A stretch of DNA of 64,000 bases from Candidatus Hydrogenedentota bacterium (lineage in GTDB: Bacteria; Hydrogenedentota; Hydrogenedentia; Hydrogenedentales; JAEUWI01). Shown in pieces: positions 1 through 64,000 of this stretch. The first letter of the stretch is position 1; every line of letters begins with the position of its first letter. The notes beneath the pieces were generated by a model. That model ran no database searches and had not been told where the DNA came from. It worked only from the letters and a program-made list of their open reading frames with translations. The translations under genes and the position numbers were made by a program. Where the stretch lies: NCBI GenBank assembly GCA_019637335.1, contig JAHBVV010000015.1:1-64000 (forward strand), written 5' to 3'.

Positions 1-1
1 T

Positions 2-238
2 CCGGACACGTTGTTGTACATTAATCGTAGTGCATCCGTCTTCGAGATTTTTGCCCGATCTCGCTCTGTCGCCTACCTTCAAAGGATCCTTCCTATTTTA
101 GGTTTGGGTTCGAAGGCCGACCTGGAAGAAGTGCTTTTAGCGTTCAAAGAACAGAAGCTTTGGCTGCCTCGCTGGAACGTCAATTCGTTCTCACCTTCAT
201 ACTTGATGGGATTCGATCAATTGGGGTCCACGAAGTAA
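2..238 (+). CDS. Unrecognised ORF entering from the left edge (partial)
   Basis: The frame is open from base 2 to a TAA at 236-238, so this may be the 3' end of a gene that starts outside the window. I do not recognise the roughly 78 residues; they are hydrophobic and basic and show no clear motif. The stretch is visibly more AT-rich than the DNA that follows. It is in the same frame as the toxin remnant just downstream and is separated from it only by the stop codon. It could be a fragment of an inserted sequence that replaced the 5' part of the toxin gene, or it could be non-coding. Confidence 0.3.
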   Translation, partial: PDTLLYINRSASVFEIFARSRSVAYLQRILPILGLGSKADLEEVLLAFKEQKLWLPRWNVNSFSPSYLMGFDQLGSTK

Positions 239-244
239 CGAAGG

Positions 245-322
245 ACCGACGGAGATAAAGGCACGCAGTCCAAAGACATCAAGACCGCACTGCGCCTTGC
301 GAGAAACGTTTCGGAGGAATTT
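245..322 (+). pseudogene. C-terminal remnant of a RelE/HigB-like (HI1419-type) toxin
   Basis: Translation from base 251 gives GDKGTQSKDIKTALRLARNV. This matches the conserved C-terminal signature (GGDK.TQ..DI..A..LA) of addiction-module toxins of the RelE/ParE superfamily. Such toxins are normally about 100 residues, but here only the last 25 or so survive, because an in-frame TAA at 236-238 and unrelated AT-richer sequence precede them. The fragment lies directly before the antitoxin ATG, as in intact modules. The toxin is therefore almost certainly inactive, unless the rest of it lies elsewhere. Confidence 0.6.
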
Positions 323-323
323 C

Positions 324-623
324 ATGCCAAAAACAAAAACAACCCAATACGATGTCGCGGAACACCTCCGCACCCCCGAGGAAATGGCCGCCTATCTCGA
401 GGCTTGCTTCGAAGAGGCCGATGGAGATGCCGCGTTCATCGCCAAGGCCCTGAGCGATATAGCCCGCGCCAAAGGTATGACCCAGGTCGCACACGACGCT
501 GGACTGTCCCGCGAGAGCCTCTACCGGGCGCTGTCCGGGGACCATAGCCCCAGCTTCGACACGATTCTGAAGGTTGTCGAGGCACTGGGACTGAAGCTCC
601 ACGCAGAAGCACCAGAAGACTGA
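324..623 (+). CDS. HI1420-type addiction module antitoxin, HTH protein
   Basis: This is a 99-residue protein. The N-terminal part (KTKTTQYDVAEHLRTPEEMA) is the signature of the probable addiction-module antidote family, in which an N-terminal toxin-binding segment precedes a Cro/C1-type helix-turn-helix (about residues 45-95). The HTH core reads MTQVAHDAGLSRESLYRALS, with a PSFDTILKVVEALG segment after it. The start at 324 follows a GGAGG at 314-318. In this family the toxin gene lies immediately upstream and the antitoxin represses the operon; here only the toxin's C-terminus remains, so this is an orphan antitoxin. It may persist as a regulator or as protection against related toxins (inference). 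Confidence 0.85.
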   Translation: MPKTKTTQYDVAEHLRTPEEMAAYLEACFEEADGDAAFIAKALSDIARAKGMTQVAHDAGLSRESLYRALSGDHSPSFDTILKVVEALGLKLHAEAPED

Positions 624-964
624 ACGCGCCCGATCTCGTATGGAGTATCGATAGTCGCAAGCAGCCGATTGCTCGGTATCGTTGTGCGACGACCTACGGT
701 TCCGCTTGTCCTGCGGACGGTTGCAGCAACTACCTGACGGGCTTCCGGTGCGTGAAGGATGTGAAATAGCCCCAACGCATGTTCCCTTCGCGTCTTCGCG
801 CCTTTGCGTGAATCAAGAGCACTGTCACACAATGGTGTCGCTATGCAAAGCAACCTACTCCAGAACATGTGGAGAAAGCATGTTGCCCCCTCCCGCCCCG
901 CTGTGCCACCATGAGTCTGTCCGGGGGGGACCGGACACCGCTCCCCCCGGGAAAGGAGGCCGCC
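624..964. repeat. Non-coding stretch with an 'ttcgcgtcttcgcgcc' type dispersed repeat
   Basis: No convincing gene is present. Bases 786-816 carry a run of overlapping TTCGCG/CTTTGCGTG words, and a similar block lies at 49890-49925 in this window. The 3' end (950-958) holds the ribosome binding site of the next gene. The rest shows nothing I can assign. Confidence 0.4.
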
Positions 965-2524
965 ATGCGCGCCAAGTCTTTTCTCTCTATTGCCCTGCTC
1001 CTCGCGACTCCCGCGTTGGCCGATCCCTGGCAGGACGCCGATCAGAACGGCGAGCAGGCGCGCCAGGCGTTTCTGGCCTGTTCCCGCTTTGTCGATGGCT
1101 GGCTGCAGCACGCCGACCCGGTTTCGGGGCTGATCCCGCGCAACCTCGCGAAGGACTTCTATTGGAACGCGCGGGACGCGGCGGCGGACAACTATCCGTT
1201 CATGGTGCTGTCGGCGTTTTACACCAACCGCGCGCTTTTCGACGGGCGCATGCACGACATGCTGCGCGCCGAGCAGCGGCTGACGAACCGCGTGGGCGCG
1301 CTGCCAGACGATTTCGTCTTTGCGACCCAGTCCTTCCGGACGGAAGAGCCGGACATGGCCGCGGTCATTTTCGGCGCGAGCGAATACGTGAAGGACGGGC
1401 TCCTGCCACTGAACGAACTCCTCGGGCCGAGTCCGTGGACGGACCGGATGATCGAATTGCTGGACGGCATCTGGGAGCACGCGGAAATCGACACGGAAGT
1501 CGGGAAGCTGCCGTCCACATCGCACGAGGTGTGCGGGGAACTGATGCAGGGCTACGCGCGGGTCTACTGGATGACCGGCGAGGAAAGATACCGCGACCGG
1601 GCGTTCCAACTTGCCGCCTACTTCCTCGATCACCACTCCCCCATCGAGGCGGAAGCGCTGCGCCTCGATGATCACGGCTGTGAGGTGATTGGCGGGCTCT
1701 CCGAGGTGTATTACATCGCCTCGAAGGAAGATGCCGAGCGCCACGCGCGCTGGAAACCCGAGATGCACCGGATCCTCGACCGCATCCTGGAGGTCGGACG
1801 CGATGCGCACGGGCTGCTCTACAACCGCATCGACCCGCGTGACGGGAAAATTCTGGACGAGGACCGCACGGATAACTGGGGCTACAACTACAACGCCTTT
1901 CTGGTCGTCGCGCAGGTCGATGATGCGCCGCGCTTCGAGGAGGCGGTGCGCTTCACGCTGCAGAACCTTATGGCGAACAAAGATTTCCCCTGGGAGGGCG
2001 ACATCGCCGACGGCATCGCGGATTCGCTGGAAGGCGGGCTGAACCTGATGAACCGCCTGCCGGAACCCGCCGCGGCCGAGTGGGCGGACTACATGGCCGT
2101 CCGGCTGCTGGCGAAGCAACGCGACACCGGCGTGGTGGCCGGCTGGCACGGCGACGGCAATTTCGCGCGCACGGCGCTGATGTGGGCGCTGTGGAAGACG
2201 CAAGGTTGCTACCTGGAGCCCTGGCGCAATGATTTGCGTATTGGCGCGGTACCGGATGAAAACGGCGGCCTGTACCTCGCGGTCTCCGCCGACTGGCCCT
2301 GGGAGGGAACGATACGCTTCGATATCCCGCGCCACAGCGAATACTTCGAGATGCCAGACGACTACCCGCGCCTCAATCAGTTTCCCGAATGGTTCACGGT
2401 GGCGGAGGACGCCCAGTATACGGTGGATGGGGCCGCCACGACCGGCGCCGAACTACGCGCCGGTTTGCCGGTGACCGTGGACGGCCAGACGCCGGTGCAT
2501 ATTGCCATCGCGCGCCAGCCATAG
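965..2524 (+). CDS. Secreted protein with a six-hairpin (alpha/alpha) glycosidase-like fold, function unknown
   Basis: This is a 519-residue protein. The ATG at 965 is chosen because AAAGGAGG lies 8 bases upstream and a clean signal peptide follows (hydrophobic residues 5-17, cleavage near ALA-DP). Residues 25-400 are rich in paired helices with aromatic and Trp/Asp motifs such as DNWGYNYNAF and WHGDGNFART. This resembles the (alpha/alpha)6 barrels of unsaturated glucuronyl hydrolases and related glycosidases. The last 100 residues look like a beta-sandwich. The opposite-strand neighbours are a DUF4838 protein and a sulfatase, so a role in periplasmic or extracellular polysaccharide breakdown is likely. 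No specific glycoside hydrolase family or catalytic pair is identified. Confidence 0.8.
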   Translation: MRAKSFLSIALLLATPALADPWQDADQNGEQARQAFLACSRFVDGWLQHADPVSGLIPRNLAKDFYWNARDAAADNYPFMVLSAFYTNRALFDGRMHDMLRAEQRLTNRVGALPDDFVFATQSFRTEEPDMAAVIFGASEYVKDGLLPLNELLGPSPWTDRMIELLDGIWEHAEIDTEVGKLPSTSHEVCGELMQGYARVYWMTGEERYRDRAFQLAAYFLDHHSPIEAEALRLDDHGCEVIGGLSEVYYIASKEDAERHARWKPEMHRILDRILEVGRDAHGLLYNRIDPRDGKILDEDRTDNWGYNYNAFLVVAQVDDAPRFEEAVRFTLQNLMANKDFPWEGDIADGIADSLEGGLNLMNRLPEPAAAEWADYMAVRLLAKQRDTGVVAGWHGDGNFARTALMWALWKTQGCYLEPWRNDLRIGAVPDENGGLYLAVSADWPWEGTIRFDIPRHSEYFEMPDDYPRLNQFPEWFTVAEDAQYTVDGAATTGAELRAGLPVTVDGQTPVHIAIARQP

Positions 2525-2688
2525 GCGTTACAGGGACGGCAGGGACATCAGCGACGGCAGGGACGGAATCGGACAGCGCGCTGTTAACATTGCGTTGGGA
2601 GCCGGATACGTCCCTGTTGTCCCTGTTGTCTCTGCTGTCTCTGAAACCCCAGCCGTCCCTGCTGTGCTGGACAGGCGGGACGCCCGCC
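2525..2688. repeat. Inverted sets of CAGGGAC / GTCCCTG words between convergent genes
   Basis: CAGGGAC occurs at 2531, 2540 and 2558. Its reverse complement GTCCCTG or the variant GTCTCTG occurs at 2610, 2619, 2628, 2637 and 2655, mostly with a 9-base period. A perfect 6-bp stem with a 3-base loop (GGCGGG/CCCGCC, 2674-2688) abuts the stop codon of the minus-strand gene. The two sets could pair into a long imperfect stem between the convergent genes and may act as a bidirectional terminator; that is inference. Confidence 0.6.
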
Positions 2689-4935
2689 CTACTCCTTCAC
2701 GGCGAAGTAGAATCCCCAGCCGCCGCCGATCTGGTCTATCTTGAGCAACACCGTGTTCTTCCCCTTCTTCAGCGGCAGCGTCACGTGCTCATCGCCGGGC
2801 CGCGCGGTGCGGCTGGCTTTGTTCTCGAGGAGCAACGCGCCGTTCAGCCAGAGCTTGATGCCGTCGTTGCTGCCGAGCGCCACTTTCAGCGCGGTATCCT
2901 CCTCGACGATGAATTCGCGGTAGGCGTAGGCGACGCCATCCTCGCTGGGCTGCATGATGCGCGCCAGATCGACGTATCCCGTGCGGCCGGGCTTTAGCGG
3001 TTGCCAGCGGACGGTCTGGCCGCCCACACCGGTGTACGTCTTTTCCAGGGCGATTTCCATCTCCGGCGGATAGGCGGTGTCGAAGCCCGCGCGGTCCTGG
3101 TTGTCGAAGGGGCCGATCACCCGCCAGTCCGTGATGTATTCCGGCGCTTTTTCCACCTCGGCGATGAACGCGGCAATCGTCTCGGCGCCGAATTGTTCGC
3201 CGAACTGCCCGATCTCGTGCTCCGCCATAACGCGCTTGAAGGTCGCCAGGGTCCCGGGCATGGCGTCGCGGCTCAGGTAGTCCGCACCGCCGACCGCGTA
3301 AAACTGGAGTCGCGCGTAGTGGATCGGCAGGTGGGCCAGCTCCACGCGCTTGAGCAGCGCGGGATCGCCCTGGGCCGCATCCAGCGCCTTCGCAAAGTGC
3401 GCGTCGGCGCTATCCAGGAAGGCGGGCGTGAGGTAGGCCATCTGATCGAGGCTCGCGAAGATGCTGAAGCGCATGTCCGCAGGCTTCACGGCTTCGTGCG
3501 CCTCGCGGATGTAAGCCGCAATGTGCGGCGCCGCCGGGCCGTAGACGTTGGTGACAAATTCGTCGATCAGCGCGCGGCCATCCTCGTACGGGTCCCACAT
3601 GAGCTGCGCAAAGATCCACGCGCGCAGCGCGGAGAACTCCCCGCCGCCGTGCGGGCGCACGTTGTTGCCCTGCGCAAAGAGCCCGATGCAGTTGCGCTCG
3701 GCGTAGAAACGCGGGTGCGCAATGACCGATTCCAGATTCGGATAGGGCATCAGGTAGTGGCGGAAGTTGGTGAAGTAATCCCAGATGGTGATGGAGTCCG
3801 TGATTCTGCTCCAGCCTTCGAGCCGCTCCACGAACACCTCGTGGTCGTCGCACTGCCCGATCGGATGCGCCTGGCAATACTCGTAGTGGCACATGCGGAT
3901 CGTGACATTGTCCCGTGGCCGCACGTGCTTCGGCGGAATCTCGGAGTAGACATAGGCCAGGGTCTGGAGCTCCACCCCCGGATGCTTCTCCGCCACCACG
4001 TCCGCGATCTGGTTCACGAAATGCAACAGCGTGCCGGCGTGGCTGCCCTCCGCCTCGTCGATCGCCGCGCAGTTGTCGCACTCGCAGTAGCCGTAACCGT
4101 CGTTCTGGTCGACGGAAAACAAATCGGCCTCGGGATGTTCCGCAATCCACTGAAGCACCCGCTCCGTCGCGATGCGCAGCACATCGGGATTCGTCAGACA
4201 CAGCTGCACCCGGTTGCCCTCGCGCTGCCGCTCGCCGTCCACGAGCGAGAAGTACTCGGGGTGCGCGTCGAAGTACTCCTCCGGCGGAACGAGCTGATTA
4301 AAGGTGTGCACGAAGGGATAGATGACGTAGCGACCGCCTTTTTCCTCAGGAATGGGAACCATCGAGGGGTTGATCCGGTTGAACACCGCAAAATCCACGT
4401 CGTGAACTTCGCGGTACCATGGCTCGCGGTTGACGAAAGCCGGTTTCTGGCGGTCGGGAAGCCCGTCCACCCGCAAGGTCATCATCTCGGGAACCTTCGT
4501 CACGTCGCGCGTGTACCACCGGCATCCAAAATGGTCCCGCAGCAACCCGATCACGCCGTAGAGCGTGCCGCGCGGTGCGCCCCCGGCGATGAGCAGGGCA
4601 TCACCCACCTGTTGGATGATGTACTCCTCCTTGCCGAAGCTGGCGGGGTCCAGATCGCCGATAAGCGATGCGGGCGCGCCGTCAAAACCCACGTAGATGA
4701 CCTTGCCCGCGTCATCCGCCTCGCGTACGAGAGGCAGGCGCGCGCCGCTCATGCGCTCCACGTAGTCCCGGAGCACGGTGGCCGCGTACTGTTCCGGCGC
4801 GCTCGCGGCGGGCGACGAGTAGATCGCGTAGCCGCTCTTGCCGCCGTCCACCAGCACCAGCGGCGCCGAGGCAGCCTGAAGCCCGCCCACACACGCCAGA
4901 AAACACACCACCCCGTACCGTCCCATGCGAAACAT
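2689..4935 (-). CDS. Secreted DUF4838 domain protein (glycosidase-like)
   Basis: This is a 748-residue protein. The ATG at 4935 is preceded by AAGGAG, and a signal peptide follows (hydrophobic core VVCFLACVGGL). The N-terminal 130 residues resemble the small alpha/beta domain found ahead of GH20 and GH67 catalytic domains. The central region carries the Cys-rich signature of DUF4838 (SVDQNDGYGYCECDNCAAID), where the cysteines probably bind metal. The C-terminal 130 residues end in a jelly roll with SNDGIKLWLNG and LKKGKNTVLLKID, as in PA14-like or galactose-binding modules. The family is thought to attack glycans, but I know of no firm substrate. The sulfatase gene ends 71 bases upstream on the same strand, so the two probably form an operon for sulfated or uronic-acid polysaccharides. 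Confidence 0.85.
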   Translation of the reverse strand: MFRMGRYGVVCFLACVGGLQAASAPLVLVDGGKSGYAIYSSPAASAPEQYAATVLRDYVERMSGARLPLVREADDAGKVIYVGFDGAPASLIGDLDPASFGKEEYIIQQVGDALLIAGGAPRGTLYGVIGLLRDHFGCRWYTRDVTKVPEMMTLRVDGLPDRQKPAFVNREPWYREVHDVDFAVFNRINPSMVPIPEEKGGRYVIYPFVHTFNQLVPPEEYFDAHPEYFSLVDGERQREGNRVQLCLTNPDVLRIATERVLQWIAEHPEADLFSVDQNDGYGYCECDNCAAIDEAEGSHAGTLLHFVNQIADVVAEKHPGVELQTLAYVYSEIPPKHVRPRDNVTIRMCHYEYCQAHPIGQCDDHEVFVERLEGWSRITDSITIWDYFTNFRHYLMPYPNLESVIAHPRFYAERNCIGLFAQGNNVRPHGGGEFSALRAWIFAQLMWDPYEDGRALIDEFVTNVYGPAAPHIAAYIREAHEAVKPADMRFSIFASLDQMAYLTPAFLDSADAHFAKALDAAQGDPALLKRVELAHLPIHYARLQFYAVGGADYLSRDAMPGTLATFKRVMAEHEIGQFGEQFGAETIAAFIAEVEKAPEYITDWRVIGPFDNQDRAGFDTAYPPEMEIALEKTYTGVGGQTVRWQPLKPGRTGYVDLARIMQPSEDGVAYAYREFIVEEDTALKVALGSNDGIKLWLNGALLLENKASRTARPGDEHVTLPLKKGKNTVLLKIDQIGGGWGFYFAVKE

Positions 4936-5006
4936 GGCGTCCCGCTCCTTTCCGAGAAAACTTACAGCCCCCAAAAAATAATCGCACCGCGTTCGCGCCG
5001 ACTCCA

Positions 5007-6395
5007 TCAGTCCTTCCGGACGTAGATCTCTCCGATCGGATAGTCCGGCGAGGGCGTCAGGGCCTCGTCCATGTAGGAAAGCAGCTGCCGGACCACTTCC
5101 GGGTGCTTCGCCGCGAGATCGTTGGTCTCGCCGGGGTCCTTCGCCAGGTCGTACAGTTCCAGGGCATTGTCCACGCCGTTGCGGACGCCCTTCCAATCCC
5201 CCGCGCGCACGGCCTGCATGAAGACCTCGCGGCAATGGCCGTAATCCCAGTACAGGTAGGTATGTTGCGCAACCTGCTCCTCGCCGCGCAGGGCGGGCAG
5301 CATCGACAGGCCATCCACGTCCGCGGTTGGCTCCAGGCCGGCCAGTTCGGCCAGGGTCGGCAGGATGTCGTAGTGCGCCCAGATCTGATCGCTCACCCGG
5401 CCCGCGGGCACCTGGCCCGGCCAGTGCGCAATCATGGGCACGCGGATCCCGCCTTCATAGTTCTGGCGCTTGTGCCCGCGAAAGACGCCATTGCTGTCGA
5501 AGAACTCCTCGTCGTGGCTATCCGTGGGATCCGGGCCGTTGTCGCTCGTAAACAGGATCAGGGTGTTACTCTCCAGGCCCAGTTCCTTCACATGCGCGGC
5601 GATACGGCCGACATCGCGATCGAGCATGGTGACCATCGCCGCGAAGTTCTTTTCCGTCTGCGGCCAGTCCCGGTCGCTGTAGGGCGCGTCGGACGGCACG
5701 ATCTGCGATTCCGGCGTGTCCTTCGGGAAGTCGGACCAGTGCGGCAGGGTGTAGGGAAGATACAGGAAGAAGGGATTGTCGCGGTTGGTCTCGATAAACT
5801 CGAGCGCCTTTTCCGTAAATAGATCCTGCGTGTACTGCCCGCGCTTCTCGGCGCGGTTTCCGAAGAGCAACACCACCCGGTCGTTCTCCATCAGGTGATC
5901 CGGATAGTAAAAATGCGCCTGGTCCTGGTCCAGGTGGCCGTAGAAGTAGTCGAAACCCTGCAGGTGGGCCATGCCCCACGAACCCGGGTTGCCCAGGCTC
6001 CACTTGCCGATCGCGGCCGTGGCGTACCCCGCCTGTTTCAGCACCTCCGCCACCGTCACGTCGTCCGGCCGCAGAAAAACATAGTGCGGGATGTTGTCGC
6101 GGACCCGATTGTTCCCGTTGTGCATCCCGGTCATGATCGACGAACGGCTCGGCGCGCATACCGATGCGCCGGCGTAGCACTGGGTGAAGCGCGTGCCCTC
6201 CGCCGCGAGCCGGTCGAGGTGCGGCGTCTGGATCACTTTCTGGCCGTAGCTCCCCAGATCGCCGTAGCCCAGGTCGTCCGCCATAATCAGGATGATATTG
6301 GGCCGGGCGCCGGGCCCCGGGAAGGACGCCGCTTCGGCCAGGGCCGCGGGCAAGATCGCCGCCAGGACAACGGGCAACATCAAACAGGAACGCAT
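5007..6395 (-). CDS. Secreted family S1 (arylsulfatase-type) sulfatase
   Basis: This is a 462-residue protein with a signal peptide (residues 1-22). Typical S1 motifs are present: NIILIMADDLGYGDLGSYG supplies the metal-binding Asp pair (D40, D41), and C80-A-P-S-R with SSIMTG is the CxPSR site where Cys becomes formylglycine. Further family motifs are IGKWSLG, TSDNGPD and the C-terminal LYDLAKDPGETNDLA. It hydrolyses sulfate esters, probably on a polysaccharide, in the periplasm or outside the cell, and needs a formylglycine-generating enzyme that is not in this window. It sits upstream of the DUF4838 gene on the same strand. It is divergent from the methyltransferase, with about 145 bases between the two starts. 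Confidence 0.95.
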   Translation of the reverse strand: MRSCLMLPVVLAAILPAALAEAASFPGPGARPNIILIMADDLGYGDLGSYGQKVIQTPHLDRLAAEGTRFTQCYAGASVCAPSRSSIMTGMHNGNNRVRDNIPHYVFLRPDDVTVAEVLKQAGYATAAIGKWSLGNPGSWGMAHLQGFDYFYGHLDQDQAHFYYPDHLMENDRVVLLFGNRAEKRGQYTQDLFTEKALEFIETNRDNPFFLYLPYTLPHWSDFPKDTPESQIVPSDAPYSDRDWPQTEKNFAAMVTMLDRDVGRIAAHVKELGLESNTLILFTSDNGPDPTDSHDEEFFDSNGVFRGHKRQNYEGGIRVPMIAHWPGQVPAGRVSDQIWAHYDILPTLAELAGLEPTADVDGLSMLPALRGEEQVAQHTYLYWDYGHCREVFMQAVRAGDWKGVRNGVDNALELYDLAKDPGETNDLAAKHPEVVRQLLSYMDEALTPSPDYPIGEIYVRKD

Positions 6396-6539
6396 GACAC
6401 ATCCTCCCGGATTGCGGTTCGTTAATCTCGGGAGTATGGCAGTGGCGGGCGGCGCCGGTCAACGGGCGAATCGCCTGCTTGTCACGCGCGGGCGTTGGTG
6501 TTACCATGCCCGCATCTACCCCCAACCACCCACGACCGG

Positions 6540-8048
6540 ATGCGCGCCGCCATGGATCACATCGAACTGCTTGCCAGCCCGTCCGTTGCATCCGCCGTGC
6601 GGCTGGGCGATCCCTGGGAGACGTGGAACCTGGTGGTGGAGTCTGTCTCGGGCCCGCCGGATCCCCACGTGGTGTTTCAGCGCGCCGATAGCGCGCGGCC
6701 GGGCAACCTCGTCCAGCGCTGCGCCACGCCCCGCCTCGATCCGTACGACCGCTTCGTTGTGGCGGTGGAGTTGCGCGCATCGGGCGGGGGCGCGGCGGGC
6801 CTCAATGTCTACCTCCACCCCGACGCGGCGGAGGAGGCCCCGCACCAGGTGTTTCAGTTGGCCCACCCGGGCGACGGTGACTGGCATGTGCTCACCCGGG
6901 AGATTCCCATCCCCGAGCCCCGGCCCGATCACGTGCGGCTGATGATTGTGCTGCGCGCCGGCGAGGCGCCGATCGCCGTCCGAACGCTTTCACTGCGGCG
7001 CGAGCGCGCGGCCACCGCACCCGCTCCCGATCTCGACGCGCTGCACATTACGCCCGCGTACCATGCGGCGGTGCGCGATTTGGTTGACCGGCACCCCGCC
7101 TCGGGCGACCCGGTCTTCCGCGATCATTTGTTCCGATCATTGATCGGCGGCAACCGCAAGGGCATCCGCACGGTTCAGGCGATCGCCGACCGCCTGCGCG
7201 GCGCGGGCAAGAACATCGCGGGCGGGCGATTTCTGGATCTCGGGTGCGGCACGGGCGGCGCGCTGGTTGGCGCGCGCAGGCTCGGGGCGGCGTGGTGCGA
7301 GGGCTGGGAGATCAACGCGGAAAAAAGGGCGCTGGCGCGGCTCAACCTCTCCAGCCTCTTCGGCGAGGATGCGGTGACCGCGGTCCGCGACATGAATATG
7401 GAAGATACCGACGCTACCGCGCCGCCGTTCGAGCCGTATGGTCTGGTGTTCTGCGAAGAGGTACTGGAGCATGTAAAGGACCTTGATGCGGCCCTGGCCA
7501 CGCTGGCGCGGTGTATCGATCCCGATTGTGGCGCCGCCCACGTCACCATTCCCGCCGGGTACGCCCTGGCGCACGTGCTGCGGGATCCGCACTTGCAGCT
7601 GTTCGGCATCACGCTGTTGGATCGTTTCGAGGCGCAGCCCATCGCAACCGCGCTGAAGAACCACACGCACTACGCCGCGATGATGGGCGCGTACCACCCC
7701 TGGAGCGTCTATCTCGCGATCTTCGCGCGCCACGGGCTCGCCTGCATACCGGTCGAGCCGCCGGACGTGTCCAACCGCGCGATCCGGGCCGCCGCGAACC
7801 AACTCGCGGAGATCCGGAAGCAACGGGAGGCGCTTGTGGACGCGTGGAGCGCCAGGGTGGACAGCGCAACCATCGCGCTCGTTGCGGAACGGGTGGACGG
7901 CTACGTGGCGGGCGCGGAAACCGCCCTCGAACAGGCCCGCGCCGCCGCGAGCGACGCCCCGGAGCGCCGGCAGTTCGTCGAGGACTACGCGACCTCCCAC
8001 ATCGATCTAATCGTCGCTCCGGCGGGAAGCCCCGTGCTGGCGCGATGA
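6540..8048 (+). CDS. Class I SAM-dependent methyltransferase with an N-terminal beta-rich domain
   Basis: This is a 502-residue protein. Residues 1-150 are beta-rich and unlike methyltransferases (RADSARPGNLVQRC, LRASGGGAAGLNVYLHP), perhaps a carbohydrate-binding-like sandwich. From about residue 220 a Rossmann methyltransferase begins: FLDLGCGTGGALVGA is motif I, CEGWEIN holds the acidic residue after strand 2, and YGLVFCEEVLEHVKD is the motif IV region typical of Methyltransf_11/23 enzymes. The C-terminal 130 residues are helical. No signal peptide is seen. The start is uncertain: ATG at 6540 and ATG at 6552 are both possible and neither has a strong ribosome binding site. The substrate is unknown. 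Confidence 0.8.
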   Translation: MRAAMDHIELLASPSVASAVRLGDPWETWNLVVESVSGPPDPHVVFQRADSARPGNLVQRCATPRLDPYDRFVVAVELRASGGGAAGLNVYLHPDAAEEAPHQVFQLAHPGDGDWHVLTREIPIPEPRPDHVRLMIVLRAGEAPIAVRTLSLRRERAATAPAPDLDALHITPAYHAAVRDLVDRHPASGDPVFRDHLFRSLIGGNRKGIRTVQAIADRLRGAGKNIAGGRFLDLGCGTGGALVGARRLGAAWCEGWEINAEKRALARLNLSSLFGEDAVTAVRDMNMEDTDATAPPFEPYGLVFCEEVLEHVKDLDAALATLARCIDPDCGAAHVTIPAGYALAHVLRDPHLQLFGITLLDRFEAQPIATALKNHTHYAAMMGAYHPWSVYLAIFARHGLACIPVEPPDVSNRAIRAAANQLAEIRKQREALVDAWSARVDSATIALVAERVDGYVAGAETALEQARAAASDAPERRQFVEDYATSHIDLIVAPAGSPVLAR

Positions 8049-8148
8049 TATGACGCGGTTTGGCGCGGCCGGCTGGCGGCGTTGGACCGCTCCAGTCCAT
8101 AATACGGGCATATTCGCCATTTCCCGCCGAACCTGAGGGTTGTTTCCC

Positions 8149-11097
8149 ATGTTCCGAATTCTCCTGCCGCTCTACCTGCTCGCCATTGTCTCCAGCACAG
8201 CCCAGACCACGATCGGCATTCCGCTGAAGCCGGATCCGCCCATTGCCGTGGACGCCGCGCTCGGGGATTGGTCCGCCGTGCCGGGCGCGATCACCATTGA
8301 CCAGCCGGAGCAGGTCGCGCACGGCGTAGGGGCGTGGGCCGGCCCGGAAGACCTCAGCGGCGTTGTGCGCCTCGCGTGGCGCGCGGAATATCTGTTTCTC
8401 GCCGCCGAGGTGACGGATGACGCGATCGTGCAGGGCCAGCGCGCGTCCGGCATCTGGCAGGGCGACCATATCGAACTATACATCGATGTAACGCCCGACG
8501 CCGAACCGGATCGCCCGGACTTCGGCGCGGGGCAGTTTCACCTGGCGCTCAGCCCGGGCAACTTCCAGAGCACCGGCGACGCCCTCCTGGACACGCGTCC
8601 GGAGGCCTTCTGCTACACGCCGCGCGGTCTCGATACCGGCGGCGTCCTGGTGGCCTCGGCCCAGACGGCGACCGGGTGGATACTCGAGGCGGCCATTCCC
8701 TGGGCACTCCTTGGCCTGCCCCCGGAGGCGGGCGCGCCCCTGGGGATCGAGATCGGCCTGAGCGACACCGATGGCGGCGAGGCCCGGCAGGAGACCATGC
8801 TGACGATAGGCAGCGCGGCCTGGTCCCACGCGCGAGACCGTCTCCAGCCGATGGCGCTGGCCGGGACCGATGGCGTCGCGGCGGAGCGCGCGGTGTCCTT
8901 TCCTGTTTTCGAGGCGATCGAGCTCGCGCAGGGCCAGTCCGAGACGATTATGTTTGAGGCGCCGCTCGTTCCGGAGGGGCGTCAGGCGGTCCTTCGCCTC
9001 CTGGCCCGGCTCCACTTCGATCAGGTCGCCGGATACACCCAGGCCCTTCGGCTCGTGCTCAACGATCAGCCGATCGCGGGCAATCGCCTGATGAACAAGG
9101 ATCTCCGCGAGACCTCGCGCGGGGGCGCGGTCTATTCGATGTATGCGGGCGACCAGTTCTCCACGTACTACAGCCCCGATTTCGACGCGCCCAACACCAA
9201 CGACTTCTATGGGCTCCAGGGCGGCGTTGTACCCTGCCTGTTCGAGCTGGATGTCACCGATCTGTTGAAAGATGGCGCGAACACGCTCGCCGTGCGGCAC
9301 AGCGCCGATGAACGCATTCAGCAGGTGCTCCACGCCGCAAACGGCTCCCTCGTGTTCCAGACCCCGCCGCCGCCGGAACAGGCCAAGGCCGGCCCCCCGA
9401 CCGGCCCCCTTCCCAATATCGCGCCGCGGCGGGATTTGCGCGTCGCCTACACCGCCGAGGCCGGTCCCGACGCCACCATCGCCCTGGCCTTCGGCGAAGC
9501 GCGCGTCACCGTGCAGAGCCGCTTCTCCACGCCCGCGCCGGCCTGGGTCCACGGTTCGAACGACTACTTCCGACACCACCGCCGTATCGAGCAGCGGGGC
9601 GAAGGCGTCGCCGTGTTTGACACGTTCACCAACCTCACCGAGGAAAACCTGGGGATCATGCACCGGCACGAAGCGTCCCTCGGCGACAATCTGAAACGCC
9701 TCTGGATCGCCGGCCTCGAACAGCCGGGCGGAAGCGGGAGCACACACACCCCGGCGAACTGCACGACCTTCGCCGCGGCCGGCGGCTGGGGACTGGGCCT
9801 TATCGCGGCGGACGACGTCTTCCGCGTGCACAGTACAAACTACGGCATCGACGGCGTCATCGGCGTGGCGGACAACCAACTCGTGCTGCCGCCGGGCGAA
9901 AGCTACACCGCCGAGTGGCGCATCGTTCCGGTGGACGCGCCGGATTACTACACGTTTATTAACAGCGCGCGGCGCTTGATGGACGCGAACTTCACCATTG
10001 ACGGCGGCTTCGCCTTCCTGCGCTCCGGACCGCTGACGGACGCCTGGTCCGACGAACAGGTGAAGAATTTTCTCGAGTGGAAGGACCCGGAGTACGTCTG
10101 CGCCACGATTTTCTCCAACTACCAGGGCCGCTACGCGCACGGCACCGCATTCCAGCAGGTCGAGCACGACTCCTACGTGACCTCCTTCGCGCGCTGGCGC
10201 GGGATGTACGACGCCACGTACATGATCTATTTCCACTGCTTCCTCGACGTCACGGACGAGGGGCCGGAACGCTTTGCGGACGCGCGCATCCTGCGGCCCG
10301 ACGGCAAGCAGGCGGACTACGGCAAGGAGGACCAGCGGCTGTACCTGCCCATGACCGGCAACCGCTACGGGGCGGAGGTTCAGAAGAACGTCGATGTCAT
10401 CCTCGACAAAATCGGCGCGGACGGCGTCTACTGGGACGAGCACCAGTACAGCAGCGCGCAGTACCACTACGGAGAGCCGTGGGACCGCTTCACCGGCGAC
10501 ATCGACCCGAGGACGATGCAAGTACGGCGTCTGAAGTCCTCGGTCACCCTGCTCACGGAGGACTGGCGGGTGCGCCTCGCGAAGTACATCCAGTCTCGCG
10601 GCCCCCTCGTTGGCAACGGCGCGCCGTACACCCGCGCGATGGCCGAGCTGAACTTTCCCTGCTTCGTCGAAACGGGCAGCATCACCAACTGCACCCTGTC
10701 GCACCTGTATTCGCCCATCGCCCTCGGCGACCACCTGACCGAACACAGCCAGCAGGACGCCTATGAAACCATGCTCGCCGCGCTGGACTACGGCTGCGTG
10801 TACCACTGGTACAACGACATGACCGTAACCCCGACGCACAAGACGATCACCTCCTGGATGTTCCCGATCACGCCCCTCGAGCTGCACGCGGGATACATCA
10901 TCGGCGAGGAACGGATTATCACGAAGGTCAGCGGCAAATTCGGCTGGGGCGACGCGTCGCAACACGAAGTCCACGTCTTCAATGATCGCGGCGAGGAGGT
11001 CGCCGATTTCGATGCGCCCTTCACCACGGAAAATGGCCAGACCTGGACCGAACTCCGCCTCGCGGAGGACTGGTGCGCCGCCATCGTGCGGCGATAG
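8149..11097 (+). CDS. Large secreted protein with CBM9/DOMON-type domain and glycosidase-like barrel
   Basis: This is a 982-residue protein with a signal peptide ending near SSTAQT. Residues 20-235 form a CBM9-type sugar-binding domain (VDAALGDWSAVP, LAWRAEYLFLAAEVTDD, GDHIELYIDV). Residues 240-420 look like another beta-sandwich (LRLVLNDQPI, GANTLAVRHSADERI). The region from about 600 to 900 looks like a TIM-barrel glycosidase: KIGADGVYWDEHQYSS has an acidic pair at the end of a strand, followed by a long segment and a final beta-domain. Expression is on its own after the methyltransferase. It probably belongs to the same glycan-use locus as the neighbouring sulfatase, but no exact GH family is recognised. 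Confidence 0.75.
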   Translation: MFRILLPLYLLAIVSSTAQTTIGIPLKPDPPIAVDAALGDWSAVPGAITIDQPEQVAHGVGAWAGPEDLSGVVRLAWRAEYLFLAAEVTDDAIVQGQRASGIWQGDHIELYIDVTPDAEPDRPDFGAGQFHLALSPGNFQSTGDALLDTRPEAFCYTPRGLDTGGVLVASAQTATGWILEAAIPWALLGLPPEAGAPLGIEIGLSDTDGGEARQETMLTIGSAAWSHARDRLQPMALAGTDGVAAERAVSFPVFEAIELAQGQSETIMFEAPLVPEGRQAVLRLLARLHFDQVAGYTQALRLVLNDQPIAGNRLMNKDLRETSRGGAVYSMYAGDQFSTYYSPDFDAPNTNDFYGLQGGVVPCLFELDVTDLLKDGANTLAVRHSADERIQQVLHAANGSLVFQTPPPPEQAKAGPPTGPLPNIAPRRDLRVAYTAEAGPDATIALAFGEARVTVQSRFSTPAPAWVHGSNDYFRHHRRIEQRGEGVAVFDTFTNLTEENLGIMHRHEASLGDNLKRLWIAGLEQPGGSGSTHTPANCTTFAAAGGWGLGLIAADDVFRVHSTNYGIDGVIGVADNQLVLPPGESYTAEWRIVPVDAPDYYTFINSARRLMDANFTIDGGFAFLRSGPLTDAWSDEQVKNFLEWKDPEYVCATIFSNYQGRYAHGTAFQQVEHDSYVTSFARWRGMYDATYMIYFHCFLDVTDEGPERFADARILRPDGKQADYGKEDQRLYLPMTGNRYGAEVQKNVDVILDKIGADGVYWDEHQYSSAQYHYGEPWDRFTGDIDPRTMQVRRLKSSVTLLTEDWRVRLAKYIQSRGPLVGNGAPYTRAMAELNFPCFVETGSITNCTLSHLYSPIALGDHLTEHSQQDAYETMLAALDYGCVYHWYNDMTVTPTHKTITSWMFPITPLELHAGYIIGEERIITKVSGKFGWGDASQHEVHVFNDRGEEVADFDAPFTTENGQTWTELRLAEDWCAAIVRR

Positions 11098-11136
11098 ATC
11101 CACCCAGCCGCCGCCCCATTTCCCGCAAGGCTGTAA

Positions 11137-11871
11137 ATGCTCATCTACACGGTTGTCTTCATAGCCCTGTTCCTTGGCTGCATGGCGCAGTCCGCGGTCG
11201 GTTTCGGCTCGATGCTGATCGCCATGCCGCTGCTGACCTTTGTGCTTCCGCTCCAGGTAGCCGCGCCTGTTCTTGCGCTGATCGGGCCGCCCACCACGAT
11301 CTACATCTTCCACCTCAACCGCCACGGCGTGGATTGGCGCGAGGTGGGCCGGATCATGGCCGGTGCGCTGGCCGGCGTGCCGCTGGGGCTCTGGGCGCTG
11401 GAAAGCCTGAATCCCGCCTGGATTATGCGGGCCGTGGGCGCGGTGCTCGTGGCGTACGCCGTCTATGTGGCGGCCATTGAACCGCGACTGCGGCCCCGGG
11501 CGAACATGCGGTCAGGCAATATCGCGACGAGCCTGGCCGCCGGGCTCTGCACGGGCGTGCTTGGCGGCGCGTTCAATACCGGCGGCCCCCCGCTCATTTT
11601 GTATGGGGACTGGCTGCGCTGGCCCCGGGCGCGGTTCAAGGCGATCCTGCAGGCGGTGTTCCTGGCCAATGGCACGCTGATCATTATCGGCCACGCCCTG
11701 GCGGGAAATGTGCACACCGGCGTGCTGCCCTATGCCGCCGCCGCCACGCCGGGCGTGATAGCGGGGCTTTACGCCGGGCGCCACATCGATCGCCTGCTCA
11801 GTCCGGCGCATTTCCGCTACGCGGTTCTCGGCATGGTCGCGCTCCTGGGCCTTTCCCTGATCGCGCGCTGA
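11137..11871 (+). CDS. TauE/SafE family permease
   Basis: This is a 244-residue integral membrane protein with about eight hydrophobic segments. The N-terminal motif CMAQSAVGFGSMLIAMPLL and the mid-protein GVLGGAFNTGGPPLILYG are the duplicated signature of the TauE/SafE (DUF81) family, which exports sulfite, sulfonates or related organic anions across the inner membrane. Its start lies 39 bases after the CBM9-type gene on the same strand. A role in disposing of sulfite or sulfate released from sulfated glycans is possible given the nearby sulfatase, but this is inference. It ends 10 bases from the convergent TPR gene. Confidence 0.9.
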   Translation: MLIYTVVFIALFLGCMAQSAVGFGSMLIAMPLLTFVLPLQVAAPVLALIGPPTTIYIFHLNRHGVDWREVGRIMAGALAGVPLGLWALESLNPAWIMRAVGAVLVAYAVYVAAIEPRLRPRANMRSGNIATSLAAGLCTGVLGGAFNTGGPPLILYGDWLRWPRARFKAILQAVFLANGTLIIIGHALAGNVHTGVLPYAAAATPGVIAGLYAGRHIDRLLSPAHFRYAVLGMVALLGLSLIAR

Positions 11872-11881
11872 CGAGCCGGGA

Positions 11882-13348
11882 TCAGCGCCCAAGTAGCGAT
11901 TGAATGCGCGCCGCCAGCTGGGGGTTCCCGCCCGAACGCGCCTGCTCCAGCGCGCGCTCCAGGTAGGGAATCGCCTTCTCCATCTCGCCCCGCTCGTAGT
12001 AGTACGTGCCCGCCTTGTATTCGGCGGAGGGCAGAGAAGGCTCCAGCCGCGCCGCCTCGGCGTACTGCACCATGGCCGCCTCCACCTCACCCAGTTGCAG
12101 GAGGGCCTGGCCCCAGTTGTATCGGGCCTCAAAGGATTCGGGCCGGAGTTCGAGCGCCTTCTCGCAGTGCGGGATTGCGTCTAGCGGGCGCTTGAGCTCC
12201 AGGTAACAGCCCGCCAGGCCATGGTGCGCGGGCTCCATGGTCGCATCCAACTCCAGCGCCTTCTGGAAGAGCGGAATCGCCTCTTCGTAACGGCCCTGCC
12301 AGTAGTAGTTGTTGCCCAGGTTCAAGCTCAGTTCGCCATCCCGCGGCGTGTTGCGGGCCGGCAGCGACACCGCCTTCTCCAGGTAAGGCGCGGCCTCCGC
12401 AAAGCGGTCCATCTTCTGAAGCATTTCGCCCAGTTCCGAGTTTGCCTCGAAGTTATCCGGGTCGAGCTCCAGAGCCCGCCGGTAGTACGCCACCGCCTCC
12501 TCGGGCCGTTTCCGGTCGTTTGCGTGAAAGCCCTTCGTCAACAACTGGTCCACGTGAAAGCAATACCGGTCCAGGCCATCCACCCAGGGATCGGGACTCG
12601 CCTCGAAGCGGCCCAGCAGATTGGTCGAGGCCAGCGCGCGCTTCTGCTCCTCTTCCTTGCCCTGCGCCTCGTACACCGTCGCCAGCAACCGGTGGGCGAC
12701 GCCAAACTGGGGGTGGGCGCTCAGAAGCGAACGCAGGTGCTGCTCCGCCGTCGTCCAGTCCTCGGCATCCTTTGCGACCCGCGCAAGCCCCAGCCGCGCA
12801 TACGGATTGTTCACGTGCAGGTCGAGACAGCGCGCGTAGTCGGCCTTGGCGCCTTCCCCATCGCCGGCCTTGTAGCGGTTGTCCGCCCGCCGGAGAATTG
12901 CCGGGAGATAGGTCCCATCCAGGGCGATTGTCCGATCCAACAACGTATCAATGTCCCGCATGTCGCCTTTCATACTGCGAACATACGCCAGGAGATACGG
13001 CCATTGCGCTTCCCGCGGGTCAAGCGTCATTGCGCGCTCGTAACAGGCCGCCCCCTCATCGTAATAGTAATTGGCCTGGTAGATGCGCCCGAGCTCGCCC
13101 ACATTCTCGGCCGACGGGTCCGCCTGAACGCGCGCAATCGCCGAATCCAGCAGGGGCGCGAGTTTCTGTCGGCTCGCATCCAGTTCCGGCCGCTCGGGAA
13201 GCCGGGCGAGGGTCTCGGCGGCCTCTCGCCGGGCCTGCGTCACGCGCCAGGCGGCGGCGGCCAGGGCAACCAGGACGGCCGCGGATAAAACGGCTATCAC
13301 GCGCCCGCGCAGCGTAGAAGAGGCGGGCTTCGCACCGGCCATACTCAT
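11882..13348 (-). CDS. Membrane-anchored TPR repeat protein
   Basis: This is a 488-residue protein. A single hydrophobic segment at about residues 17-36 acts as an anchor or signal. The rest consists of tetratricopeptide repeats, clear at YYRRALELDPDNFEANSELG, LFQKALELDATMEPAHHGLA and CEKALELRPESFEARYNWG. TPR arrays mediate protein-protein contacts, here probably in the periplasm. Its ATG overlaps the stop of the upstream FG-GAP gene by four bases (13345-13348), so the two are translationally coupled and very likely work together. Pairs of FG-GAP and TPR proteins are common in Planctomycetes-like genomes, but the function is not established. Confidence 0.85.
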   Translation of the reverse strand: MSMAGAKPASSTLRGRVIAVLSAAVLVALAAAAWRVTQARREAAETLARLPERPELDASRQKLAPLLDSAIARVQADPSAENVGELGRIYQANYYYDEGAACYERAMTLDPREAQWPYLLAYVRSMKGDMRDIDTLLDRTIALDGTYLPAILRRADNRYKAGDGEGAKADYARCLDLHVNNPYARLGLARVAKDAEDWTTAEQHLRSLLSAHPQFGVAHRLLATVYEAQGKEEEQKRALASTNLLGRFEASPDPWVDGLDRYCFHVDQLLTKGFHANDRKRPEEAVAYYRRALELDPDNFEANSELGEMLQKMDRFAEAAPYLEKAVSLPARNTPRDGELSLNLGNNYYWQGRYEEAIPLFQKALELDATMEPAHHGLAGCYLELKRPLDAIPHCEKALELRPESFEARYNWGQALLQLGEVEAAMVQYAEAARLEPSLPSAEYKAGTYYYERGEMEKAIPYLERALEQARSGGNPQLAARIQSLLGR

Positions 13349-14700
13349 GGAGCCTCCCCGGACTCGGCCGGTGAGGCCTCGCCCCAGTGGTTGCGCCAGA
13401 GCGAGATTCGATTCTCCCGATCATACGGCTGTGCGGTGGGGTAGGATCCCGTCACGAAGTCCACACGCCCGTCGCCATCGATATCGCCGGGCGCCATAAC
13501 AATCAGATGGGCCGGATAGCGCGTAATATCCCGCCGCGTGAAATTCATTTTGCCGTCGTTCTCGAACCAGATGATGCTGGCGTCGGTCGAGCTCTCGTCC
13601 TGGCCCAGCGAGCTGGTGACGATGATATCCAGGTCGCCGTCGTTGTCGATATCCACCGCGTGCCCCGAAGCCGCCCCCGCGAAATCATCGATCCGGTGGT
13701 ACTCGAACTCCAGGTTGCCCTTGTTTTCCAGCCACTGAATTCCATGCCACGGTCGCGGGCCCGGCGGTTGATAATCGAACGAGTCGCCATTGGTAAACAG
13801 GATATCCAAGTCGCCGTCGCCGTCGAGGTCGGCCAGGTTGAGCCCGCTGCTCCCGAAATCCTCATTGGTGGATCCGAAAACCCGGTGCGCGGTGAAATTG
13901 GCCTTGCCATCGTTCTCGAAGATGTACACCTCTTCCCATTCCTGAGATACCAGGGCCACGATGTCGAGGTCGCCATCGCCATCCATGTCGGCCACGGGCG
14001 TATGAATCGTGCCGGAGAGATTCAGTAGGTTATGGCTCCGATAGAGCCAGTCCTCATCAAGTTTTTCCATCCATCGAATCTCGCCGCGCTCGTAACCAAA
14101 CTGGCCCACGACCAAATCCAGGTCGCCGTCGCCGTCGAAATCGCCAGCGCGCACGTCCGTGACACGCGCGATTCCCTCCGCGAGATAGTGGACGGTGAAC
14201 CGCTGCTGGCCATCGTTCTCAAGCACCACCACCGCGCCGATTTCTTCATTGCTGGGCGGCACGATACCCATGGAGGCCACAAGGATATCCAGATCACCGT
14301 CCTGATCGATATCCACGGCGCTCAAGTGGGTGGGGCCCTTGATGTTCTCCGCAAGAACGCGCTCGGTGAAGGTCCCCGCTGGCTTCTGCTGCAGCCAGCA
14401 GACCGTGTTGGTATTCGCATCGGAGAAAATCACGTCCGGCAGGCCGTCTTGATCGAGATCGACGATGTCCAGATGCGTGATCATCGCCAGGACGCCCTCC
14501 GGAGGCGGATTCCCGATGCGCTCGTACTTCAGGAAGTCGATCTGGGGGGCGCGCGCGGGTTTCGCCGCCTGGCGCGCGGCATCGGTATCCAGCGTTTCGG
14601 TCTCGGACCCCGCGCAACCGTGCAGGACGCAGGGCATCAACAATAACAGGGCGGCAGGTTGGCGAAAAAACAATCGGCGGAAGGTCTTTAATACAGCCAA
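13345..14700 (-). CDS. FG-GAP/VCBS repeat lipoprotein
   Basis: This is a 451-residue protein. I chose the TTG at 14700 because GAGGAG lies 7 bases upstream; the ATG at 14748 has no ribosome binding site. This start gives a signal peptide ending in a lipobox-like VLHGC. The body consists of about seven repeats with Ca-binding Asp loops of the form DxDGDGDLD (for example DLDQDGLPDV, DFDGDGDLDL, DMDGDGDLDI), the integrin-alpha-like beta-propeller. These proteins sit at the cell surface or in the periplasm and bind ligands or partner proteins. The gene is translationally coupled to the TPR gene downstream. Confidence 0.85.
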   Translation of the reverse strand: MAVLKTFRRLFFRQPAALLLLMPCVLHGCAGSETETLDTDAARQAAKPARAPQIDFLKYERIGNPPPEGVLAMITHLDIVDLDQDGLPDVIFSDANTNTVCWLQQKPAGTFTERVLAENIKGPTHLSAVDIDQDGDLDILVASMGIVPPSNEEIGAVVVLENDGQQRFTVHYLAEGIARVTDVRAGDFDGDGDLDLVVGQFGYERGEIRWMEKLDEDWLYRSHNLLNLSGTIHTPVADMDGDGDLDIVALVSQEWEEVYIFENDGKANFTAHRVFGSTNEDFGSSGLNLADLDGDGDLDILFTNGDSFDYQPPGPRPWHGIQWLENKGNLEFEYHRIDDFAGAASGHAVDIDNDGDLDIIVTSSLGQDESSTDASIIWFENDGKMNFTRRDITRYPAHLIVMAPGDIDGDGRVDFVTGSYPTAQPYDRENRISLWRNHWGEASPAESGEAP

Positions 14701-14784
14701 GGTTTGTCTCCTCAAGAAAAAGACCCAAGGTCGCCGCCAGTCTAGCATGCGGCGGCGGAAATCCGCCAATCCCGGCAGGGGCGC

Positions 14785-16092
14785 CTACATCCCGTAGTCC
14801 CGCAGTTTGTAGATCAGGTTTCGGCGGCTGATGCCGAGCAACTGGGCCGCGCGGGTCTTGTTCCCGCCGGTCTTCTCCAGGGCCTCCAGGATGGCCTGGC
14901 GCTGGATGGCCTCCATATCGCCCACCAGCACGCTGCCCGGGGTGCGCGCCTCGTTCTCTCCGCGGCGTATCGCGTCGGGAAGGTCCGACGCCAGGATCTG
15001 CTGGCCCACCGCCAGAATCGCCGCGCGTTCCAGCGCATTTCGCAATTCCCGAACGTTTCCGGGCCAGCCATGGGCAAGCAGGCAGCGCTCGGCGGCTGGC
15101 GCGAGCCGCTTGCCATGGGGTTTCAGGAACCGTGCCGCCAGGGGCAGAATATCCTCGCGCCGCGCGGCCAGCGGCGGAACCGTCAGGGGAAACACGTTGA
15201 CGCGATAATACAGGTCATCCCGGAAACGGCCCGCCTTCACCTCCGCCTCGAGATCCCGGTTGGTCGCCGCAATCAGGCGCACATCCGCGCGCCGCTCCTC
15301 CGATCCGCCGATACGGTGGAAGCGGCCCGATTCGAGCACGCGCAGCAGCACGGGCTGAAGCGGAACCGGAAGCTCTCCGATCTCGTCGAGAAACAGCGTG
15401 CCGCGATCGGCCTCTTCGAAGCGTCCCGCGCGCTGGCGATCGGCCCCGGTGAACGCGCCTTTCTCATGGCCAAAGAGCTCGCTCTCGATGAGGTTCTCGG
15501 GGATTGCGCCACAGTTCACCGTGACGAAGGGGCCATCCCGGCGGAGGCTGTGCTGTTGGATGAACTCGGCGATCACCTGCTTGCCGGTTCCGCTTTCGCC
15601 CGATATCAGAATGGCCGCGTCGGTTCCGGCGGAGCGCAATGCCTGCTGAAACACCTGGCGCATGGCCGGGCTTTCCGCCACCACGCCCGGCGGCAGCGTA
15701 ACGCCCTCGGGGCCGTCCAGCCCATCGCGCGGGGCGCCGAGGGCATCGTCCACCGCCGCGATCAGTTCGTCGAGATCGACGGGCTTCTCCAGGTAGTCCA
15801 GCGCGCCCTGCTTGATCGCCGCCACAGCGTCGCGCACATCGATGTAGGCGGTAAGCAGGATGACCGGCAGGTCGGGGCGCATGACCTTGACTTTCGCCAG
15901 CACCTCCAGGCCGCTCATTCCCGGCATGCGCACGTCGAGCAGCATCAGATCGCAGCGGTCCGCGGTCGCCAGGCCCGCCGGGCCATCCGCGCAGCAAACG
16001 GTGTCGAAACCGGCGCGCGCCAGGGCGTTGTCCAGCAACTGCCGCTGGCCCGGGTCGTCGTCCACAATTGCGATTCGTGCGCGCTCAGCCAT
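14785..16092 (-). CDS. Sigma54-dependent NtrC/ZraR-type response regulator
   Basis: This is a 435-residue protein. The receiver domain (1-120) has the acidic cluster at D11-D13, phospho-acceptor D53, T81 and K103. The AAA+ domain has Walker A GESGTGK (165-171), GAFTGA (212-217, the sigma54-contacting loop) and Walker B GTLFLDEIGE (231-240). The C-terminal Fis-type HTH contains NKTRAAQLLGISRRNLIYKL. When phosphorylated it should activate RpoN-dependent promoters. The gene overlaps the kinase gene by 8 bases, so the pair is co-transcribed. The probable target is the adjacent DUF2202 gene and this operon itself, as in ZraSR-type systems (inference). Confidence 0.95.
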   Translation of the reverse strand: MAERARIAIVDDDPGQRQLLDNALARAGFDTVCCADGPAGLATADRCDLMLLDVRMPGMSGLEVLAKVKVMRPDLPVILLTAYIDVRDAVAAIKQGALDYLEKPVDLDELIAAVDDALGAPRDGLDGPEGVTLPPGVVAESPAMRQVFQQALRSAGTDAAILISGESGTGKQVIAEFIQQHSLRRDGPFVTVNCGAIPENLIESELFGHEKGAFTGADRQRAGRFEEADRGTLFLDEIGELPVPLQPVLLRVLESGRFHRIGGSEERRADVRLIAATNRDLEAEVKAGRFRDDLYYRVNVFPLTVPPLAARREDILPLAARFLKPHGKRLAPAAERCLLAHGWPGNVRELRNALERAAILAVGQQILASDLPDAIRRGENEARTPGSVLVGDMEAIQRQAILEALEKTGGNKTRAAQLLGISRRNLIYKLRDYGM

Positions 16093-17416
16093 GGGGAGAG
16101 TGTACCTGTTCCAACCCGCGCAGGGTTACCGCCGCGCCCGCACCGGGCGTGGAATCGATCTCCAGCGACCACCCGTGGGCCCGCGCGATCTGTTCCACGA
16201 TGCTCAGGCCCAGCCCGCACCCGCCTTCGAAGCGCGTAAAATAGGGCTCGGTCACCCGCGGCAGATCTTCGGGCGCAATGCCGCATCCCGTATCCCGCAC
16301 AGCCAGGTCGATGCACTCGCCGCGGAATGTGGCGGCTATCGTTATCCGCCCGCCCGAAGCGGTGGCGTGCAGCGCGTTAATAACGAGATTCAGCAAGGCC
16401 TTCCGGAGCTGTGCCGCATCGGCGGAAACGGCCACTTCCGGGGATTCGACCGACAATTCGACCCCGCGCTGGCCCGCCTCCCCCTCGACCAGCCTGGCGA
16501 AATCCGCGAGAAACGCGCGCAGGGAAACGGTACCGGCTGCGATCTCCGGCGGGCGCGCCAGCCCGAGAAATCCGTTGATATGCCCCACCGTGCGATCGAT
16601 CTCATCCACAATCCGCGACGCTCGCTCCCGATTTCCGGCGGAATCCGCCGGGGCGTCCGCAATCAACTGCGCTTCGCCGCGCACGATGCCGAGCGGGTTC
16701 TTCGTCTCGTGCGCGAGGCCGGCCCCGATCTGTGCGAGTTGCGCCTGGTGCGCCGCCAGTTCCCGCGCCACAATAAGGGCGGTCTGCAACCGGCGCCGCC
16801 GCACCGCCCCCAGCGCCACAGCCGCACCCAGGATCACCACCAGCGCGGAGCCCGCCAGCGAAACGCCAAACCGCACCCGATCCCCCTGGATCTCCGCGCG
16901 CATGCCGGCGGTATCCATCGCCACCGACAGGACGTAGGGCCCGTCGGGCATGGCCTCCGCCGTGTCCGGTTCCGGGCCGAACGCGGGGCCCTGGAAGCCG
17001 CGGCCGCGCCCCAAGCCCGGCCCGCCGCCGAAGGTGATGTCGAATGCCCGGCTCACTTCAAGCACTTCCGGCAGCCAACGCTCCCCAGTTGATGCGGTCC
17101 CGTCCATCCGTGCAGTCTCCCCGCCCGAAGCCACCACAACGCCATCCACAGCGCGCAACACCACGCCGGACACATCCGGCGCCGCCGCGAGCTCTTCGAA
17201 GATGAGCGAGAGGCGGTCGTGACGGTAGCGGCCCATCCGGCCCTGCGCACGAATACCGGCGGCCAGGGCGTCAAGCGCGGTCTGCGCGCGCGCCAGCATT
17301 ACCCGCCGGTGGTTTTCCGCCTCGGACCGGTAATCGGCGTGGAGCAAAACGGCGCTGGCGGCCATCGCCAGGATGGCCGCCAGCGCAACGGTTACGGTGG
17401 TCTTGTCGGCGTTCAT
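16085..17416 (-). CDS. Membrane sensor histidine kinase (ZraS/NtrB-like)
   Basis: This is a 443-residue protein. TM1 (about 8-25) and TM2 (about 184-204) bracket a periplasmic domain of about 155 residues. H236 in GAGLAHETKNPLG is the phospho-acceptor; the N box KALLNLVINALHA and the G boxes DTGCGIAPED and GCGLGLSIVEQI complete the ATPase domain. The ATG at 17416 follows a G-rich GGGCGGGGA. A Gly/Arg-rich stretch (residues 129-142, GGGPGLGRGRGF) lies in the sensor domain and resembles the tail of the neighbouring DUF2202 protein. It should phosphorylate the overlapping response regulator. The signal is unknown; metal or envelope stress is suggested only by analogy with ZraS. Confidence 0.93.
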   Translation of the reverse strand: MNADKTTVTVALAAILAMAASAVLLHADYRSEAENHRRVMLARAQTALDALAAGIRAQGRMGRYRHDRLSLIFEELAAAPDVSGVVLRAVDGVVVASGGETARMDGTASTGERWLPEVLEVSRAFDITFGGGPGLGRGRGFQGPAFGPEPDTAEAMPDGPYVLSVAMDTAGMRAEIQGDRVRFGVSLAGSALVVILGAAVALGAVRRRRLQTALIVARELAAHQAQLAQIGAGLAHETKNPLGIVRGEAQLIADAPADSAGNRERASRIVDEIDRTVGHINGFLGLARPPEIAAGTVSLRAFLADFARLVEGEAGQRGVELSVESPEVAVSADAAQLRKALLNLVINALHATASGGRITIAATFRGECIDLAVRDTGCGIAPEDLPRVTEPYFTRFEGGCGLGLSIVEQIARAHGWSLEIDSTPGAGAAVTLRGLEQVHSPHG

Positions 17417-17435
17417 CGCGGGTCCCCGCCCGACA

Positions 17436-17562
17436 TTACCGGGCTGGTGCATTGTACCACGGGCTGCCCGGCCAGGCGCCCGCGCCCGGACCCGCGCCCA
17501 GGCCACGGCCCGCGCCGTAGCCGCCGCCGAGCCCGCGCCCCGCGCGGTACCGAAGCCGCCGT
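17436..17562 (-). other. Gly/Arg/Tyr-rich reading continued out of frame after the DUF2202 stop
   Basis: After the TGA that ends the DUF2202 frame (17563-17565) the low-complexity pattern continues in other frames. One frame briefly gives RGLNGGFG. The third gives AGRGLGGGYGAGRGLGAGPG and ends SPWYNAPAR at a TAA (17436-17438), only 19 bases before the kinase ATG. The pattern suggests that the DUF2202 tail was once longer and has been truncated by one or two frameshifts, or that the GC-rich repeat was misassembled. Confidence 0.4.
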
Positions 17563-18267
17563 TCAGGCCGCGCCCCGGCCAACGCCCGCGCCGAAGCCGG
17601 CGCCACGGCCCCGGCCATAGCCCGCGCCCATTCCCGCGCCACGCCGCGCCGCGCCGGGCACGCCGTAGTAGCACGAACCGCGGCCGAATTCATCGACGCT
17701 CGGGTTCAATCCGTTCTCGTAGTCCACCAGCCGCTGGAAGGCCGGCAAGTGGTGCTCCATGGTCGCGAACTGAAGCGCCTCGAAGACGCTGCGCACCTCC
17801 GGATTCGTCACGTTCTTCAACAACTCGTCAAAGAGCGCGCCGTTCTCGGTTTCGGCGGCGACCGCCGCCTCCGCGGCCTCCTTCAACGAAGCGTACGCGG
17901 GAACCTTGTCGGCCCAGGTGTCTTCCGGGACCGGGACCCCATACCGTTCGTGAAGCCAAACCAGCGCCTCCACATGGCGATCTTCCGCGTTGATGATGTT
18001 CACGAACGGCCGCACGTCGCCGAAGGTGTCCAGAATCTTCTCGTAGGTGGCCCGGGCCTTGTACTCGTCCTGGATCGCGTCGTTCAGCGCCGTCTTTTCG
18101 GCTTCGGTCAGCGGCTTCGCCGGCGCGGCGTTGGCCCCCGGCATGTACAGATAGCAGTTGCCGCGCGGGGCGGCGAACCGCGGTTGCGCCACGGCCTGCA
18201 CCGCCCCGAACACCAGGGCCAAGCCTACGACGGCAAGTATGCTTTGGATGTACCGTGTGCGTTTCAT
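17563..18267 (-). CDS. Secreted DUF2202 (ferritin-like) protein with a Gly/Arg-rich tail
   Basis: This is a 234-residue protein. The ATG at 18267 has AAAGGAAC upstream and a signal peptide (LAVVGLALVFGAVQAVA-QP). Residues 50-200 are helical with DEYKARATYEKI, NIINAEDRHVEALVWLHERY and ATMEHHLPAFQRLVDYE. The E/H spacing is that of the DUF2202 ferritin-like superfamily, often found in periplasmic proteins of metal-rich or stress settings. The last 30 residues are almost only G, A, R, Y and F. The gene is followed by the kinase and regulator genes on the same strand, probably as one operon in which this protein is the accessory or target. The family's function is not known. The tail may be frameshifted (see 17436-17562). 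Confidence 0.85.
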   Translation of the reverse strand: MKRTRYIQSILAVVGLALVFGAVQAVAQPRFAAPRGNCYLYMPGANAAPAKPLTEAEKTALNDAIQDEYKARATYEKILDTFGDVRPFVNIINAEDRHVEALVWLHERYGVPVPEDTWADKVPAYASLKEAAEAAVAAETENGALFDELLKNVTNPEVRSVFEALQFATMEHHLPAFQRLVDYENGLNPSVDEFGRGSCYYGVPGAARRGAGMGAGYGRGRGAGFGAGVGRGAA

Positions 18268-18456
18268 GGTTCTGTTCCTTTCAGGCCGCCCGCACCGTCG
18301 GGCGACCGGTTGTTTCATTCAACTGCCGGTGTCACCTGTAGGAACGCATAAGACATGCCATGAAAAGGTCCGGAATTCTTCCCCCGCCCCCTGCAAAACG
18401 CGCGCGCTCGCCCCACAACTGTGCAAACTTTGCAGCCTTCGCGCCGGGCGGCCTCC

Positions 18457-20136
18457 TCAGCCCCCCAGCTTCGCCTTCAAGACCGCCATCGCCTCCCGGT
18501 AGATGGACAATACCTTCTCCCGCTCGGCGTCGTTCGTGTATTCCCCCGTATGCCGGATCGTCACCATGCTCGAGCGCAATTCGGCGATCAGGCTCTCGGC
18601 CGCCTCGGGTATGAACAACGGCGCGCCGTCCACATCAATATAGACGGGGCTCGTGTGCGCGAAGAGGGGCTTGCCGTACTCATTGAAGTTCACGCCCAAT
18701 ACTTCCGGGCGATCATAGCTCCCGCGAAACGGCGTGATCCGCGCGGCGATCCACGCGGACCCGTCCACCGGAACCTCAACCTCCGCGGTGGCGGCAAAAC
18801 CACCGTCGGTCGCCTCGGAAGCGGCGCCGCCCACGATGCGGCCGTTCACCACAAGTTCAACGCCGAGAAAATCGTTCCGGCCCGCCGCGGCCGCGCGCAC
18901 CTTCACCGTGTCGCCATTCGCGCGCGCGAGGCGGGCGCCCGGCGCGGCGTCATCAACCGAAAAATCGAGCAGCGTGCCGTTGGTGATCCACGATCGGCCC
19001 GCGCGCAACGCCGCGAGCCACGGCGCGGTCGCGGCCTCGCCCTCCAGCGCCACCATCGTCATGGCCATATCGTTGATAAACCAGTCCGTGCCCATGCTGA
19101 TCGGAACGGGAATGCCGATGTTCAGATAGCGATAGAAGCCCGACGCATAGTCGCCCGTCGCGCCGCTGTCAAAGATGATCTGCCCATCGATCAGCCCGGC
19201 GACCCAACTTGGGATGTCCTCGTGGCCACGGGTATTGTGGCACCACAGCACGGTGGCTTCCTGTTTTCGCGCCGCTTCGATGCCGGGGCGCAGGAGGCCA
19301 CCGTCGTTGCCGCGTTTCGTGATCGCGTGGCCGAGACTCGCCGGCAAAATGAGTTCGGGCAAATCAAGAAACATGACGTGCCCGTAGCCCGGCGCCCCGG
19401 GAAAGTTGTGCCGGTATTCCTCGCCCCAACCGTACCGAATGCCGGACTTCGATTCGAATCGATCCAGATCCGCCCGGGTGAATCCGTTCGATATGTAGGT
19501 CGCGTCCGCCCCGGCGCGCTCCAGGTACGACAGAAACACCAGGTCCAGCCGGTCCGCCATCGCCACCTCAGTCACATACCGCTCGGCCTCGGCGTGATTC
19601 ATGTCCTTGAGGTGCAGATGCACGTTACCCGCCACCCACCTGCCCGACAGCGCGGGCGCCAGGGGCGCAATCGGAACCGCGACTTCCGCAATGCGCTTTC
19701 CGCGTAAATCGACGGTGATCTCCGACCGACGGCTGGCAATGCCCGAGAACGCCGCTATCACGATTTCTTCTGCTGGCACGTCTATTGTGCGCTCGCCCGG
19801 CAACACATACCACCGGTTCATCCAGCCATGGGCCGCGGCGCCTTCGGATCGCTCCGAAAGCGCGGCTGTCCGAGGCAGCAGCGCCGCCGGACGGATGGTC
19901 TGGCCGGACGCATTCACGAGTTGCACAAGCCCGGGAATGGCGTTGCCGGCGGGATCGACAAGCCGCAGGGTGAGGGCGCATACCGCGGCGTCAGACTGCA
20001 CCGCGGGCGTGTCCTCGGCCTGCGCGAGCCGGGGCGGCTGGGGAAGCGGCGTGTTCCGCCCATCATGCGCTTGGGCCGAGAACATACATGCGGCGAGCGC
20101 CAGCACCACGGAAAAACGCGCAACCGGACCGATCAT
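18457..20136 (-). CDS. Secreted CehA/McbA-type PHP-like metallohydrolase
   Basis: This is a 559-residue protein. The ATG at 20136 is preferred over 20169 because AAAGGG precedes it and the longer form overlaps the upstream gene. A signal peptide ends near FSAQA-HD. The N-terminal 180 residues form a beta-domain. The PHP-like core follows: AGNVHLHLKDMNHAEAERY carries the HxH metal motif, and ATVLWCHNTRGHEDIP, MGTDWFINDMA and RAGRSWITNGTLLDFSVD match the end of CehA/McbA family proteins. These are metal-dependent hydrolases, best known from carbaryl hydrolase, but most members have no known substrate. It lies 16 bases downstream of a lipoprotein gene and is probably co-transcribed with it. Confidence 0.8.
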   Translation of the reverse strand: MIGPVARFSVVLALAACMFSAQAHDGRNTPLPQPPRLAQAEDTPAVQSDAAVCALTLRLVDPAGNAIPGLVQLVNASGQTIRPAALLPRTAALSERSEGAAAHGWMNRWYVLPGERTIDVPAEEIVIAAFSGIASRRSEITVDLRGKRIAEVAVPIAPLAPALSGRWVAGNVHLHLKDMNHAEAERYVTEVAMADRLDLVFLSYLERAGADATYISNGFTRADLDRFESKSGIRYGWGEEYRHNFPGAPGYGHVMFLDLPELILPASLGHAITKRGNDGGLLRPGIEAARKQEATVLWCHNTRGHEDIPSWVAGLIDGQIIFDSGATGDYASGFYRYLNIGIPVPISMGTDWFINDMAMTMVALEGEAATAPWLAALRAGRSWITNGTLLDFSVDDAAPGARLARANGDTVKVRAAAAGRNDFLGVELVVNGRIVGGAASEATDGGFAATAEVEVPVDGSAWIAARITPFRGSYDRPEVLGVNFNEYGKPLFAHTSPVYIDVDGAPLFIPEAAESLIAELRSSMVTIRHTGEYTNDAEREKVLSIYREAMAVLKAKLGG

Positions 20137-20152
20137 GGCGACAACCCTTTCT

Positions 20153-20776
20153 CTATGAGTCTTCTTCATCTACCGCCGGCGCGGTCGGGAATTGCAGGGC
20201 GCGCTCGTACACGGGGATCAGGTGCGCGGGCCATTCCAGCGATTCGTCGAGCGCATAGTTCTGCGCCAGCCACGCGAGCCATTCCCGGTTCAATCCGTCG
20301 TCATACCACAGCGCGATGGTCCCCAGCAGGCCATCGCCGTAGGTGATACGAATCAATGTGCGCACGTTGCGCGCGTATTCCTTGTCGGCTTCGCTCGCTT
20401 CCGGCCCGATTACCGCCGCGGCGAATTCCGAGCGCGAAATGAACCCCGCATAGTCCGCCTGGTGCACATACTCGTGCAGGATCGTGTCGTCGCTGAGCGG
20501 CGGCGTGACGATCACCTGTTTCTCCCAGGGATAACCGAAATAGACGCCCGCCAGCCGCGACCCCAAATCGTCGCCCACCGCCAGCCCCTCCACAGTCTCC
20601 GTCAGCGGGCCCACGCGAAGCGGCACCGCCTTCAACACCTCGGCCGCCTCCGGGGTGAAGTAGGTTTCGAGAATTTCATCGCGCGCGGCGTTCGCTTCGG
20701 TATAGGACGCCGCGCAGCCGGCCCCCAGGACCGCGAGCGCGGCGACAAAGGCCAGGTGGATGCGGTGAGCGGTCAT
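20153..20776 (-). CDS. Putative lipoprotein with HExxH-like metal motif
   Basis: This is a 207-residue protein. The ATG at 20776 follows GGAGG 7 bases upstream; longer forms lack a signal. The N-terminus is a signal peptide ending VLGAGC, a plausible lipobox. Mid-protein, DDTILHEYVHQADYAGF has the HExxH spacing of zinc proteases (gluzincin-like), though a third ligand is not obvious (possibly the later WYDDGLNREWLAWLAQ segment). Nothing else is recognised. It is upstream of the CehA-like gene on the same strand and divergent from fabH, with 275 bases in between. Confidence 0.7.
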   Translation of the reverse strand: MTAHRIHLAFVAALAVLGAGCAASYTEANAARDEILETYFTPEAAEVLKAVPLRVGPLTETVEGLAVGDDLGSRLAGVYFGYPWEKQVIVTPPLSDDTILHEYVHQADYAGFISRSEFAAAVIGPEASEADKEYARNVRTLIRITYGDGLLGTIALWYDDGLNREWLAWLAQNYALDESLEWPAHLIPVYERALQFPTAPAVDEEDS

Positions 20777-21051
20777 GCGGACAACCTCCATGATTGAAGT
20801 CGCAAGTTCGGGCCAGGGGCAGCATAGCGGCCGGGCACGGGGGCATGCAATCGCCGCGCGCGCCTTACCTACCGGGCGGTACGATCGCCCGCATTTACCG
20901 GAACAAATTCCCGAATTGCTTTCTTTTCCACGCCAACTTGTGACACAATACGGCCCACCTTCCCGCACCTTGCCACACATCGCAGGCCTCTGGCATGAGG
21001 TTGTCACAACCCGCGCGGGCACAGCACGAAATCCCTGGGAGACGCAGAATC
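20777..21051. promoter_or_regulatory. Divergent intergenic region before the lipoprotein and fabH
   Basis: The 275 bases separate two divergent starts and must hold both promoters. The ribosome binding site of the lipoprotein gene is GGAGG at 20784-20788 on the minus strand. A stretch of AT-rich DNA at 20905-20955 is the most likely promoter site. I cannot assign -35 and -10 boxes with confidence. Confidence 0.35.
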
Positions 21052-22032
21052 ATGATTCATGCCCGAATTATCGGAACGGGCCACTACCTGCCCGAGCGGC
21101 TGGTAACCAATGATGATCTCGCTCAATTCGTCGAAACCTCCGACGAGTGGGTGCGCCAGCGCACGGGCATCGAGCAGCGCTACTTCGCCGCAAAGGAACA
21201 GGCCGTTTCGGATCTGGGCACGGAAGCCGGAAGAAAGGCCCTGGCCGACGCCGGCGTCACCCCCGAGGAAGTCGACTACGTCATCTGCGCGACGCTGACG
21301 CCGGATTTCCTTATGCCCTCCAGCGCCTGCGTCATCCAGCACAACCTCGGCTGCGCGCGCGCCGGCGCCAGCGACCTGAACGCCGCCTGCTCGGGCTTCG
21401 TATACGGCCTGCAGCATGCCGACGCCCTCATCCGCGCGGGCGTGCACAAGACCATCCTCGTCGTCGGGGCCGAAAAGCTCTCCGACCAGCTCGTCTGGGA
21501 TAAGCGCGACACCGCCGTCCTCTTTGGCGACGGCGCGGGCGCCGCGGTGTTGCAGGCGCGCCACGGGGAGCACGGCGTCCTCTCCACCTACACACGATCC
21601 GACGGCAGCGCCGCGGAGATCCTCTCCGTGCCCTCCGGCGGCTCGCGCCAGCCCATCCGCCCCGACAACGTGAACGACATTGAGCTCGGCGTCGCGATGA
21701 ACGGCCGCGAACTCTACAAGCGCGCGATCGGCGCCTTCGGCGAAGCCATCGAAGTGGCCCTGCACCAGACCGGCCTGAAAGTCGACGAGATCGATCTCTT
21801 CATCCCCCACCAGGCCAACAAGCGCATCATCGATTCCGCCGCTAAGCGCGTGGGCCTCGCCGAGGAAAAGATCTACCTCAACGTTATGAAAGTCGCGAAC
21901 ACCAGCGCCGCCTCCATCCCCATCGCCATCGACCAGGCGCGCGCGGAAGGCCGCCTCAAGGAAGGCGACACCCTCCTCCTCGCGGCCTTCGGCGGCGGGC
22001 TCACCTGGGCCTCCGCCATGATCCGCTGGTAG
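21052..22032 (+). CDS. fabH: Beta-ketoacyl-ACP synthase III
   Basis: This is a 326-residue protein. The ATG at 21052 gives the usual N-terminus (IHARIIGTGHYLPERLVTND). The catalytic triad is intact: C113 in NAACSGF, H253 in PHQANKRI and N283 in VANTSAAS. The family motifs RTGI (37-40) and the C-terminal FGGGLTWAS are also present. It condenses acetyl-CoA (or another acyl-CoA) with malonyl-ACP to start fatty acid synthesis in the cytoplasm. It stands alone here rather than in a plsX-fabD-fabG cluster and is convergent with the yraN gene. Confidence 0.97.
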   Translation: MIHARIIGTGHYLPERLVTNDDLAQFVETSDEWVRQRTGIEQRYFAAKEQAVSDLGTEAGRKALADAGVTPEEVDYVICATLTPDFLMPSSACVIQHNLGCARAGASDLNAACSGFVYGLQHADALIRAGVHKTILVVGAEKLSDQLVWDKRDTAVLFGDGAGAAVLQARHGEHGVLSTYTRSDGSAAEILSVPSGGSRQPIRPDNVNDIELGVAMNGRELYKRAIGAFGEAIEVALHQTGLKVDEIDLFIPHQANKRIIDSAAKRVGLAEEKIYLNVMKVANTSAASIPIAIDQARAEGRLKEGDTLLLAAFGGGLTWASAMIRW

Positions 22033-22045
22033 CGACAGGGCCTCC

Positions 22046-22501
22046 CTACCCCCGGAAAGCATCCCGGTACAGCGTAATTTCCGGCGCGCCGTCGTCGGGC
22101 ATGATGATCGCCACGATATCGAAGCGGTAGTAGAGGGACTCATCGCCGTAGCGGTCAATGTAGCGCTTGGCGGCGCGGCGGATCTGGCGCTGTTTGGCGG
22201 GTCCCACGGTATCCTCGGGGAGCACGCCCGACTTCGACTTGCGCGTGCGCACCTCCACGAAGGCGATGGTGTCCCCTTCCAGCGCGATAATGTCGATTTC
22301 ATTGCGCCCGAGCACGCGGTTGCGTTCGAGGATCCGGTAGCCCTGGCGCTTGAGGTAGCGCGCGGCGGCGTCCTCCCCGCGCTGTCCGAGCGGCTTATCG
22401 GCCCCGTCGGACGCCGGGATCCACCCGCGGAGCCATCGCCCCAGACGCGCGAACGGGCCCGCCGGCGGGCCGCCGTCAGGCTTCCCCCGCGCCCACCGCA
22501 T
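22046..22501 (-). CDS. YraN family (UPF0102) nuclease-like protein
   Basis: This is a 151-residue protein with the UPF0102 core: GQRGEDAAARYLKRQGYRIL, then RNEIDIIALEGDTIAFVEVRTR. The latter holds the D...ExK-type catalytic residues of the Holliday junction resolvase-like fold (here E-V-R). The C-terminus, FDIVAIIMPDDG, is also typical. I chose ATG 22501 because GAGG lies 9 bases upstream; ATG 22522 is possible. The gene overlaps the end of scpA by 26 bases, so it is translated from the same message. The cellular role of the family is not settled. Confidence 0.88.
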   Translation of the reverse strand: MRWARGKPDGGPPAGPFARLGRWLRGWIPASDGADKPLGQRGEDAAARYLKRQGYRILERNRVLGRNEIDIIALEGDTIAFVEVRTRKSKSGVLPEDTVGPAKQRQIRRAAKRYIDRYGDESLYYRFDIVAIIMPDDGAPEITLYRDAFRG

Positions 22502-23396
22502 CCAGCTCGGCCTCGTAGCCATCGTCGTCGAGGACGCCCTCGCCCGCTTCCCGCTCGCGCGCGAAAATGCGGATGTCCCCGTAAGTCGCGTGCTGGTGGA
22601 AGCGTATGCGGCGCATCCGGCTCAGCTCGAGGATCGCGAGGAGGCAGCAGATCAGGTGCACGCGCGCGGGATTGGCCCGCCGGAGGTCCTCCCAGGTGAG
22701 CGTGCTCTTCTCCAGAAGCATTTCCTGAATGTGCGCGATCTTCTCGTCGACGGAGGCGCCCTCCAGCTCCACCTCGTGGAACCGGTTTCCGGTCACGTAG
22801 CGCAGGATGGACCGGATCGCCTTCATCAGGTCGTAGAGCGTGATGTCCAGCAGCTCCGCCTCCTCGTCCGGGTCCTCCTCGATCTTCGGTTTCGCGGATC
22901 GCGGGAAGAAGTCCTGCGCGCGGTCGCCCTGGCGGCCCAGGAGCTGCGCCAGGTCGCGGTATTTCCGGTATTCCAGCAGCTTCTCCACCAGCTCCAGCCG
23001 CGGATCCTCCTCCTCGATCTCCTCCTCGTCCTCCTCGTCGGCCAGGTCGATCGGCAGGATCATCTTGGACTTGATCTGGATGAGCGTCGCCGCCATCACG
23101 AGGAAATCCCCCGCCGCGTCGAGGTTTTCCCCCTCCATCATCTCCAGGAACCGCAGGTATTGCTCGGTCACCTTCACGATGGGAATATCGAAAATGTCGA
23201 TTTCCTGGGACTTGATCAGGTAAAGCAACACCTCAAAGGGCCCCTCGAACTTGTCCAGCTCCAGGCGCAGGACTTCATCGGGGATTTCGTCTTCGATGCC
23301 CTCCACCACAATCCTGCCTTCGGAATCGGGCTGGATGGATGGGCCGGCATCCTCGGGCGAGGACGCATCGCTCTGTTCGGGGGGCTGCTTGCTCAA
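22476..23396 (-). CDS. scpA: Segregation and condensation protein A
   Basis: This is a 306-residue kleisin. The signature KFEGPFEVLLYLIKSQEIDIFDIPI (partly shown) starts near residue 48, followed by AGDFLVMAATLIQIKSKMILP. A long acidic linker with many D/E residues follows, and then the C-terminal winged helix (VHLICCLLAILELSRM). ScpA joins SMC and ScpB in the condensin complex that compacts and segregates chromosomes. The start is a TTG at 23396; there is no ATG in a sensible place. The usual scpB partner is not next to it; a yraN gene follows instead. The acidic insert makes it slightly longer than typical ScpA (about 250 residues). Confidence 0.94.
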   Translation of the reverse strand: MSKQPPEQSDASSPEDAGPSIQPDSEGRIVVEGIEDEIPDEVLRLELDKFEGPFEVLLYLIKSQEIDIFDIPIVKVTEQYLRFLEMMEGENLDAAGDFLVMAATLIQIKSKMILPIDLADEEDEEEIEEEDPRLELVEKLLEYRKYRDLAQLLGRQGDRAQDFFPRSAKPKIEEDPDEEAELLDITLYDLMKAIRSILRYVTGNRFHEVELEGASVDEKIAHIQEMLLEKSTLTWEDLRRANPARVHLICCLLAILELSRMRRIRFHQHATYGDIRIFAREREAGEGVLDDDGYEAELDAVGAGEA

Positions 23397-23598
23397 ACAA
23401 TTCTGCCTGGGTTAAGGTGGGAATAGCGCGCCCGCACATGAAATCGAGGTGGTACGGGGCAGGCGCTGGCCTGCGATTACGAATACGCGGCTCCATCTGG
23501 AATTGCCGCAGGCGGGTCAACGGCCTCCGCCACACCCCGGTGATCGTAGCGCGTCGGCCCCCTGGATCGCAACCGTTCGGGTAGCGCCAGCTCCCTAC

Positions 23599-23904
23599 TC
23601 AACGCGCCGCGCGCCTGTGGCCGTAGCGCCGTTCCCGGCTCTTCGCAAGCCGGTAGGCGGATTCCAGGTTCAGCCAGTATTGGGCATCAAGGCCCAGCGC
23701 CTCCTCAAGCCGGAGCGCTATGTCGGCCGTAAGCTGCGCCTTACCGTCGATTAGACGCTGCACGTATCCGGGCTCGCGCCCGATCGCCAGCGCGAATTCC
23801 GACAGCGGGAGCTGACGCGCGTCCAGTTCATCCTGAAGGTATTCACCGGGAGGAAAGGCTTCGGCGGGAACTCGGCGCGCGGCCAGTGTTTGGTTCGTTT
23901 TCAC
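23599..23904 (-). CDS. higA: HigA family antitoxin
   Basis: This is a 101-residue protein with an HTH: FPPGEYLQDELDARQLPLSE is the HigA signature, followed by FALAIGREPGYVQRLIDGKA and ALRLEEALGLDAQYWLNLE. It starts with GTG directly after the TAA stop of the toxin gene, so translation is coupled. It should bind and neutralise the HigB toxin and repress the operon. The order toxin-antitoxin is the usual one for higBA. Confidence 0.93.
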   Translation of the reverse strand: MKTNQTLAARRVPAEAFPPGEYLQDELDARQLPLSEFALAIGREPGYVQRLIDGKAQLTADIALRLEEALGLDAQYWLNLESAYRLAKSRERRYGHRRAAR

Positions 23905-24201
23905 TTAGTGATAGTCCTCTATGGCCATTATTACTACCGTCTTGGCCGCCGTGTCACCTTCAATGCGCAGTATCAATCGAAATTGGCTATTGAGCCGCAT
24001 GGAGTGCTGTCCAGAACGATTTCCCTTGAGCTTTTCATAGCGCAGGCCCTTGCTCAGCCGGAAAATCCGTTCATCTGGTGCGCTGCGTATCATATTGAGG
24101 CATTTTCGATAGGCGCGAACGACGCCAGGTGGATACTCCGCACCGGACGCCGGATCGGTCTCAAGCCGATCCAGATCCTCGTCGTCAAAAGCCACATTCA
24201 T
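23905..24201 (-). CDS. higB: RelE/HigB-like toxin of a type II system
   Basis: This is a 98-residue protein. The RelE-superfamily fold is recognisable: FRLSKGLRYEKLKGNRSGQH, then SMRLNSQFRLILRIEG and a final VVIMAIEDYH. The dense basic patch and the C-terminal His fit ribosome-dependent mRNA interferases. It is the first gene of the higBA pair. Unlike the broken module at the left edge of the window, this one looks complete. About 280 bases separate it from the divergent bamD-like gene. Confidence 0.9.
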   Translation of the reverse strand: MNVAFDDEDLDRLETDPASGAEYPPGVVRAYRKCLNMIRSAPDERIFRLSKGLRYEKLKGNRSGQHSMRLNSQFRLILRIEGDTAAKTVVIMAIEDYH

Positions 24202-24482
24202 GTCCTATCGATTATAACCAATGGCCGGAAAACCGGCAACCCCACCAGGCGCATTGTCTTTTCGCCAGGAAGCCCGCCGGTGGGCGTCCCCCAGCGGGTC
24301 GCCATTTCGTTTCGGCCATGAAAGCGCATCTGCAAGTTGCCTTCCTGTAAGCCCTCCTGCTAGTATCGCGTCTGGTTGAACATGGTGTATACCCGGCGCG
24401 ACCGCTGCTGGTTTTCCGGCTGGGCGCCCTGGACACGCGCCACACGGCCAATGGCCGTATATGGCAACAGGAGAGTTCCTGC

Positions 24483-25484
24483 ATGAATTTGCGTAAGAGC
24501 GCGGCCCTTATGGGCTTGCTGGTCCTGTGCCTTGGCAGCCTGGACACCTATGCCCAGTGGACGTGGACCCCGCAGACCGGCCGCTGGGTCAATCTCAAGC
24601 GGATGCCGAAGGAAACGCCCCAGCTCCAGCTTGAATATGCGCGGAGCCTGCTGCTCGAAGGCCAGTACCAGAAGGCCTGGCGCGAGACCCGGAAGTTCAC
24701 GAGCTTCTACGAGGGCAGCGAGTACGAGGACGACAACCAGTTCCTGCGCGGCGAGATCAAACTGGCCCAGGGCCAGTGGCTCGACGCGGCGAAGGAGTTC
24801 CAGAACCTGATCGCGAACTATCCCGACACCGACCACTACGACGCGGCGATCGAGAAACAGTATGAAATCGGTGACCGTTACTTCGAGCGCGGCCAGAAGA
24901 AGATGGGCGAGCGCTGGGCGCTCTGGAAGCGCCGCCCCCTCAAGCGCGCGGTGGAGGTCTACTCCATGGTGATCGAGAACCAGCCCTTCACCGCGAACGC
25001 GGCGCGCGCGCAGTACCAGGTGGGCCTGTGCCGCTACACGAACGAGAACTACCTGGAGGCCGCCTTCGACTACCGGCGGGTCATCGAGGACTATCCGGGT
25101 TCGGACTGGGTGGACGAGGCCAGCTACGGCCTCGCGATGTGCTACTACGACATGTCGCTGCCGCCCGATTATGACCAGACCCCGAGCCAGCTCGCCATCG
25201 ACGCGATCAACAGCTTCGAAAGCCGCTACCCCGGCGACGAGCGCGTCGCGGAGCTCCGCGAGAAGCAGTCGGAGATGCAGGAGCGCATCGCACAGCAGCA
25301 GCTGCTCAACGCCAGGTTCTACGAGAAGCGCCGCCGTTTCGCCTCGGCGAAGATCTATTACGAAGCGCTCGTCGAGAAGTACCCCGACAGCGAGGCCGCC
25401 GTCGAAGCGCGGGCGTGGCTCGAACAGAACACCGGCGTTCAACACATCGGCAGCCCGAAGCCGGACGTGGTGGCGCTGCAATGA
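24483..25484 (+). CDS. BamD-like (YfiO family) TPR outer-membrane assembly protein
   Basis: This is a 333-residue protein with an N-terminal signal (ALMGLLVLCLGSLDTYA) and five or more TPR-like hairpins. YEIGDRYFERGQKKMGER, YSMVIENQPFTANAARAQYQ, LEAAFDYRRVIEDYPGSDWV and FASAKIYYEALVEKYPDSEA are typical of YfiO/BamD, which holds the BAM complex that inserts beta-barrel proteins. A clear lipobox is lacking, and the family resemblance also covers related TPR proteins, so I leave the symbol empty. Its stop overlaps the lptE start by four bases (ATGA), giving a coupled envelope-biogenesis operon with holA downstream. Confidence 0.85.
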   Translation: MNLRKSAALMGLLVLCLGSLDTYAQWTWTPQTGRWVNLKRMPKETPQLQLEYARSLLLEGQYQKAWRETRKFTSFYEGSEYEDDNQFLRGEIKLAQGQWLDAAKEFQNLIANYPDTDHYDAAIEKQYEIGDRYFERGQKKMGERWALWKRRPLKRAVEVYSMVIENQPFTANAARAQYQVGLCRYTNENYLEAAFDYRRVIEDYPGSDWVDEASYGLAMCYYDMSLPPDYDQTPSQLAIDAINSFESRYPGDERVAELREKQSEMQERIAQQQLLNARFYEKRRRFASAKIYYEALVEKYPDSEAAVEARAWLEQNTGVQHIGSPKPDVVALQ

Positions 25485-26056
25485 TTCGAGCGTTCCTGCA
25501 CGGCGTAACGTGCGCCGTCGCGGGCGCGCTGGTGGCCGGCTGCGGATACTCCACGCAGAGTTCGCTCCCGCCGGAATACCAGACGATCGCGGTGTCGCCA
25601 TTCTACGATCACACGCCGGAATTCGGGCTCCAGGCCCCTCTGACGAACGCCGTCACCCGCAAGTTTATCCACGACAGCCGCCTCGAAGTCGTCCATCCCG
25701 ACCAGGCCGACCTCCTGCTTGAGGGCGTCATCCTGAATTACCAGCTCAAGGGCCTTACGTACGACGAGAATGACCGGGTAACGCAGTACCTCCTGGTGAT
25801 TACGGCCGGCGTGCGCGTCACGGACCTGCGCAGGGGCGAGGTCCTTTGGGAGGACGAGCTGATGGCGGGTGAAACGAGCTACTATACCCGCGCCGCCGGC
25901 CAGTCCTCCGACCGACTCCGCGGCAATGCCGAGGTGTTCCTGCCCACCGTCCGCTCCTTCGCCAGCGACGAGGAAAACCGCGCGGCGGCCGAGGCCCTGG
26001 AACAGCTCGCATCCGATATTTTTTACCGCACGGTGGAGCCGTGGCCCGCGTCCTGA
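25481..26056 (+). CDS. lptE: LPS assembly lipoprotein LptE
   Basis: This is a 191-residue lipoprotein. The signal ends ALVAGCGYS, and the GCGY motif right after the lipid Cys is characteristic of LptE. IAVSPFYDHTPEFGLQAPLTN and VTRKFIHDSRLEVV match the conserved N-terminal half. LptE plugs the LptD barrel at the outer membrane during lipopolysaccharide insertion. The ATG at 25481 overlaps the bamD-like stop, and holA follows 54 bases later, the same neighbourhood seen in many Gram-negatives. This supports an LPS-bearing outer membrane. Confidence 0.9.
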   Translation: MIRAFLHGVTCAVAGALVAGCGYSTQSSLPPEYQTIAVSPFYDHTPEFGLQAPLTNAVTRKFIHDSRLEVVHPDQADLLLEGVILNYQLKGLTYDENDRVTQYLLVITAGVRVTDLRRGEVLWEDELMAGETSYYTRAAGQSSDRLRGNAEVFLPTVRSFASDEENRAAAEALEQLASDIFYRTVEPWPAS

Positions 26057-26110
26057 TCCCCCCCGGGGGCCGCGGGCGGCGCGCCGCCGAAACCTCTCCA
26101 CGGAAGACCC

Positions 26111-27139
26111 ATGGACGTCCATAGCCTGATCGCCCAGATTGGCGCCAAGCCGCTTCCGCCCGTGCTGTTCTTCGCGCCGGGAAAGGCCCCCTTCAACAAG
26201 GAGCCCTGGGAGCCGGCCCTCGCCGAACGCGCCATCCAGCGGATTACCGCCGCCTGTGTGGATCCGTCCATGCGCGACCTGTGCTACAGTGTGTTTCACG
26301 CGGACGAGTCGAAGCCGGGCGAAATCGTGCTGGAAGCCCAGACCCTGCCCTTTCTCGCGGAGCGCCGCGTTATCGTGATCCGCAACGCGGACCACTACGA
26401 CCGCATGAGCGGCGACAAGAATTCCGCACTCTACCCCCTTATCCGCTACCTCGATGACCCCGCGGACACCACCCTGCTCTTGATCATCGCCGGCAAGGTC
26501 GACAAGCGAAAAAAATTCTTCAAGGCCTGCCAGAAGGCCGGCGCCATCGTGGAATGCCCCCAACTCGACGACCGCGCCCTGGGCGCCTGGATCCGGGACG
26601 AGGTCGAGACGCGCGGCAAGAAGATCGACGCCGGGGCCGTCACGGAGCTGATCAGCCGCGCGGGCGGGCGACTGGGCGACGTGAACAACGCCGTCAATCT
26701 GGTCACAACGTACGTGGGCGACGCCCCCCGGGTTACCGAGGACGACGTCATCGCGGCCTGCGCGGACGTCGCCGAGGAGACCGTGTGGGCGCTGACCGAC
26801 GCGATCGCCGCGTCCAACCCGGAGAAGGCGCTGAGCACGCTCTTCCAGCTGGCGGATATGGGCAAGAAGCCCGACGAAATTCTCGGCCTGATCAACTGGC
26901 TCCTGGACAGCGCCTACCGCGCGCTGCCGGAAACCGAGGCGAAGCTCGCCAGCCGCTTCGTGGGCGATAAGGTCATGCCGCTCGCGCGAAAGCTGGGCCT
27001 CGCCAAACTTCAGCGCGCCTTCGCCCTCTGTACGGAAACCCACCTGCAAATCCGCAGCACCGGCACCGACGAAATGCTGGCGCTGGAACTGCTGGTTATC
27101 AAGCTCTCCGCCCCGCGCGGGCGCGCCGCCCGCGCCTGA
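26111..27139 (+). CDS. holA: DNA polymerase III subunit delta
   Basis: This is a 342-residue protein. The HolA pattern is clear: an N-terminal domain with a degenerate nucleotide-binding fold (AQTLPFLAERRVIVIRNADH), PQLDDRALGAWIRDEV, the helical lid (ISRAGGRLGDVNNAVNLV, VTEDDVIAACADVAEETVWA) and the C-terminal collar (NWLLDSAYRAL, TDEMLALELLVIKLS). It is the wrench of the clamp loader that opens the beta clamp. It follows lptE, the common order in Gram-negative genomes. Confidence 0.95.
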   Translation: MDVHSLIAQIGAKPLPPVLFFAPGKAPFNKEPWEPALAERAIQRITAACVDPSMRDLCYSVFHADESKPGEIVLEAQTLPFLAERRVIVIRNADHYDRMSGDKNSALYPLIRYLDDPADTTLLLIIAGKVDKRKKFFKACQKAGAIVECPQLDDRALGAWIRDEVETRGKKIDAGAVTELISRAGGRLGDVNNAVNLVTTYVGDAPRVTEDDVIAACADVAEETVWALTDAIAASNPEKALSTLFQLADMGKKPDEILGLINWLLDSAYRALPETEAKLASRFVGDKVMPLARKLGLAKLQRAFALCTETHLQIRSTGTDEMLALELLVIKLSAPRGRAARA

Positions 27140-27247
27140 TCCGGCGGCCCGCCGCCAGTCCCCGCGCCCGAATGAAATTGGACCCCCGCATGTATTACCG
27201 TAGGGGCGGTTGATTTTCGCGCAAGCGCGCCGGAAGGGAGCCGTGCG

Positions 27248-28333
27248 ATGGTTCAATTGGACAAACAATTCGAATGCGAGCAATGCGGGGCCGCCCTGGA
27301 GTTTCAGCCGGGTTCCCAGGCGCTGGCATGCCCCTACTGTGGCCACGAAAACGCCATCGCGGCGATGGAGGCCGCCGTGGAGGAGCTCGACTACCACGCG
27401 GCGCTTGCCCGGGCGGCGGATACCGCCGATACGGAGGAACGCCTTGAGGCGCACTGCACGTCCTGCGGCGCCCTCTCCACGCTGGGCCCCAACGTCGCGG
27501 CGGATGAGTGTCCGTTTTGCGGCACGCCCATTGTCAAGGCGGCCGAGACCCACCGCGTATTGAAGCCCGGGGGCGTGCTGCCTTTCAAGATTCGCCGGGA
27601 AGACGCGCGCGCGGCCTTCCGGGACTGGATCCAGGGCCTCTGGTTCGCGCCGAATACCCTGAAACGGCGCGCGAAACAAACGGAGCGCCTCCAGGGGGTC
27701 TATATCCCCTATTGGACGTACGACTGCCACGCCGGAACCCGCTACACCGGCCAGCGCGGCGAGCATTACTGGGTCACCGAAATGCACCCGGTCACTGTGA
27801 ACGGGAAAACGCAGATGCGCGCGCGGCAGGTCCGAAAAACGCGCTGGTACCCCGCGAGCGGGCATGTCCAGAACAATTTCGACGATGTCCTGGTCCTCGC
27901 GAGCGAATCGCTTCCCAAGGCAAAGACCGACGCCCTGGAGCCGTGGGACCTGAAGAATGTCGCGCCCTACCAGGACGACTACCTGAGCGGGTTCAAGGCC
28001 GAAAGCTACCGCGTGGGGCTGGAAGCCGGCTTCGAGCACGCCAAATACCGCATGGACCCCGTCATCCGCGCCACCATCCGGCGCGACATCGGCGGTGACG
28101 AGCAGCGTATCCACCAGTGCTCCACGCAATACAGCAATATCACGTTCAAGCACATCCTGCTGCCCATCTGGATCAGCGCCTACCGCTACCACAACCGGAT
28201 CTACCGCTTTCTCGTGAACGGGCGAACCGGCGAGGTTCAGGGCGAGCGCCCGTGGAGCTGGGTCAAGATCACATTCGCGGTCCTGGCGGGGCTGCTGATC
28301 GCCGGCGGTATCTACCTCGCCACGCAGATGTAG
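27248..28333 (+). CDS. Zinc-ribbon protein with a C-terminal membrane helix
   Basis: This is a 361-residue protein with two zinc ribbons: CEQCGAALEF...CPYCGHEN (residues 9-36) and CTSCGALS...CPFCGTP (about 75-100). A beta-rich middle (GVYIPYWTYDCHAGTRYTGQ, TRWYPASGHVQNNFDDVLV) follows, and one TM helix lies at the very end (ITFAVLAGLLIAGGIYLATQM in part). Proteins of this layout are often misnamed as primosomal or helicase-like. The function is unknown; the soluble part should face the cytoplasm. The gene stands alone, 108 bases after holA. Confidence 0.85.
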   Translation: MVQLDKQFECEQCGAALEFQPGSQALACPYCGHENAIAAMEAAVEELDYHAALARAADTADTEERLEAHCTSCGALSTLGPNVAADECPFCGTPIVKAAETHRVLKPGGVLPFKIRREDARAAFRDWIQGLWFAPNTLKRRAKQTERLQGVYIPYWTYDCHAGTRYTGQRGEHYWVTEMHPVTVNGKTQMRARQVRKTRWYPASGHVQNNFDDVLVLASESLPKAKTDALEPWDLKNVAPYQDDYLSGFKAESYRVGLEAGFEHAKYRMDPVIRATIRRDIGGDEQRIHQCSTQYSNITFKHILLPIWISAYRYHNRIYRFLVNGRTGEVQGERPWSWVKITFAVLAGLLIAGGIYLATQM

Positions 28334-28387
28334 CGGCGGCCTCATGAAGCCGCACTGATGCGCTCGCGGCGCGCGATCCCCGAATGC

Positions 28388-29308
28388 CTACAGCCGGTCC
28401 GCCAGCCAGGGAATGGCCTCGTCCACCCAGGCGGACGGCAGCTTGTGCCCGGCGTCGTATTGGACCAGGCGCGCCGTTTCACCCGCGATCAGCGAAAAGA
28501 GCGCGTTGGAGTGCGCCTCGTCGCAAAGCGGATCCGTCTTGCCCTGCAGCATCATGAACGGGCGCCCGCCGATCCCGCGCAAGTAGTTCGCCGGATCGAG
28601 GATCGGGTCCTCCCGCCACGTCACCGGCACGACGCAGCCCGCCGCCGCCTGGATCCGCGGCTCCACTGCCGTTAGCGCCACGGCGTGAAAGCCGCCCATG
28701 CTGTAGCCCACGGCGCCGATGCGGCCCATGTCGATGTCCCCGCGCGTCGCGAGATAATCCAGCCCCCGGCGGTAATCCAGGATGGTCTGCGTGATGATAT
28801 CGCGCAATGTGAACAGATTCTTCCGCGGCGGGTCCCCGGGATCGCTGTAGTCGTTGACCAACGCGTACCCGTTCTCCGCGATGCGATCGCCGTGGGCCTG
28901 GGCGTCCAGCGCAAACACGGCGAATCCCCGCTCCAGCAGCGCGCGCCGCGCCTCTCCCCCGTGAATGTATCCGCCGTCCCGCCACCAGTTCTCGCGCCCG
29001 CCCGACCAGCCGTGCATGAGCAGCACGCAGGGATACGGCGCGGGCGCGTCCGCCTTCACTTCCAGGTAGCCCGGGACCAGGTACCCGCGCGCGCCACGGA
29101 ACACGATCTTGCGCCGGATCGTTCCCTCCTCCTCCTTGAGTTCCACCGCGCGCGCCTCCAAGGGAATATCGACACCGTAGTCATACATAGACTCCAGCAG
29201 CGCGTAAGCTTCCTCGCCCACCGGTTTCGGGTAGTCAATCGCCTCTTCCGCGCGCGCGGCGGACCCAAAGACAAGCAGAAGCGACAGCAAGGCCGGGCTG
29301 GTTTTCAT
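28388..29308 (-). CDS. Secreted alpha/beta hydrolase (acetyl-xylan-esterase/dienelactone-hydrolase-like)
   Basis: This is a 306-residue protein. The ATG at 29308 has AAGGAG upstream and a signal peptide (SLLLVFGSAARA-EE). The alpha/beta hydrolase core shows LLMHGWSGGRENWW (oxyanion region), GYSMGG with the nucleophile Ser, GKTDPLCDEAHS with the Asp, and AGHKLPSAWVDE with the His. It probably removes acyl groups from polysaccharides or related esters in the periplasm; the substrate is not evident. The gene is monocistronic and convergent with the zinc-ribbon gene. Confidence 0.88.
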   Translation of the reverse strand: MKTSPALLSLLLVFGSAARAEEAIDYPKPVGEEAYALLESMYDYGVDIPLEARAVELKEEEGTIRRKIVFRGARGYLVPGYLEVKADAPAPYPCVLLMHGWSGGRENWWRDGGYIHGGEARRALLERGFAVFALDAQAHGDRIAENGYALVNDYSDPGDPPRKNLFTLRDIITQTILDYRRGLDYLATRGDIDMGRIGAVGYSMGGFHAVALTAVEPRIQAAAGCVVPVTWREDPILDPANYLRGIGGRPFMMLQGKTDPLCDEAHSNALFSLIAGETARLVQYDAGHKLPSAWVDEAIPWLADRL

Positions 29309-29609
29309 GGTCGGGTTGCTCCTTGTTGATTCGCGCCTCCGGCGCGTTGCGGGCGGGCCGTCCACCACGGCGCATCTTCGACCCGCGCTCCCATTCGTCC
29401 GCACTTCCGCTGCAGTGCGGGATTGTGTCGTCGAGGAATCAAGCCAGCTTCATTCCGCTGAAGTATTACCCATTTCTTTAGCACCGAAGGTGCGGATCAT
29501 ATCAGCCTGGGCCGGTGGCCCAGGTAAATTGGCTCGGCCAGGGCTGAAAGCCCGTATCATAACTTCCCTACAGTCTATGCGCGGCAATGTTCAGAACTTC
29601 ACCCATTGT
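29309..29609. repeat. Non-coding stretch with several small perfect hairpins
   Basis: Three compact palindromes lie in a row: GCACCGAAGGTGC (29481-29493), CCTGGGCCGGTGGCCCAGG (29506-29524) and GGGCTGAAAGCCC (29541-29553). They are relatives, in the reverse orientation, of the hairpin modules at 49708-49789 and 54318-54399. Nothing here looks coding. The module may act as a terminator between the co-directional genes. Confidence 0.6.
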
Positions 29610-31316
29610 CTATGAAGCCGTGGCCGGCGCGCCCGCGCTCGCGAGATCGGCGGCGTGCTGCTTCTCAAGAAGCCGGTGGTTGATAGTCTTCCGTGTCTGC
29701 CGCCCATTCATTACGCCGGCCAGCTTGCCTTCCTCCCGCGACGTAATCACGATGAACTCGTCCGCGCCGGTGGCCCGCATGCGCTCCAGCACCTCCGGAA
29801 GCGGGTCCAACGGCGTCACCAGATCCCGCATGCGCACCGTGACATCGCGCGCCACCAGCCACTCCCACGTATCCTGGCTCGCGAAGATTTCGCGCAGCTT
29901 GTCGAGCGTCACCACGCCGGTAACGACGCCCTCGCGATTCACCACGGGCAACTGCATGTGGTCCTGCGCCGCGAACTCCTCGAACACCCGCGTCAGCGGC
30001 TCGCCCTCCTGCAGCGCCCGCACTTCCTCCAGCATGACATCCCCCACCGTCATGGAGGCGATCAAGTCTTCCTCCGTCACGTCCCGCCCGATCTCATCCG
30101 CCTTCATCACGGAAAGCCGGATCAGCGCGGGCGCCGCCAGCTGGACGATAAAGGTCGTGGCCGTGATTGTAACGATAATCAGATCGCCCAGCATCAGGCC
30201 TTCCGCGAGCGGCACGTCGCCCAGGTGCGAGGCCGCCATCATCGCCAGGCCCACCGCAATGCCGCCCTGCACCAGCAGCCCCATGCCGGCATACTTCCGC
30301 ACGGGGGCCGGGGCGCCGGTAATCCGCGCGCCCAGGTACGTGCCGGCAATCTTGCCGCCGCACATCGCCACGATGAACACCACCACGAGGAGCCACATCC
30401 AAGGCGGCATGTTGCCCAGGGCCATCCGGGCGCCCGCCAGCACAAAAAACAGCACGTAAATCGGCGTGGAAAACGACGCGACCTTCTCAAACAGGTCGTG
30501 GCTGCGGCGCGGGAGCACGTTGGTTAACACCACGCCCATCATCATCGTCGTTATAATGACGTCGATATGCGCGGTCACGCAAATCCCCATGATCATGAAG
30601 ATCAGGCCCAGCGCCACCGCCAGCGCGTGCTCCAGCAGGCGCAGCCGCCGCAACAGCACCACCATGATCAGGCCGGCCACCGTCCCCAACAACAGCGCGC
30701 CGCCCAGCTCGATACCGATGGTCTGGAGCTCGTGCCCGATCGTCACGCTCTGCCCCGTGAGCATCTGCGCAAAGCTCGCGCCGAACGCATAGAGCGCCAT
30801 CGCCAGCGCGTCGTCCATCGCCACCACGGCCACCAGCGTCGTCGTTACCACGCCCCGCGCCCGGTTCTCCCAGAGCACGCCCATGGTGGACGCGGGGTCC
30901 GTGGCCGACGCGATCGCGCCGAACATCACCCCCGCGGCGATGGATCCCGGCAGGTTCCCCACCGCCAGATAAACGAGAATGGACGTCGCCCCGCCCACGA
31001 TCACGAACGCGCCCACCCCTTCGAAAAGCAGAATCGCCACGAGCTGCGACCCCCGCGATTTAAAGACGTCCCACTTCAGCTCGCTCCCCACCAGGAACCC
31101 GATAAGCGCCAGCGCGAACAGGTTGAACATCTGCAGGTTCGCCACGTCCTCCTGCGTCGCCCACCGGAACCCGCTTTCGCCGATAATCAACCCGACAATG
31201 ATGTAGCCCGTGACCAGCGGGATCCGAAAGCGCTGGAAAAAGCCCGCGCCCAGCACCCCGGCGAATATGGCGGCGCCCAGAATCTTCAGAATGCCGTCGT
31301 CAATGCCTTCCATCAT
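29610..31316 (-). CDS. CPA2-family cation/proton antiporter with CBS domains
   Basis: This is a 568-residue protein. Residues 1-400 are a CPA2 transporter with about 12 membrane segments: FRIPLVTGYIIVGLIIGESG and ASATDPASTMGVLWENRARG (the TDPA motif), and VAVVAMDDALAMALYA with the DD pair that usually carries the ions. Two CBS domains follow (about 420-545: TVGDVMLEEVRALQEGEPL and DLVTPLDPLPEVLERMRATG), which probably sense adenine nucleotides. It exchanges Na+ or K+ for protons at the inner membrane. The cation is not predicted. Confidence 0.93.
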   Translation of the reverse strand: MMEGIDDGILKILGAAIFAGVLGAGFFQRFRIPLVTGYIIVGLIIGESGFRWATQEDVANLQMFNLFALALIGFLVGSELKWDVFKSRGSQLVAILLFEGVGAFVIVGGATSILVYLAVGNLPGSIAAGVMFGAIASATDPASTMGVLWENRARGVVTTTLVAVVAMDDALAMALYAFGASFAQMLTGQSVTIGHELQTIGIELGGALLLGTVAGLIMVVLLRRLRLLEHALAVALGLIFMIMGICVTAHIDVIITTMMMGVVLTNVLPRRSHDLFEKVASFSTPIYVLFFVLAGARMALGNMPPWMWLLVVVFIVAMCGGKIAGTYLGARITGAPAPVRKYAGMGLLVQGGIAVGLAMMAASHLGDVPLAEGLMLGDLIIVTITATTFIVQLAAPALIRLSVMKADEIGRDVTEEDLIASMTVGDVMLEEVRALQEGEPLTRVFEEFAAQDHMQLPVVNREGVVTGVVTLDKLREIFASQDTWEWLVARDVTVRMRDLVTPLDPLPEVLERMRATGADEFIVITSREEGKLAGVMNGRQTRKTINHRLLEKQHAADLASAGAPATAS

Positions 31317-31517
31317 AGGCCATACTCCCCGTAGTCTCCCCGGATCCAGCGCGCGGCCGAGAGGCCTTCCCCGGTCCCCGGCCGGCAGCGCAATGCCCGG
31401 CAGTATATACCTCTCAGCGAAATGTTGCCAATCATGCCCCCGGCGTACATGATTGTCGACGGACCCGCGACGTCACGCATCGCGCGGCACGGAAGGTTGG
31501 GATCCTTGCCTGACCCG

Positions 31518-32615
31518 TCAGTGGCCTGAGCTCTCGGTGGCGCGCGTTGCCGCTCCAGCCGCAAAATGCGCCTTCGCCACCCGCAGAAACTCCGGAACGA
31601 TCCGCCAGAGAATCCATGCGTTCGGGAACAGCGATATCCACACGATTCCCTGTATGGCCCAGGAAGGCCCCGGCATGTGGGTAACAAACCCCCACCAATC
31701 GCCATCGTCGATAAGGCCGAGCAGAAGCCCGGGTGTTATCACGGACGGGATGAGCGCCATCGCCAGCACCGCCGCGTAGTACAGGCTGGGCGCCGGATAC
31801 GCGTGCCGGAGCCGCCTTCCCGCGGGTGTGATCCAGAGCAGGTACAGCAGCCACCCGGCGAGCGTAGGCCCGATGAAGCCGCCGCCGGAGATCAGCCCCT
31901 GTTGCCAGGGCGCGAGGGCGACGCCGGGCTTGCCACCGGAGTGCGGGCGACCGTGAATGCCCCAGAAATCGGAACTGGCCAGGTCGAAGCGCCCGAACGC
32001 CAGTTCGGCCAGCGCGTGACCGCCCTCGTGAAAAAACAGGTACATGAACATGGCCAGAAACGCCATGGAAAGCATCATCGCCACCTGCCGGCTCAGAACG
32101 CGGTTCCGCGCGCGCTCGGAACGCCGCGCAAAGAGGGCCCAGAGCGCCGACGCGACCACCAGGCCCAGGAAGACGCGCGAGTAGACCTGCCAGCCCGTAA
32201 TCCGTTCCACAACCCCCCGATCGCTGATTACGGCATACCCGCCGTGCGCGCCGCTTTCCTGCCGCAGGGTCGCGATGTAGTTTCCCGGCGGTATATCCCG
32301 CCCGCCGCCATAGCGCGTGGTGCGGTTCAGCGTCGCGCTGCACACGAGCTCCCCGCGCGTATCGTGCACCAATACGGACAGGCGCTCGTCTTCCGCCACC
32401 ACACGGACGCCAATGTGAAACACCTCAATGGCATTGGGCAGGGTGAAGGCCCGTGAGACTTCAGTCTCGCCCGGCGCCAGCTTCAGTTCGCAAACAGCCC
32501 GCTCCGCCAGCGCATCAATCTGTCTCGATTCGCCTTCACGCACCGCCCAGAACGACAGCCCTCCACCACACACGGCCGCAATAACCGCAAGTGAGTACGT
32601 GACAGGCTTCATCAT
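31518..32615 (-). CDS. M50-like membrane metalloprotease with an N-terminal periplasmic domain
   Basis: This is a 365-residue protein. I chose ATG 32615 because GAGGGA lies 6 bases upstream. TM1 (5-24) is followed by a beta-rich domain of about 110 residues, then several membrane segments. YLFFHEGGHALAELAFGRFD holds the M50-type HExxH motif (H196, E197, H200) inside a TM helix. The usual downstream Asp motif is not clear, so the site-2-protease assignment is moderate. It could clip membrane proteins or be a degenerate member. No regulator gene is adjacent. Confidence 0.75.
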   Translation of the reverse strand: MMKPVTYSLAVIAAVCGGGLSFWAVREGESRQIDALAERAVCELKLAPGETEVSRAFTLPNAIEVFHIGVRVVAEDERLSVLVHDTRGELVCSATLNRTTRYGGGRDIPPGNYIATLRQESGAHGGYAVISDRGVVERITGWQVYSRVFLGLVVASALWALFARRSERARNRVLSRQVAMMLSMAFLAMFMYLFFHEGGHALAELAFGRFDLASSDFWGIHGRPHSGGKPGVALAPWQQGLISGGGFIGPTLAGWLLYLLWITPAGRRLRHAYPAPSLYYAAVLAMALIPSVITPGLLLGLIDDGDWWGFVTHMPGPSWAIQGIVWISLFPNAWILWRIVPEFLRVAKAHFAAGAATRATESSGH

Positions 32616-32748
32616 CGTCATTCCCTCGAATGCGGATGACAGGAATAACCCCGGGATGCGCGGGAACATGCCGCGATTCCGAACCCCTGGCGTCAGTATA
32701 GCGCGATCGCTTCAGTCTGGCAATCGCTCTGAAAAAACGTTTCGGTCC

Positions 32749-34188
<1,440 letters not shown>

Positions 34189-34275
34189 GCGTACTGCCTT
34201 TCTCGCTGCCTGCGAAATGCTCAGTGGACACTGTGGACCAATTCTACGCGATCTCCCGCCTGTTGTCATCCCCGG

Positions 34276-37200
34276 CTACTGCCGCACAATCGTCTCGTCT
34301 AGATTGAGCAGCACCCGCGCCGCCAACGCCCACGCCGCCAGGGTGGCCGGGTCGTCCTCCCAGGCGCTTCCCGACACGTCCAATATCGCGCCGGGCTCCA
34401 GCTCACCCGCCGCAAGTCGGGCCCGCTGCGCCTCCAGGAAGGCCAAAACCGCCTCCACCTCCTCGGCCGCGGGGGCGCGCGTCACGCAACGCTGGAACGC
34501 GTACTCTACCCGGTCGCGGTCTGTCGCGCCGCCCTCTTCCAGCGCCAGCTCGGCGAGCTTCACGGCCGACTCGAAGAAGAGCGGTTCGTTCAGCGAGGTC
34601 AGGGCCTGCATCGGGCTGTTGCTGCGCTCGCGGCGGGTGCACGGGGCCTCGCCGGAGGGCGTGTCAAACACCTGGAGCGCCGGGAAGGGCACGCTGCGGA
34701 AGCGGAAGGTGTAGAGCGCGCGGCGGTACTTGTCCGCGCCCTCGTCGTAGTCCCAGGTCTTGGTCCCGTAACTGGCGGGCGGCAGGAAGATGTCGTGGGG
34801 GGCCGGTGGATATACGCTCGGCCCGCCGATGGCCGGCGTCAGGAGCCCGCTGGCGGCCAGGGCGATGTCGCGGACCGTCTCGCCCTCCACGCGGAAGCGC
34901 GCCCCGCGCGCGAGCAGGCGGTTGTCGGGGTCGCGCGCGAGCAGCGCCGGCGTGACCGTGGACTCCTGCCGGTAGGTGGCGGAATGCACGATACGCCGGT
35001 GCAGATCCTTCACGTTCCAGCCGGATTCCATGAAGGTCGCCGCGAGCCAGTCGAGCAACTCCGGGTGCGCGGGCGGCTCGCCCTGCATCCCCAGGTCATC
35101 CGTCGTCGCGACGATGCCTTCGCCAAAATGGCGCTGCCACACGCGGTTGGCGTAGGCGCGCGCGGTCGTGTGGGCGTCCGGCGCCACGAGCCACCGCGCA
35201 AAGGCGAGGCGGTCGCGCCCGGCGTCCGGGGCCATCGGGTGGAGGAAAGCCGGCGTCGCGGGTTCCACGGCCTCGCGCGGGCTCAGGAAGTCGCCGCGGT
35301 CGAGCCGGTGCGTCACCCGGGGTGTTTCTCGCGGCTGGAGCACGAGCTGGGACGCGCCCTCGGGGTGCGCCTGCCAGAGGCCATCGATCCGGCTGTTCGC
35401 CACGTGGAATTCGGGCTCGCTCGCGCGCCAGTAGCTGAACAGCGCGTCTTGCTGCGCGGGCGACCGCGCTTCGCGGGGCGTTTCCAGGATGGCCTTGATC
35501 GCTTCGGGAATAACGCGCGCGGGCAGGGCCTCCGAATCGGTCACGCCAATGCGGAAGCGGCCGATGTTGTTGGTCTGTTTGTCGTTGTTGTTCCAGCCGC
35601 CGTGGTTCTGCTGCAACTGAAAACCCAATGTCATCCCCGGCGTCACCGGCAGGGGCTCGGCCAGCTTGAAAATGGCCGTGCGCGGCTGGTTGCGGCGCCC
35701 GGGATCGATGTCCGAGGTCCAGGCCGTGTTCCCGTCCCCGTCGATGGCCAGCTCGATTGGCCCCGTATACCGGATCTTGTTCTCCCTGTGCGGAAAATCG
35801 GGCCCGAGCGGGCGCTGCGGCGGGTTGAGATCGGCTATTGCGGAAGCAATCGGCGCGTCCGTCCACTTTTCGTAATCTTTGGTTTCAAGCCCCTCCGCCG
35901 TCGTGCGCAGGCGCACTTCGGAAAGGGCGAAGCCGCCGTTCTTCGATCGCCCCGGGCCGCCGCGCGGCAGGTTGGGGTCCGTCAAAAAGTCAATGCGAAT
36001 CGCGGTGATGGTTTCCAGTGTGCTGGTCCCGGTCATTTTTGGGGAGGTCCCGGCGGGAGAAAAGCCCTGGCCGAGGTAGGAACCGTCCTCCTGTGGGAGA
36101 AACTTCTGCCCGCCGGTCGAGTTGTCGTCGAATGTGAGCACGAGCACCTCCCATTCCGGCTCGGGCTCCCCGCGCAGGGATTCCTCCCACGCCGCCATCC
36201 GCTCGGGCCAATCCGTGTGCTCCGCCTTGATTTCCGACTCGATTTCGGCGATCAGCGAAAAAAGCGTTGTCCGCTGGGCCTCATCCTTCGCGGAATACAC
36301 CGGAATGTTCCCCTCGTCCGCGTCGTTAAGGAACGCCAGCAACCCGTAGTATTCGGTATGCGTCAGCGGGTCGTACTTGTGCGTGTGGCACTGCGCGCAC
36401 GCCACCGTCAGCCCCAGAACGCCGCGCCCCACCAGGTCCATCCGGTTGAATAGCGCCTCCATCCGGAATTGCTCCGGATCGATGCCCCCCTCCTCGTTGA
36501 TCATGCTGTTGCGCAGAAAGCCCGTCGCCACGCGCTGGTTCTGCGTTGCCGTGGGCAGGTGGTCCCCCGCGATCTGCTCGATGATGAACTGGTCGTAGGG
36601 CTTGTCCTCGTTGAACGACCGGATAACCCAATCGCGCCAGGCCCACACCTGCCGCCGGGCGTCCTTTTCGAAGCCGTCGGAATCGGCGTATTGCGCGGCG
36701 TCGAGCCAGTGCCGCGCCCAATGCTCCCCGTAGTGCGGGGACGCCAGCAGCCGCTCCACCAGCGCCTCATACCACCCCGCGGAAGCGTCGTTCAGAACAC
36801 GCGCGATCTCATCGGGGGAAGGTGGGAGCCCGGTTAGATCCAGGCTCAGGCGCCGCAACAGGGTCAGCCGGTCCGCCTCCGGGGACGGCGTCAGCCCTTC
36901 GCGCTCCAGCCGGGCGAGAATGAAGGCGTCGATGGGGTTCCGCACCCAGCCGCCATCGGTCGCGGGCGGCTCCGGACGCCGCGGCGTCTGAAAGGCCCAA
37001 TGTTGCGATCGCGGCGCGCCCTGGGCGATCCAGGCCTCGATCAGCGCGGTCTCTTCCGCGGTCAATGGATCGCCCGCTTCGGGCGGCGGCATCCGGTCGG
37101 CCGGATCCGTCGCGGTGATGCGGCGAAGCGCCTCACTCGCTCCAGGATCCCCCGGCGCGATTGCGGTCTGGCCCGGCTCGGCTATGTCCAGGCGCAACCC

Positions 37201-37389
37201 GCCCTTCCGCGACGATTCGTCGGGCCCGTGGCAGGCGAAGCACTTGTTGCTCAGCAGCGGCCGGATCTGCCGATCAAAAGAAATCGGTTCGCCCGCATAC
37301 ACGGGCGCCGCCACAACCCACACCACGACCGCCCATTGCCATGCACGTCCAATCACGATAATCCCGGGCCTTTCCGCGCGACTCACCAC
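34276..37389 (-). CDS. PSD1-type cytochrome c / DUF1549 / DUF1553 protein
   Basis: This is a 1037-residue exported protein. The N-terminal Planctomycete cytochrome C domain has C50-F-A-C-H (heme c) with RPLLSNKCFACHGPDE. DUF1549 follows (about 145-350: FILARLEREGLTPSPEADRL, GEHWARHWLDAAQYADSDG, ending with a second CxxCH, CAQCHTHKYDP). The middle segment (390-620) is beta-rich, perhaps a lectin-like insertion, and DUF1553 (about 720-1000: FARWLVAPDAHTTARAYANR, SATYRQESTVTP) closes the protein. The GTG at 37389 is the likely start; a later GTG at 37356 is possible. It is 87 bases upstream of the DUF1501 gene and surely in the same operon. The catalytic activity is unknown. Confidence 0.93.
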   Translation of the reverse strand: MVSRAERPGIIVIGRAWQWAVVVWVVAAPVYAGEPISFDRQIRPLLSNKCFACHGPDESSRKGGLRLDIAEPGQTAIAPGDPGASEALRRITATDPADRMPPPEAGDPLTAEETALIEAWIAQGAPRSQHWAFQTPRRPEPPATDGGWVRNPIDAFILARLEREGLTPSPEADRLTLLRRLSLDLTGLPPSPDEIARVLNDASAGWYEALVERLLASPHYGEHWARHWLDAAQYADSDGFEKDARRQVWAWRDWVIRSFNEDKPYDQFIIEQIAGDHLPTATQNQRVATGFLRNSMINEEGGIDPEQFRMEALFNRMDLVGRGVLGLTVACAQCHTHKYDPLTHTEYYGLLAFLNDADEGNIPVYSAKDEAQRTTLFSLIAEIESEIKAEHTDWPERMAAWEESLRGEPEPEWEVLVLTFDDNSTGGQKFLPQEDGSYLGQGFSPAGTSPKMTGTSTLETITAIRIDFLTDPNLPRGGPGRSKNGGFALSEVRLRTTAEGLETKDYEKWTDAPIASAIADLNPPQRPLGPDFPHRENKIRYTGPIELAIDGDGNTAWTSDIDPGRRNQPRTAIFKLAEPLPVTPGMTLGFQLQQNHGGWNNNDKQTNNIGRFRIGVTDSEALPARVIPEAIKAILETPREARSPAQQDALFSYWRASEPEFHVANSRIDGLWQAHPEGASQLVLQPRETPRVTHRLDRGDFLSPREAVEPATPAFLHPMAPDAGRDRLAFARWLVAPDAHTTARAYANRVWQRHFGEGIVATTDDLGMQGEPPAHPELLDWLAATFMESGWNVKDLHRRIVHSATYRQESTVTPALLARDPDNRLLARGARFRVEGETVRDIALAASGLLTPAIGGPSVYPPAPHDIFLPPASYGTKTWDYDEGADKYRRALYTFRFRSVPFPALQVFDTPSGEAPCTRRERSNSPMQALTSLNEPLFFESAVKLAELALEEGGATDRDRVEYAFQRCVTRAPAAEEVEAVLAFLEAQRARLAAGELEPGAILDVSGSAWEDDPATLAAWALAARVLLNLDETIVRQ

Positions 37390-37456
37390 GGCGCTGCGAT
37401 CAGTCTAGCGGAGCGGCATCCGGGCTGCAAATTGGAATTCCTCGCGAGGGCCGCGA

Positions 37457-37897
37457 TCAGTGCTGGCTAGTCAGCAGCCGGATCTCTTCCCGCTGTTCCT
37501 CGGCTAGCAGGTCCTGCAGAACTTCCTGCAAACCGCCCGCGCCCGCCTGGCGCAGCAGCATCTTGTAGATCGCGATGAGGCTTTCGTCGATCGCCACCGC
37601 CTTGTCGATGATTTCATCGACCGTCGCATCCGGTTTGAATTCGAATTCTTCCGGGAAATGCACGGCGCGCAGGTCCGGGGCCACCTTGAACCAGGCCTCG
37701 AGAACGTTCGGCGGCGCGTCCTCCTCGTAGGCCTCAATAATCCGGGCGAGAGCGGCTTCGTGGCGCGCCAGGTACTTCAGCAGCGTTTCCACTTCGGGAG
37801 ACAGCGCCTCGCGGCTCCGTATGTGGTAGAAGTCCTGCAGGTCCTTGTGAAATTGCGCGGCCCACTTGAGAAAAAAAATGAACTGTCGCGGCGCCAT
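37457..37897 (-). CDS. Ferritin-like or helical-bundle protein, function unknown
   Basis: This is a 146-residue, all-helical protein with AAAGGAG before its ATG. YLARHEAALARIIEAYEEDA and DEIIDKAVAIDESLIAIYKM have the E/H spacing of ferritin-like four-helix bundles, and AEEQREEIRLLTSQH ends the last helix. No signal peptide is present. It could bind metal, but the ligands are not certain and I do not recognise a named family. Confidence 0.7.
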   Translation of the reverse strand: MAPRQFIFFLKWAAQFHKDLQDFYHIRSREALSPEVETLLKYLARHEAALARIIEAYEEDAPPNVLEAWFKVAPDLRAVHFPEEFEFKPDATVDEIIDKAVAIDESLIAIYKMLLRQAGAGGLQEVLQDLLAEEQREEIRLLTSQH

Positions 37898-38100
37898 GGC
37901 GGGCTCCTTTCATCCCGGACCGGCCAGGGACCGGCCCGAACAATATGCCAACCCGCCAAGGGCTGCCCAGCCTTGAATCCACGGCCAACCCAGGCCGGTT
38001 GGACTCCAGGCGTTGTCCGCCAATGCGAACAAGCTCTACAGGTATTATGGCCCCGCATCGGGATTTTGTAAAGGGTTTCGCGCGGCCTCCGGACAACACC

Positions 38101-38160
38101 GTCCGCGAAGCGGATGGCGCCCCCCCCCCAAAAAAAGGGCGCCACGCCATCCGCCACGCG
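38101..38160. repeat. GC-rich inverted repeat with C9 and A7 tracts in the loop
   Basis: GCGGATGGCG (38110-38119) and CGCCATCCGC (38144-38153) form a perfect 10-bp stem. The loop holds nine C (38120-38128) followed by seven A (38129-38135). It lies 18 bases past the DUF899 stop and could end that transcript, but the T tract on the minus strand is in the loop and not after the stem. The homopolymer runs are slippage-prone. Confidence 0.5.
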
Positions 38161-38170
38161 GTCCGCGCGA

Positions 38171-38926
38171 TCAGCCGCCGCCCGAACAGCACGCCTCCGC
38201 CGGTTCGGTCTCGTAGCGGTCGTGGTGGCGCATCCAACTCATGATCCCGTCCTCGTTCCGCCCCTTCGGTGTCATGTCCAGGAAATTGTGCGCGCCAATC
38301 AGGATGTCACCGCCGCGCGCGTACGTCGAGTAGGTGTGGTACACCGCCCCGGACTCATCTTTGTAGAACACACTCACGCCATGCGCCTCCCCCTCGTTGT
38401 CCGTCGTCTTCGGCGCAAAATTAAAGAAAGCCGGTCCGCGCGCGAGACTCTCCTTCGTGAACGACACATCGTAATCGAAATTGAAGTCGCTCCCATGCGA
38501 CGACATCCACTTGAACCGCCAGCCCATCCGCTTCTTGAACGCCTGAAACTCCGCAAAGGGCGCGCGCGAAACCGCCAGCAGCGTCACATCGTGGTGCTTG
38601 AGGTGCAGGTTCGCGCCGTCGATGTGATCGCTGATGAACGAGCACCCGCTGCAACCTTCCTTCCAGCCCGGACCGTACATGAAGTGGTAGACGATGAGCT
38701 GGCTGTTCCCGCCAAAGAGCTCCGCGAGCGTCTCCGCGCCGTCCGGCCCTTCAAATTCATATTCCTTCTCCACGCGCACCCACGGAAGTGCGCGCCGCGC
38801 CGCGCAAACGGCGTCATACTGCCGCGTGAGTTCCTTCTCGCGCGCGAGCAGCGCCTTCCGCGCCGCAATCCATTCCTCCCGCGACACAACAGGGTGCGCC
38901 GCAACCGATTCCGCTATCTGGCTCAT
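38171..38926 (-). CDS. DUF899 (thioredoxin-fold) family protein
   Basis: This is a 251-residue protein. The family pattern is clear: VVSREEWIAARKALLAREKE at the start, LIVYHFMYGPGWKEGCSGCS with the CSGC cysteines, and HHDVTLLAVSRAPFAEFQAF, SHGSDFNFDYDVSF and VSVFYKDESGAVYHTYSTYA. DUF899 proteins have a thioredoxin-like fold and are often next to membrane or transporter genes; the substrate is unknown. It is overlapped at its 5' end by the small membrane protein gene. Confidence 0.92.
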   Translation of the reverse strand: MSQIAESVAAHPVVSREEWIAARKALLAREKELTRQYDAVCAARRALPWVRVEKEYEFEGPDGAETLAELFGGNSQLIVYHFMYGPGWKEGCSGCSFISDHIDGANLHLKHHDVTLLAVSRAPFAEFQAFKKRMGWRFKWMSSHGSDFNFDYDVSFTKESLARGPAFFNFAPKTTDNEGEAHGVSVFYKDESGAVYHTYSTYARGGDILIGAHNFLDMTPKGRNEDGIMSWMRHHDRYETEPAEACCSGGG

Positions 38927-39200
38927 GGTGATTCATCCTCTCTTCGTGTTGAAGCCGCGCGCTGGACCGCCAGCGCCGCACGGCGCGAATGAGCAGCCCG
39001 GCCAGGGCCCCGGCGCATAACGCCAGAATCCCGTAGCGCAGGCCCGCCGCGACGGGCAGCGCCAGACCGATCCCGGTCCACGCCGCCACATAGCCCGCCA
39101 GGCACATGGGGCACTTCGGGACCAGCGCGAGCCCGACCCCGGGAGCCGCCCAGGGAAGAATGCGCCGCAGTCCCGCAATTCGCCAATGCCTGCCGGCCAT
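38814..39200 (-). CDS. Small membrane protein with a KCPMCLA motif
   Basis: This is a 128-residue protein with GAGGAG before ATG 39200. Two to three hydrophobic helices contain VPKCPMCLAGYVAAWTG, as in small MerC-like or thiol-redox membrane proteins. Its frame runs 113 bases into the DUF899 gene, where a soluble Cys-rich tail appears (GIGCGAPCCVAGGMDCG). Typical members are about 100 residues, so the overlap may reflect a frameshift near 38940 that removed the natural stop, or a real overlap. The pairing with DUF899 suggests a joint thiol or metal role (inference). Confidence 0.6.
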   Translation of the reverse strand: MAGRHWRIAGLRRILPWAAPGVGLALVPKCPMCLAGYVAAWTGIGLALPVAAGLRYGILALCAGALAGLLIRAVRRWRSSARLQHEERMNHHEPDSGIGCGAPCCVAGGMDCGAEGAARAREGTHAAV

Positions 39201-39309
39201 GCCGCCGCTCCTCGTTTCACTGCCCGGCCCGCCGGAGCCCATCTCCGGCGCGCTCTACCAATTCAACGAACGGCGGGGCCGGAGAAGGACAGGGCCTGCG
39301 CCCGGCGCA

Positions 39310-40413
39310 TCAGGTGGGTGCGCCGCCGAGGGCTATCCGCTGGAACAGGTGATGGAAGACGCTGATTTGGCCCTCGATGCTGGCGGGTACCTCAATCCCT
39401 GTGGCCTCCGCCCAGCGTGCCCGAAGAAGTCGCTCCAGAAGCGGACGAAGCGATTCCGCATCCTCCCGATCCAGTCCCGACACGCCATCGCCGCCCAGAA
39501 CCGCCCACGCCGTCTCCGCGGCACATAGCAACAGCGGCCAGTTGACCCAGTTGAATTGCTCCGTGATATCCCCCACGAGCGCCGCGCCACCCGGCGCCAA
39601 CCGGTACTCCCGTTCGCGCGCCGCGCGGCTGGAGACAACCGCCCCGGCGCATTCGAGGTCAGCCAGGACCGCGTGCACGGACTTCTGCGAGAAGTAGATC
39701 TCGCGCGCGATTTCGCAGGGGTGGCCCGCGCCCCGCAACGCCAGGTAAATAAGCGCGTCGCAGCGCGCGTTCACCCCGAACAGCGCGCGCAGTTGAAGCA
39801 GGCGCGCGGCGCTGGCATCGGCGGAAAAGACCGAGGACAGGCCCCGGACTTCCACGGGGGACCGTATAAACCCTTTCTCCAGAAAGAGCGGGTCCAACGG
39901 CCCGATTACGGGCAGCGCGCGGCCATCGGGCAGCATGAACAATGGAACCGCATCGCGGCCGGCCCCGTACTCCTCCCCCGCCTTCACACCGGATTCCCGC
40001 GCACGCGGCATCCTCCCCCCCGCGCGGTATCCCGCACTATCGGCCAAGCGACGCTCCGGAGCTTGCTGGAGGGCCTCGGAAAGCCGCTTCCACTTTGAGG
40101 CCGCGCCGCGCGCCGCCATCCAACCGGCAACGGCGGCGAGGACCGGTCCCCCTCGAAACGGCTCTGATCGCACGATGTTTGAAAGCCGCTGGATATTAAT
40201 AAACCGCCCGTTGAGGCGGAGCCAGTCAAGCACTTCGTCAAACAGCCGGGGATCGTGGCGGCCAATCGAGCAGGTCAGCAGCAGCAGCGCTTCCGGATCC
40301 GCCACCATGCGCCCGCGCTGGTGGCCCGCAACACCGATGGAACTCCAGGATTGCCACAGAAACTGGAGCAGGGTGTTCAGGTACTCGTGTCTAAAGTCGT
40401 TCGGCGGCGCCAT
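39310..40413 (-). CDS. Winged-helix protein paired with a nucleotidyltransferase
   Basis: This is a 367-residue protein. Residues about 205-275 look like a winged helix: RALFGVNARCDALIYLALRG, HPCEIAREIYFSQKSVHAVL and AGAVVSSRAAREREYRL. The N-terminal 200 residues are helical and unrecognised. The gene starts 23 bases inside the 3' end of the nucleotidyltransferase gene, so the two are translationally coupled. The nucleotidyltransferase plus winged-helix pairing resembles AbiE-type type IV toxin-antitoxin systems, but with the opposite gene order and a larger regulator. A regulatory or antitoxin role is inference. Confidence 0.75.
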   Translation of the reverse strand: MAPPNDFRHEYLNTLLQFLWQSWSSIGVAGHQRGRMVADPEALLLLTCSIGRHDPRLFDEVLDWLRLNGRFINIQRLSNIVRSEPFRGGPVLAAVAGWMAARGAASKWKRLSEALQQAPERRLADSAGYRAGGRMPRARESGVKAGEEYGAGRDAVPLFMLPDGRALPVIGPLDPLFLEKGFIRSPVEVRGLSSVFSADASAARLLQLRALFGVNARCDALIYLALRGAGHPCEIAREIYFSQKSVHAVLADLECAGAVVSSRAAREREYRLAPGGAALVGDITEQFNWVNWPLLLCAAETAWAVLGGDGVSGLDREDAESLRPLLERLLRARWAEATGIEVPASIEGQISVFHHLFQRIALGGAPT

Positions 40414-40996
40414 GGTGGCCCAATTCCTGGAGGAGTTGCTTCAACATCCCGCGAAAACCGGGGGAAACATCGTGGGTCATCGCCCACCGGCCAGCAAGTA
40501 TCAATTCTTCGTCCGTTGGTCGAAGTGCTTCCAGATCGCTGATGTGGTATCCCCCGCGATCAACGGAGGCGTAAAGCTTGAAGTGAATCTGGTCGAGCCG
40601 GCCAACGAAAGACACGCCCAGGCGATTGCCATAATCACGCCGGATTAGTCGAAACATCAGTCCGCCGGGAAGCCCCATCTGAAAGAGGCCCCCCGAATTA
40701 CTGCTTGGGCCGTTGTTGAGCCAGCCTGCTGGCAGTTGCAATTCGCGCCCGACAGTCTTCGCCGCAAGAAGTAAATGCTCCGGCAGCGGTTCTGGATCGA
40801 GCAGACGATCCGCACCGTCGTAAAGAGCCAGGATGTCCACATCCAACGTCGTTCGAACGTGAAGGCCTGTCGCAATGAGCGCCGCGCCCCCACACACCAC
40901 CAAGCCTGTATACGGGGCTTGCGCCCGCTCGAGACATTCGCCGAGACGGCCAAGGATACCGTCGAGTGATTCATCGGGATGAGACGGGTCGAGCAT
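40391..40996 (-). CDS. DUF6036/AbiEii-like nucleotidyltransferase
   Basis: This is a 201-residue protein. GLVVCGGAALIATGLHVRTT followed by LDVDILALY is the minimal nucleotidyltransferase signature: GG at 36-37 and the metal-binding D52-x-D54. This is the pattern of DUF6036-type and AbiEii-type enzymes. GLMFRLIRRDYGNRLGVSFV and RLDQIHFKLYASVDRG resemble the C-terminal part of these families. Known relatives transfer nucleotides to tRNA or proteins and act as toxins; the activity here is untested. It is the first gene of a two-gene unit with the winged-helix protein. Confidence 0.8.
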   Translation of the reverse strand: MLDPSHPDESLDGILGRLGECLERAQAPYTGLVVCGGAALIATGLHVRTTLDVDILALYDGADRLLDPEPLPEHLLLAAKTVGRELQLPAGWLNNGPSSNSGGLFQMGLPGGLMFRLIRRDYGNRLGVSFVGRLDQIHFKLYASVDRGGYHISDLEALRPTDEELILAGRWAMTHDVSPGFRGMLKQLLQELGHHGAAERL

Positions 40997-41035
40997 GAAA
41001 GCGCCTTCTGATTGAGTGGATTACCATACCATAAT

Positions 41036-42142
41036 CTACACCCGCGTCCGAATCGCTTCCTCCACCACGGCCTCCAACTGCGCTCCCACCGCGTCCGGAT
41101 CGTGCTCCCGCTGGATCCTGGCGCGCGCCGCCGCGCCGAGCGACCGCCGCAATTTCGCATCGCCCATCAGCCGGATCAACGCCTCCGCGAAGGCCCGCGG
41201 GTCGTCGTCGTCCACCACGATGCCGTCGACGCCATCTTCGAGCGGGTACGCGGCGCTGCGGCAGGCCACGATTGCCTGGCCCGCCGCCATGCCGTTCAGC
41301 AGCTTCACGGGATATCCCGACCACGAGACCCGGGGCAGCGCCAGAACGGCGTCGCGCGCCAGGATCTGGTGCAACGCGTCGAAGCCCTTCACCGGCACGA
41401 CTTCGGCATCCGGAAACTCCGCGTCCTCCGCCGTGGCGATCAGGAGCCGCGCCTCGGGGTAGCGCTTGCGCACCCGCTCCATCGCGGCGAAGAGCAGGCC
41501 CAGATTCTGGTAGGCGTCGAGGTTGCCGGTATACAGCACCGGCGGCAGGCCGTCGCCCGGCGCGCAGGGATCGAAGTCCTCGGCGCGCAGGGGCGGCGGG
41601 ACGATCGCGATGCGCGCGTGGTCGCAGCCGCGCACCACGAGATGCCCCGCCAGGCGCTGGTGCGGCACGATCACGTAGTCCGCGCGGCGCGGGAAGGTGC
41701 GATCGAGCCAGCGGCCAAGTTTCGCCGGCCACCGCGACCAGCGAAAGTAGTAGGGCAGCTCGTCGGACATCGCGTTGTGCGCGTGGTAGATCAGGGGGCG
41801 CACCCCGGCCAGCAGGCACGCCAGCAGGGCCTCGTAGTTGTGCGCGATGACGGCGTCGGCGCCGTATTTCGCGACCACCGCCCGGATTTTTGCCGCGAGC
41901 GCCAGATCCTGAAAGGGTTTTGCCAGCGAAGGCCCCGCCGCGGTCTTGCCCTCCCCGGGAATGCGGCGGCAGCGGTGCACCGGCAGGCCGCTCGTGTCGG
42001 GGCCGGCCCCATACCCGTACACCACCAGCCGCACCTCGTGCCCGCGCGCCGCGAGCGCCAGCGCGTGATCCCGCAGGAAGACTTGCGACCCCTGCGGCAC
42101 GGGGTACGGGCACGCGCCGGCGAATACAATGCGGTAGCTCAT
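41036..42142 (-). CDS. GT4-type glycosyltransferase
   Basis: This is a 368-residue GT-B enzyme. The N-terminal Rossmann half has CPYPVPQGSQVFLRDHALAL and LIYHAHNAMSDELPYY. The C-terminal half has VLYTGNLDAYQNLGLLFAAM, FDALHQILARDAVLALPRVS and SGYPVKLLNGMAAGQAIVA, where the family's E-x7-E site appears as a degenerate K-L-L-N-G segment. It transfers a sugar from a nucleotide or lipid donor to an acceptor at the cytoplasmic side of the membrane. Its start overlaps the phosphodiesterase stop by four bases, so the two are coupled. Confidence 0.93.
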   Translation of the reverse strand: MSYRIVFAGACPYPVPQGSQVFLRDHALALAARGHEVRLVVYGYGAGPDTSGLPVHRCRRIPGEGKTAAGPSLAKPFQDLALAAKIRAVVAKYGADAVIAHNYEALLACLLAGVRPLIYHAHNAMSDELPYYFRWSRWPAKLGRWLDRTFPRRADYVIVPHQRLAGHLVVRGCDHARIAIVPPPLRAEDFDPCAPGDGLPPVLYTGNLDAYQNLGLLFAAMERVRKRYPEARLLIATAEDAEFPDAEVVPVKGFDALHQILARDAVLALPRVSWSGYPVKLLNGMAAGQAIVACRSAAYPLEDGVDGIVVDDDDPRAFAEALIRLMGDAKLRRSLGAAARARIQREHDPDAVGAQLEAVVEEAIRTRV

Positions 42143-43719
42143 TCGAAGTAGCCCAGGGCGCGCATGCGCGTCGCGATGATGGCCTCTTCCTCGGGGGTGT
42201 AGGGCGCGGCCCAGGCCGGACGCGCCGCCGCATCGCCCGCCGCCGCCGCCCCGATCAGCGGGCGCCCGTCGAGGGGCGGACAGGACGCGCCCAGCACCGA
42301 CAGGACCGTGGGCGCGATATCGGCGAGCGACGCCGACTTCGCCGCGACCGGCGACGACAACAACAGCACCCCGGGATCGCGGTGGGTCCCGTTCATGCCA
42401 CGCTCCTTCCCGCCAATCGCTTCCTCCGGGCGAATGCGCCGGAAGGCCGGTCCGCCGGGCGCGCTCCGCAGACAGGAATGCGAATAGCCGTCCTCCAGCG
42501 CCAACTCCAGCACGATATCCGGCGCGCGATCAATCTCCGGGCCGTCGTACAGCGCGGCGCGCGGCCACGCCCGGGCGACCGGGGCCCATTCCTCCAGCGC
42601 CGCGCAGAGCCGGGCCACAAACGCATCGTATTCCGCGCGCGGAACCTGCCCCAGCGGCTCGCGCCCCGCGAGGTTGACCCGGATCGACGGGAAGTAGTTC
42701 AGTTCCTCCGACCACGCCGTCGTGTGGCGCCAGTCGATGCGCCCAAAGCGCGATCGGGACTCCGCGCGCGCCGCAAGCCCGCCAAAGCGCCGGAAAAGGC
42801 CGCCGCGCCAGCGCTCCGGCGTCAGCGACAGCGCGGCCCGTTTCAGAAGGCTGTCGCGCCCGCCCGGCTTCCACGCCAGGTAGCCGTGTTCCGCCAGCCA
42901 GTTGTTTAAATGCGCCACGCCCGTGCCCGCACCGCCGAATCCGTGGTCGGAAACCACGCCCACCACCACATCCTCCCCCGCCGCCGCCACGAGACGCCCG
43001 ACCGCCGCGTCGAGGCGCTCGTAGACCTGCCGGATCGCGGTTTCGAAGCCGGGGCGGTGGCGGGGCGACTGCGGATCGTGAAACAGCCAGAAGTGGTGCG
43101 ACACCGTGTCGGCCTCGCCGAACACGGCCATGAAGAAATCCCACGCCTCCTCCCGGAGCAACCCCTCCGCAATCGCCGCCTTGCGGTCCGCGCCGGCCAG
43201 CAGCCGCGCCAAGGCGTCCGCGTGCCACCCCGGTCCGATGTCGTGCTCCTGAAAATCCGCAAACCGCCAATCGCGCACCGCCGTGTAGCGGGAAGGCGGA
43301 TAAACAAACGAGCGCTCCACCGCCGTGGCGACGGGCGAGTCGAACCCCGACACCATCACCCCGTTAATCGGCTCGGGCGGGTAGGTTCCCGGGACCCCCA
43401 GCACGCATGATCGCAGGCCCGCATCATCCAGCAGGTTCCAGATGGCGGGCGCGGCGCGGCGCCCCCGGTTGACGAAGCGGATCGCGTAGGAGCCCGGCTG
43501 CATCTCGGTGAAATCAAAGATCCCGTGGCGGCCCGGATTCACCCCCGTTACACAGGTGGTCCACGCCGGAAACGTCACCGGCGGGCGCGTGCTCGAAAGC
43601 GGCATGAAGGTCCCGCGCGCGCGCAACGCCGCCAGGTGCGGCAAATGCCCCGCATCCATCCACGGCCCCAGGAGAGACGGCTCGGCGCCGTCCAGTCCAA
43701 TCAAGAGAAATCGCGCCAT
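42139..43719 (-). CDS. Type I phosphodiesterase/nucleotide pyrophosphatase superfamily protein
   Basis: This is a 526-residue protein of the alkaline-phosphatase superfamily. LLIGLDGAEPSLL holds the first metal Asp, RPPVTFPAWTTCVTGVNPGR the nucleophile Thr with its TGxxPxxHG context, FGEADTVSHHFWLF the D...H pair, and GVVSDHGFG and SLADIAPTVLSVLG the final metal sites. It should cleave phosphodiester or related bonds on a glycolipid or nucleotide sugar. No signal peptide is seen. Coupled to the GT4 gene, it may act on the same glycan pathway (inference). Confidence 0.9.
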   Translation of the reverse strand: MARFLLIGLDGAEPSLLGPWMDAGHLPHLAALRARGTFMPLSSTRPPVTFPAWTTCVTGVNPGRHGIFDFTEMQPGSYAIRFVNRGRRAAPAIWNLLDDAGLRSCVLGVPGTYPPEPINGVMVSGFDSPVATAVERSFVYPPSRYTAVRDWRFADFQEHDIGPGWHADALARLLAGADRKAAIAEGLLREEAWDFFMAVFGEADTVSHHFWLFHDPQSPRHRPGFETAIRQVYERLDAAVGRLVAAAGEDVVVGVVSDHGFGGAGTGVAHLNNWLAEHGYLAWKPGGRDSLLKRAALSLTPERWRGGLFRRFGGLAARAESRSRFGRIDWRHTTAWSEELNYFPSIRVNLAGREPLGQVPRAEYDAFVARLCAALEEWAPVARAWPRAALYDGPEIDRAPDIVLELALEDGYSHSCLRSAPGGPAFRRIRPEEAIGGKERGMNGTHRDPGVLLLSSPVAAKSASLADIAPTVLSVLGASCPPLDGRPLIGAAAAGDAAARPAWAAPYTPEEEAIIATRMRALGYFE

Positions 43720-44004
43720 GCCCCGATCCTAACACAAGCCACGGGACCGGTTCGGTGATCGCCCGGCTAACGCAGGGCAATCGCAATTGAACTTCCAACT
43801 CGAGCCGAGCGCCACATGGACCACCTTCAATGTTAAGAAGGGCGCGTGTTGGAGCGCTGGCATTTCGCCTGCGGCGAATCCCCGACCTTGCCGGCACAGA
43901 TGCCGGCGCTCCAAAACGCTCACTATCGTTGATTCAAGGTTCCAAATCGACTCAAATTTACGCCGATATACCGAGATCGAGTCCAAATGCGATTATCCTG
44001 CCGC
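43720..44004. repeat. Non-coding stretch with a dispersed palindromic repeat
   Basis: TTGGAGCGC (43849-43857) pairs with GCGCTCCAA (43906-43914), enclosing two smaller palindromes (CGCCTGCGGCG and GCCGGCACAGATGCCGGC, the latter at 43889-43906). This is a known style of small GC-rich dispersed repeat. It lies between two minus-strand genes and no gene is seen. Confidence 0.5.
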
Positions 44005-44790
44005 CTACCGCGACCAGATCACCGGACAGCGATCCGTATCGCCGATGAACGCGGCCAGCCCGCGGGCTTCGCCCCCCGCTGGGGTCGATTTTTCCGTGCG
44101 CAGGTGAATCGCCAGGCTCAGGCGCGGCGCACCGCTGGTGTTCGGCCCGCTGGCGTGGAGCGTCAGGCGGTGATGGAAGCTGACGCCGCCGGGCGGCAGC
44201 GCGCCCGACGCCTCCCGCCATTCCCGCCCCTCGGGAACCGCGATCTGCCCGTCCAGCTCCTGGCCGTAGAAGTCGCCCTGCCCCAGCAGGCCCCACGTGT
44301 GCGACCCCGGCACAAAACGCATCGCGCCGGCGGCCTCGGTCACGTCGCTCAGCGCGAGCCATGCCGTGAACACCTCGCTGCCCGGCGCCCAGCAGTCCCA
44401 GTACTGAAAATCCTGGTGCCAGCCCACGTTGGTTCGGAACGCGTTGCCTTCCGCCACCGGCGGCTTCATCAGCAGCTGCACCCACCACACCTGAACCATC
44501 GACGCGCCCGTAATCTCCGCCGCCGCCTCGCCGAGCCGCGGACTCGCCACCGCCGCCCGGATCGCGCGGTTACACTGCTGCGGCATCTCGATCTTTACCA
44601 ACTTGCGCGGGTCGTCCCCCGGCGTCCACGGCGAATCCTCCGGCGGGACGCCCGTCTCGTAGCGCCCGTCGCGCACGTCCTCCATCCCCCGAACCGCGGC
44701 GGCTATCTCGCCGGGTTCCAACACGGGGTCCGTGTTCAGGTAATAGCCATGCTCGTCGTAGAATACACTGGCGTGTTTGGTCATCAACAT
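44005..44790 (-). CDS. Phytanoyl-CoA dioxygenase (PhyH) family protein
   Basis: This is a 261-residue protein. The non-heme Fe(II)/2-oxoglutarate facial triad is present: GWHQDFQYWD gives H125 and D127, and HHRLTLHASGPN gives H212. R223 in SGAPRLSLAIHL probably binds 2-oxoglutarate. DVTEAAGAMRFVPGSHTWG is the typical PhyH core. AAAGG precedes the ATG at 44790. It hydroxylates an unidentified small molecule in the cytoplasm. The family is much expanded in Planctomycetes-like genomes. Confidence 0.92.
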   Translation of the reverse strand: MLMTKHASVFYDEHGYYLNTDPVLEPGEIAAAVRGMEDVRDGRYETGVPPEDSPWTPGDDPRKLVKIEMPQQCNRAIRAAVASPRLGEAAAEITGASMVQVWWVQLLMKPPVAEGNAFRTNVGWHQDFQYWDCWAPGSEVFTAWLALSDVTEAAGAMRFVPGSHTWGLLGQGDFYGQELDGQIAVPEGREWREASGALPPGGVSFHHRLTLHASGPNTSGAPRLSLAIHLRTEKSTPAGGEARGLAAFIGDTDRCPVIWSR

Positions 44791-44839
44791 AGGGGTCGCC
44801 TTTATCCCCGATCCGGCTGTCTGGCGCGGCGGGCGCCCG

Positions 44840-46420
44840 TCAGCGGACCAGGTAGGTGTAGTTGTAGGTTATTTCGCGTGTTTCGCCCGGCGCGAGTTCC
44901 AGTTCCCAGGTCAGCTTACTGCTCGGGTTGAAACGGCCCGCGCCCTGCGCCCCCACCGTAATCGCGGGCTCCAGGCTTGATGCGCCGAATTCGCCGGTCA
45001 GTTCTTTGTGAATGATCACGGAGATCGCCGTGTCGCGGAGATTCTGAAGCGTAAGCGCCCCGGATATCTCGCTTTTCATCGCGCCCATCGGGCCGGGCCG
45101 GAGTTCCGCGCGCCCCGGCGCCTCCTGCTCCGACGCCTTGACGCGCACGCTCAACGCCTTGTTCACATACACCAGCGTGGATTCGCCCGGATTCGCCCAC
45201 GCGCTGGTGCGCGCGCCCAGAAACTTGCCGTTCCGAACGACTGCCGCCGGGGCCGTGGTCATGGGGAAGGGAAACGGATTCTTAAAGCGCACCGCGTCCC
45301 AGATATCCGCCTCTTGGCGCTCCGCCGCCGGTGGCCCGCCATAGGGATGGCCCGTCCCGCGCGTCTCGGGGATCGTCCACTCCACCACCAGTTCGTATCC
45401 CGCCGCCGCGGACGCCACGTCAAACGCCAGCGACGCGTTCAGGCCCAGGTCGCGTTCGCCGATCGGGTGATAGTAGAGGTCCGCCCCGTCATCGCCCGCG
45501 GGCGCCGCCGGGAGCGCGCCGCCGCCCAGGCCCCCGCCCGCCACGTTGGCGAAGGCCATCTGCGCGGCCAGTTGCGCCTGCTCGCGCGGGTCCCGGCCCA
45601 GCGCGTCGAAGAACGCGCCCCAGCTGGTCTGCGGCGAGAAGGGCGATAGCACATGCGCGTGCTCGATGCTCGGGTACCCGGAAATCAGCGAGAGCGCCGC
45701 GCCCTCCAGCGCCTCCAGTTCGTTGCGAATCACCGCCGACTGCGCGATCGACAGCTGCCCGGGCTCGGAAATGTCCAGGCGGTAGCTCGGCGCCCACGAC
45801 AGCCCGCGGGCCACGCTCGTCACGCGCACCGCCAGCGGATATGCCGCGTCCGCCGACCCCTCCAGGTAAAGCGCGGGCCGCTCCTCCAACGCCACGCCGG
45901 GGGCCTCCAGCGCGCGCACAAAGGCCACCAGGTCCGGCTGGATGTAACTCGCCGTTCCATCGTCCGCCACCACCACAAACAGGCTCGATGGCGCGCGAGC
46001 GGAGATCGCGGCGTTCAAATACATTCCGCGGCTATACGGATCGAAATTCGGCGCCGGTGATCGCGGGATTTCCTTTAGTATGCCCTCGAAAACCCCCGCG
46101 TCCTCCAGCCGCAGGCCAATCTGCACCCGCTTGCCCACCAGCGCGCCATAGCCGGGCGCGCTTTCCGTCTCCATCTGCTCCATCGCCGCGCGCGCGGTTA
46201 TCCCCGGCGCCCCCTCAATCCACATCGCGCCGTGCACCATGGCGCCAATCCCTTCGAAGCGGTGGGCGCCCGGGCCGGGCAGCGTGTATTCGCGCGTCAC
46301 CACCGCGAGCCCGTTCTTGAAAAGCCCCGCCGACACCACGCGTCCATCCTCCGCCCCGGCCACCGGCATCGCCCCCGCAACCAGCATAATCGCGACAAAC
46401 CATTTGTGATGCTGTCTCAT
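44840..46420 (-). CDS. Secreted DUF4139-like protein
   Basis: This is a 526-residue protein. The ATG at 46420 follows AAGGGG and a signal peptide (AIMLVAGAMPVAGA-ED). The N-terminus VSAGLFKNGLAVVTREYTLP and the later RGLSWAPSYRLDISEPGQLS are the pattern of DUF4139/mucoidy-inhibitor-like proteins, all-beta proteins with no known activity. WDAVRFKNPFPFPMTTAPAA and the C-terminal YNYTYLV complete the domain. It ends 49 bases before the PhyH gene start on the same strand, so co-transcription is likely. Confidence 0.8.
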   Translation of the reverse strand: MRQHHKWFVAIMLVAGAMPVAGAEDGRVVSAGLFKNGLAVVTREYTLPGPGAHRFEGIGAMVHGAMWIEGAPGITARAAMEQMETESAPGYGALVGKRVQIGLRLEDAGVFEGILKEIPRSPAPNFDPYSRGMYLNAAISARAPSSLFVVVADDGTASYIQPDLVAFVRALEAPGVALEERPALYLEGSADAAYPLAVRVTSVARGLSWAPSYRLDISEPGQLSIAQSAVIRNELEALEGAALSLISGYPSIEHAHVLSPFSPQTSWGAFFDALGRDPREQAQLAAQMAFANVAGGGLGGGALPAAPAGDDGADLYYHPIGERDLGLNASLAFDVASAAAGYELVVEWTIPETRGTGHPYGGPPAAERQEADIWDAVRFKNPFPFPMTTAPAAVVRNGKFLGARTSAWANPGESTLVYVNKALSVRVKASEQEAPGRAELRPGPMGAMKSEISGALTLQNLRDTAISVIIHKELTGEFGASSLEPAITVGAQGAGRFNPSSKLTWELELAPGETREITYNYTYLVR

Positions 46421-46557
46421 TGGTGTACCCCTTTTGATCGTTGAAGCCGTTCCTCACGTCACACACCCCAGTATACCTTGAACGGACCGCGCGGGTAACG
46501 TACCATGTGCGTTGTGGAATTCTCCGGGGGGATGTTCCGCAATGGGGAATCGATCAA

Positions 46558-47103
46558 TTGATATACTACACCTTGGACGCCGAGGATACGATTGTCGACG
46601 TGGGCGGTGACTGGGACCAGTTCGCCCTGGAGAACGGCGGGGCGCATTGCACCCGCGTGAAGGTCGTCGGAAACCTCCTCTACCGCTATATTGCCGGCCC
46701 CGATGTGGTGGATGTATACCGCGTGCTGTTCGCCAGGTCGCGACGCACCCGCTCCCAGATCGAACTGGACTTCCGCTGTGATGCGCCCGCCTTCCGCCGG
46801 AAAATGCGGATGCGTATTTCCCCAGAGGATCGCGGGCTGCTGACCGTTACAACAGCGCTTCTCGACGAGGAGCCACGCGCCGAGGTTTCTCTGCTGGACT
46901 CGCATGCGCCGCGCGGTAGTGAATTCATATCGATTTGCTGTATTTGCGGCGACGTCTGCTCGGAGAACGGCGAATGGGTCCCCGTGGAAGTGGAGTGCCA
47001 GCGCCGGCGTCTGATGGAACACGCCACCGTGCCGCGCCTTTCGCATGGGTTCTGCCCCGAGTGCCTGAGCTCACAACTGGCCGAACTGGACGCGCGCCGC
47101 TGA
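46558..47103 (+). CDS. PAS-like signalling protein with a C-terminal SHGxCPEC zinc motif
   Basis: About 181 residues from the TTG at 46558 (GGGGA 9 bases upstream); the frame is open further 5', so the start is uncertain. The N-terminus LIYYTLDAEDTIVDVGGDWD resembles the first strands of a PAS domain. The C-terminus carries ICCICGDVCSENGEWVPVEV then LSHGFCPECL, a Cys4-type motif often found at the ends of response-regulator, PAS and GAF proteins. It may sense redox state or metal, but no output domain is present. It is divergent from the DUF4139-like gene. Confidence 0.7.
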   Translation: MIYYTLDAEDTIVDVGGDWDQFALENGGAHCTRVKVVGNLLYRYIAGPDVVDVYRVLFARSRRTRSQIELDFRCDAPAFRRKMRMRISPEDRGLLTVTTALLDEEPRAEVSLLDSHAPRGSEFISICCICGDVCSENGEWVPVEVECQRRRLMEHATVPRLSHGFCPECLSSQLAELDARR

Positions 47104-47200
47104 TCATCGCCGGCTTCGCCGCCTTGACTGCGCCCCCGCCCCCGGTTACCATCGCAGCATGTTTTGGGAAGCACCGCAATGCATTCGGGAGTATCAGACG

Positions 47201-48664
47201 ATGGCACACGGTATCGGAAAACACGCGTTCACAGCCGCCCTGGCGGCGCTCCTGGCCACGGTGGCGTCGGCCGGCCCAATCGAGATCGGCGCCCGCCTGG
47301 AGCCCCTGGTGGACCGCCACCTCATCGAATCGCTGGACGGGACCGAACTCCGCCTGCACCAGCCGGTTCCCCGCGAAATCGCCATCACCTACGACGCGCC
47401 CTGGGAGGGCAACACGAGCTGCTACGTCACCGTGTTTCAAGACGAGGGCCGCTTCCGCATGTACTACCGCGGCTCGGGCTACAACCTGGAGGACGGCTCC
47501 TACTCGAAGCAGTTCGTGTGCTACGCCGAGAGCCAGGACGGCGTCACCTGGACGAAACCCGAACTCGGCCTCATCGAATTCGAAGGCTCCAAAGCCAACA
47601 ACATCGTATGGGACGGCATGGGCGTGCACAACTTCGCGCCCTTCAAGGACACCAACCCGGACTGCAAGCCCGAAGAACGCTATAAGGCCCTGGCCGGGGG
47701 CGAGAAGAAGGGCCTCGTCGCCTTTACGTCCCCCGACGGCATCCACTGGAACCTCGTGAGCGAGGAGCCCGTCATCACAAACGGCGCCTTCGATTCGCAG
47801 AACCTCGCCTTCTTCGACAACACCCGCGGGCGCTATGTGGACTTCCACCGGGGCTTCAAGGACGGCGTCCGGCATATCATGACCTGCACCTCCACCGACT
47901 TCCGCACCTGGACCGAGCCCGAGTGGGTCGATTTCGGCGATACGCCCGACGAACACCTCTACACGAACGCCACCACCCCCTCGCCCGGCGCACCGCACAT
48001 CTTCCTCGCCTTCCCGAAGCGCTTCATGCCCGATCGCCAGTCCGCCGTCCACCCGATCAAGGGCGTTTCCGACGGGGTTTTCATGACGAGCCGAGACGGG
48101 ATGCGCTGGGACCGCTGGCGCGAGGCGCTCATCCGCCCCGGCGCCCAAGACAGCCGCTGGGTCAACCGCAACAACATGATCGCCTGGGGCATCCTGCCCA
48201 CCGCCGCCGCGCTCCCCGATACGCCGGACGAATGGTCCATCTACGCGACGGAAGGCTACTACGTTGGCCCGTGCCACCTCCGCCGCTACTCGATCCGCCA
48301 GCATGGCTTCGTGTCGGTCCACGCGGGCGGCGAGACGGGTTCCTTCGTAACCAAACCTATTGTCTTCAGCGATGATCCCGCCGTCTCCATCCCCGTACCG
48401 GGCCAGGAGACGCCCGCGAAAACCGCGCTGCTGCTCAACTTCGCCACCTCGGGCGCGGGCGTTATCCGCTGCGAAATTCTCGACGCCAACCACGTGGCCA
48501 TCCCCGGCTTCCGCCTGGACCAGTGCGACGAGATCTTCGGGGATTCGCTGGAGCAGGCGGTCACGTGGAACGGCGGCGCGGAATTGAAGTCCCTCGCGGG
48601 AACGCCGGTGCGGTTGCGTTTCGAGCTCTTCGACGCGGACCTCTACGCAATCCGGTTTCAGTAG
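47201..48664 (+). CDS. Secreted beta-propeller glycosidase-like protein (GH32/43/68-like)
   Basis: This is a 487-residue protein. The start at 47201 begins a signal peptide (HAFTAALAALLATVASA-GP); an ATG at 47159 in the same frame would add 14 residues. Repeated blades with YYRGSGYN, FVCYAESQDGVTWTKPELGL and VAFTSPDGIHWNLVSEEP show the 'SxDGxxW' pattern of the five-bladed beta-propellers of glycoside hydrolase clans. HIFLAFPKRFMPDRQSAVHP and the C-terminal beta-sandwich (about 370-487) follow. It may act on fructans, arabinans or similar, but no catalytic set is confirmed. Confidence 0.82.
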   Translation: MAHGIGKHAFTAALAALLATVASAGPIEIGARLEPLVDRHLIESLDGTELRLHQPVPREIAITYDAPWEGNTSCYVTVFQDEGRFRMYYRGSGYNLEDGSYSKQFVCYAESQDGVTWTKPELGLIEFEGSKANNIVWDGMGVHNFAPFKDTNPDCKPEERYKALAGGEKKGLVAFTSPDGIHWNLVSEEPVITNGAFDSQNLAFFDNTRGRYVDFHRGFKDGVRHIMTCTSTDFRTWTEPEWVDFGDTPDEHLYTNATTPSPGAPHIFLAFPKRFMPDRQSAVHPIKGVSDGVFMTSRDGMRWDRWREALIRPGAQDSRWVNRNNMIAWGILPTAAALPDTPDEWSIYATEGYYVGPCHLRRYSIRQHGFVSVHAGGETGSFVTKPIVFSDDPAVSIPVPGQETPAKTALLLNFATSGAGVIRCEILDANHVAIPGFRLDQCDEIFGDSLEQAVTWNGGAELKSLAGTPVRLRFELFDADLYAIRFQ

Positions 48665-48714
48665 CGGCGGGTTCCGGCTTTGAATACTAACGAATTCTCC
48701 ACGAACGCGTGAAC

Positions 48715-49088
48715 CATAGGAATAGCCAAATCCGTCATCCCCGCGAACGGGACTGTCGGTTTACTTAACTCACCCTACACTATGGAAGGAATGAGAAGAT
48801 CCGTCATCCCCGCGAACGCGGGGATCCAGCGACGCGATCGCGCAAACCTCCGAATTCCACTGGATTCCCGCTTTCGCGGGAATGACGCTGTAGGGCGCTA
48901 GCACAGAATTGTAGGTTTTGAGGCATCCGCACCAGTTAAACCGACAGCCCGGAACGCGGGGATCCAGCGACGCGAACGAACAAACCTCCAAATTCCACTG
49001 GATTCCCGCTTTCGCGGGAATGACGCTGTAGGGCGTTAGCACAAAATCGTAAGGAATGCGCTCACCGCACACGTTAAATCAACAGCCC
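48715..49088 (+). mobile_element. Older copy of the 201-bp element, interrupted by a second copy
   Basis: If the nested copy (48750-48950) and one 6-bp duplication are removed, an 84-bp core (GTCAT at 48734 to ATGAC at 49024) and an intact 64-bp right arm (49025-49088) remain. The arm ends GTTAAATCAACAGCCC and abuts the Hpt stop codon exactly. The expected left arm (48681-48733) matches only over its last 18 or so bases and then diverges, so the left terminal repeat is lost or decayed. Confidence 0.7.
48750..48950 (+). mobile_element. Complete 201-bp MITE-like element, nested copy
   Basis: The ends GGACTGTCGGTTTA and TAAACCGACAGCCC are terminal inverted repeats with one mismatch. The layout is arm 53 bp (48750-48802), core 84 bp with two inverted hairpins (48803-48886) and arm 64 bp (48887-48950). 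The flanks CGAACG (48744-48749) and GGAACG (48951-48956) are a near-perfect 6-bp duplication of the loop of the target hairpin. No protein is encoded. Confidence 0.85.
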
Positions 49089-49442
49089 CTACTCCGACGA
49101 CAGATAGGCGTGAATGGCGGACCGCACCCGCGTGAACTCATCTTCCGCCTCCGCAATGAGGCCATCCGCCATGGCGGAGTCCGCCGTCTCAAGCGCTCCG
49201 GCGATTTCGTGCAGGCGCGCCGTCCCGATATTCGCGCTCGCGCCCTTGATCGTGTGCGCCTCGCGCCGCAACTGATCGGCGTCGCCCGCCGCATGCAGAC
49301 CCCGCAATCCGGCCACGCGCCCGCCGCAATCCTCCACATACGCCTCGAAAAGATCCCGCTCAAATTCCCCATCGCCGCCCGAGGCCTCCCGGATCCGCGC
49401 AAAATCCAGCGGCGGGCTGTCGAATTGTCCTTCGCTCGGCAT
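49089..49442 (-). CDS. Stand-alone Hpt (histidine phosphotransfer) domain protein
   Basis: This is a 117-residue helical protein. REAHTIKGASANIG is the Hpt signature, with H63 as the phospho-acceptor, and helices such as FERDLFEAYVEDCGG and RLHEIAGALETADSAM surround it. ATG 49442 follows AAAGGG. It relays phosphate between a hybrid kinase and a response regulator; neither is nearby. Its TAG stop directly touches the end of the older mobile element copy. Confidence 0.88.
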   Translation of the reverse strand: MPSEGQFDSPPLDFARIREASGGDGEFERDLFEAYVEDCGGRVAGLRGLHAAGDADQLRREAHTIKGASANIGTARLHEIAGALETADSAMADGLIAEAEDEFTRVRSAIHAYLSSE

Positions 49443-49951
49443 CACGAACCCTTTCCGCGCCGGCGGCGCACACCCGCAGTCTAGCCTCCCTTCCCGCGCG
49501 GTTCAAGCGCGGGAGCCGAAAACGAGGACCAAAACCGCTCTCGCCCGCGCTGTCCGCCTCGGGCGCATCTATCGGCGAAGTTTTGGGAAAACGCCCCGAA
49601 GGGGTACGGCAGCTTCGAGCCCCGGGCAACGCCTGGGGTTAACGGGATAGGTTTCCTGTAAGCCCTGAAAGGGCGGCGGAGTTCATGCTCCTAGGCTGAA
49701 CTGCGCTGCCCTTTCAGGGCGAATAAAAACTACACCACGCTTCCCCTGGGCGTTGCCCAGGGCTCGAAGCTGCATTGGCCCTTCGGGCCGGAAGAGCGGG
49801 AAACCCGAGTCTACTACATTCATCACTGGCGCCTTGAACCACCATACAATCCGCGTTCATTCGTGTTCATTCGCGGTTCAAATTTATTCTTCGCGACCTT
49901 CGCGCCCTTCGTGGTGATCATTTCTTTCGTTGCGGCCAGAGGCGGCCACGC
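49443..49951. repeat. Non-coding block of small hairpin repeats
   Basis: GCCCTGAAAGGGC (49662-49674) and its reverse complement GCCCTTTCAGGGC (49708-49720) frame the left part. The module 49708-49789 continues with CCCTGGGCGTTGCCCAGGG (49744-49762) and GGCCCTTCGGGCC (49777-49789). The same three hairpins, in the same order and with the same 36- and 33-base offsets, recur at 54318-54399. At 49890-49925 lies a TTCGCG/CTTCGCG word repeat like that at 786-816. No gene is seen. Confidence 0.7.
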
Positions 49952-51577
49952 TCAAAAGATGAAGTCCGTGGAAAGAAATCCCGAATGGCGCTCCCGTACG
50001 ATTCCATTGATGATCCGCTTGTTCAACGCGCCCTCCTTCGCGGCCACGAGCGTCCGGATCGAGAACACGCGCAGCGCGTCCGACACCGAGAGGGTCCCCT
50101 CCGCCGAGTCCTTCCGGCCTGTGAACGGGAAGGTGTCCGGACCCCGCTGGCACTGGCTGTTCAGGTTCACGCGGCACACCTGGTTCGCCAGGACATCCAG
50201 CAGCCGCGCCACGGCCTCCGGATCGGACCCGAACACCGCCGCCTGCTGGCCGTAGGGCGAATCCACCACGTACCGGAGCGGCTCTTCGAGGTCGTCGAAC
50301 GCTACCACGGGAACCACCGGCCCGAACTGCTCCTCCGCGTACACGCGCATACCCGGCGCGGCGGGATACAGGATCGCCGGCGTGAGGCAGGTCGCGGCGC
50401 GCTGGCCGCCGCCCGCATTCACCACCGCGGCGCCCTTTTCGATCGCGTCGCGCACCAGGCTTTCGAGGTACGGGGCCTGGTCCGGATCCGCCAGCGGGGT
50501 GAGTTGCGCGCCGTCCTCCCACGGCATCCCGAGGCGCAGCGCCCCCACGGCCTCCGACAGCCGCGCCAGGAACGCGTCCACGATCGACCGGTGCACAAAC
50601 AGGATCTTCAGCGCGGTGCAGCGCTGGCCGTTGTACGACAGCGCCCCCAGCGCGCACTCCCTCACGGCCAGATCAAGATCCGCGTCCGCCAGCACAATTG
50701 CGGGGTTCTTCGCCTCCAGCCCGAGCACGCAGCGCAGGCGGTGCGGCTTCGGGTGCTGCGACTTCAGAATGCCCGCCACGCGGCTGGACCCGATGAAGGC
50801 GAGGCAGTCCACGCGCCCGGACGCCATCAACGGCCCGCAGACTTCCCGCCCGTCGCCATATACCGTGTTCACCACCCCCGGGGGAAACGCCTGTTGAAAG
50901 GCCTCCAGCAGCGGGCGGTGCAGGAGCACGCCCAGCTTCGGCGGCTTGAAGATCACCGTGTTCCCCATCAGCAGCGCGGGGATCAGCGTCGTGAACGTCT
51001 CGTTCAGCGGGTAGTTGTAGGGTCCCATGCACAGCACCACACCCAGCGGCGCGCGCCGGATCTGCGCAATCACGCCCTCCTCGATCTCGAAGCGCGACGC
51101 CGCCCGGTCGAGGTCCTTATACGCCGCAATGGTGTCGCGAATATAGACCAGCGTCCGGTCGAATTCCTTCGCAGCGTCCGCCCGGTTCTTGGCTATCTCC
51201 CACATGAGCAGCGCCACCGTCCGCTCGCGCTGTTCCGCCATCCGCCCCAGGAAATCCTCCAGGCAGGCGATACGCTCCGACACGGTCATCATCGGCCAGG
51301 CCCCGCGCCCGTGCCCGTAGGCCGACGCGGCGGCGTCCAATGCTTCCAGGGCCTCGTGCTCGGTGAGCAGCGGATAGTGGCCCAGCCGCACCGGCTCCAG
51401 GGCCCCGTCGCGCGCGGCGCACACCGGCGAAAACACCTCCTGAACGGGGCCCTTCCAGGTGCGGATCTCCCCGTTGATCAGGTAATCCCGCTGCTCCAGC
51501 GGGATGGCCGCCCGCATGGACTCCGGTATCGCGGACTCCTCCGGAAACGGGTGGCCGGCTTTCATGGACACGGTCAT
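49952..51577 (-). CDS. NADP-type aldehyde dehydrogenase (GapN-like)
   Basis: This is a 541-residue protein. AAGGAG lies before ATG 51577. The aldehyde dehydrogenase set is complete: N187 in GPYNYP, K211 in IFKPPK (cofactor), E288 in GLEAKNPAIV and the catalytic C320 in NGQRCTALK. RVNLNSQCQRGPDTFPFTGR near the C-terminus is typical of non-phosphorylating glyceraldehyde-3-phosphate dehydrogenases, although substrate specificity is not certain. It oxidises an aldehyde in the cytoplasm, producing NADPH if GapN-like. It is divergent from the leucine leader region. Confidence 0.92.
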   Translation of the reverse strand: MTVSMKAGHPFPEESAIPESMRAAIPLEQRDYLINGEIRTWKGPVQEVFSPVCAARDGALEPVRLGHYPLLTEHEALEALDAAASAYGHGRGAWPMMTVSERIACLEDFLGRMAEQRERTVALLMWEIAKNRADAAKEFDRTLVYIRDTIAAYKDLDRAASRFEIEEGVIAQIRRAPLGVVLCMGPYNYPLNETFTTLIPALLMGNTVIFKPPKLGVLLHRPLLEAFQQAFPPGVVNTVYGDGREVCGPLMASGRVDCLAFIGSSRVAGILKSQHPKPHRLRCVLGLEAKNPAIVLADADLDLAVRECALGALSYNGQRCTALKILFVHRSIVDAFLARLSEAVGALRLGMPWEDGAQLTPLADPDQAPYLESLVRDAIEKGAAVVNAGGGQRAATCLTPAILYPAAPGMRVYAEEQFGPVVPVVAFDDLEEPLRYVVDSPYGQQAAVFGSDPEAVARLLDVLANQVCRVNLNSQCQRGPDTFPFTGRKDSAEGTLSVSDALRVFSIRTLVAAKEGALNKRIINGIVRERHSGFLSTDFIF

Positions 51578-51679
51578 GGCGATTCTCCTTCTATTGGCTG
51601 GGACAACGCGTTGACCCCGACAGCCCCGGGCATAATCCTGCCCAACTACGCGCCCGGCGCGCAACTGACCGCGCCGGGC

Positions 51680-51708
51680 TTGTAATCCGGCGTGGAACGT
51701 GGTAGCAT
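51680..51708 (+). promoter_or_regulatory. Candidate sigma70-type promoter of the leucine leader
   Basis: TTGTAA (51680-51685) and TAGCAT (51703-51708) are separated by exactly 17 bases. Each matches four of the six consensus bases. They lie just before the ribosome binding site AAAAGG (51714-51719) of the leader peptide. The 5' untranslated part would be very short. Confidence 0.4.
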
Positions 51709-51725
51709 TGTGGAAAAGGTGAACC

Positions 51726-51821
51726 ATGTTTTTTAATTCGAAGCACCAATTGGAACTGCGTCTCCCACGCCTCCTGCTGCTGGAGGTGCGCAGGTCCGTT
51801 GTGCCTCGAATTCTTTATTGA
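51726..51821 (+). CDS. Leucine-rich leader peptide (leuL-like attenuator peptide)
   Basis: This is a 31-residue ORF with AAAAGG 6 bases upstream of the ATG. It contains eight leucines, including four in a row encoded CTC CTG CTG CTG (LRLPRLLLLEV), as in the leader peptides of leucine operons, where stalled ribosomes at Leu codons prevent termination. The run overlaps a potential stem (CGCCTCC with GGAGGTGCG), and a terminator with a T-tract follows at 51849-51883. The LeuA-type gene lies about 640 bases downstream, pushed away by the repeat and mobile element. Confidence 0.65.
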   Translation: MFFNSKHQLELRLPRLLLLEVRRSVVPRILY

Positions 51822-51848
51822 CACTTCCCCGTAACGGGTTACGTCAGA

Positions 51849-51883
51849 GGCCGCGGGCTAACGCTCGCGGCCTTTTCGTTTTT
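51849..51883 (+). terminator. Rho-independent terminator of the leader (attenuator)
   Basis: GGCCGCGGGC (51849-51858) pairs with GCTCGCGGCC (51863-51872) over ten positions with one G-U, loop TAAC. TTTTCGTTTTT follows directly (51873-51883). It ends transcription on the plus strand shortly after the leucine-rich peptide. Upstream, CGTAAC/GTTACG (51830-51843) and GCCTC (51803-51807) with GAGGC (51847-51851) offer alternative pairings that could act as antiterminator. Confidence 0.75.
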
Positions 51884-51955
51884 GTGATTCTAAAGCCGCC
51901 TGAAGTAGTCACCCTCGTCGCACCCAACGGTGGCAGCTCTCGGTGATCGAAAACC

Positions 51956-52246
51956 GTCATCCCCACGAAAGTGGGGATCCAGAGACCATGCAACGTTAAC
52001 CTCGCAAACCCTCTGGATTCCCGCCTTCGGGGCTGTCGATTTAACGTGTGCGGTGAGCGCATTTCCTACAATTTTGTGCTAACGCCCTATGGCGTCATTC
52101 CCGCGAAAGCGGGAATCCAGTGGAATTCGGAGGTTTGTTCGTTCGCGTCGCTGGATCCCCGCGTTCGCGGGGATGACGGATCTGCTCATTCCTTCTATAG
52201 TGTAGGGTGAGTTAAGTAAACCGACAGCCCCCTTCGCGGGAATGAC
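51956..52246. repeat. 84-bp paired-hairpin (REPIN-like) repeat split by the mobile element
   Basis: GTCATCCCCACGAAAGTGGGGATCC (only partly quoted; 51956 onward) forms one hairpin. The second hairpin, ATTCCCG-CCTTCG-CGGGAAT followed by GAC, is interrupted in its loop by 52030-52230. Removing the element and one copy of CCTTCG leaves exactly 84 bases, the same length as the core within each element. The palindromes have the ATTCCC-N8-GGGAAT or ATCCCC-N8-GGGGAT form known from Neisseria dRS3-like repeats. Confidence 0.8.
52030..52230 (-). mobile_element. Complete 201-bp MITE-like element in a hairpin loop
   Basis: The ends GGGCTGTCGATTTAA and TAAACCGACAGCCC are terminal inverted repeats. On the minus strand the order is arm 53 bp (52178-52230), core 84 bp (52094-52177) and arm 64 bp (52030-52093), identical to the copy at 48750-48950. 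A perfect 6-bp duplication CCTTCG flanks it (52024-52029 and 52231-52236). It encodes no protein, so it depends on a transposase encoded elsewhere, if still active. Confidence 0.9.
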
Positions 52247-52361
52247 GAATACATCCAGTGTACGTACGGCATCTCGTATCGGCGAACGCCTTACGTCAGA
52301 CGGCTAAAGTATTACTTGTTTTTTGTCCACACTACTCAACGCCAGAAAGGAGGGCTGTGAA

Positions 52362-52382
52362 ATGGATTTGGGACTGCGATGA
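52362..52382 (+). CDS. Very short ORF with strong ribosome binding site upstream of leuA
   Basis: A near-consensus AAAGGAGGG (52346-52354) precedes ATG at 52362, but the frame ends after six codons (MDLGLR, TGA at 52380). It may be a second mini-leader of the LeuA gene, or the ribosome binding site may belong to the GTG at 52359, whose frame has no useful protein. It shows two Leu codons only. Confidence 0.2.
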   Translation: MDLGLR

Positions 52383-52462
52383 CCCGGATCTCCCTGCTGC
52401 GCGCCCCGCTCAACGGATAACCCCCAACAATACCCAAAAAAAAACCGAGAAGGGCGCAACCC

Positions 52463-53620
<1,158 letters not shown>

Positions 53621-53704
53621 TGCGATTTCGGGGCCGGGCGGATGTGCTATGATCCCGCCCGGCCCCGATTTCCAGGATTCAGGCAACCGGAAGGACACAC
53701 GGCA

Positions 53705-54061
53705 ATGGGTCTCAAGGTCTACACCTACAAGAACTGCGGAACCTGCAAGAAGGCGGTGAAATGGCTCGACGCCCGCGGTGTCGCCTACCAGGAAATCCCC
53801 ATCCGCGAGACGCCGCCCGGCATCCCGGAACTCCGCAAGATGCTCAAGGCCATGAACGGCGACCTCAGGAAGCTCTTCAACACCTCGGGGATGGACTACA
53901 AACAGTTCAACCTCAAGGAACTGCTCCCCGCCATGCCCGAAGACGAGGCCCTCGGCCTCCTCAGCACCAACGGCAACCTCGTCAAGCGCCCCTTCGTCAT
54001 CGGCAAGGACATCGCCACCGTCGGTTTCCGGGAAGATACCTGGGAAGAACTATTTCCCTGA
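53705..54061 (+). CDS. ArsC/Spx family (YffB-like) protein
   Basis: This is a 118-residue protein. VYTYKNCGTCKKAVKWLDAR has the CxxC at C11 and C14, and NGDLRKLFNTSGMDYKQFNL, GLLSTNGNLVKRPFVIGKDI and VGFREDTWEELF match the Spx/YffB subfamily of thioredoxin-fold proteins. Arsenate reductases, Spx regulators and YffB proteins share this fold, and the sequence alone does not decide between them. The start at 53705 is 84 bases after the LeuA gene, possibly in the same transcript. Confidence 0.9.
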   Translation: MGLKVYTYKNCGTCKKAVKWLDARGVAYQEIPIRETPPGIPELRKMLKAMNGDLRKLFNTSGMDYKQFNLKELLPAMPEDEALGLLSTNGNLVKRPFVIGKDIATVGFREDTWEELFP

Positions 54062-54616
54062 AACCACCGAGCCGCAGAACATGACCGCTCACCCTATTGA
54101 GGGCACAACGGCGGCCGTGAAAGGGAACCCGTGTAGCTTGCTCGAGGCTTTTCTTCTGGTGACTGACGCGCCGACAGGTCACGAGGCGCCATGAATCTCG
54201 CGGGGTTTGATAACCCGTTACCTGGCGGGAACACCGTATTCCGGCGCACGCTGTCGGCCCGAAGGTCCAACGCAGTTCGACTTCAGCGTGGCTGCATGCG
54301 CGCAACTCGCTGCGCTTACCCTTTCAGGGCGGAGAAAGGGGTGTTCCCGTTTTCCCTGGGCGCTGCCCAGGGCTGGGCGCTGCACTGGCCCTTCGGGCCG
54401 CAAAACCGGCCGATTCGATTCCACCATCAGAGGCCCATACCGGCATCTATTGGCGACTCCAGAATGATTCGCGCGCCGGAAAACCGTCTATGAACACTCC
54501 CGTGCGCTCAAATCGGATGGGCTGTGAAGACTTTCCCCGCGATCATCCCCCACGGGGCGCCCAGAAGAATACAAACGCCCAGAAGCACCCGCCACGCCTG
54601 GATGCCGTGTCAGCGT
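54062..54616. repeat. Non-coding block with a second copy of the triple-hairpin module
   Basis: ACCCTTTCAGGGC (54318-54330), CCCTGGGCGCTGCCCAGGG (54354-54372) and GGCCCTTCGGGCC (54387-54399) repeat the order and spacing of 49708-49789. Reading frames through it give a low-complexity peptide common in spurious annotations. Other parts of the stretch (54062-54310, 54400-54616) show nothing recognisable. Confidence 0.65.
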
Positions 54617-55549
54617 TTATTCATCGTCCGCATCGTATCCGGGGACCTGGACGGCCATGGTCTTTTCGGTGGACATCCAGTCCTTTGTCTTCAATAGCCG
54701 TTCGAAATCATCGCCCATTTGACTATTAATTACCATATTGTCTTCATTAAACGCATTAATCGTTACATAATCCAGGATCAGCTTCCGCCCGCGTTCATTG
54801 CAGTGGTACAAGTACTGGATATGACCGTCTACCTGCATCGTTCCCGCTGCCTGCATCAAAATGTCGCATAGGACCTCTCGGGCCGGGGCCGCGTCCCGCG
54901 ACACGGCTATCGGTGTCTCCCCGGTCAATACGTCCGCGGGGCGCATCAACACGTCCACCCCGCCAAACGTGATTAACAGCGGTCGCCTGTCGCTACGGGG
55001 TACAGCATTCGCCTCGTTCACGGCGCGGGCCAGTGCGCTGACCGCTTCCCACACCGAGGTGGCCTTGATGTCGACGGTTACAACGGTGTCCAGCAGGTTC
55101 CCGTGCCCTTCCAGCGTACTGTTCGGGCGCAACACCGGCACGCCGTGGATTTCCTCGAAAAGCCAGCGCCCCCCCGATGCCGCCTCCAGGCGGGCGATGG
55201 CCGCATCAAAGCGCTCTCCCTTGTGGATCGCGAAGGGTCCCGGAGGCGCTTCGCGCTCCGTTGCGCCCGCACAATGTTCCGGCAGCCCCTCGCTGGCAAA
55301 TTTCAGACCAAAGCAACGCTCGATAGCCCGCTTGAGATCGTACAGACTTTCCGGCTCATCCAGGCTGACCGCGCGGTGTGCTACGCGTTCCCGTAACGGC
55401 GATTTCGAATCCTCGCTGGAACTATCCCGCACCCCAGCCTGCGGCCGGCCAACCTCGTCTTCCACGCCGGGCGCCATCGCCGCCGTGTTCCACGCTATAA
55501 GAAATCCGGGCAGGAGGGTGGCAGCGAATAAATGGCGGAAGCATAACAT
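54617..55549 (-). CDS. Secreted protein of unknown function with STN-like segments
   Basis: This is a 310-residue protein. ATG 55549 has AAGGAG upstream and a signal (LFAATLLPGFLIAWNTAAMA). Two segments, SLYDLKRAIERCFGLKFASE and VTVDIKATSVWEAVSALARA, look like the beta-alpha-beta units of secretin/TonB short N-terminal (STN) domains, and GPFAIHKGERFDAAIARLEA lies between them. The C-terminus is acidic. It is the last of three minus-strand genes for secreted proteins and likely forms a unit with them. Confidence 0.65.
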   Translation of the reverse strand: MLCFRHLFAATLLPGFLIAWNTAAMAPGVEDEVGRPQAGVRDSSSEDSKSPLRERVAHRAVSLDEPESLYDLKRAIERCFGLKFASEGLPEHCAGATEREAPPGPFAIHKGERFDAAIARLEAASGGRWLFEEIHGVPVLRPNSTLEGHGNLLDTVVTVDIKATSVWEAVSALARAVNEANAVPRSDRRPLLITFGGVDVLMRPADVLTGETPIAVSRDAAPAREVLCDILMQAAGTMQVDGHIQYLYHCNERGRKLILDYVTINAFNEDNMVINSQMGDDFERLLKTKDWMSTEKTMAVQVPGYDADDE

Positions 55550-55583
55550 CGGAGACTCCTTCGAAGTCTGGACACGGTTGCAC

Positions 55584-56375
55584 TTAGAAACTTGGGTCAC
55601 CCGGCCCCTGAACACCGCTCTTCTTGACAAAAACCAACTTGTAGTGCCCGCTTGATTCCATGGTAACCTTGTACTCGAGTTCGTGGGTGACGAACCACGG
55701 GCCTTCGTTGTTCACACTGACACAGCCCACCACCCGCATTCGCTGTTTAAGCTTGAACACATCACCAACTTCCATGCTACTCCAGACGGATGCCGAGATA
55801 TTCGGGTTGAACCCGTGGTCATCGAACTTTTTGCCGTCGGGATCCCCGTCCAGGTCGGCCCGGTAGTTGTTTCCGTCAATCTTCCAACTGCCATCCCAAT
55901 TCATCTGAAACTGCTCTTTTTGTTGTTGACTAAGCGTCATACTAGTCCCACTCGTATCCATTTCGGACGGGAGGAAATCTTCGTTGATGGTAATGCCTTC
56001 GAAGCTATAATCCGGGTCTGAACTCAGGGAAACCTTGTGCCAGTAGCGATCTCCCAAGTGGGGACTCTGCAAATGCTCCTCCCAGATTGTCGACTCTTCG
56101 TCCGGGACCACAACCTTTTCAAACACCGCGGTCGCCGTCGTATTCTGCGTTAGCTCGAAGTCCGGATGGCTCGTCTCCCGCCAGCCATGGATATCGCTAT
56201 CTTCATCACTTTCCCAGCGAACAAATCGGTACTGGGACGGGCAATTCACCCGGTGTGTGGGAGCGTATTCGGTGTACGCGTCATAGGTCCTCACAATCGG
56301 ATCGGTGGACCACCCGGTCGTTTCCGGCAGATCCAGCCGCACTTCGCAGGTGGAATCGCCGCCCTGTTTGTTCAC
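55584..56375 (-). CDS. C-terminal part of the interrupted secreted protein
   Basis: From the GTG at 56375 this reads 263 residues. The first 85 residues resemble a bacterial repeat beta-domain (VNCPSQYRFVRWESDED, NTTATAVFEK). The rest (WHKVSLSSDPDYSFEGITIN, PWFVTHELEYKVTMESSGHY) is beta-rich and unrecognised. It has no signal peptide of its own; it continues, after one stop codon, the frame that begins at 56528. See the entry for 55584-56528. Confidence 0.55.
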   Translation of the reverse strand: MNKQGGDSTCEVRLDLPETTGWSTDPIVRTYDAYTEYAPTHRVNCPSQYRFVRWESDEDSDIHGWRETSHPDFELTQNTTATAVFEKVVVPDEESTIWEEHLQSPHLGDRYWHKVSLSSDPDYSFEGITINEDFLPSEMDTSGTSMTLSQQQKEQFQMNWDGSWKIDGNNYRADLDGDPDGKKFDDHGFNPNISASVWSSMEVGDVFKLKQRMRVVGCVSVNNEGPWFVTHELEYKVTMESSGHYKLVFVKKSGVQGPGDPSF

Positions 56376-56528
56376 GGTGAGGGTTTACTGGGGCGGCGGG
56401 TCTGGCGGTTCCGTGGCCCGGGCCGGATTTTCAACCAGGGCGATAAACGCGCCGATCACGACGGCGGACAGTGCGCACCCGGCGGCGAAATTGCCGAACA
56501 TGGCGGATTCTTGCGGAATGCGTTTCAT
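55584..56528 (-). pseudogene. Secreted flg_new-like repeat protein interrupted by an in-frame TAA
   Basis: The frame starts with ATG 56528 (AGGGGGT upstream) and a signal peptide (ALSAVVIGAFIALVENPARA), runs to PPDPPPQ, and meets TAA at 56385-56387. In the same frame it then continues TLTVNKQGGDSTCEVRL to 55584. A Tyr codon (TAC or TAT) in place of the TAA would give QYTLTVN, the usual start of this beta-repeat domain. The gene is therefore probably broken by a single nonsense change, or the base was misread. Confidence 0.65.
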
Positions 56529-56542
56529 GATTCTACCCCCTG

Positions 56543-57763
56543 TCACTCGTCCGCCGCGCGGGCGCCGGCTTCGGCTATGGATTCGATGGAGGCGTCCAGA
56601 TTGGCGGCGAGGGCCGACCCCGGAACGCGATGCGCCAGGCGCCGGAGCAATTCGGCGGCGGCATCGGGGCGTCCGAGTTCGGCAAGCCGATCGGCGCTCT
56701 GCTGCGTATGCAGCATCACCTCTTCGTAGTTGTTCCGCTCGTAAACCAGCGGGATCTCGGCATAGTCCAGCAGCGCGTGGGCATCCTCCAGAATGGTGGC
56801 CGCATCGCCCCCGGCGCGCGCCAGGCCCAGCCGAATCGTGCGCGCGCGGAAAACCGGGCGCGGGTCCCGGTCGCGTGCGATGGCTTCCGACGCGGCCGCC
56901 CACATGCGGTCTCCCGCCAGGGCCGGATCCAGGTCCGCGATGATGCTGAGCGCCGCGTATTCCTGCTGCCAGTCCGCCGCCGACGAGGCGGCGCCGGCCA
57001 GCTCCGCCGCGAGTGCGGCGTCGTCCTGCTCGCCGCCGCGCGCGTTGAGGTGGGCGTATATTGGCGCGCCGATAGCGTCTTCGCGGAGGCGCACGCTGTG
57101 CGCCCGCAATTCCCCAAACTGGTCCGGCGCGTTGAACATCCGGTTCAGCCCGCCGGGGGATCGGTCCGCGCGGTAGAACACGAGCCGCTGGGCCTCCACG
57201 GCCAGCGCATTGTCCGGGTAGTCCTCGATAATAAGGTCGCGCGCCCGCCGGGCCCAGCCGGTGTCGTGCAGGAAGTAAGGGCTCGACATGGTAAAAAGGG
57301 CGCCAAGCCGGGCGACCCCGTGATCGCCCCGGGTCAATTTGTACAGGTCCTTCACGCACCGCTCCGCCTCGTCCACCGTCATCGTCAGGTCCTCCGTATA
57401 CCGCATGAGCGTGGCGAGGAGCAGGTCCATGGGCTGGTTCACCTCGTCCAGGGTATCCGCGTAGAAAGCCTCGCGTTCGTGCGGGTGCATGAGGTCTTCG
57501 GTATTGAAAAGCAGCGCCTGCGCCAGGCCGACGGCCCGCGGCGCGAGATCGGTTCGATCCGGCGGTATCGCGCGCAGGGCCTGCAACAGCCGGGTGGAGG
57601 CTTCCACCCGGTGGCCCTGTTGTATTAATGCGTCTGCCCGACGCCGCTCCTCCCCGATGCGCTCCGGGGAATCCACGGGCGCCGCGCCCGCGGACAGCAT
57701 GGCCAGGGGAAGTGCGGCGGCGATCGCCCCCATGAAATAGTGCTTCAGCCCGTGGTGTTTCAT
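56543..57763 (-). CDS. Secreted alpha-helical (TPR-like) protein, function unknown
   Basis: This is a 406-residue protein with a signal peptide (MGAIAAALPLAMLSAGAA-PV). Helical pairs such as RRRADALIQQGHRVEASTRL, TVDEAERCVKDLYKLTRGDH and RARDLIIEDYPDNALAVEAQ look like degenerate TPR units. It starts a run of three minus-strand genes for exported proteins, with 14 bases between its stop and the next ATG. No specific role is recognised. Confidence 0.7.
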   Translation of the reverse strand: MKHHGLKHYFMGAIAAALPLAMLSAGAAPVDSPERIGEERRRADALIQQGHRVEASTRLLQALRAIPPDRTDLAPRAVGLAQALLFNTEDLMHPHEREAFYADTLDEVNQPMDLLLATLMRYTEDLTMTVDEAERCVKDLYKLTRGDHGVARLGALFTMSSPYFLHDTGWARRARDLIIEDYPDNALAVEAQRLVFYRADRSPGGLNRMFNAPDQFGELRAHSVRLREDAIGAPIYAHLNARGGEQDDAALAAELAGAASSAADWQQEYAALSIIADLDPALAGDRMWAAASEAIARDRDPRPVFRARTIRLGLARAGGDAATILEDAHALLDYAEIPLVYERNNYEEVMLHTQQSADRLAELGRPDAAAELLRRLAHRVPGSALAANLDASIESIAEAGARAADE

Positions 57764-58052
57764 CTGCCGGCCTCCTGTCTCTTGACAACCTCGCTTGTAC
57801 CCTAAGACATCCGGGCGGTTTTGTCAACCCCCAGGGTGTAGAGCCAGTACAGCACGTTCCGGATCGGAGCGCTGGTCGCGGCGTGGGCCGGTACGTCTCG
57901 GCGCCGGGATACTACCGCGCCCGCGGTTCATAGCGAAGGGCCGCGGGGGTCGGGGTCAGCGGCATTTCCAACCGAGCTTACTCCAAACTATACTATTACT
58001 GCATTGCCAGGCAGGTGGCACAGAAGGCTCGTCCGCCACGCACGCCACCGCC

Positions 58053-58739
58053 CTACACCGTATGGACCGCCGCGCTCACCCGCTCCACGAACTCCCGCAG
58101 GGCCGCGTGACGCTCCGGATCCGCCAGGCCATCCGCCGCCCCCGGGCCCACCACCACGCGCGACGCGCCAAAACGAATACAGCGCGCGGCGTCTTCGGCC
58201 GACTCCGCGCCTTCGGCTTCCAGCGCCACGGCGTACTCGTGGTAGCGGATGTTTTCGTGCAGCAGCCGGATCCGCTCCCAGGCGGCGCGGGGCAGGCCAC
58301 CGCGTCGCCGTACCGGATCCGCGCCGAGCAGCAGCAGGCGATCGATCTGGGGGAAGAGGTAGTTCACCTTCGTAAGCGGCGTCGCCGGGAGCACCGCAAT
58401 ACCGGCCTGCCGCCCTGCGTCCCGGATCTGCGACAGCGCCCGGTGGATGTGGACGCATTTTTCCAGGTGCAGCGTAACGGTGTCCGCGCCGCTCGCCAGC
58501 ACCGCCGTGAGCACGCGTTCCGGCTGCGCCACGAGCAGGTGCGCGTGGCAGGGGATCGCGGATACGGCCTTCACCGCCGCAATGGCCGCCGGGGCGAATC
58601 CGAACACCTCCACAAAGCGGCCATCCGCCACGTCGAAGTGGAACTCGTCAATCCCCTGCTGCTCCAGCGCGCGCACCGCGCCCTCCAGGTTCAGAAGGTC
58701 GAGCGCCTTCATATCCGCCGCAAAAGCCGTCTTGGACAC
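58053..58739 (-). CDS. Ribulose-phosphate 3-epimerase family protein
   Basis: This is a 228-residue TIM barrel. GTG 58739 has GGGAG upstream. The motifs FHFDVADGRFVEVFGFAP, PCHAHLLVAQPERVL, DTVTLHLEKC and IAVLPATPL follow the ribulose-5-phosphate 3-epimerase family, with D36 and the His residues as metal and acid-base sites. The otherwise conserved DxMxV pattern is altered to DVADG, so it may act on another sugar phosphate. Cytoplasmic; it ends 150 bases from htpG on the same strand. Confidence 0.82.
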   Translation of the reverse strand: MSKTAFAADMKALDLLNLEGAVRALEQQGIDEFHFDVADGRFVEVFGFAPAAIAAVKAVSAIPCHAHLLVAQPERVLTAVLASGADTVTLHLEKCVHIHRALSQIRDAGRQAGIAVLPATPLTKVNYLFPQIDRLLLLGADPVRRRGGLPRAAWERIRLLHENIRYHEYAVALEAEGAESAEDAARCIRFGASRVVVGPGAADGLADPERHAALREFVERVSAAVHTV

Positions 58740-58889
58740 AACATTCTCCCGCTGTTACCCGTGCGAATCACGGGCAATCAATCTACCACACCCGCCGCGC
58801 GGGCGGCCAGAAACAGGCGAAGGGCGGGCCCGCGCGCCCGTGCGCCGGCCCGCCCTCGCGGTATCGTCTTCCGCTGTACGGCCCCGCCG

Positions 58890-60839
58890 TCAGCCCGCCT
58901 TCACCATCAGATCCGCCACCAGCTTGCTGAACTGTGCCGGGTTGGGCAGATCCCCGCCCTCCGCGAGCAGCGCCTGGCCATGCAGTAACTGCGCGTAATC
59001 TTCCAGCCGGGGATCGTCCTGGCTGGCGTCGTAGATGTCGTGCAGCTTCCGCAGGACCGCGTGATCCGGGTTCAGCTCCAGGATACGCTTGGACGCCGGA
59101 AATTCCTGACCCATCTGGCGCATCATCTGTTCGAGCTGCGGCGAAAGATCGCCGCCATCGGTCACCAGGCAGGCCGGCGAGTTCTTCAGCCGGTTCGACA
59201 GGCGAACCTCCTTCACGTGATCCTTCAGCTTGTCCTTCAGGCACTCCAGCAGCGACTGGTATTCCTTCTCCTTCTCCTTCCGCCGCTCCTCGGCCGCCTT
59301 CTTCTCCTCCTCCGTGCCCAGCTCCACCGCGCCCTTGCTGATGGATTTCAGCTCGAAGTCCTTGTGCTTGAAGACCTGCTGGCACCAGATCTCGTCCACC
59401 GGATCGGCCAGGATCAGCACCTCGTAGCCCTTGTCCAGGAAGCTCTCCATGTGCGGCGAGGACTCGATCTTCGCGCGGGACTCGCCCGTCATGTAGTAGA
59501 TGGCCTCCTGGCCCTCCTTCATCCGCTGGATGTAGTCGGCCAGCGTCGTGTACTCGTCGGGATCGTTCGTGGACGAGAACAGGCACAGGTCCAGGATGGC
59601 CTCCTGGTTGTCCCGATCCTGGAAAATGCCCTCCTTGAACACCCGGCCAAACTCGTTCCAGAACGCGATGAACTCGTCCTTGTCGTCCTTGTACTGCTTG
59701 CGGAGGAAGTCCAGCACCTTGCTGACTATGCCCTTGCGCATCCGCTCGATCTGCCGGTTCTGCTGGAGAATCTCGCGCGAAATATTCAGCGAGAGATCTT
59801 CGGAATCCACCACGCCGCGCAGGAAGCGCAGATACTCCGGCAGCAGCTCCTTGCAATCGTCCATGATGAACACGCGCTTGACGTACAGGTGCACGCCGTG
59901 GCGGACGCCGTGGTAGTAGAGGTCAAAGGGCGCCTTCGCCGGCACATAGAGCAGCAGCGAATACTCCAGCGTGCCCTCGATCTTCGCCTGGATGCGCGCC
60001 GCGGGGTCCGTCCAGTCGTGGGAGATGTGCTTGTAGAACTCGCTGTACTCCTCGTCCGTCACCTCGCTCTTGTCGCGAAGCCACAGGGCCTTCATCGAGT
60101 TCAACGTCTCGGTCTTGACGACCTTCTTCTCCTCCGCGCCCTCCACCGGCTTCCCGTCCGCGTCCCGCTCGATCTCCGTCCGCTCGATGTCCATCTGGAT
60201 CGGGTAGGCCACGAAATCGGAGTACTGCTTCACGATCTGGCGGACCTGCCACTCCTGCGTGTAGTCGTTCAGGCCGTCCTCTTCGTCGGTGGACTTCAGG
60301 TGCAGCGTCACCGTCGTGCCCGGCTCGTCGCGCTCCACTTCTTCGAGCGTGTACGTGCCGTCGCCCGTCGACTCCCACCGCGTCGCCGTCTCCTCGCCCG
60401 CCTTCCGCGTCAGCAGCGTCACCTTGTCCGCCACCATGAACGTGGAGTAGAAGCCCACGCCGAACTGCCCGATGAGCTCCGCCGACACCGCCGATTCCTT
60501 GCTCTCGCGGAGCTTCTTCATGAATTCCTTCGTGCCGGACTTCGCGATCGTACCGATCAAATCGATGACCTCCTCACGGGTCATCCCGATGCCATTATCG
60601 GCCACCGAAAGCGTGCGCGCCTCCGCGTCGGGCTCGATCCAGATCCGCAGCTCCGTGCCCTCGTCGAGCAGCGCGGGATTCTTCAGCCCCTCGAAACGGC
60701 GTTTGTCCAGCGCGTCGGAGGCGTTCGAGATGAGTTCCCGAAGGAAGATATCCTTGTTGGAATAGACCGAATGAATCATCAGGTCCAGCAGCTGCCGCGC
60801 TTCCGTCTGAAACTCAAACGTTTCTATGGGTTTGCTCAT
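58890..60839 (-). CDS. htpG: Molecular chaperone HtpG (Hsp90)
   Basis: This is a 649-residue protein. FQTEARQLLDLMIHSVYSNK, IFLRELISNASDALDKRR, LSVADNGIGMTREEVIDLIG and GQFGVGFYSTFMVADKVTLL are the GHKL ATPase motifs. NISREILQQNRQIERM lies in the middle domain, and the C-terminal dimerisation domain is present. It is ATP-dependent and refolds or remodels client proteins in the cytoplasm. No CIRCE inverted repeat is seen upstream; the leader region holds heptamer repeats instead. Confidence 0.98.
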   Translation of the reverse strand: MSKPIETFEFQTEARQLLDLMIHSVYSNKDIFLRELISNASDALDKRRFEGLKNPALLDEGTELRIWIEPDAEARTLSVADNGIGMTREEVIDLIGTIAKSGTKEFMKKLRESKESAVSAELIGQFGVGFYSTFMVADKVTLLTRKAGEETATRWESTGDGTYTLEEVERDEPGTTVTLHLKSTDEEDGLNDYTQEWQVRQIVKQYSDFVAYPIQMDIERTEIERDADGKPVEGAEEKKVVKTETLNSMKALWLRDKSEVTDEEYSEFYKHISHDWTDPAARIQAKIEGTLEYSLLLYVPAKAPFDLYYHGVRHGVHLYVKRVFIMDDCKELLPEYLRFLRGVVDSEDLSLNISREILQQNRQIERMRKGIVSKVLDFLRKQYKDDKDEFIAFWNEFGRVFKEGIFQDRDNQEAILDLCLFSSTNDPDEYTTLADYIQRMKEGQEAIYYMTGESRAKIESSPHMESFLDKGYEVLILADPVDEIWCQQVFKHKDFELKSISKGAVELGTEEEKKAAEERRKEKEKEYQSLLECLKDKLKDHVKEVRLSNRLKNSPACLVTDGGDLSPQLEQMMRQMGQEFPASKRILELNPDHAVLRKLHDIYDASQDDPRLEDYAQLLHGQALLAEGGDLPNPAQFSKLVADLMVKAG

Positions 60840-60993
60840 GGTTCATTTCTCCAATGCTTCAAACAAGCAAAGAACAAGACTGGAAAAAAGTGTAAATCGG
60901 ACAGGAATCTGCCCTGCGAACCCCATATTTTAGCGAAATTCCCCAAGAAATGCGAAAACGCGAACCAACCGCCCCAACCGCACCTGCCTACAG

Positions 60994-61035
60994 ACCTAAA
61001 GCCTGAAGCCTAAAGCCTATAGCCTGCAGCCTCAA
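60994..61035 (+). repeat. Tandem heptamer repeat (GCCTRAA type)
   Basis: Six consecutive seven-base units, ACCTAAA GCCTGAA GCCTAAA and three variants, fill 60994-61035 between the divergent htpG and coiled-coil genes. Copies differ mainly in the last three bases. Such short arrays are slippage-prone and may vary in number between strains. Confidence 0.8.
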
Positions 61036-61126
61036 AAAAACCTGTCACTCCTTTCTCCCCGCGGATCGTTGCTATACTACCGGCTGCCCATGCTCTATCC
61101 GATGACTGCAGGAATTCCCGACCTCC

Positions 61127-61954
61127 ATGCCACGCACCCGAACAATTCGTTACGCCCTCCGCGCAATGGCCCTGCTCGCCATTCTGCCGCTGACCGCCGC
61201 CGCGGACGACCCCGTCCCCGTGCGCTCCGGCATCGTCTGGCTCGACTGGGCGGCGGACCAGGTCGACTTCGCCCTGCGCGAGGCCGTGCCCAGCGATCCC
61301 CTGGCCGCGACCCACTCCATCGAGTCGATAGAGATCTACCGGCTCCAGCAGGAAATCCACCAGCTCCGCCTGCTCATCGAGAACGAGTTCATCGACCGTA
61401 TTATCGCCTTGGAAGCCGAGCTGCGCGCGGTGCGCGGCGCGCTGGCCAGCGGACAGCCCGTCCCGCAGCCGACCGGCCCGATCATACCGCGTCCCGACAT
61501 CCCGCCCGCCAGACTGCGCGAGGCTGCGCCGCGCCCCGGCCCATCGGCGGAGGAAATGGCGCTGCCCGAGCCTACCGCGCCCGAGTCTTTACCGCCACCC
61601 GCCGAGTTCGTATTTACCGCCGTCGACGAGTGGGGGCGCGACCCGGAACTCGTCGCGGAGCTCGGTGGAGACGCGCAGACCCTCATCGGCATGGCCGGTT
61701 TCGTCCCGCCCGGAAGCCGCCGCGAGGATGTGGAAGCGCTTATCCAGGACCTTCGCGCGCAGTATGACGCCTACGACAATATCAACATTGAGATCTTCGA
61801 CTCGAAAGCCGCCGCCCGCGGCTTCGCCGAGCGCCAGTCCGTGGATCCGGGCCACCACATCGCGAGCATCTCGCGCCACAAATCCTCCGGCCGCGATGTG
61901 CTCCTCTACCTCGGCGGCGGCAAGCCCGAGCCCGTCCCGCACGCGGCGGAATAG
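61127..61954 (+). CDS. Secreted coiled-coil protein, function unknown
   Basis: This is a 275-residue protein with a signal peptide (ALRAMALLAILPLTAAA-DD). Residues 65-105 (ESIEIYRLQQEIHQLRLLIE and on) form a coiled coil. A Pro-rich linker follows (about 110-160), then a small C-terminal alpha/beta domain (DEWGRDPELVAELGGDAQTL, NINIEIFDSKAAARGFAE, RDVLLYLGGG). No family is recognised; it may sit in the periplasm as an oligomer. Confidence 0.7.
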   Translation: MPRTRTIRYALRAMALLAILPLTAAADDPVPVRSGIVWLDWAADQVDFALREAVPSDPLAATHSIESIEIYRLQQEIHQLRLLIENEFIDRIIALEAELRAVRGALASGQPVPQPTGPIIPRPDIPPARLREAAPRPGPSAEEMALPEPTAPESLPPPAEFVFTAVDEWGRDPELVAELGGDAQTLIGMAGFVPPGSRREDVEALIQDLRAQYDAYDNINIEIFDSKAAARGFAERQSVDPGHHIASISRHKSSGRDVLLYLGGGKPEPVPHAAE

Positions 61955-62325
61955 CCCCGGGGATACAGCCAATTTAGTTCATCCGGTATTGGCGTACGTG
62001 GACCGCCGATTCATGTCTGGCCCAAGGAAGATAACCCCGGTCTCTTCATGGGCGGCCAATGTGGCGGCTGTATTAACTTGTGGCGTTTGTTGTGTCAGGC
62101 AGGGATGCCTAACCTCCTGTTGCGCCGCTCGTTTGAGGGATTGTTGGCGGAATTGGGGATCGTTGCTCCCAGCACACGAAGGCGCCGGGGCGCCGCCGCG
62201 GGAATGCCAACGATCCTTTGCGGCGCTTGCAATCAAACCGGGAAAACGCCATAGTGATGGGGCCTGCGGGGTGTGTGCGGGCGATACGGATCCCGTTTGA
62301 CCGCGAGAAGGAGGAGCGCACGTTC
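61955..62325. other. Non-coding stretch before the symporter gene
   Basis: No gene is seen. A small AGGCA...TGCCT hairpin lies at 62097-62110, within the kind of short GC-rich dispersed repeat seen elsewhere in the window. The 3' end holds AAGGAGGAG (62309-62317) for the symporter. No riboswitch is recognised. Confidence 0.4.
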
Positions 62326-63900
62326 ATGGAGTCTTACGCCGCCGTTTTTGCCCAGACCAACTTTTCCGCGCTGGACTGGGGGATTGTGCTGCTGTACCTG
62401 GGACTGTCCGTCACCATCGGCGTCCTGGCCAACAAGTACGTGGGCAGCCTGAGCGACTATATCGTCGCGGGCCGAGGCATGCGGACCGCCTTGGGCATCG
62501 CCACCCTGACCGGAACCGAAATGGGGCTGGTCACCGTCATGTACAGCGCCCAGAAGGGCTTTACCGGGGGCTTCGCGGCCTTCCACATCGGGGTGATGTC
62601 CGGCGTCCTGGCCCTCTTCATTGGCGTCACGGGCTTCATTGTCACCCGCCTGCGGCGCGAGGAAGTGCTCACCATTCCCGAGTACTACGGCAAGCGCTTC
62701 GGAAAGACCGCCCAGGTCCTCGGCGGCGTCATGCTCGCCTTCGGCGGCATCCTGAATATGGGCATGTTCCTCAAGGCCGGATCCATGTTCATCGTCGGCA
62801 TTACCGGCCTGCCCGACGACGGGTGGGTCCTCAAGGCCGTCATGATCACGCTGCTGACGCTCGTGCTGACGTACACCGTGCTCGGCGGTATGATTTCCGT
62901 CATCCTGACCGACTACATCCAGTTCGTCGTCCTGTCCATGGGCCTTTTCCTGGCCACGGGCCTGGCGATCATGAAACTCGGCTGGTCCCCGGTATTCGAT
63001 ACCCTCGCCGAAACGCGCGGGGAAGCCGCATTCAACCCCATGATCGCCGAGAGCGGATTTGGCCTGGAATACATCGCCTGGATGGCCTTCCTCGGCCTCG
63101 TCAACTGCGCGCTGTGGCCCACCGCCGTGGCGCGCGCGCTCGCCTGCGACTCCGAGCGCACCGTCAAACGGCAGTACATGTGGTCGTCGATCTCCTTCGC
63201 CATCCGCAACATCGTGCCGTATTTCTGGGGCATCTGCGCCTTTGTCTGGGTCATCGGCCACCCGGAACTCAATGCCGTCTTCTTCCCGGAATCGGGAACC
63301 GGCCTCGACACCCTCTACGCCATGCCGGTCTTCCTCGGCCAGCTCCTGCCCATCGGCGCCCTCGGCCTCCTTACGGCCGCGATGATCGCCGCGTTCATGT
63401 CCACGCACGACAGCTACCTCCTGTGCTGGAGCTCCGTGCTGGCCAACGATGTCCTCAAACCGCTCATGGGGCCCCGCCTCTCCGATAAGGGCGCCGTCCT
63501 GGCCACGCGCATCTTCGTCGTCGTTATCGGCCTCTGCATCCTCACCATCAGCTTCGTCTTCCCCCTGCGCGAAGACCTCTGGGACTACATGGCCGTCACC
63601 GGCGCGATCTACTTTACCGGCGCCTTCGCCGTCCTCACGGGCGGGCTCTACTGGAAGCGCGCGAGCAAGGCCGGCGCCCTGGCCGCCCTCTTCTGCGGCG
63701 GCACCGCCGTATTCGGGCTGGGCGCCGTCCAGCATGCCGTGCTCGCGATTCTGGGTGTTGGCGAGGAACGCGCGCAATCGCTCATGGCCACCTTTACCGG
63801 CGCGCGCGTGGGGCTGTTCACCGTGGCCCTGACCGTCGTGGTCATGGTCGCCGTCTCCCTGCTCGTTCCCGACAAACACCCCAACCGCAAGGAAGCATGA
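62326..63900 (+). CDS. Sodium:solute symporter (SSS family)
   Basis: This is a 524-residue protein with about 13 membrane segments. The SSS motifs are LSDYIVAGRGMRTALGIATL, AFGGILNMGMFLKAGSMFIV, YTVLGGMISVILTDYIQFVV (the conserved GG..VxxTD.iQ) and GALGLLTAAMIAAFMSTHDS (A..MST.DS). It couples Na+ entry to uptake of a sugar, acid or similar. ATG 62326 is preferred, with AAGGAGGAG 8 to 9 bases upstream of it. A small membrane partner gene follows, so the pair is an operon; the substrate is not evident. Confidence 0.95.
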   Translation: MESYAAVFAQTNFSALDWGIVLLYLGLSVTIGVLANKYVGSLSDYIVAGRGMRTALGIATLTGTEMGLVTVMYSAQKGFTGGFAAFHIGVMSGVLALFIGVTGFIVTRLRREEVLTIPEYYGKRFGKTAQVLGGVMLAFGGILNMGMFLKAGSMFIVGITGLPDDGWVLKAVMITLLTLVLTYTVLGGMISVILTDYIQFVVLSMGLFLATGLAIMKLGWSPVFDTLAETRGEAAFNPMIAESGFGLEYIAWMAFLGLVNCALWPTAVARALACDSERTVKRQYMWSSISFAIRNIVPYFWGICAFVWVIGHPELNAVFFPESGTGLDTLYAMPVFLGQLLPIGALGLLTAAMIAAFMSTHDSYLLCWSSVLANDVLKPLMGPRLSDKGAVLATRIFVVVIGLCILTISFVFPLREDLWDYMAVTGAIYFTGAFAVLTGGLYWKRASKAGALAALFCGGTAVFGLGAVQHAVLAILGVGEERAQSLMATFTGARVGLFTVALTVVVMVAVSLLVPDKHPNRKEA

Positions 63901-63901
63901 T

Positions 63902-64000
63902 ATGGCATTCTGGATTTTTCTCTGGAAGGCAACCTTCATTATCGGCATGCTGCTTTTCGGGCTGCTGGCCGCCTACGTCACAATCTTTGGCGCCCGCGAC
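63902..64000 (+). CDS. Small membrane protein next to the symporter (cut by window end)
   Basis: The ATG at 63902 starts one base after the symporter stop. The 33 residues visible include a hydrophobic helix (ATFIIGMLLFGLLAAYVTIFG). Small helices directly after SSS genes occur in related genomes and may help the transporter; the rest is outside the window. Confidence 0.7.
   Translation, partial: MAFWIFLWKATFIIGMLLFGLLAAYVTIFGARD

Follow-up and report, generated by a model that had tools for sequence, protein, structure and literature searches.

A 201-bp putative MITE seated on the axes of CGTC-type REP palindromes in Candidatus Hydrogenedentota, and an IS1182-family element as its likely transposase source

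Copies of the 201-bp element in the window

The stretch of DNA analysed, hereafter the window, comprises 64,000 nucleotides of a Candidatus Hydrogenedentota genome (7.16 Mb, draft of 55 contigs), and the whole genome was tabulated for insertions. The window contains two full-length copies of a 201-bp element (Table 1), which shows a left arm of 53 bp, a central REPIN core of 84 bp and a right arm of 64 bp. The first copy has the termini GGACTGTCGGTTTA...TAAACCGACAGCCC and splits an older 84-bp repeat, and the sequence of 48301-49500 confirms this layout as given in the preliminary description. Excision of 207 bp leaves exactly 84 bp, also as described, which read as an intact core. The older copy (48734-49088) retains a right arm about 75% identical, and its left arm is unrecognisable, with 19 of 53 matches, within random maxima. 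An Rfam search at this locus gave no structured RNA match. Elsewhere in the window, the minus strand at 29480-29524 shows a match to the Acido-Lenti-1 RNA (RF01687) that scores 37.3 bits, where the gathering threshold is 37.

The second copy shows a perfect 6-bp duplication and interrupts a repeat of a different family, which has its own 84-bp core. A host that is itself an earlier copy of the element, as described for 48734-49024, is not what the copy at 52030-52230 has. This second repeat family has the ends CTTTAGCCGTCTGAAG and CTTCAGACGGCTAAAG and about 31 cores genome-wide, with intact copies at loci L088, L089 and L090, and a second genome of the order (L086) has a similar repeat arrangement with CACTTTAGCCG ends. 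Two unrelated MITE-like families have a REPIN core in the middle. In both window copies of the 201-bp element, the duplicated bases are positions 11-16 of the host core counted from a GTCAT end, and the 53-bp arm adjoins that end, as had been noted; both ends of the core read GTCAT because it is quasi-palindromic.

Table 1. Repeat elements, cores and duplicated hexamers in the window.
Feature	Positions	Strand	Remarks
84-bp REPIN core of the older copy, interrupted by the inner MITE	48734..49024	+	291 bp minus 207 bp = 84
Target hexamer, left copy CGAACG	48744..48749		junction reading
Inner 201-bp MITE	48750..48950	+	left arm 48750-48802, REPIN core 48803-48886, right arm 48887-48950
Target hexamer, right copy GGAACG	48951..48956		5/6 identical to left copy
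Remaining right arm of the older copy	49025..49088	+	ends TAAATCAACAGCCC
Second repeat family, whole, MITE-interrupted	51894..52305		ends AGCCGCCTGAAG / CGTCAGACGGCT
84-bp REPIN core of the second repeat family, host of the second MITE	51956..52246		84 bp after excision
Target hexamer CCTTCG, first copy	52024..52029		junction reading
Second full-length 201-bp MITE	52030..52230	-	full-length copy in window
Target hexamer CCTTCG, second copy	52231..52236		junction reading

The family and its insertion sites across the genome

The element shows 14-bp terminal inverted repeats (GGGCTGTCGGTTTA), and at its centre two CGTC-tagged REP hairpins form a REPIN-like pair of 84 bp. The genome contains about 30 near-full-length copies, all of 201 bp, and 36 left arms (≤3 mismatches). 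The element carries no gene, and its size, copy number and inverted repeats are those of the MITE class; as in this class, there is a target-site duplication (6 bp), and the genome contains an autonomous partner that shares its ends (a 1859-bp IS). On sequence grounds, the 201-bp unit would be a MITE mobilised in trans by an IS1182-family transposase. Contig C12 (175987-176020; L031) terminates within a MITE copy seated on a REP axis. Since a contig breaks inside a copy, the repeats of this family disrupt assembly and further copies may be missing.

With ≤2 mismatches, 173 REPs are found in the genome and none in the reversed control. DNA folding of the REP yields ((((((((....)))))))), a stem of 8 bp capped by a 4-base loop of the GAAA type, and the core contains two such CGTC-tagged palindromes in inverted arrangement, as in REPINs formed by CGTC REPs. 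The palindromes have the same head-to-head CGTCAT..ATCC arrangement, of the CGTC-1 type, as the published CGTC-tagged REPs and REPIN-like dimers, including Neisseria dRS3, but here the dimer lies within MITEs of two unrelated families and is the target of an IS1182 element (PMC3733652). Roughly half of the genomes sampled from the order contain the REPIN core alone (~84-90 bp), without MITE arms. In the source genome, contig C20 (37115-37649; L040) shows four REPIN cores at a regular spacing of 147 bp and no MITE arms. The same genome shows 12 matches to Y1_Tnp (IS200/RAYT-type) transposases.

In total, 29 insertions were resolved, and six further copies, with rearranged junctions (L011, L017, L021, L024, L028 and L036), were left out of the count. 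The insertion point is the exact axis of a REP hairpin in 24 of the 29, counted where the duplication has at least 5/6 identity inside a REP palindrome; these 24 include the IS itself and the outer insertion of L018, whose host REP is degenerate. Sixteen of the duplications are perfect over 6 bp and eight show 5/6 identity. The duplicated hexamers are several, nearly all of the form C-N4-G, and correspond to the tetraloop and its closing pair, since the REP folds as an 8-bp stem with a 4-base loop; the REP centre is the duplicated hexamer in 24/24 (GTCATTCCCG-CGAAAG-CGGGAATCC and variants). Given the 173 REPs, the chance that a random insertion meets an exact REP centre is about 2.4e-5, and the probability of 24 of 30 random insertions at REP centres is about 1e-105. 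At the level of sequence, site-specific insertion is established.

The left arm stands beside GTCAT in 14 of these insertions and on the inner side in 10 (binomial p 0.54), which rules out a fixed insertion direction. From two events, the preliminary description had proposed the same site and the same direction, and it named varied offsets or both orientations elsewhere as evidence to the contrary: the genome-wide table shows both orientations and no variation in offset, so the shared site stands and the shared direction is withdrawn. Hosts were assigned from the sequence inward of the REP: of the 24, 11 belong to the second repeat family, seven to the MITE's own core (among them L009, a weak assignment) and the remaining six are other REPs or unassigned, which rules out that the hosts are always older copies of the same element. 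At L002, each REP of one REPIN holds its own insertion, with the duplications CGAAAG and CTTCCG, and at L004 the host REP is outside an inverted pair and the next REPs run in the same direction. Because either REP of a pair is used, as well as the unpaired REP of L004, the unit recognised is a single REP palindrome of about 26 bp. The 84-bp fold as the target is ruled out by the use of both REPs, of several 84-bp families and of this unpaired REP. From the earlier suggestion of a mechanism aimed at the folded hairpin, targeted insertion is thus retained, with the small REP in place of the 84-bp fold.

The IS1182-family partner and relatives in other genomes

The IS is present as a single intact copy of 1859 bp (C1:314580-316438, equivalent to L032:1081-2939), shows the same 14-bp ends as the MITE and is seated on the REP axis within a MITE copy, with the duplication CTTTCG. 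Some members of the IS1182 family target palindromes, and the targets here are REP axes. Its ORF of 605 aa matches NF033551 (IS1182) with 363.8 bits (cut-off 270), as well as PF13751 and PF05598, and is the sole match in the genome above the NF033551 cut-off. The predicted protein contains the DDE-type signature Y-2-R...E-6-K as YKQRSPGIEGVFGVVK at residue 494, near the C-terminus, with an R-E spacing of 4. Upstream of the transposase gene, a consensus-like promoter, TTGACA-17-TATAAT, can be read from the sequence. The MITE and the IS have in common only 14-16 terminal bases. The closest relative of the transposase, 58% identical, adjoins GCCTGTCGGTTTA at the expected end, and a protein scan of the GTDB contig collection gave no named transposase relative. 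This IS is the likely source of transposase for the MITE: because ends, target and duplication length are common to both, we infer mobilisation in trans. Since the genome is a draft of 55 contigs, another transposase source could be missing from it.

In a congeneric species, the orthologous MITE has GGCCTGTCGATTTA at its ends and is seated on REP axes in both orientations, with 6 bp duplicated (CGTGCG, CGAACG and CGAAAG). A scan of the GTDB contigs for an element end joined to half a REP gave further records from Nitrospiraceae, Zixiibacteriota and Candidatus Hydrogenedentota. In Zixiibacteriota, a MITE about 193 bp long shows the same arrangement with CGAATG duplicated, and an additional element from Hydrogenedentota, about 404 bp long, shows the duplication CGAAAG. 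Junction matches in Natrinema, Natribaculum, Haloterrigena and Kiritimatiellae were taken as chance, as the extended end sequence is absent. In viral contigs, the junction between element end and REP loop was not found.

Other IS1182-family elements of the same phylum are seated in hairpins. The element at L107 lies within CATGGG-CGAGACG-CCCATG, a sequence unrelated to the REP, with the 7-bp loop duplicated, and the one at L110 lies between TGCCTA and TAGGCA and shows no duplication. In a genome of the phylum (L112), an IS1182 element has the CATGGG/CCCATG stem on both sides and an inverted 7-base loop, CGAGACG on the left and CGTCTCG on the right; the loop copy is direct in L107 and inverted in L112, and the inverted copy may be a rearrangement or a trace of cruciform joining. 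Eleven plasmid IS1182 elements tend to have inverted flanks (permutation p = 0.006), a small sample in which some have common end sequence; they are about 30% identical in the examples listed, and one of them (L120) is inside a terminator-like hairpin.

Proposed mechanism, alternatives and known systems

The whole account, in which the MITE is moved in trans by the IS1182 transposase into REP axes, the loop is duplicated and the copies nest, is given a probability of about 0.88. The transposase of the single intact element would act on the 201-bp MITE through the 14-bp ends. The transpososome would pick CGTC-type REP palindromes and join with a 6-bp stagger centred on the axis of the palindrome, by which the tetraloop and the closing C-G pair would be duplicated. 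A nearly symmetric target would allow entry in either orientation, and, with a REPIN of two inverted REPs at the centre of the MITE, each insertion would add two target sites, in which further copies could nest. Later deletions between repeated REPs and arms would produce tandem and hybrid copies. The elements and their ends, the duplications, the position and orientation of each insertion and the IS are read from the sequence; mobilisation in trans, the chemistry of the joins, and the recognition of an extruded hairpin over a sequence, are proposed steps of this account.

Analogy with IS1272 makes it plausible that the folded hairpin is recognised. IS1272 and TnSha1 of staphylococci, also of the IS1182 family, insert into hairpins, delete them in part, or for IS1272 in part or whole, leave no duplication and show no sequence consensus in their targets (PMC5678879, PMC4923244). 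For IS1272, a loop-joining route (c) in which the loop alone is duplicated has been drawn but was unobserved (PMC5678879). The system described here resembles IS1272/TnSha1 in the IS1182-family transposase, the inverted-repeat or hairpin targets and the use of both orientations. In contrast to IS1272, the hairpin is kept here with both stem arms, split at its tip, and the 6-bp loop is duplicated, as route (c) predicts; the targets come mostly from a single REP family, and it is a non-coding MITE that is abundant. Replacement of the hairpin as in IS1272, with hairpin loss and no duplication, is not seen among these insertions, in which both stem arms are kept and the hexamer is duplicated. The more specific proposal, that an extruded hairpin tip is recognised, its loop exactly duplicated and two new sites added per insertion by a MITE with its own landing hairpins, is tentative and falls just short of an even chance.

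Alternatively, recognition may be of sequence in ordinary double-stranded DNA, the transposase reading the REP itself or a CGGGRAT half-site next to C-N4-G, a serious possibility that is nonetheless somewhat doubtful. It accords with the single sequence family common to all 24 clean targets and with two insertions outside intact REPs, the outer ones of L014 and L020, which keep a REP-like right half (CGGGGATG and CGGGAATG) and no pairing left half. In all, five insertions lie outside recognisable intact REPs (the outer insertions of L014, L020 and L022, the last with a 1-base shift, and those of L016 and L029). DNA folding of L014 outer, L016, L020 outer and L029 gave no good hairpin on the insertion axis. 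Because of these five insertions, four of which were folded without a good axis hairpin, a folded hairpin is not strictly required. Against reading of sequence stand the same-phylum elements of L107 and L110, in hairpins of unrelated sequence, and the entry of IS1272 and TnSha1 into hairpins that lack a sequence consensus (PMC5678879, PMC4923244).

An origin of nested and tandem copies from recombination or slippage between REPs, and not from repeated transposition, is unlikely for the family as a whole. Core-plus-right-arm rows at 138-bp steps are found at L006, L014, L018 and L020, and left-arm-plus-core rows at 127-bp steps at L034; these rows are the expected remains of nested insertion after loss or gain of a repeated segment. 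Private variants are common to neighbouring units, CGGACG in three units of L020 and CGAACGGGGGG in two of L018, which indicates that some units are later tandem duplications. In L017, L024, L033, L035 and L037 one REP of the host is joined to the arm of the other REP, as expected from REP-to-REP deletion. The private variants of some arrays and the first four of these hybrids speak for recombination, which is a likely origin for the tandem arrays. However, most insertions have distinct flanks and host-matching hexamers (CGCAGG, CTTCCG, CGAAGG and others), and recombination is largely refuted as a general cause because the duplications are host-specific.

It is very improbable that the 84-bp REPIN is the mobile unit of a RAYT-type Y1 transposase, with the 53 and 64-bp arms as passengers: cores that lack the arms, present in many genomes of the order, and the 12 Y1_Tnp matches are in its favour, but the 6-bp duplications bound the full 201 bp, the inverted-repeat ends match the IS1182 element, and the published CGTC REPs have no dedicated transposase and no linkage to RAYT genes (PMC3733652).

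Among known elements of the REP axis, ISRm22 is flanked by 6-bp repeats at the axis of palindromy of Sinorhizobium meliloti REPs and ISPsy8 by 3 bp at the axis (PMC1525189). ISRm22 has in common with the present elements the REP symmetry axis and a 6-bp duplication whose outermost bases are G/C, but ISRm22 and ISPsy8 are transposase-bearing ISs not described as carrying the REP target, and ISRm22 is listed under IS4 (PMC1525189). A literature search that covered few subscription journals found no MITE described as carrying its own target REP dimer. Hairpin-targeting IS1182 elements and ISs that target REP axes are already known; the combination is new, namely an IS1182 lineage that duplicates the loop and does not delete the hairpin, together with a MITE that has its own landing site.

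With more than 20 insertions resolved to the base, these copies constitute a natural data set on a transposase family considered to read DNA structure. They tie CGTC REPs, which have no known dedicated transposase, to a DDE transposase for which they serve as targets. By carrying its own target, an element can steer repeated insertion to existing non-coding repeats and away from genes. Should the transposase indeed read structure, it would serve as a probe of the hairpins extruded in living cells.
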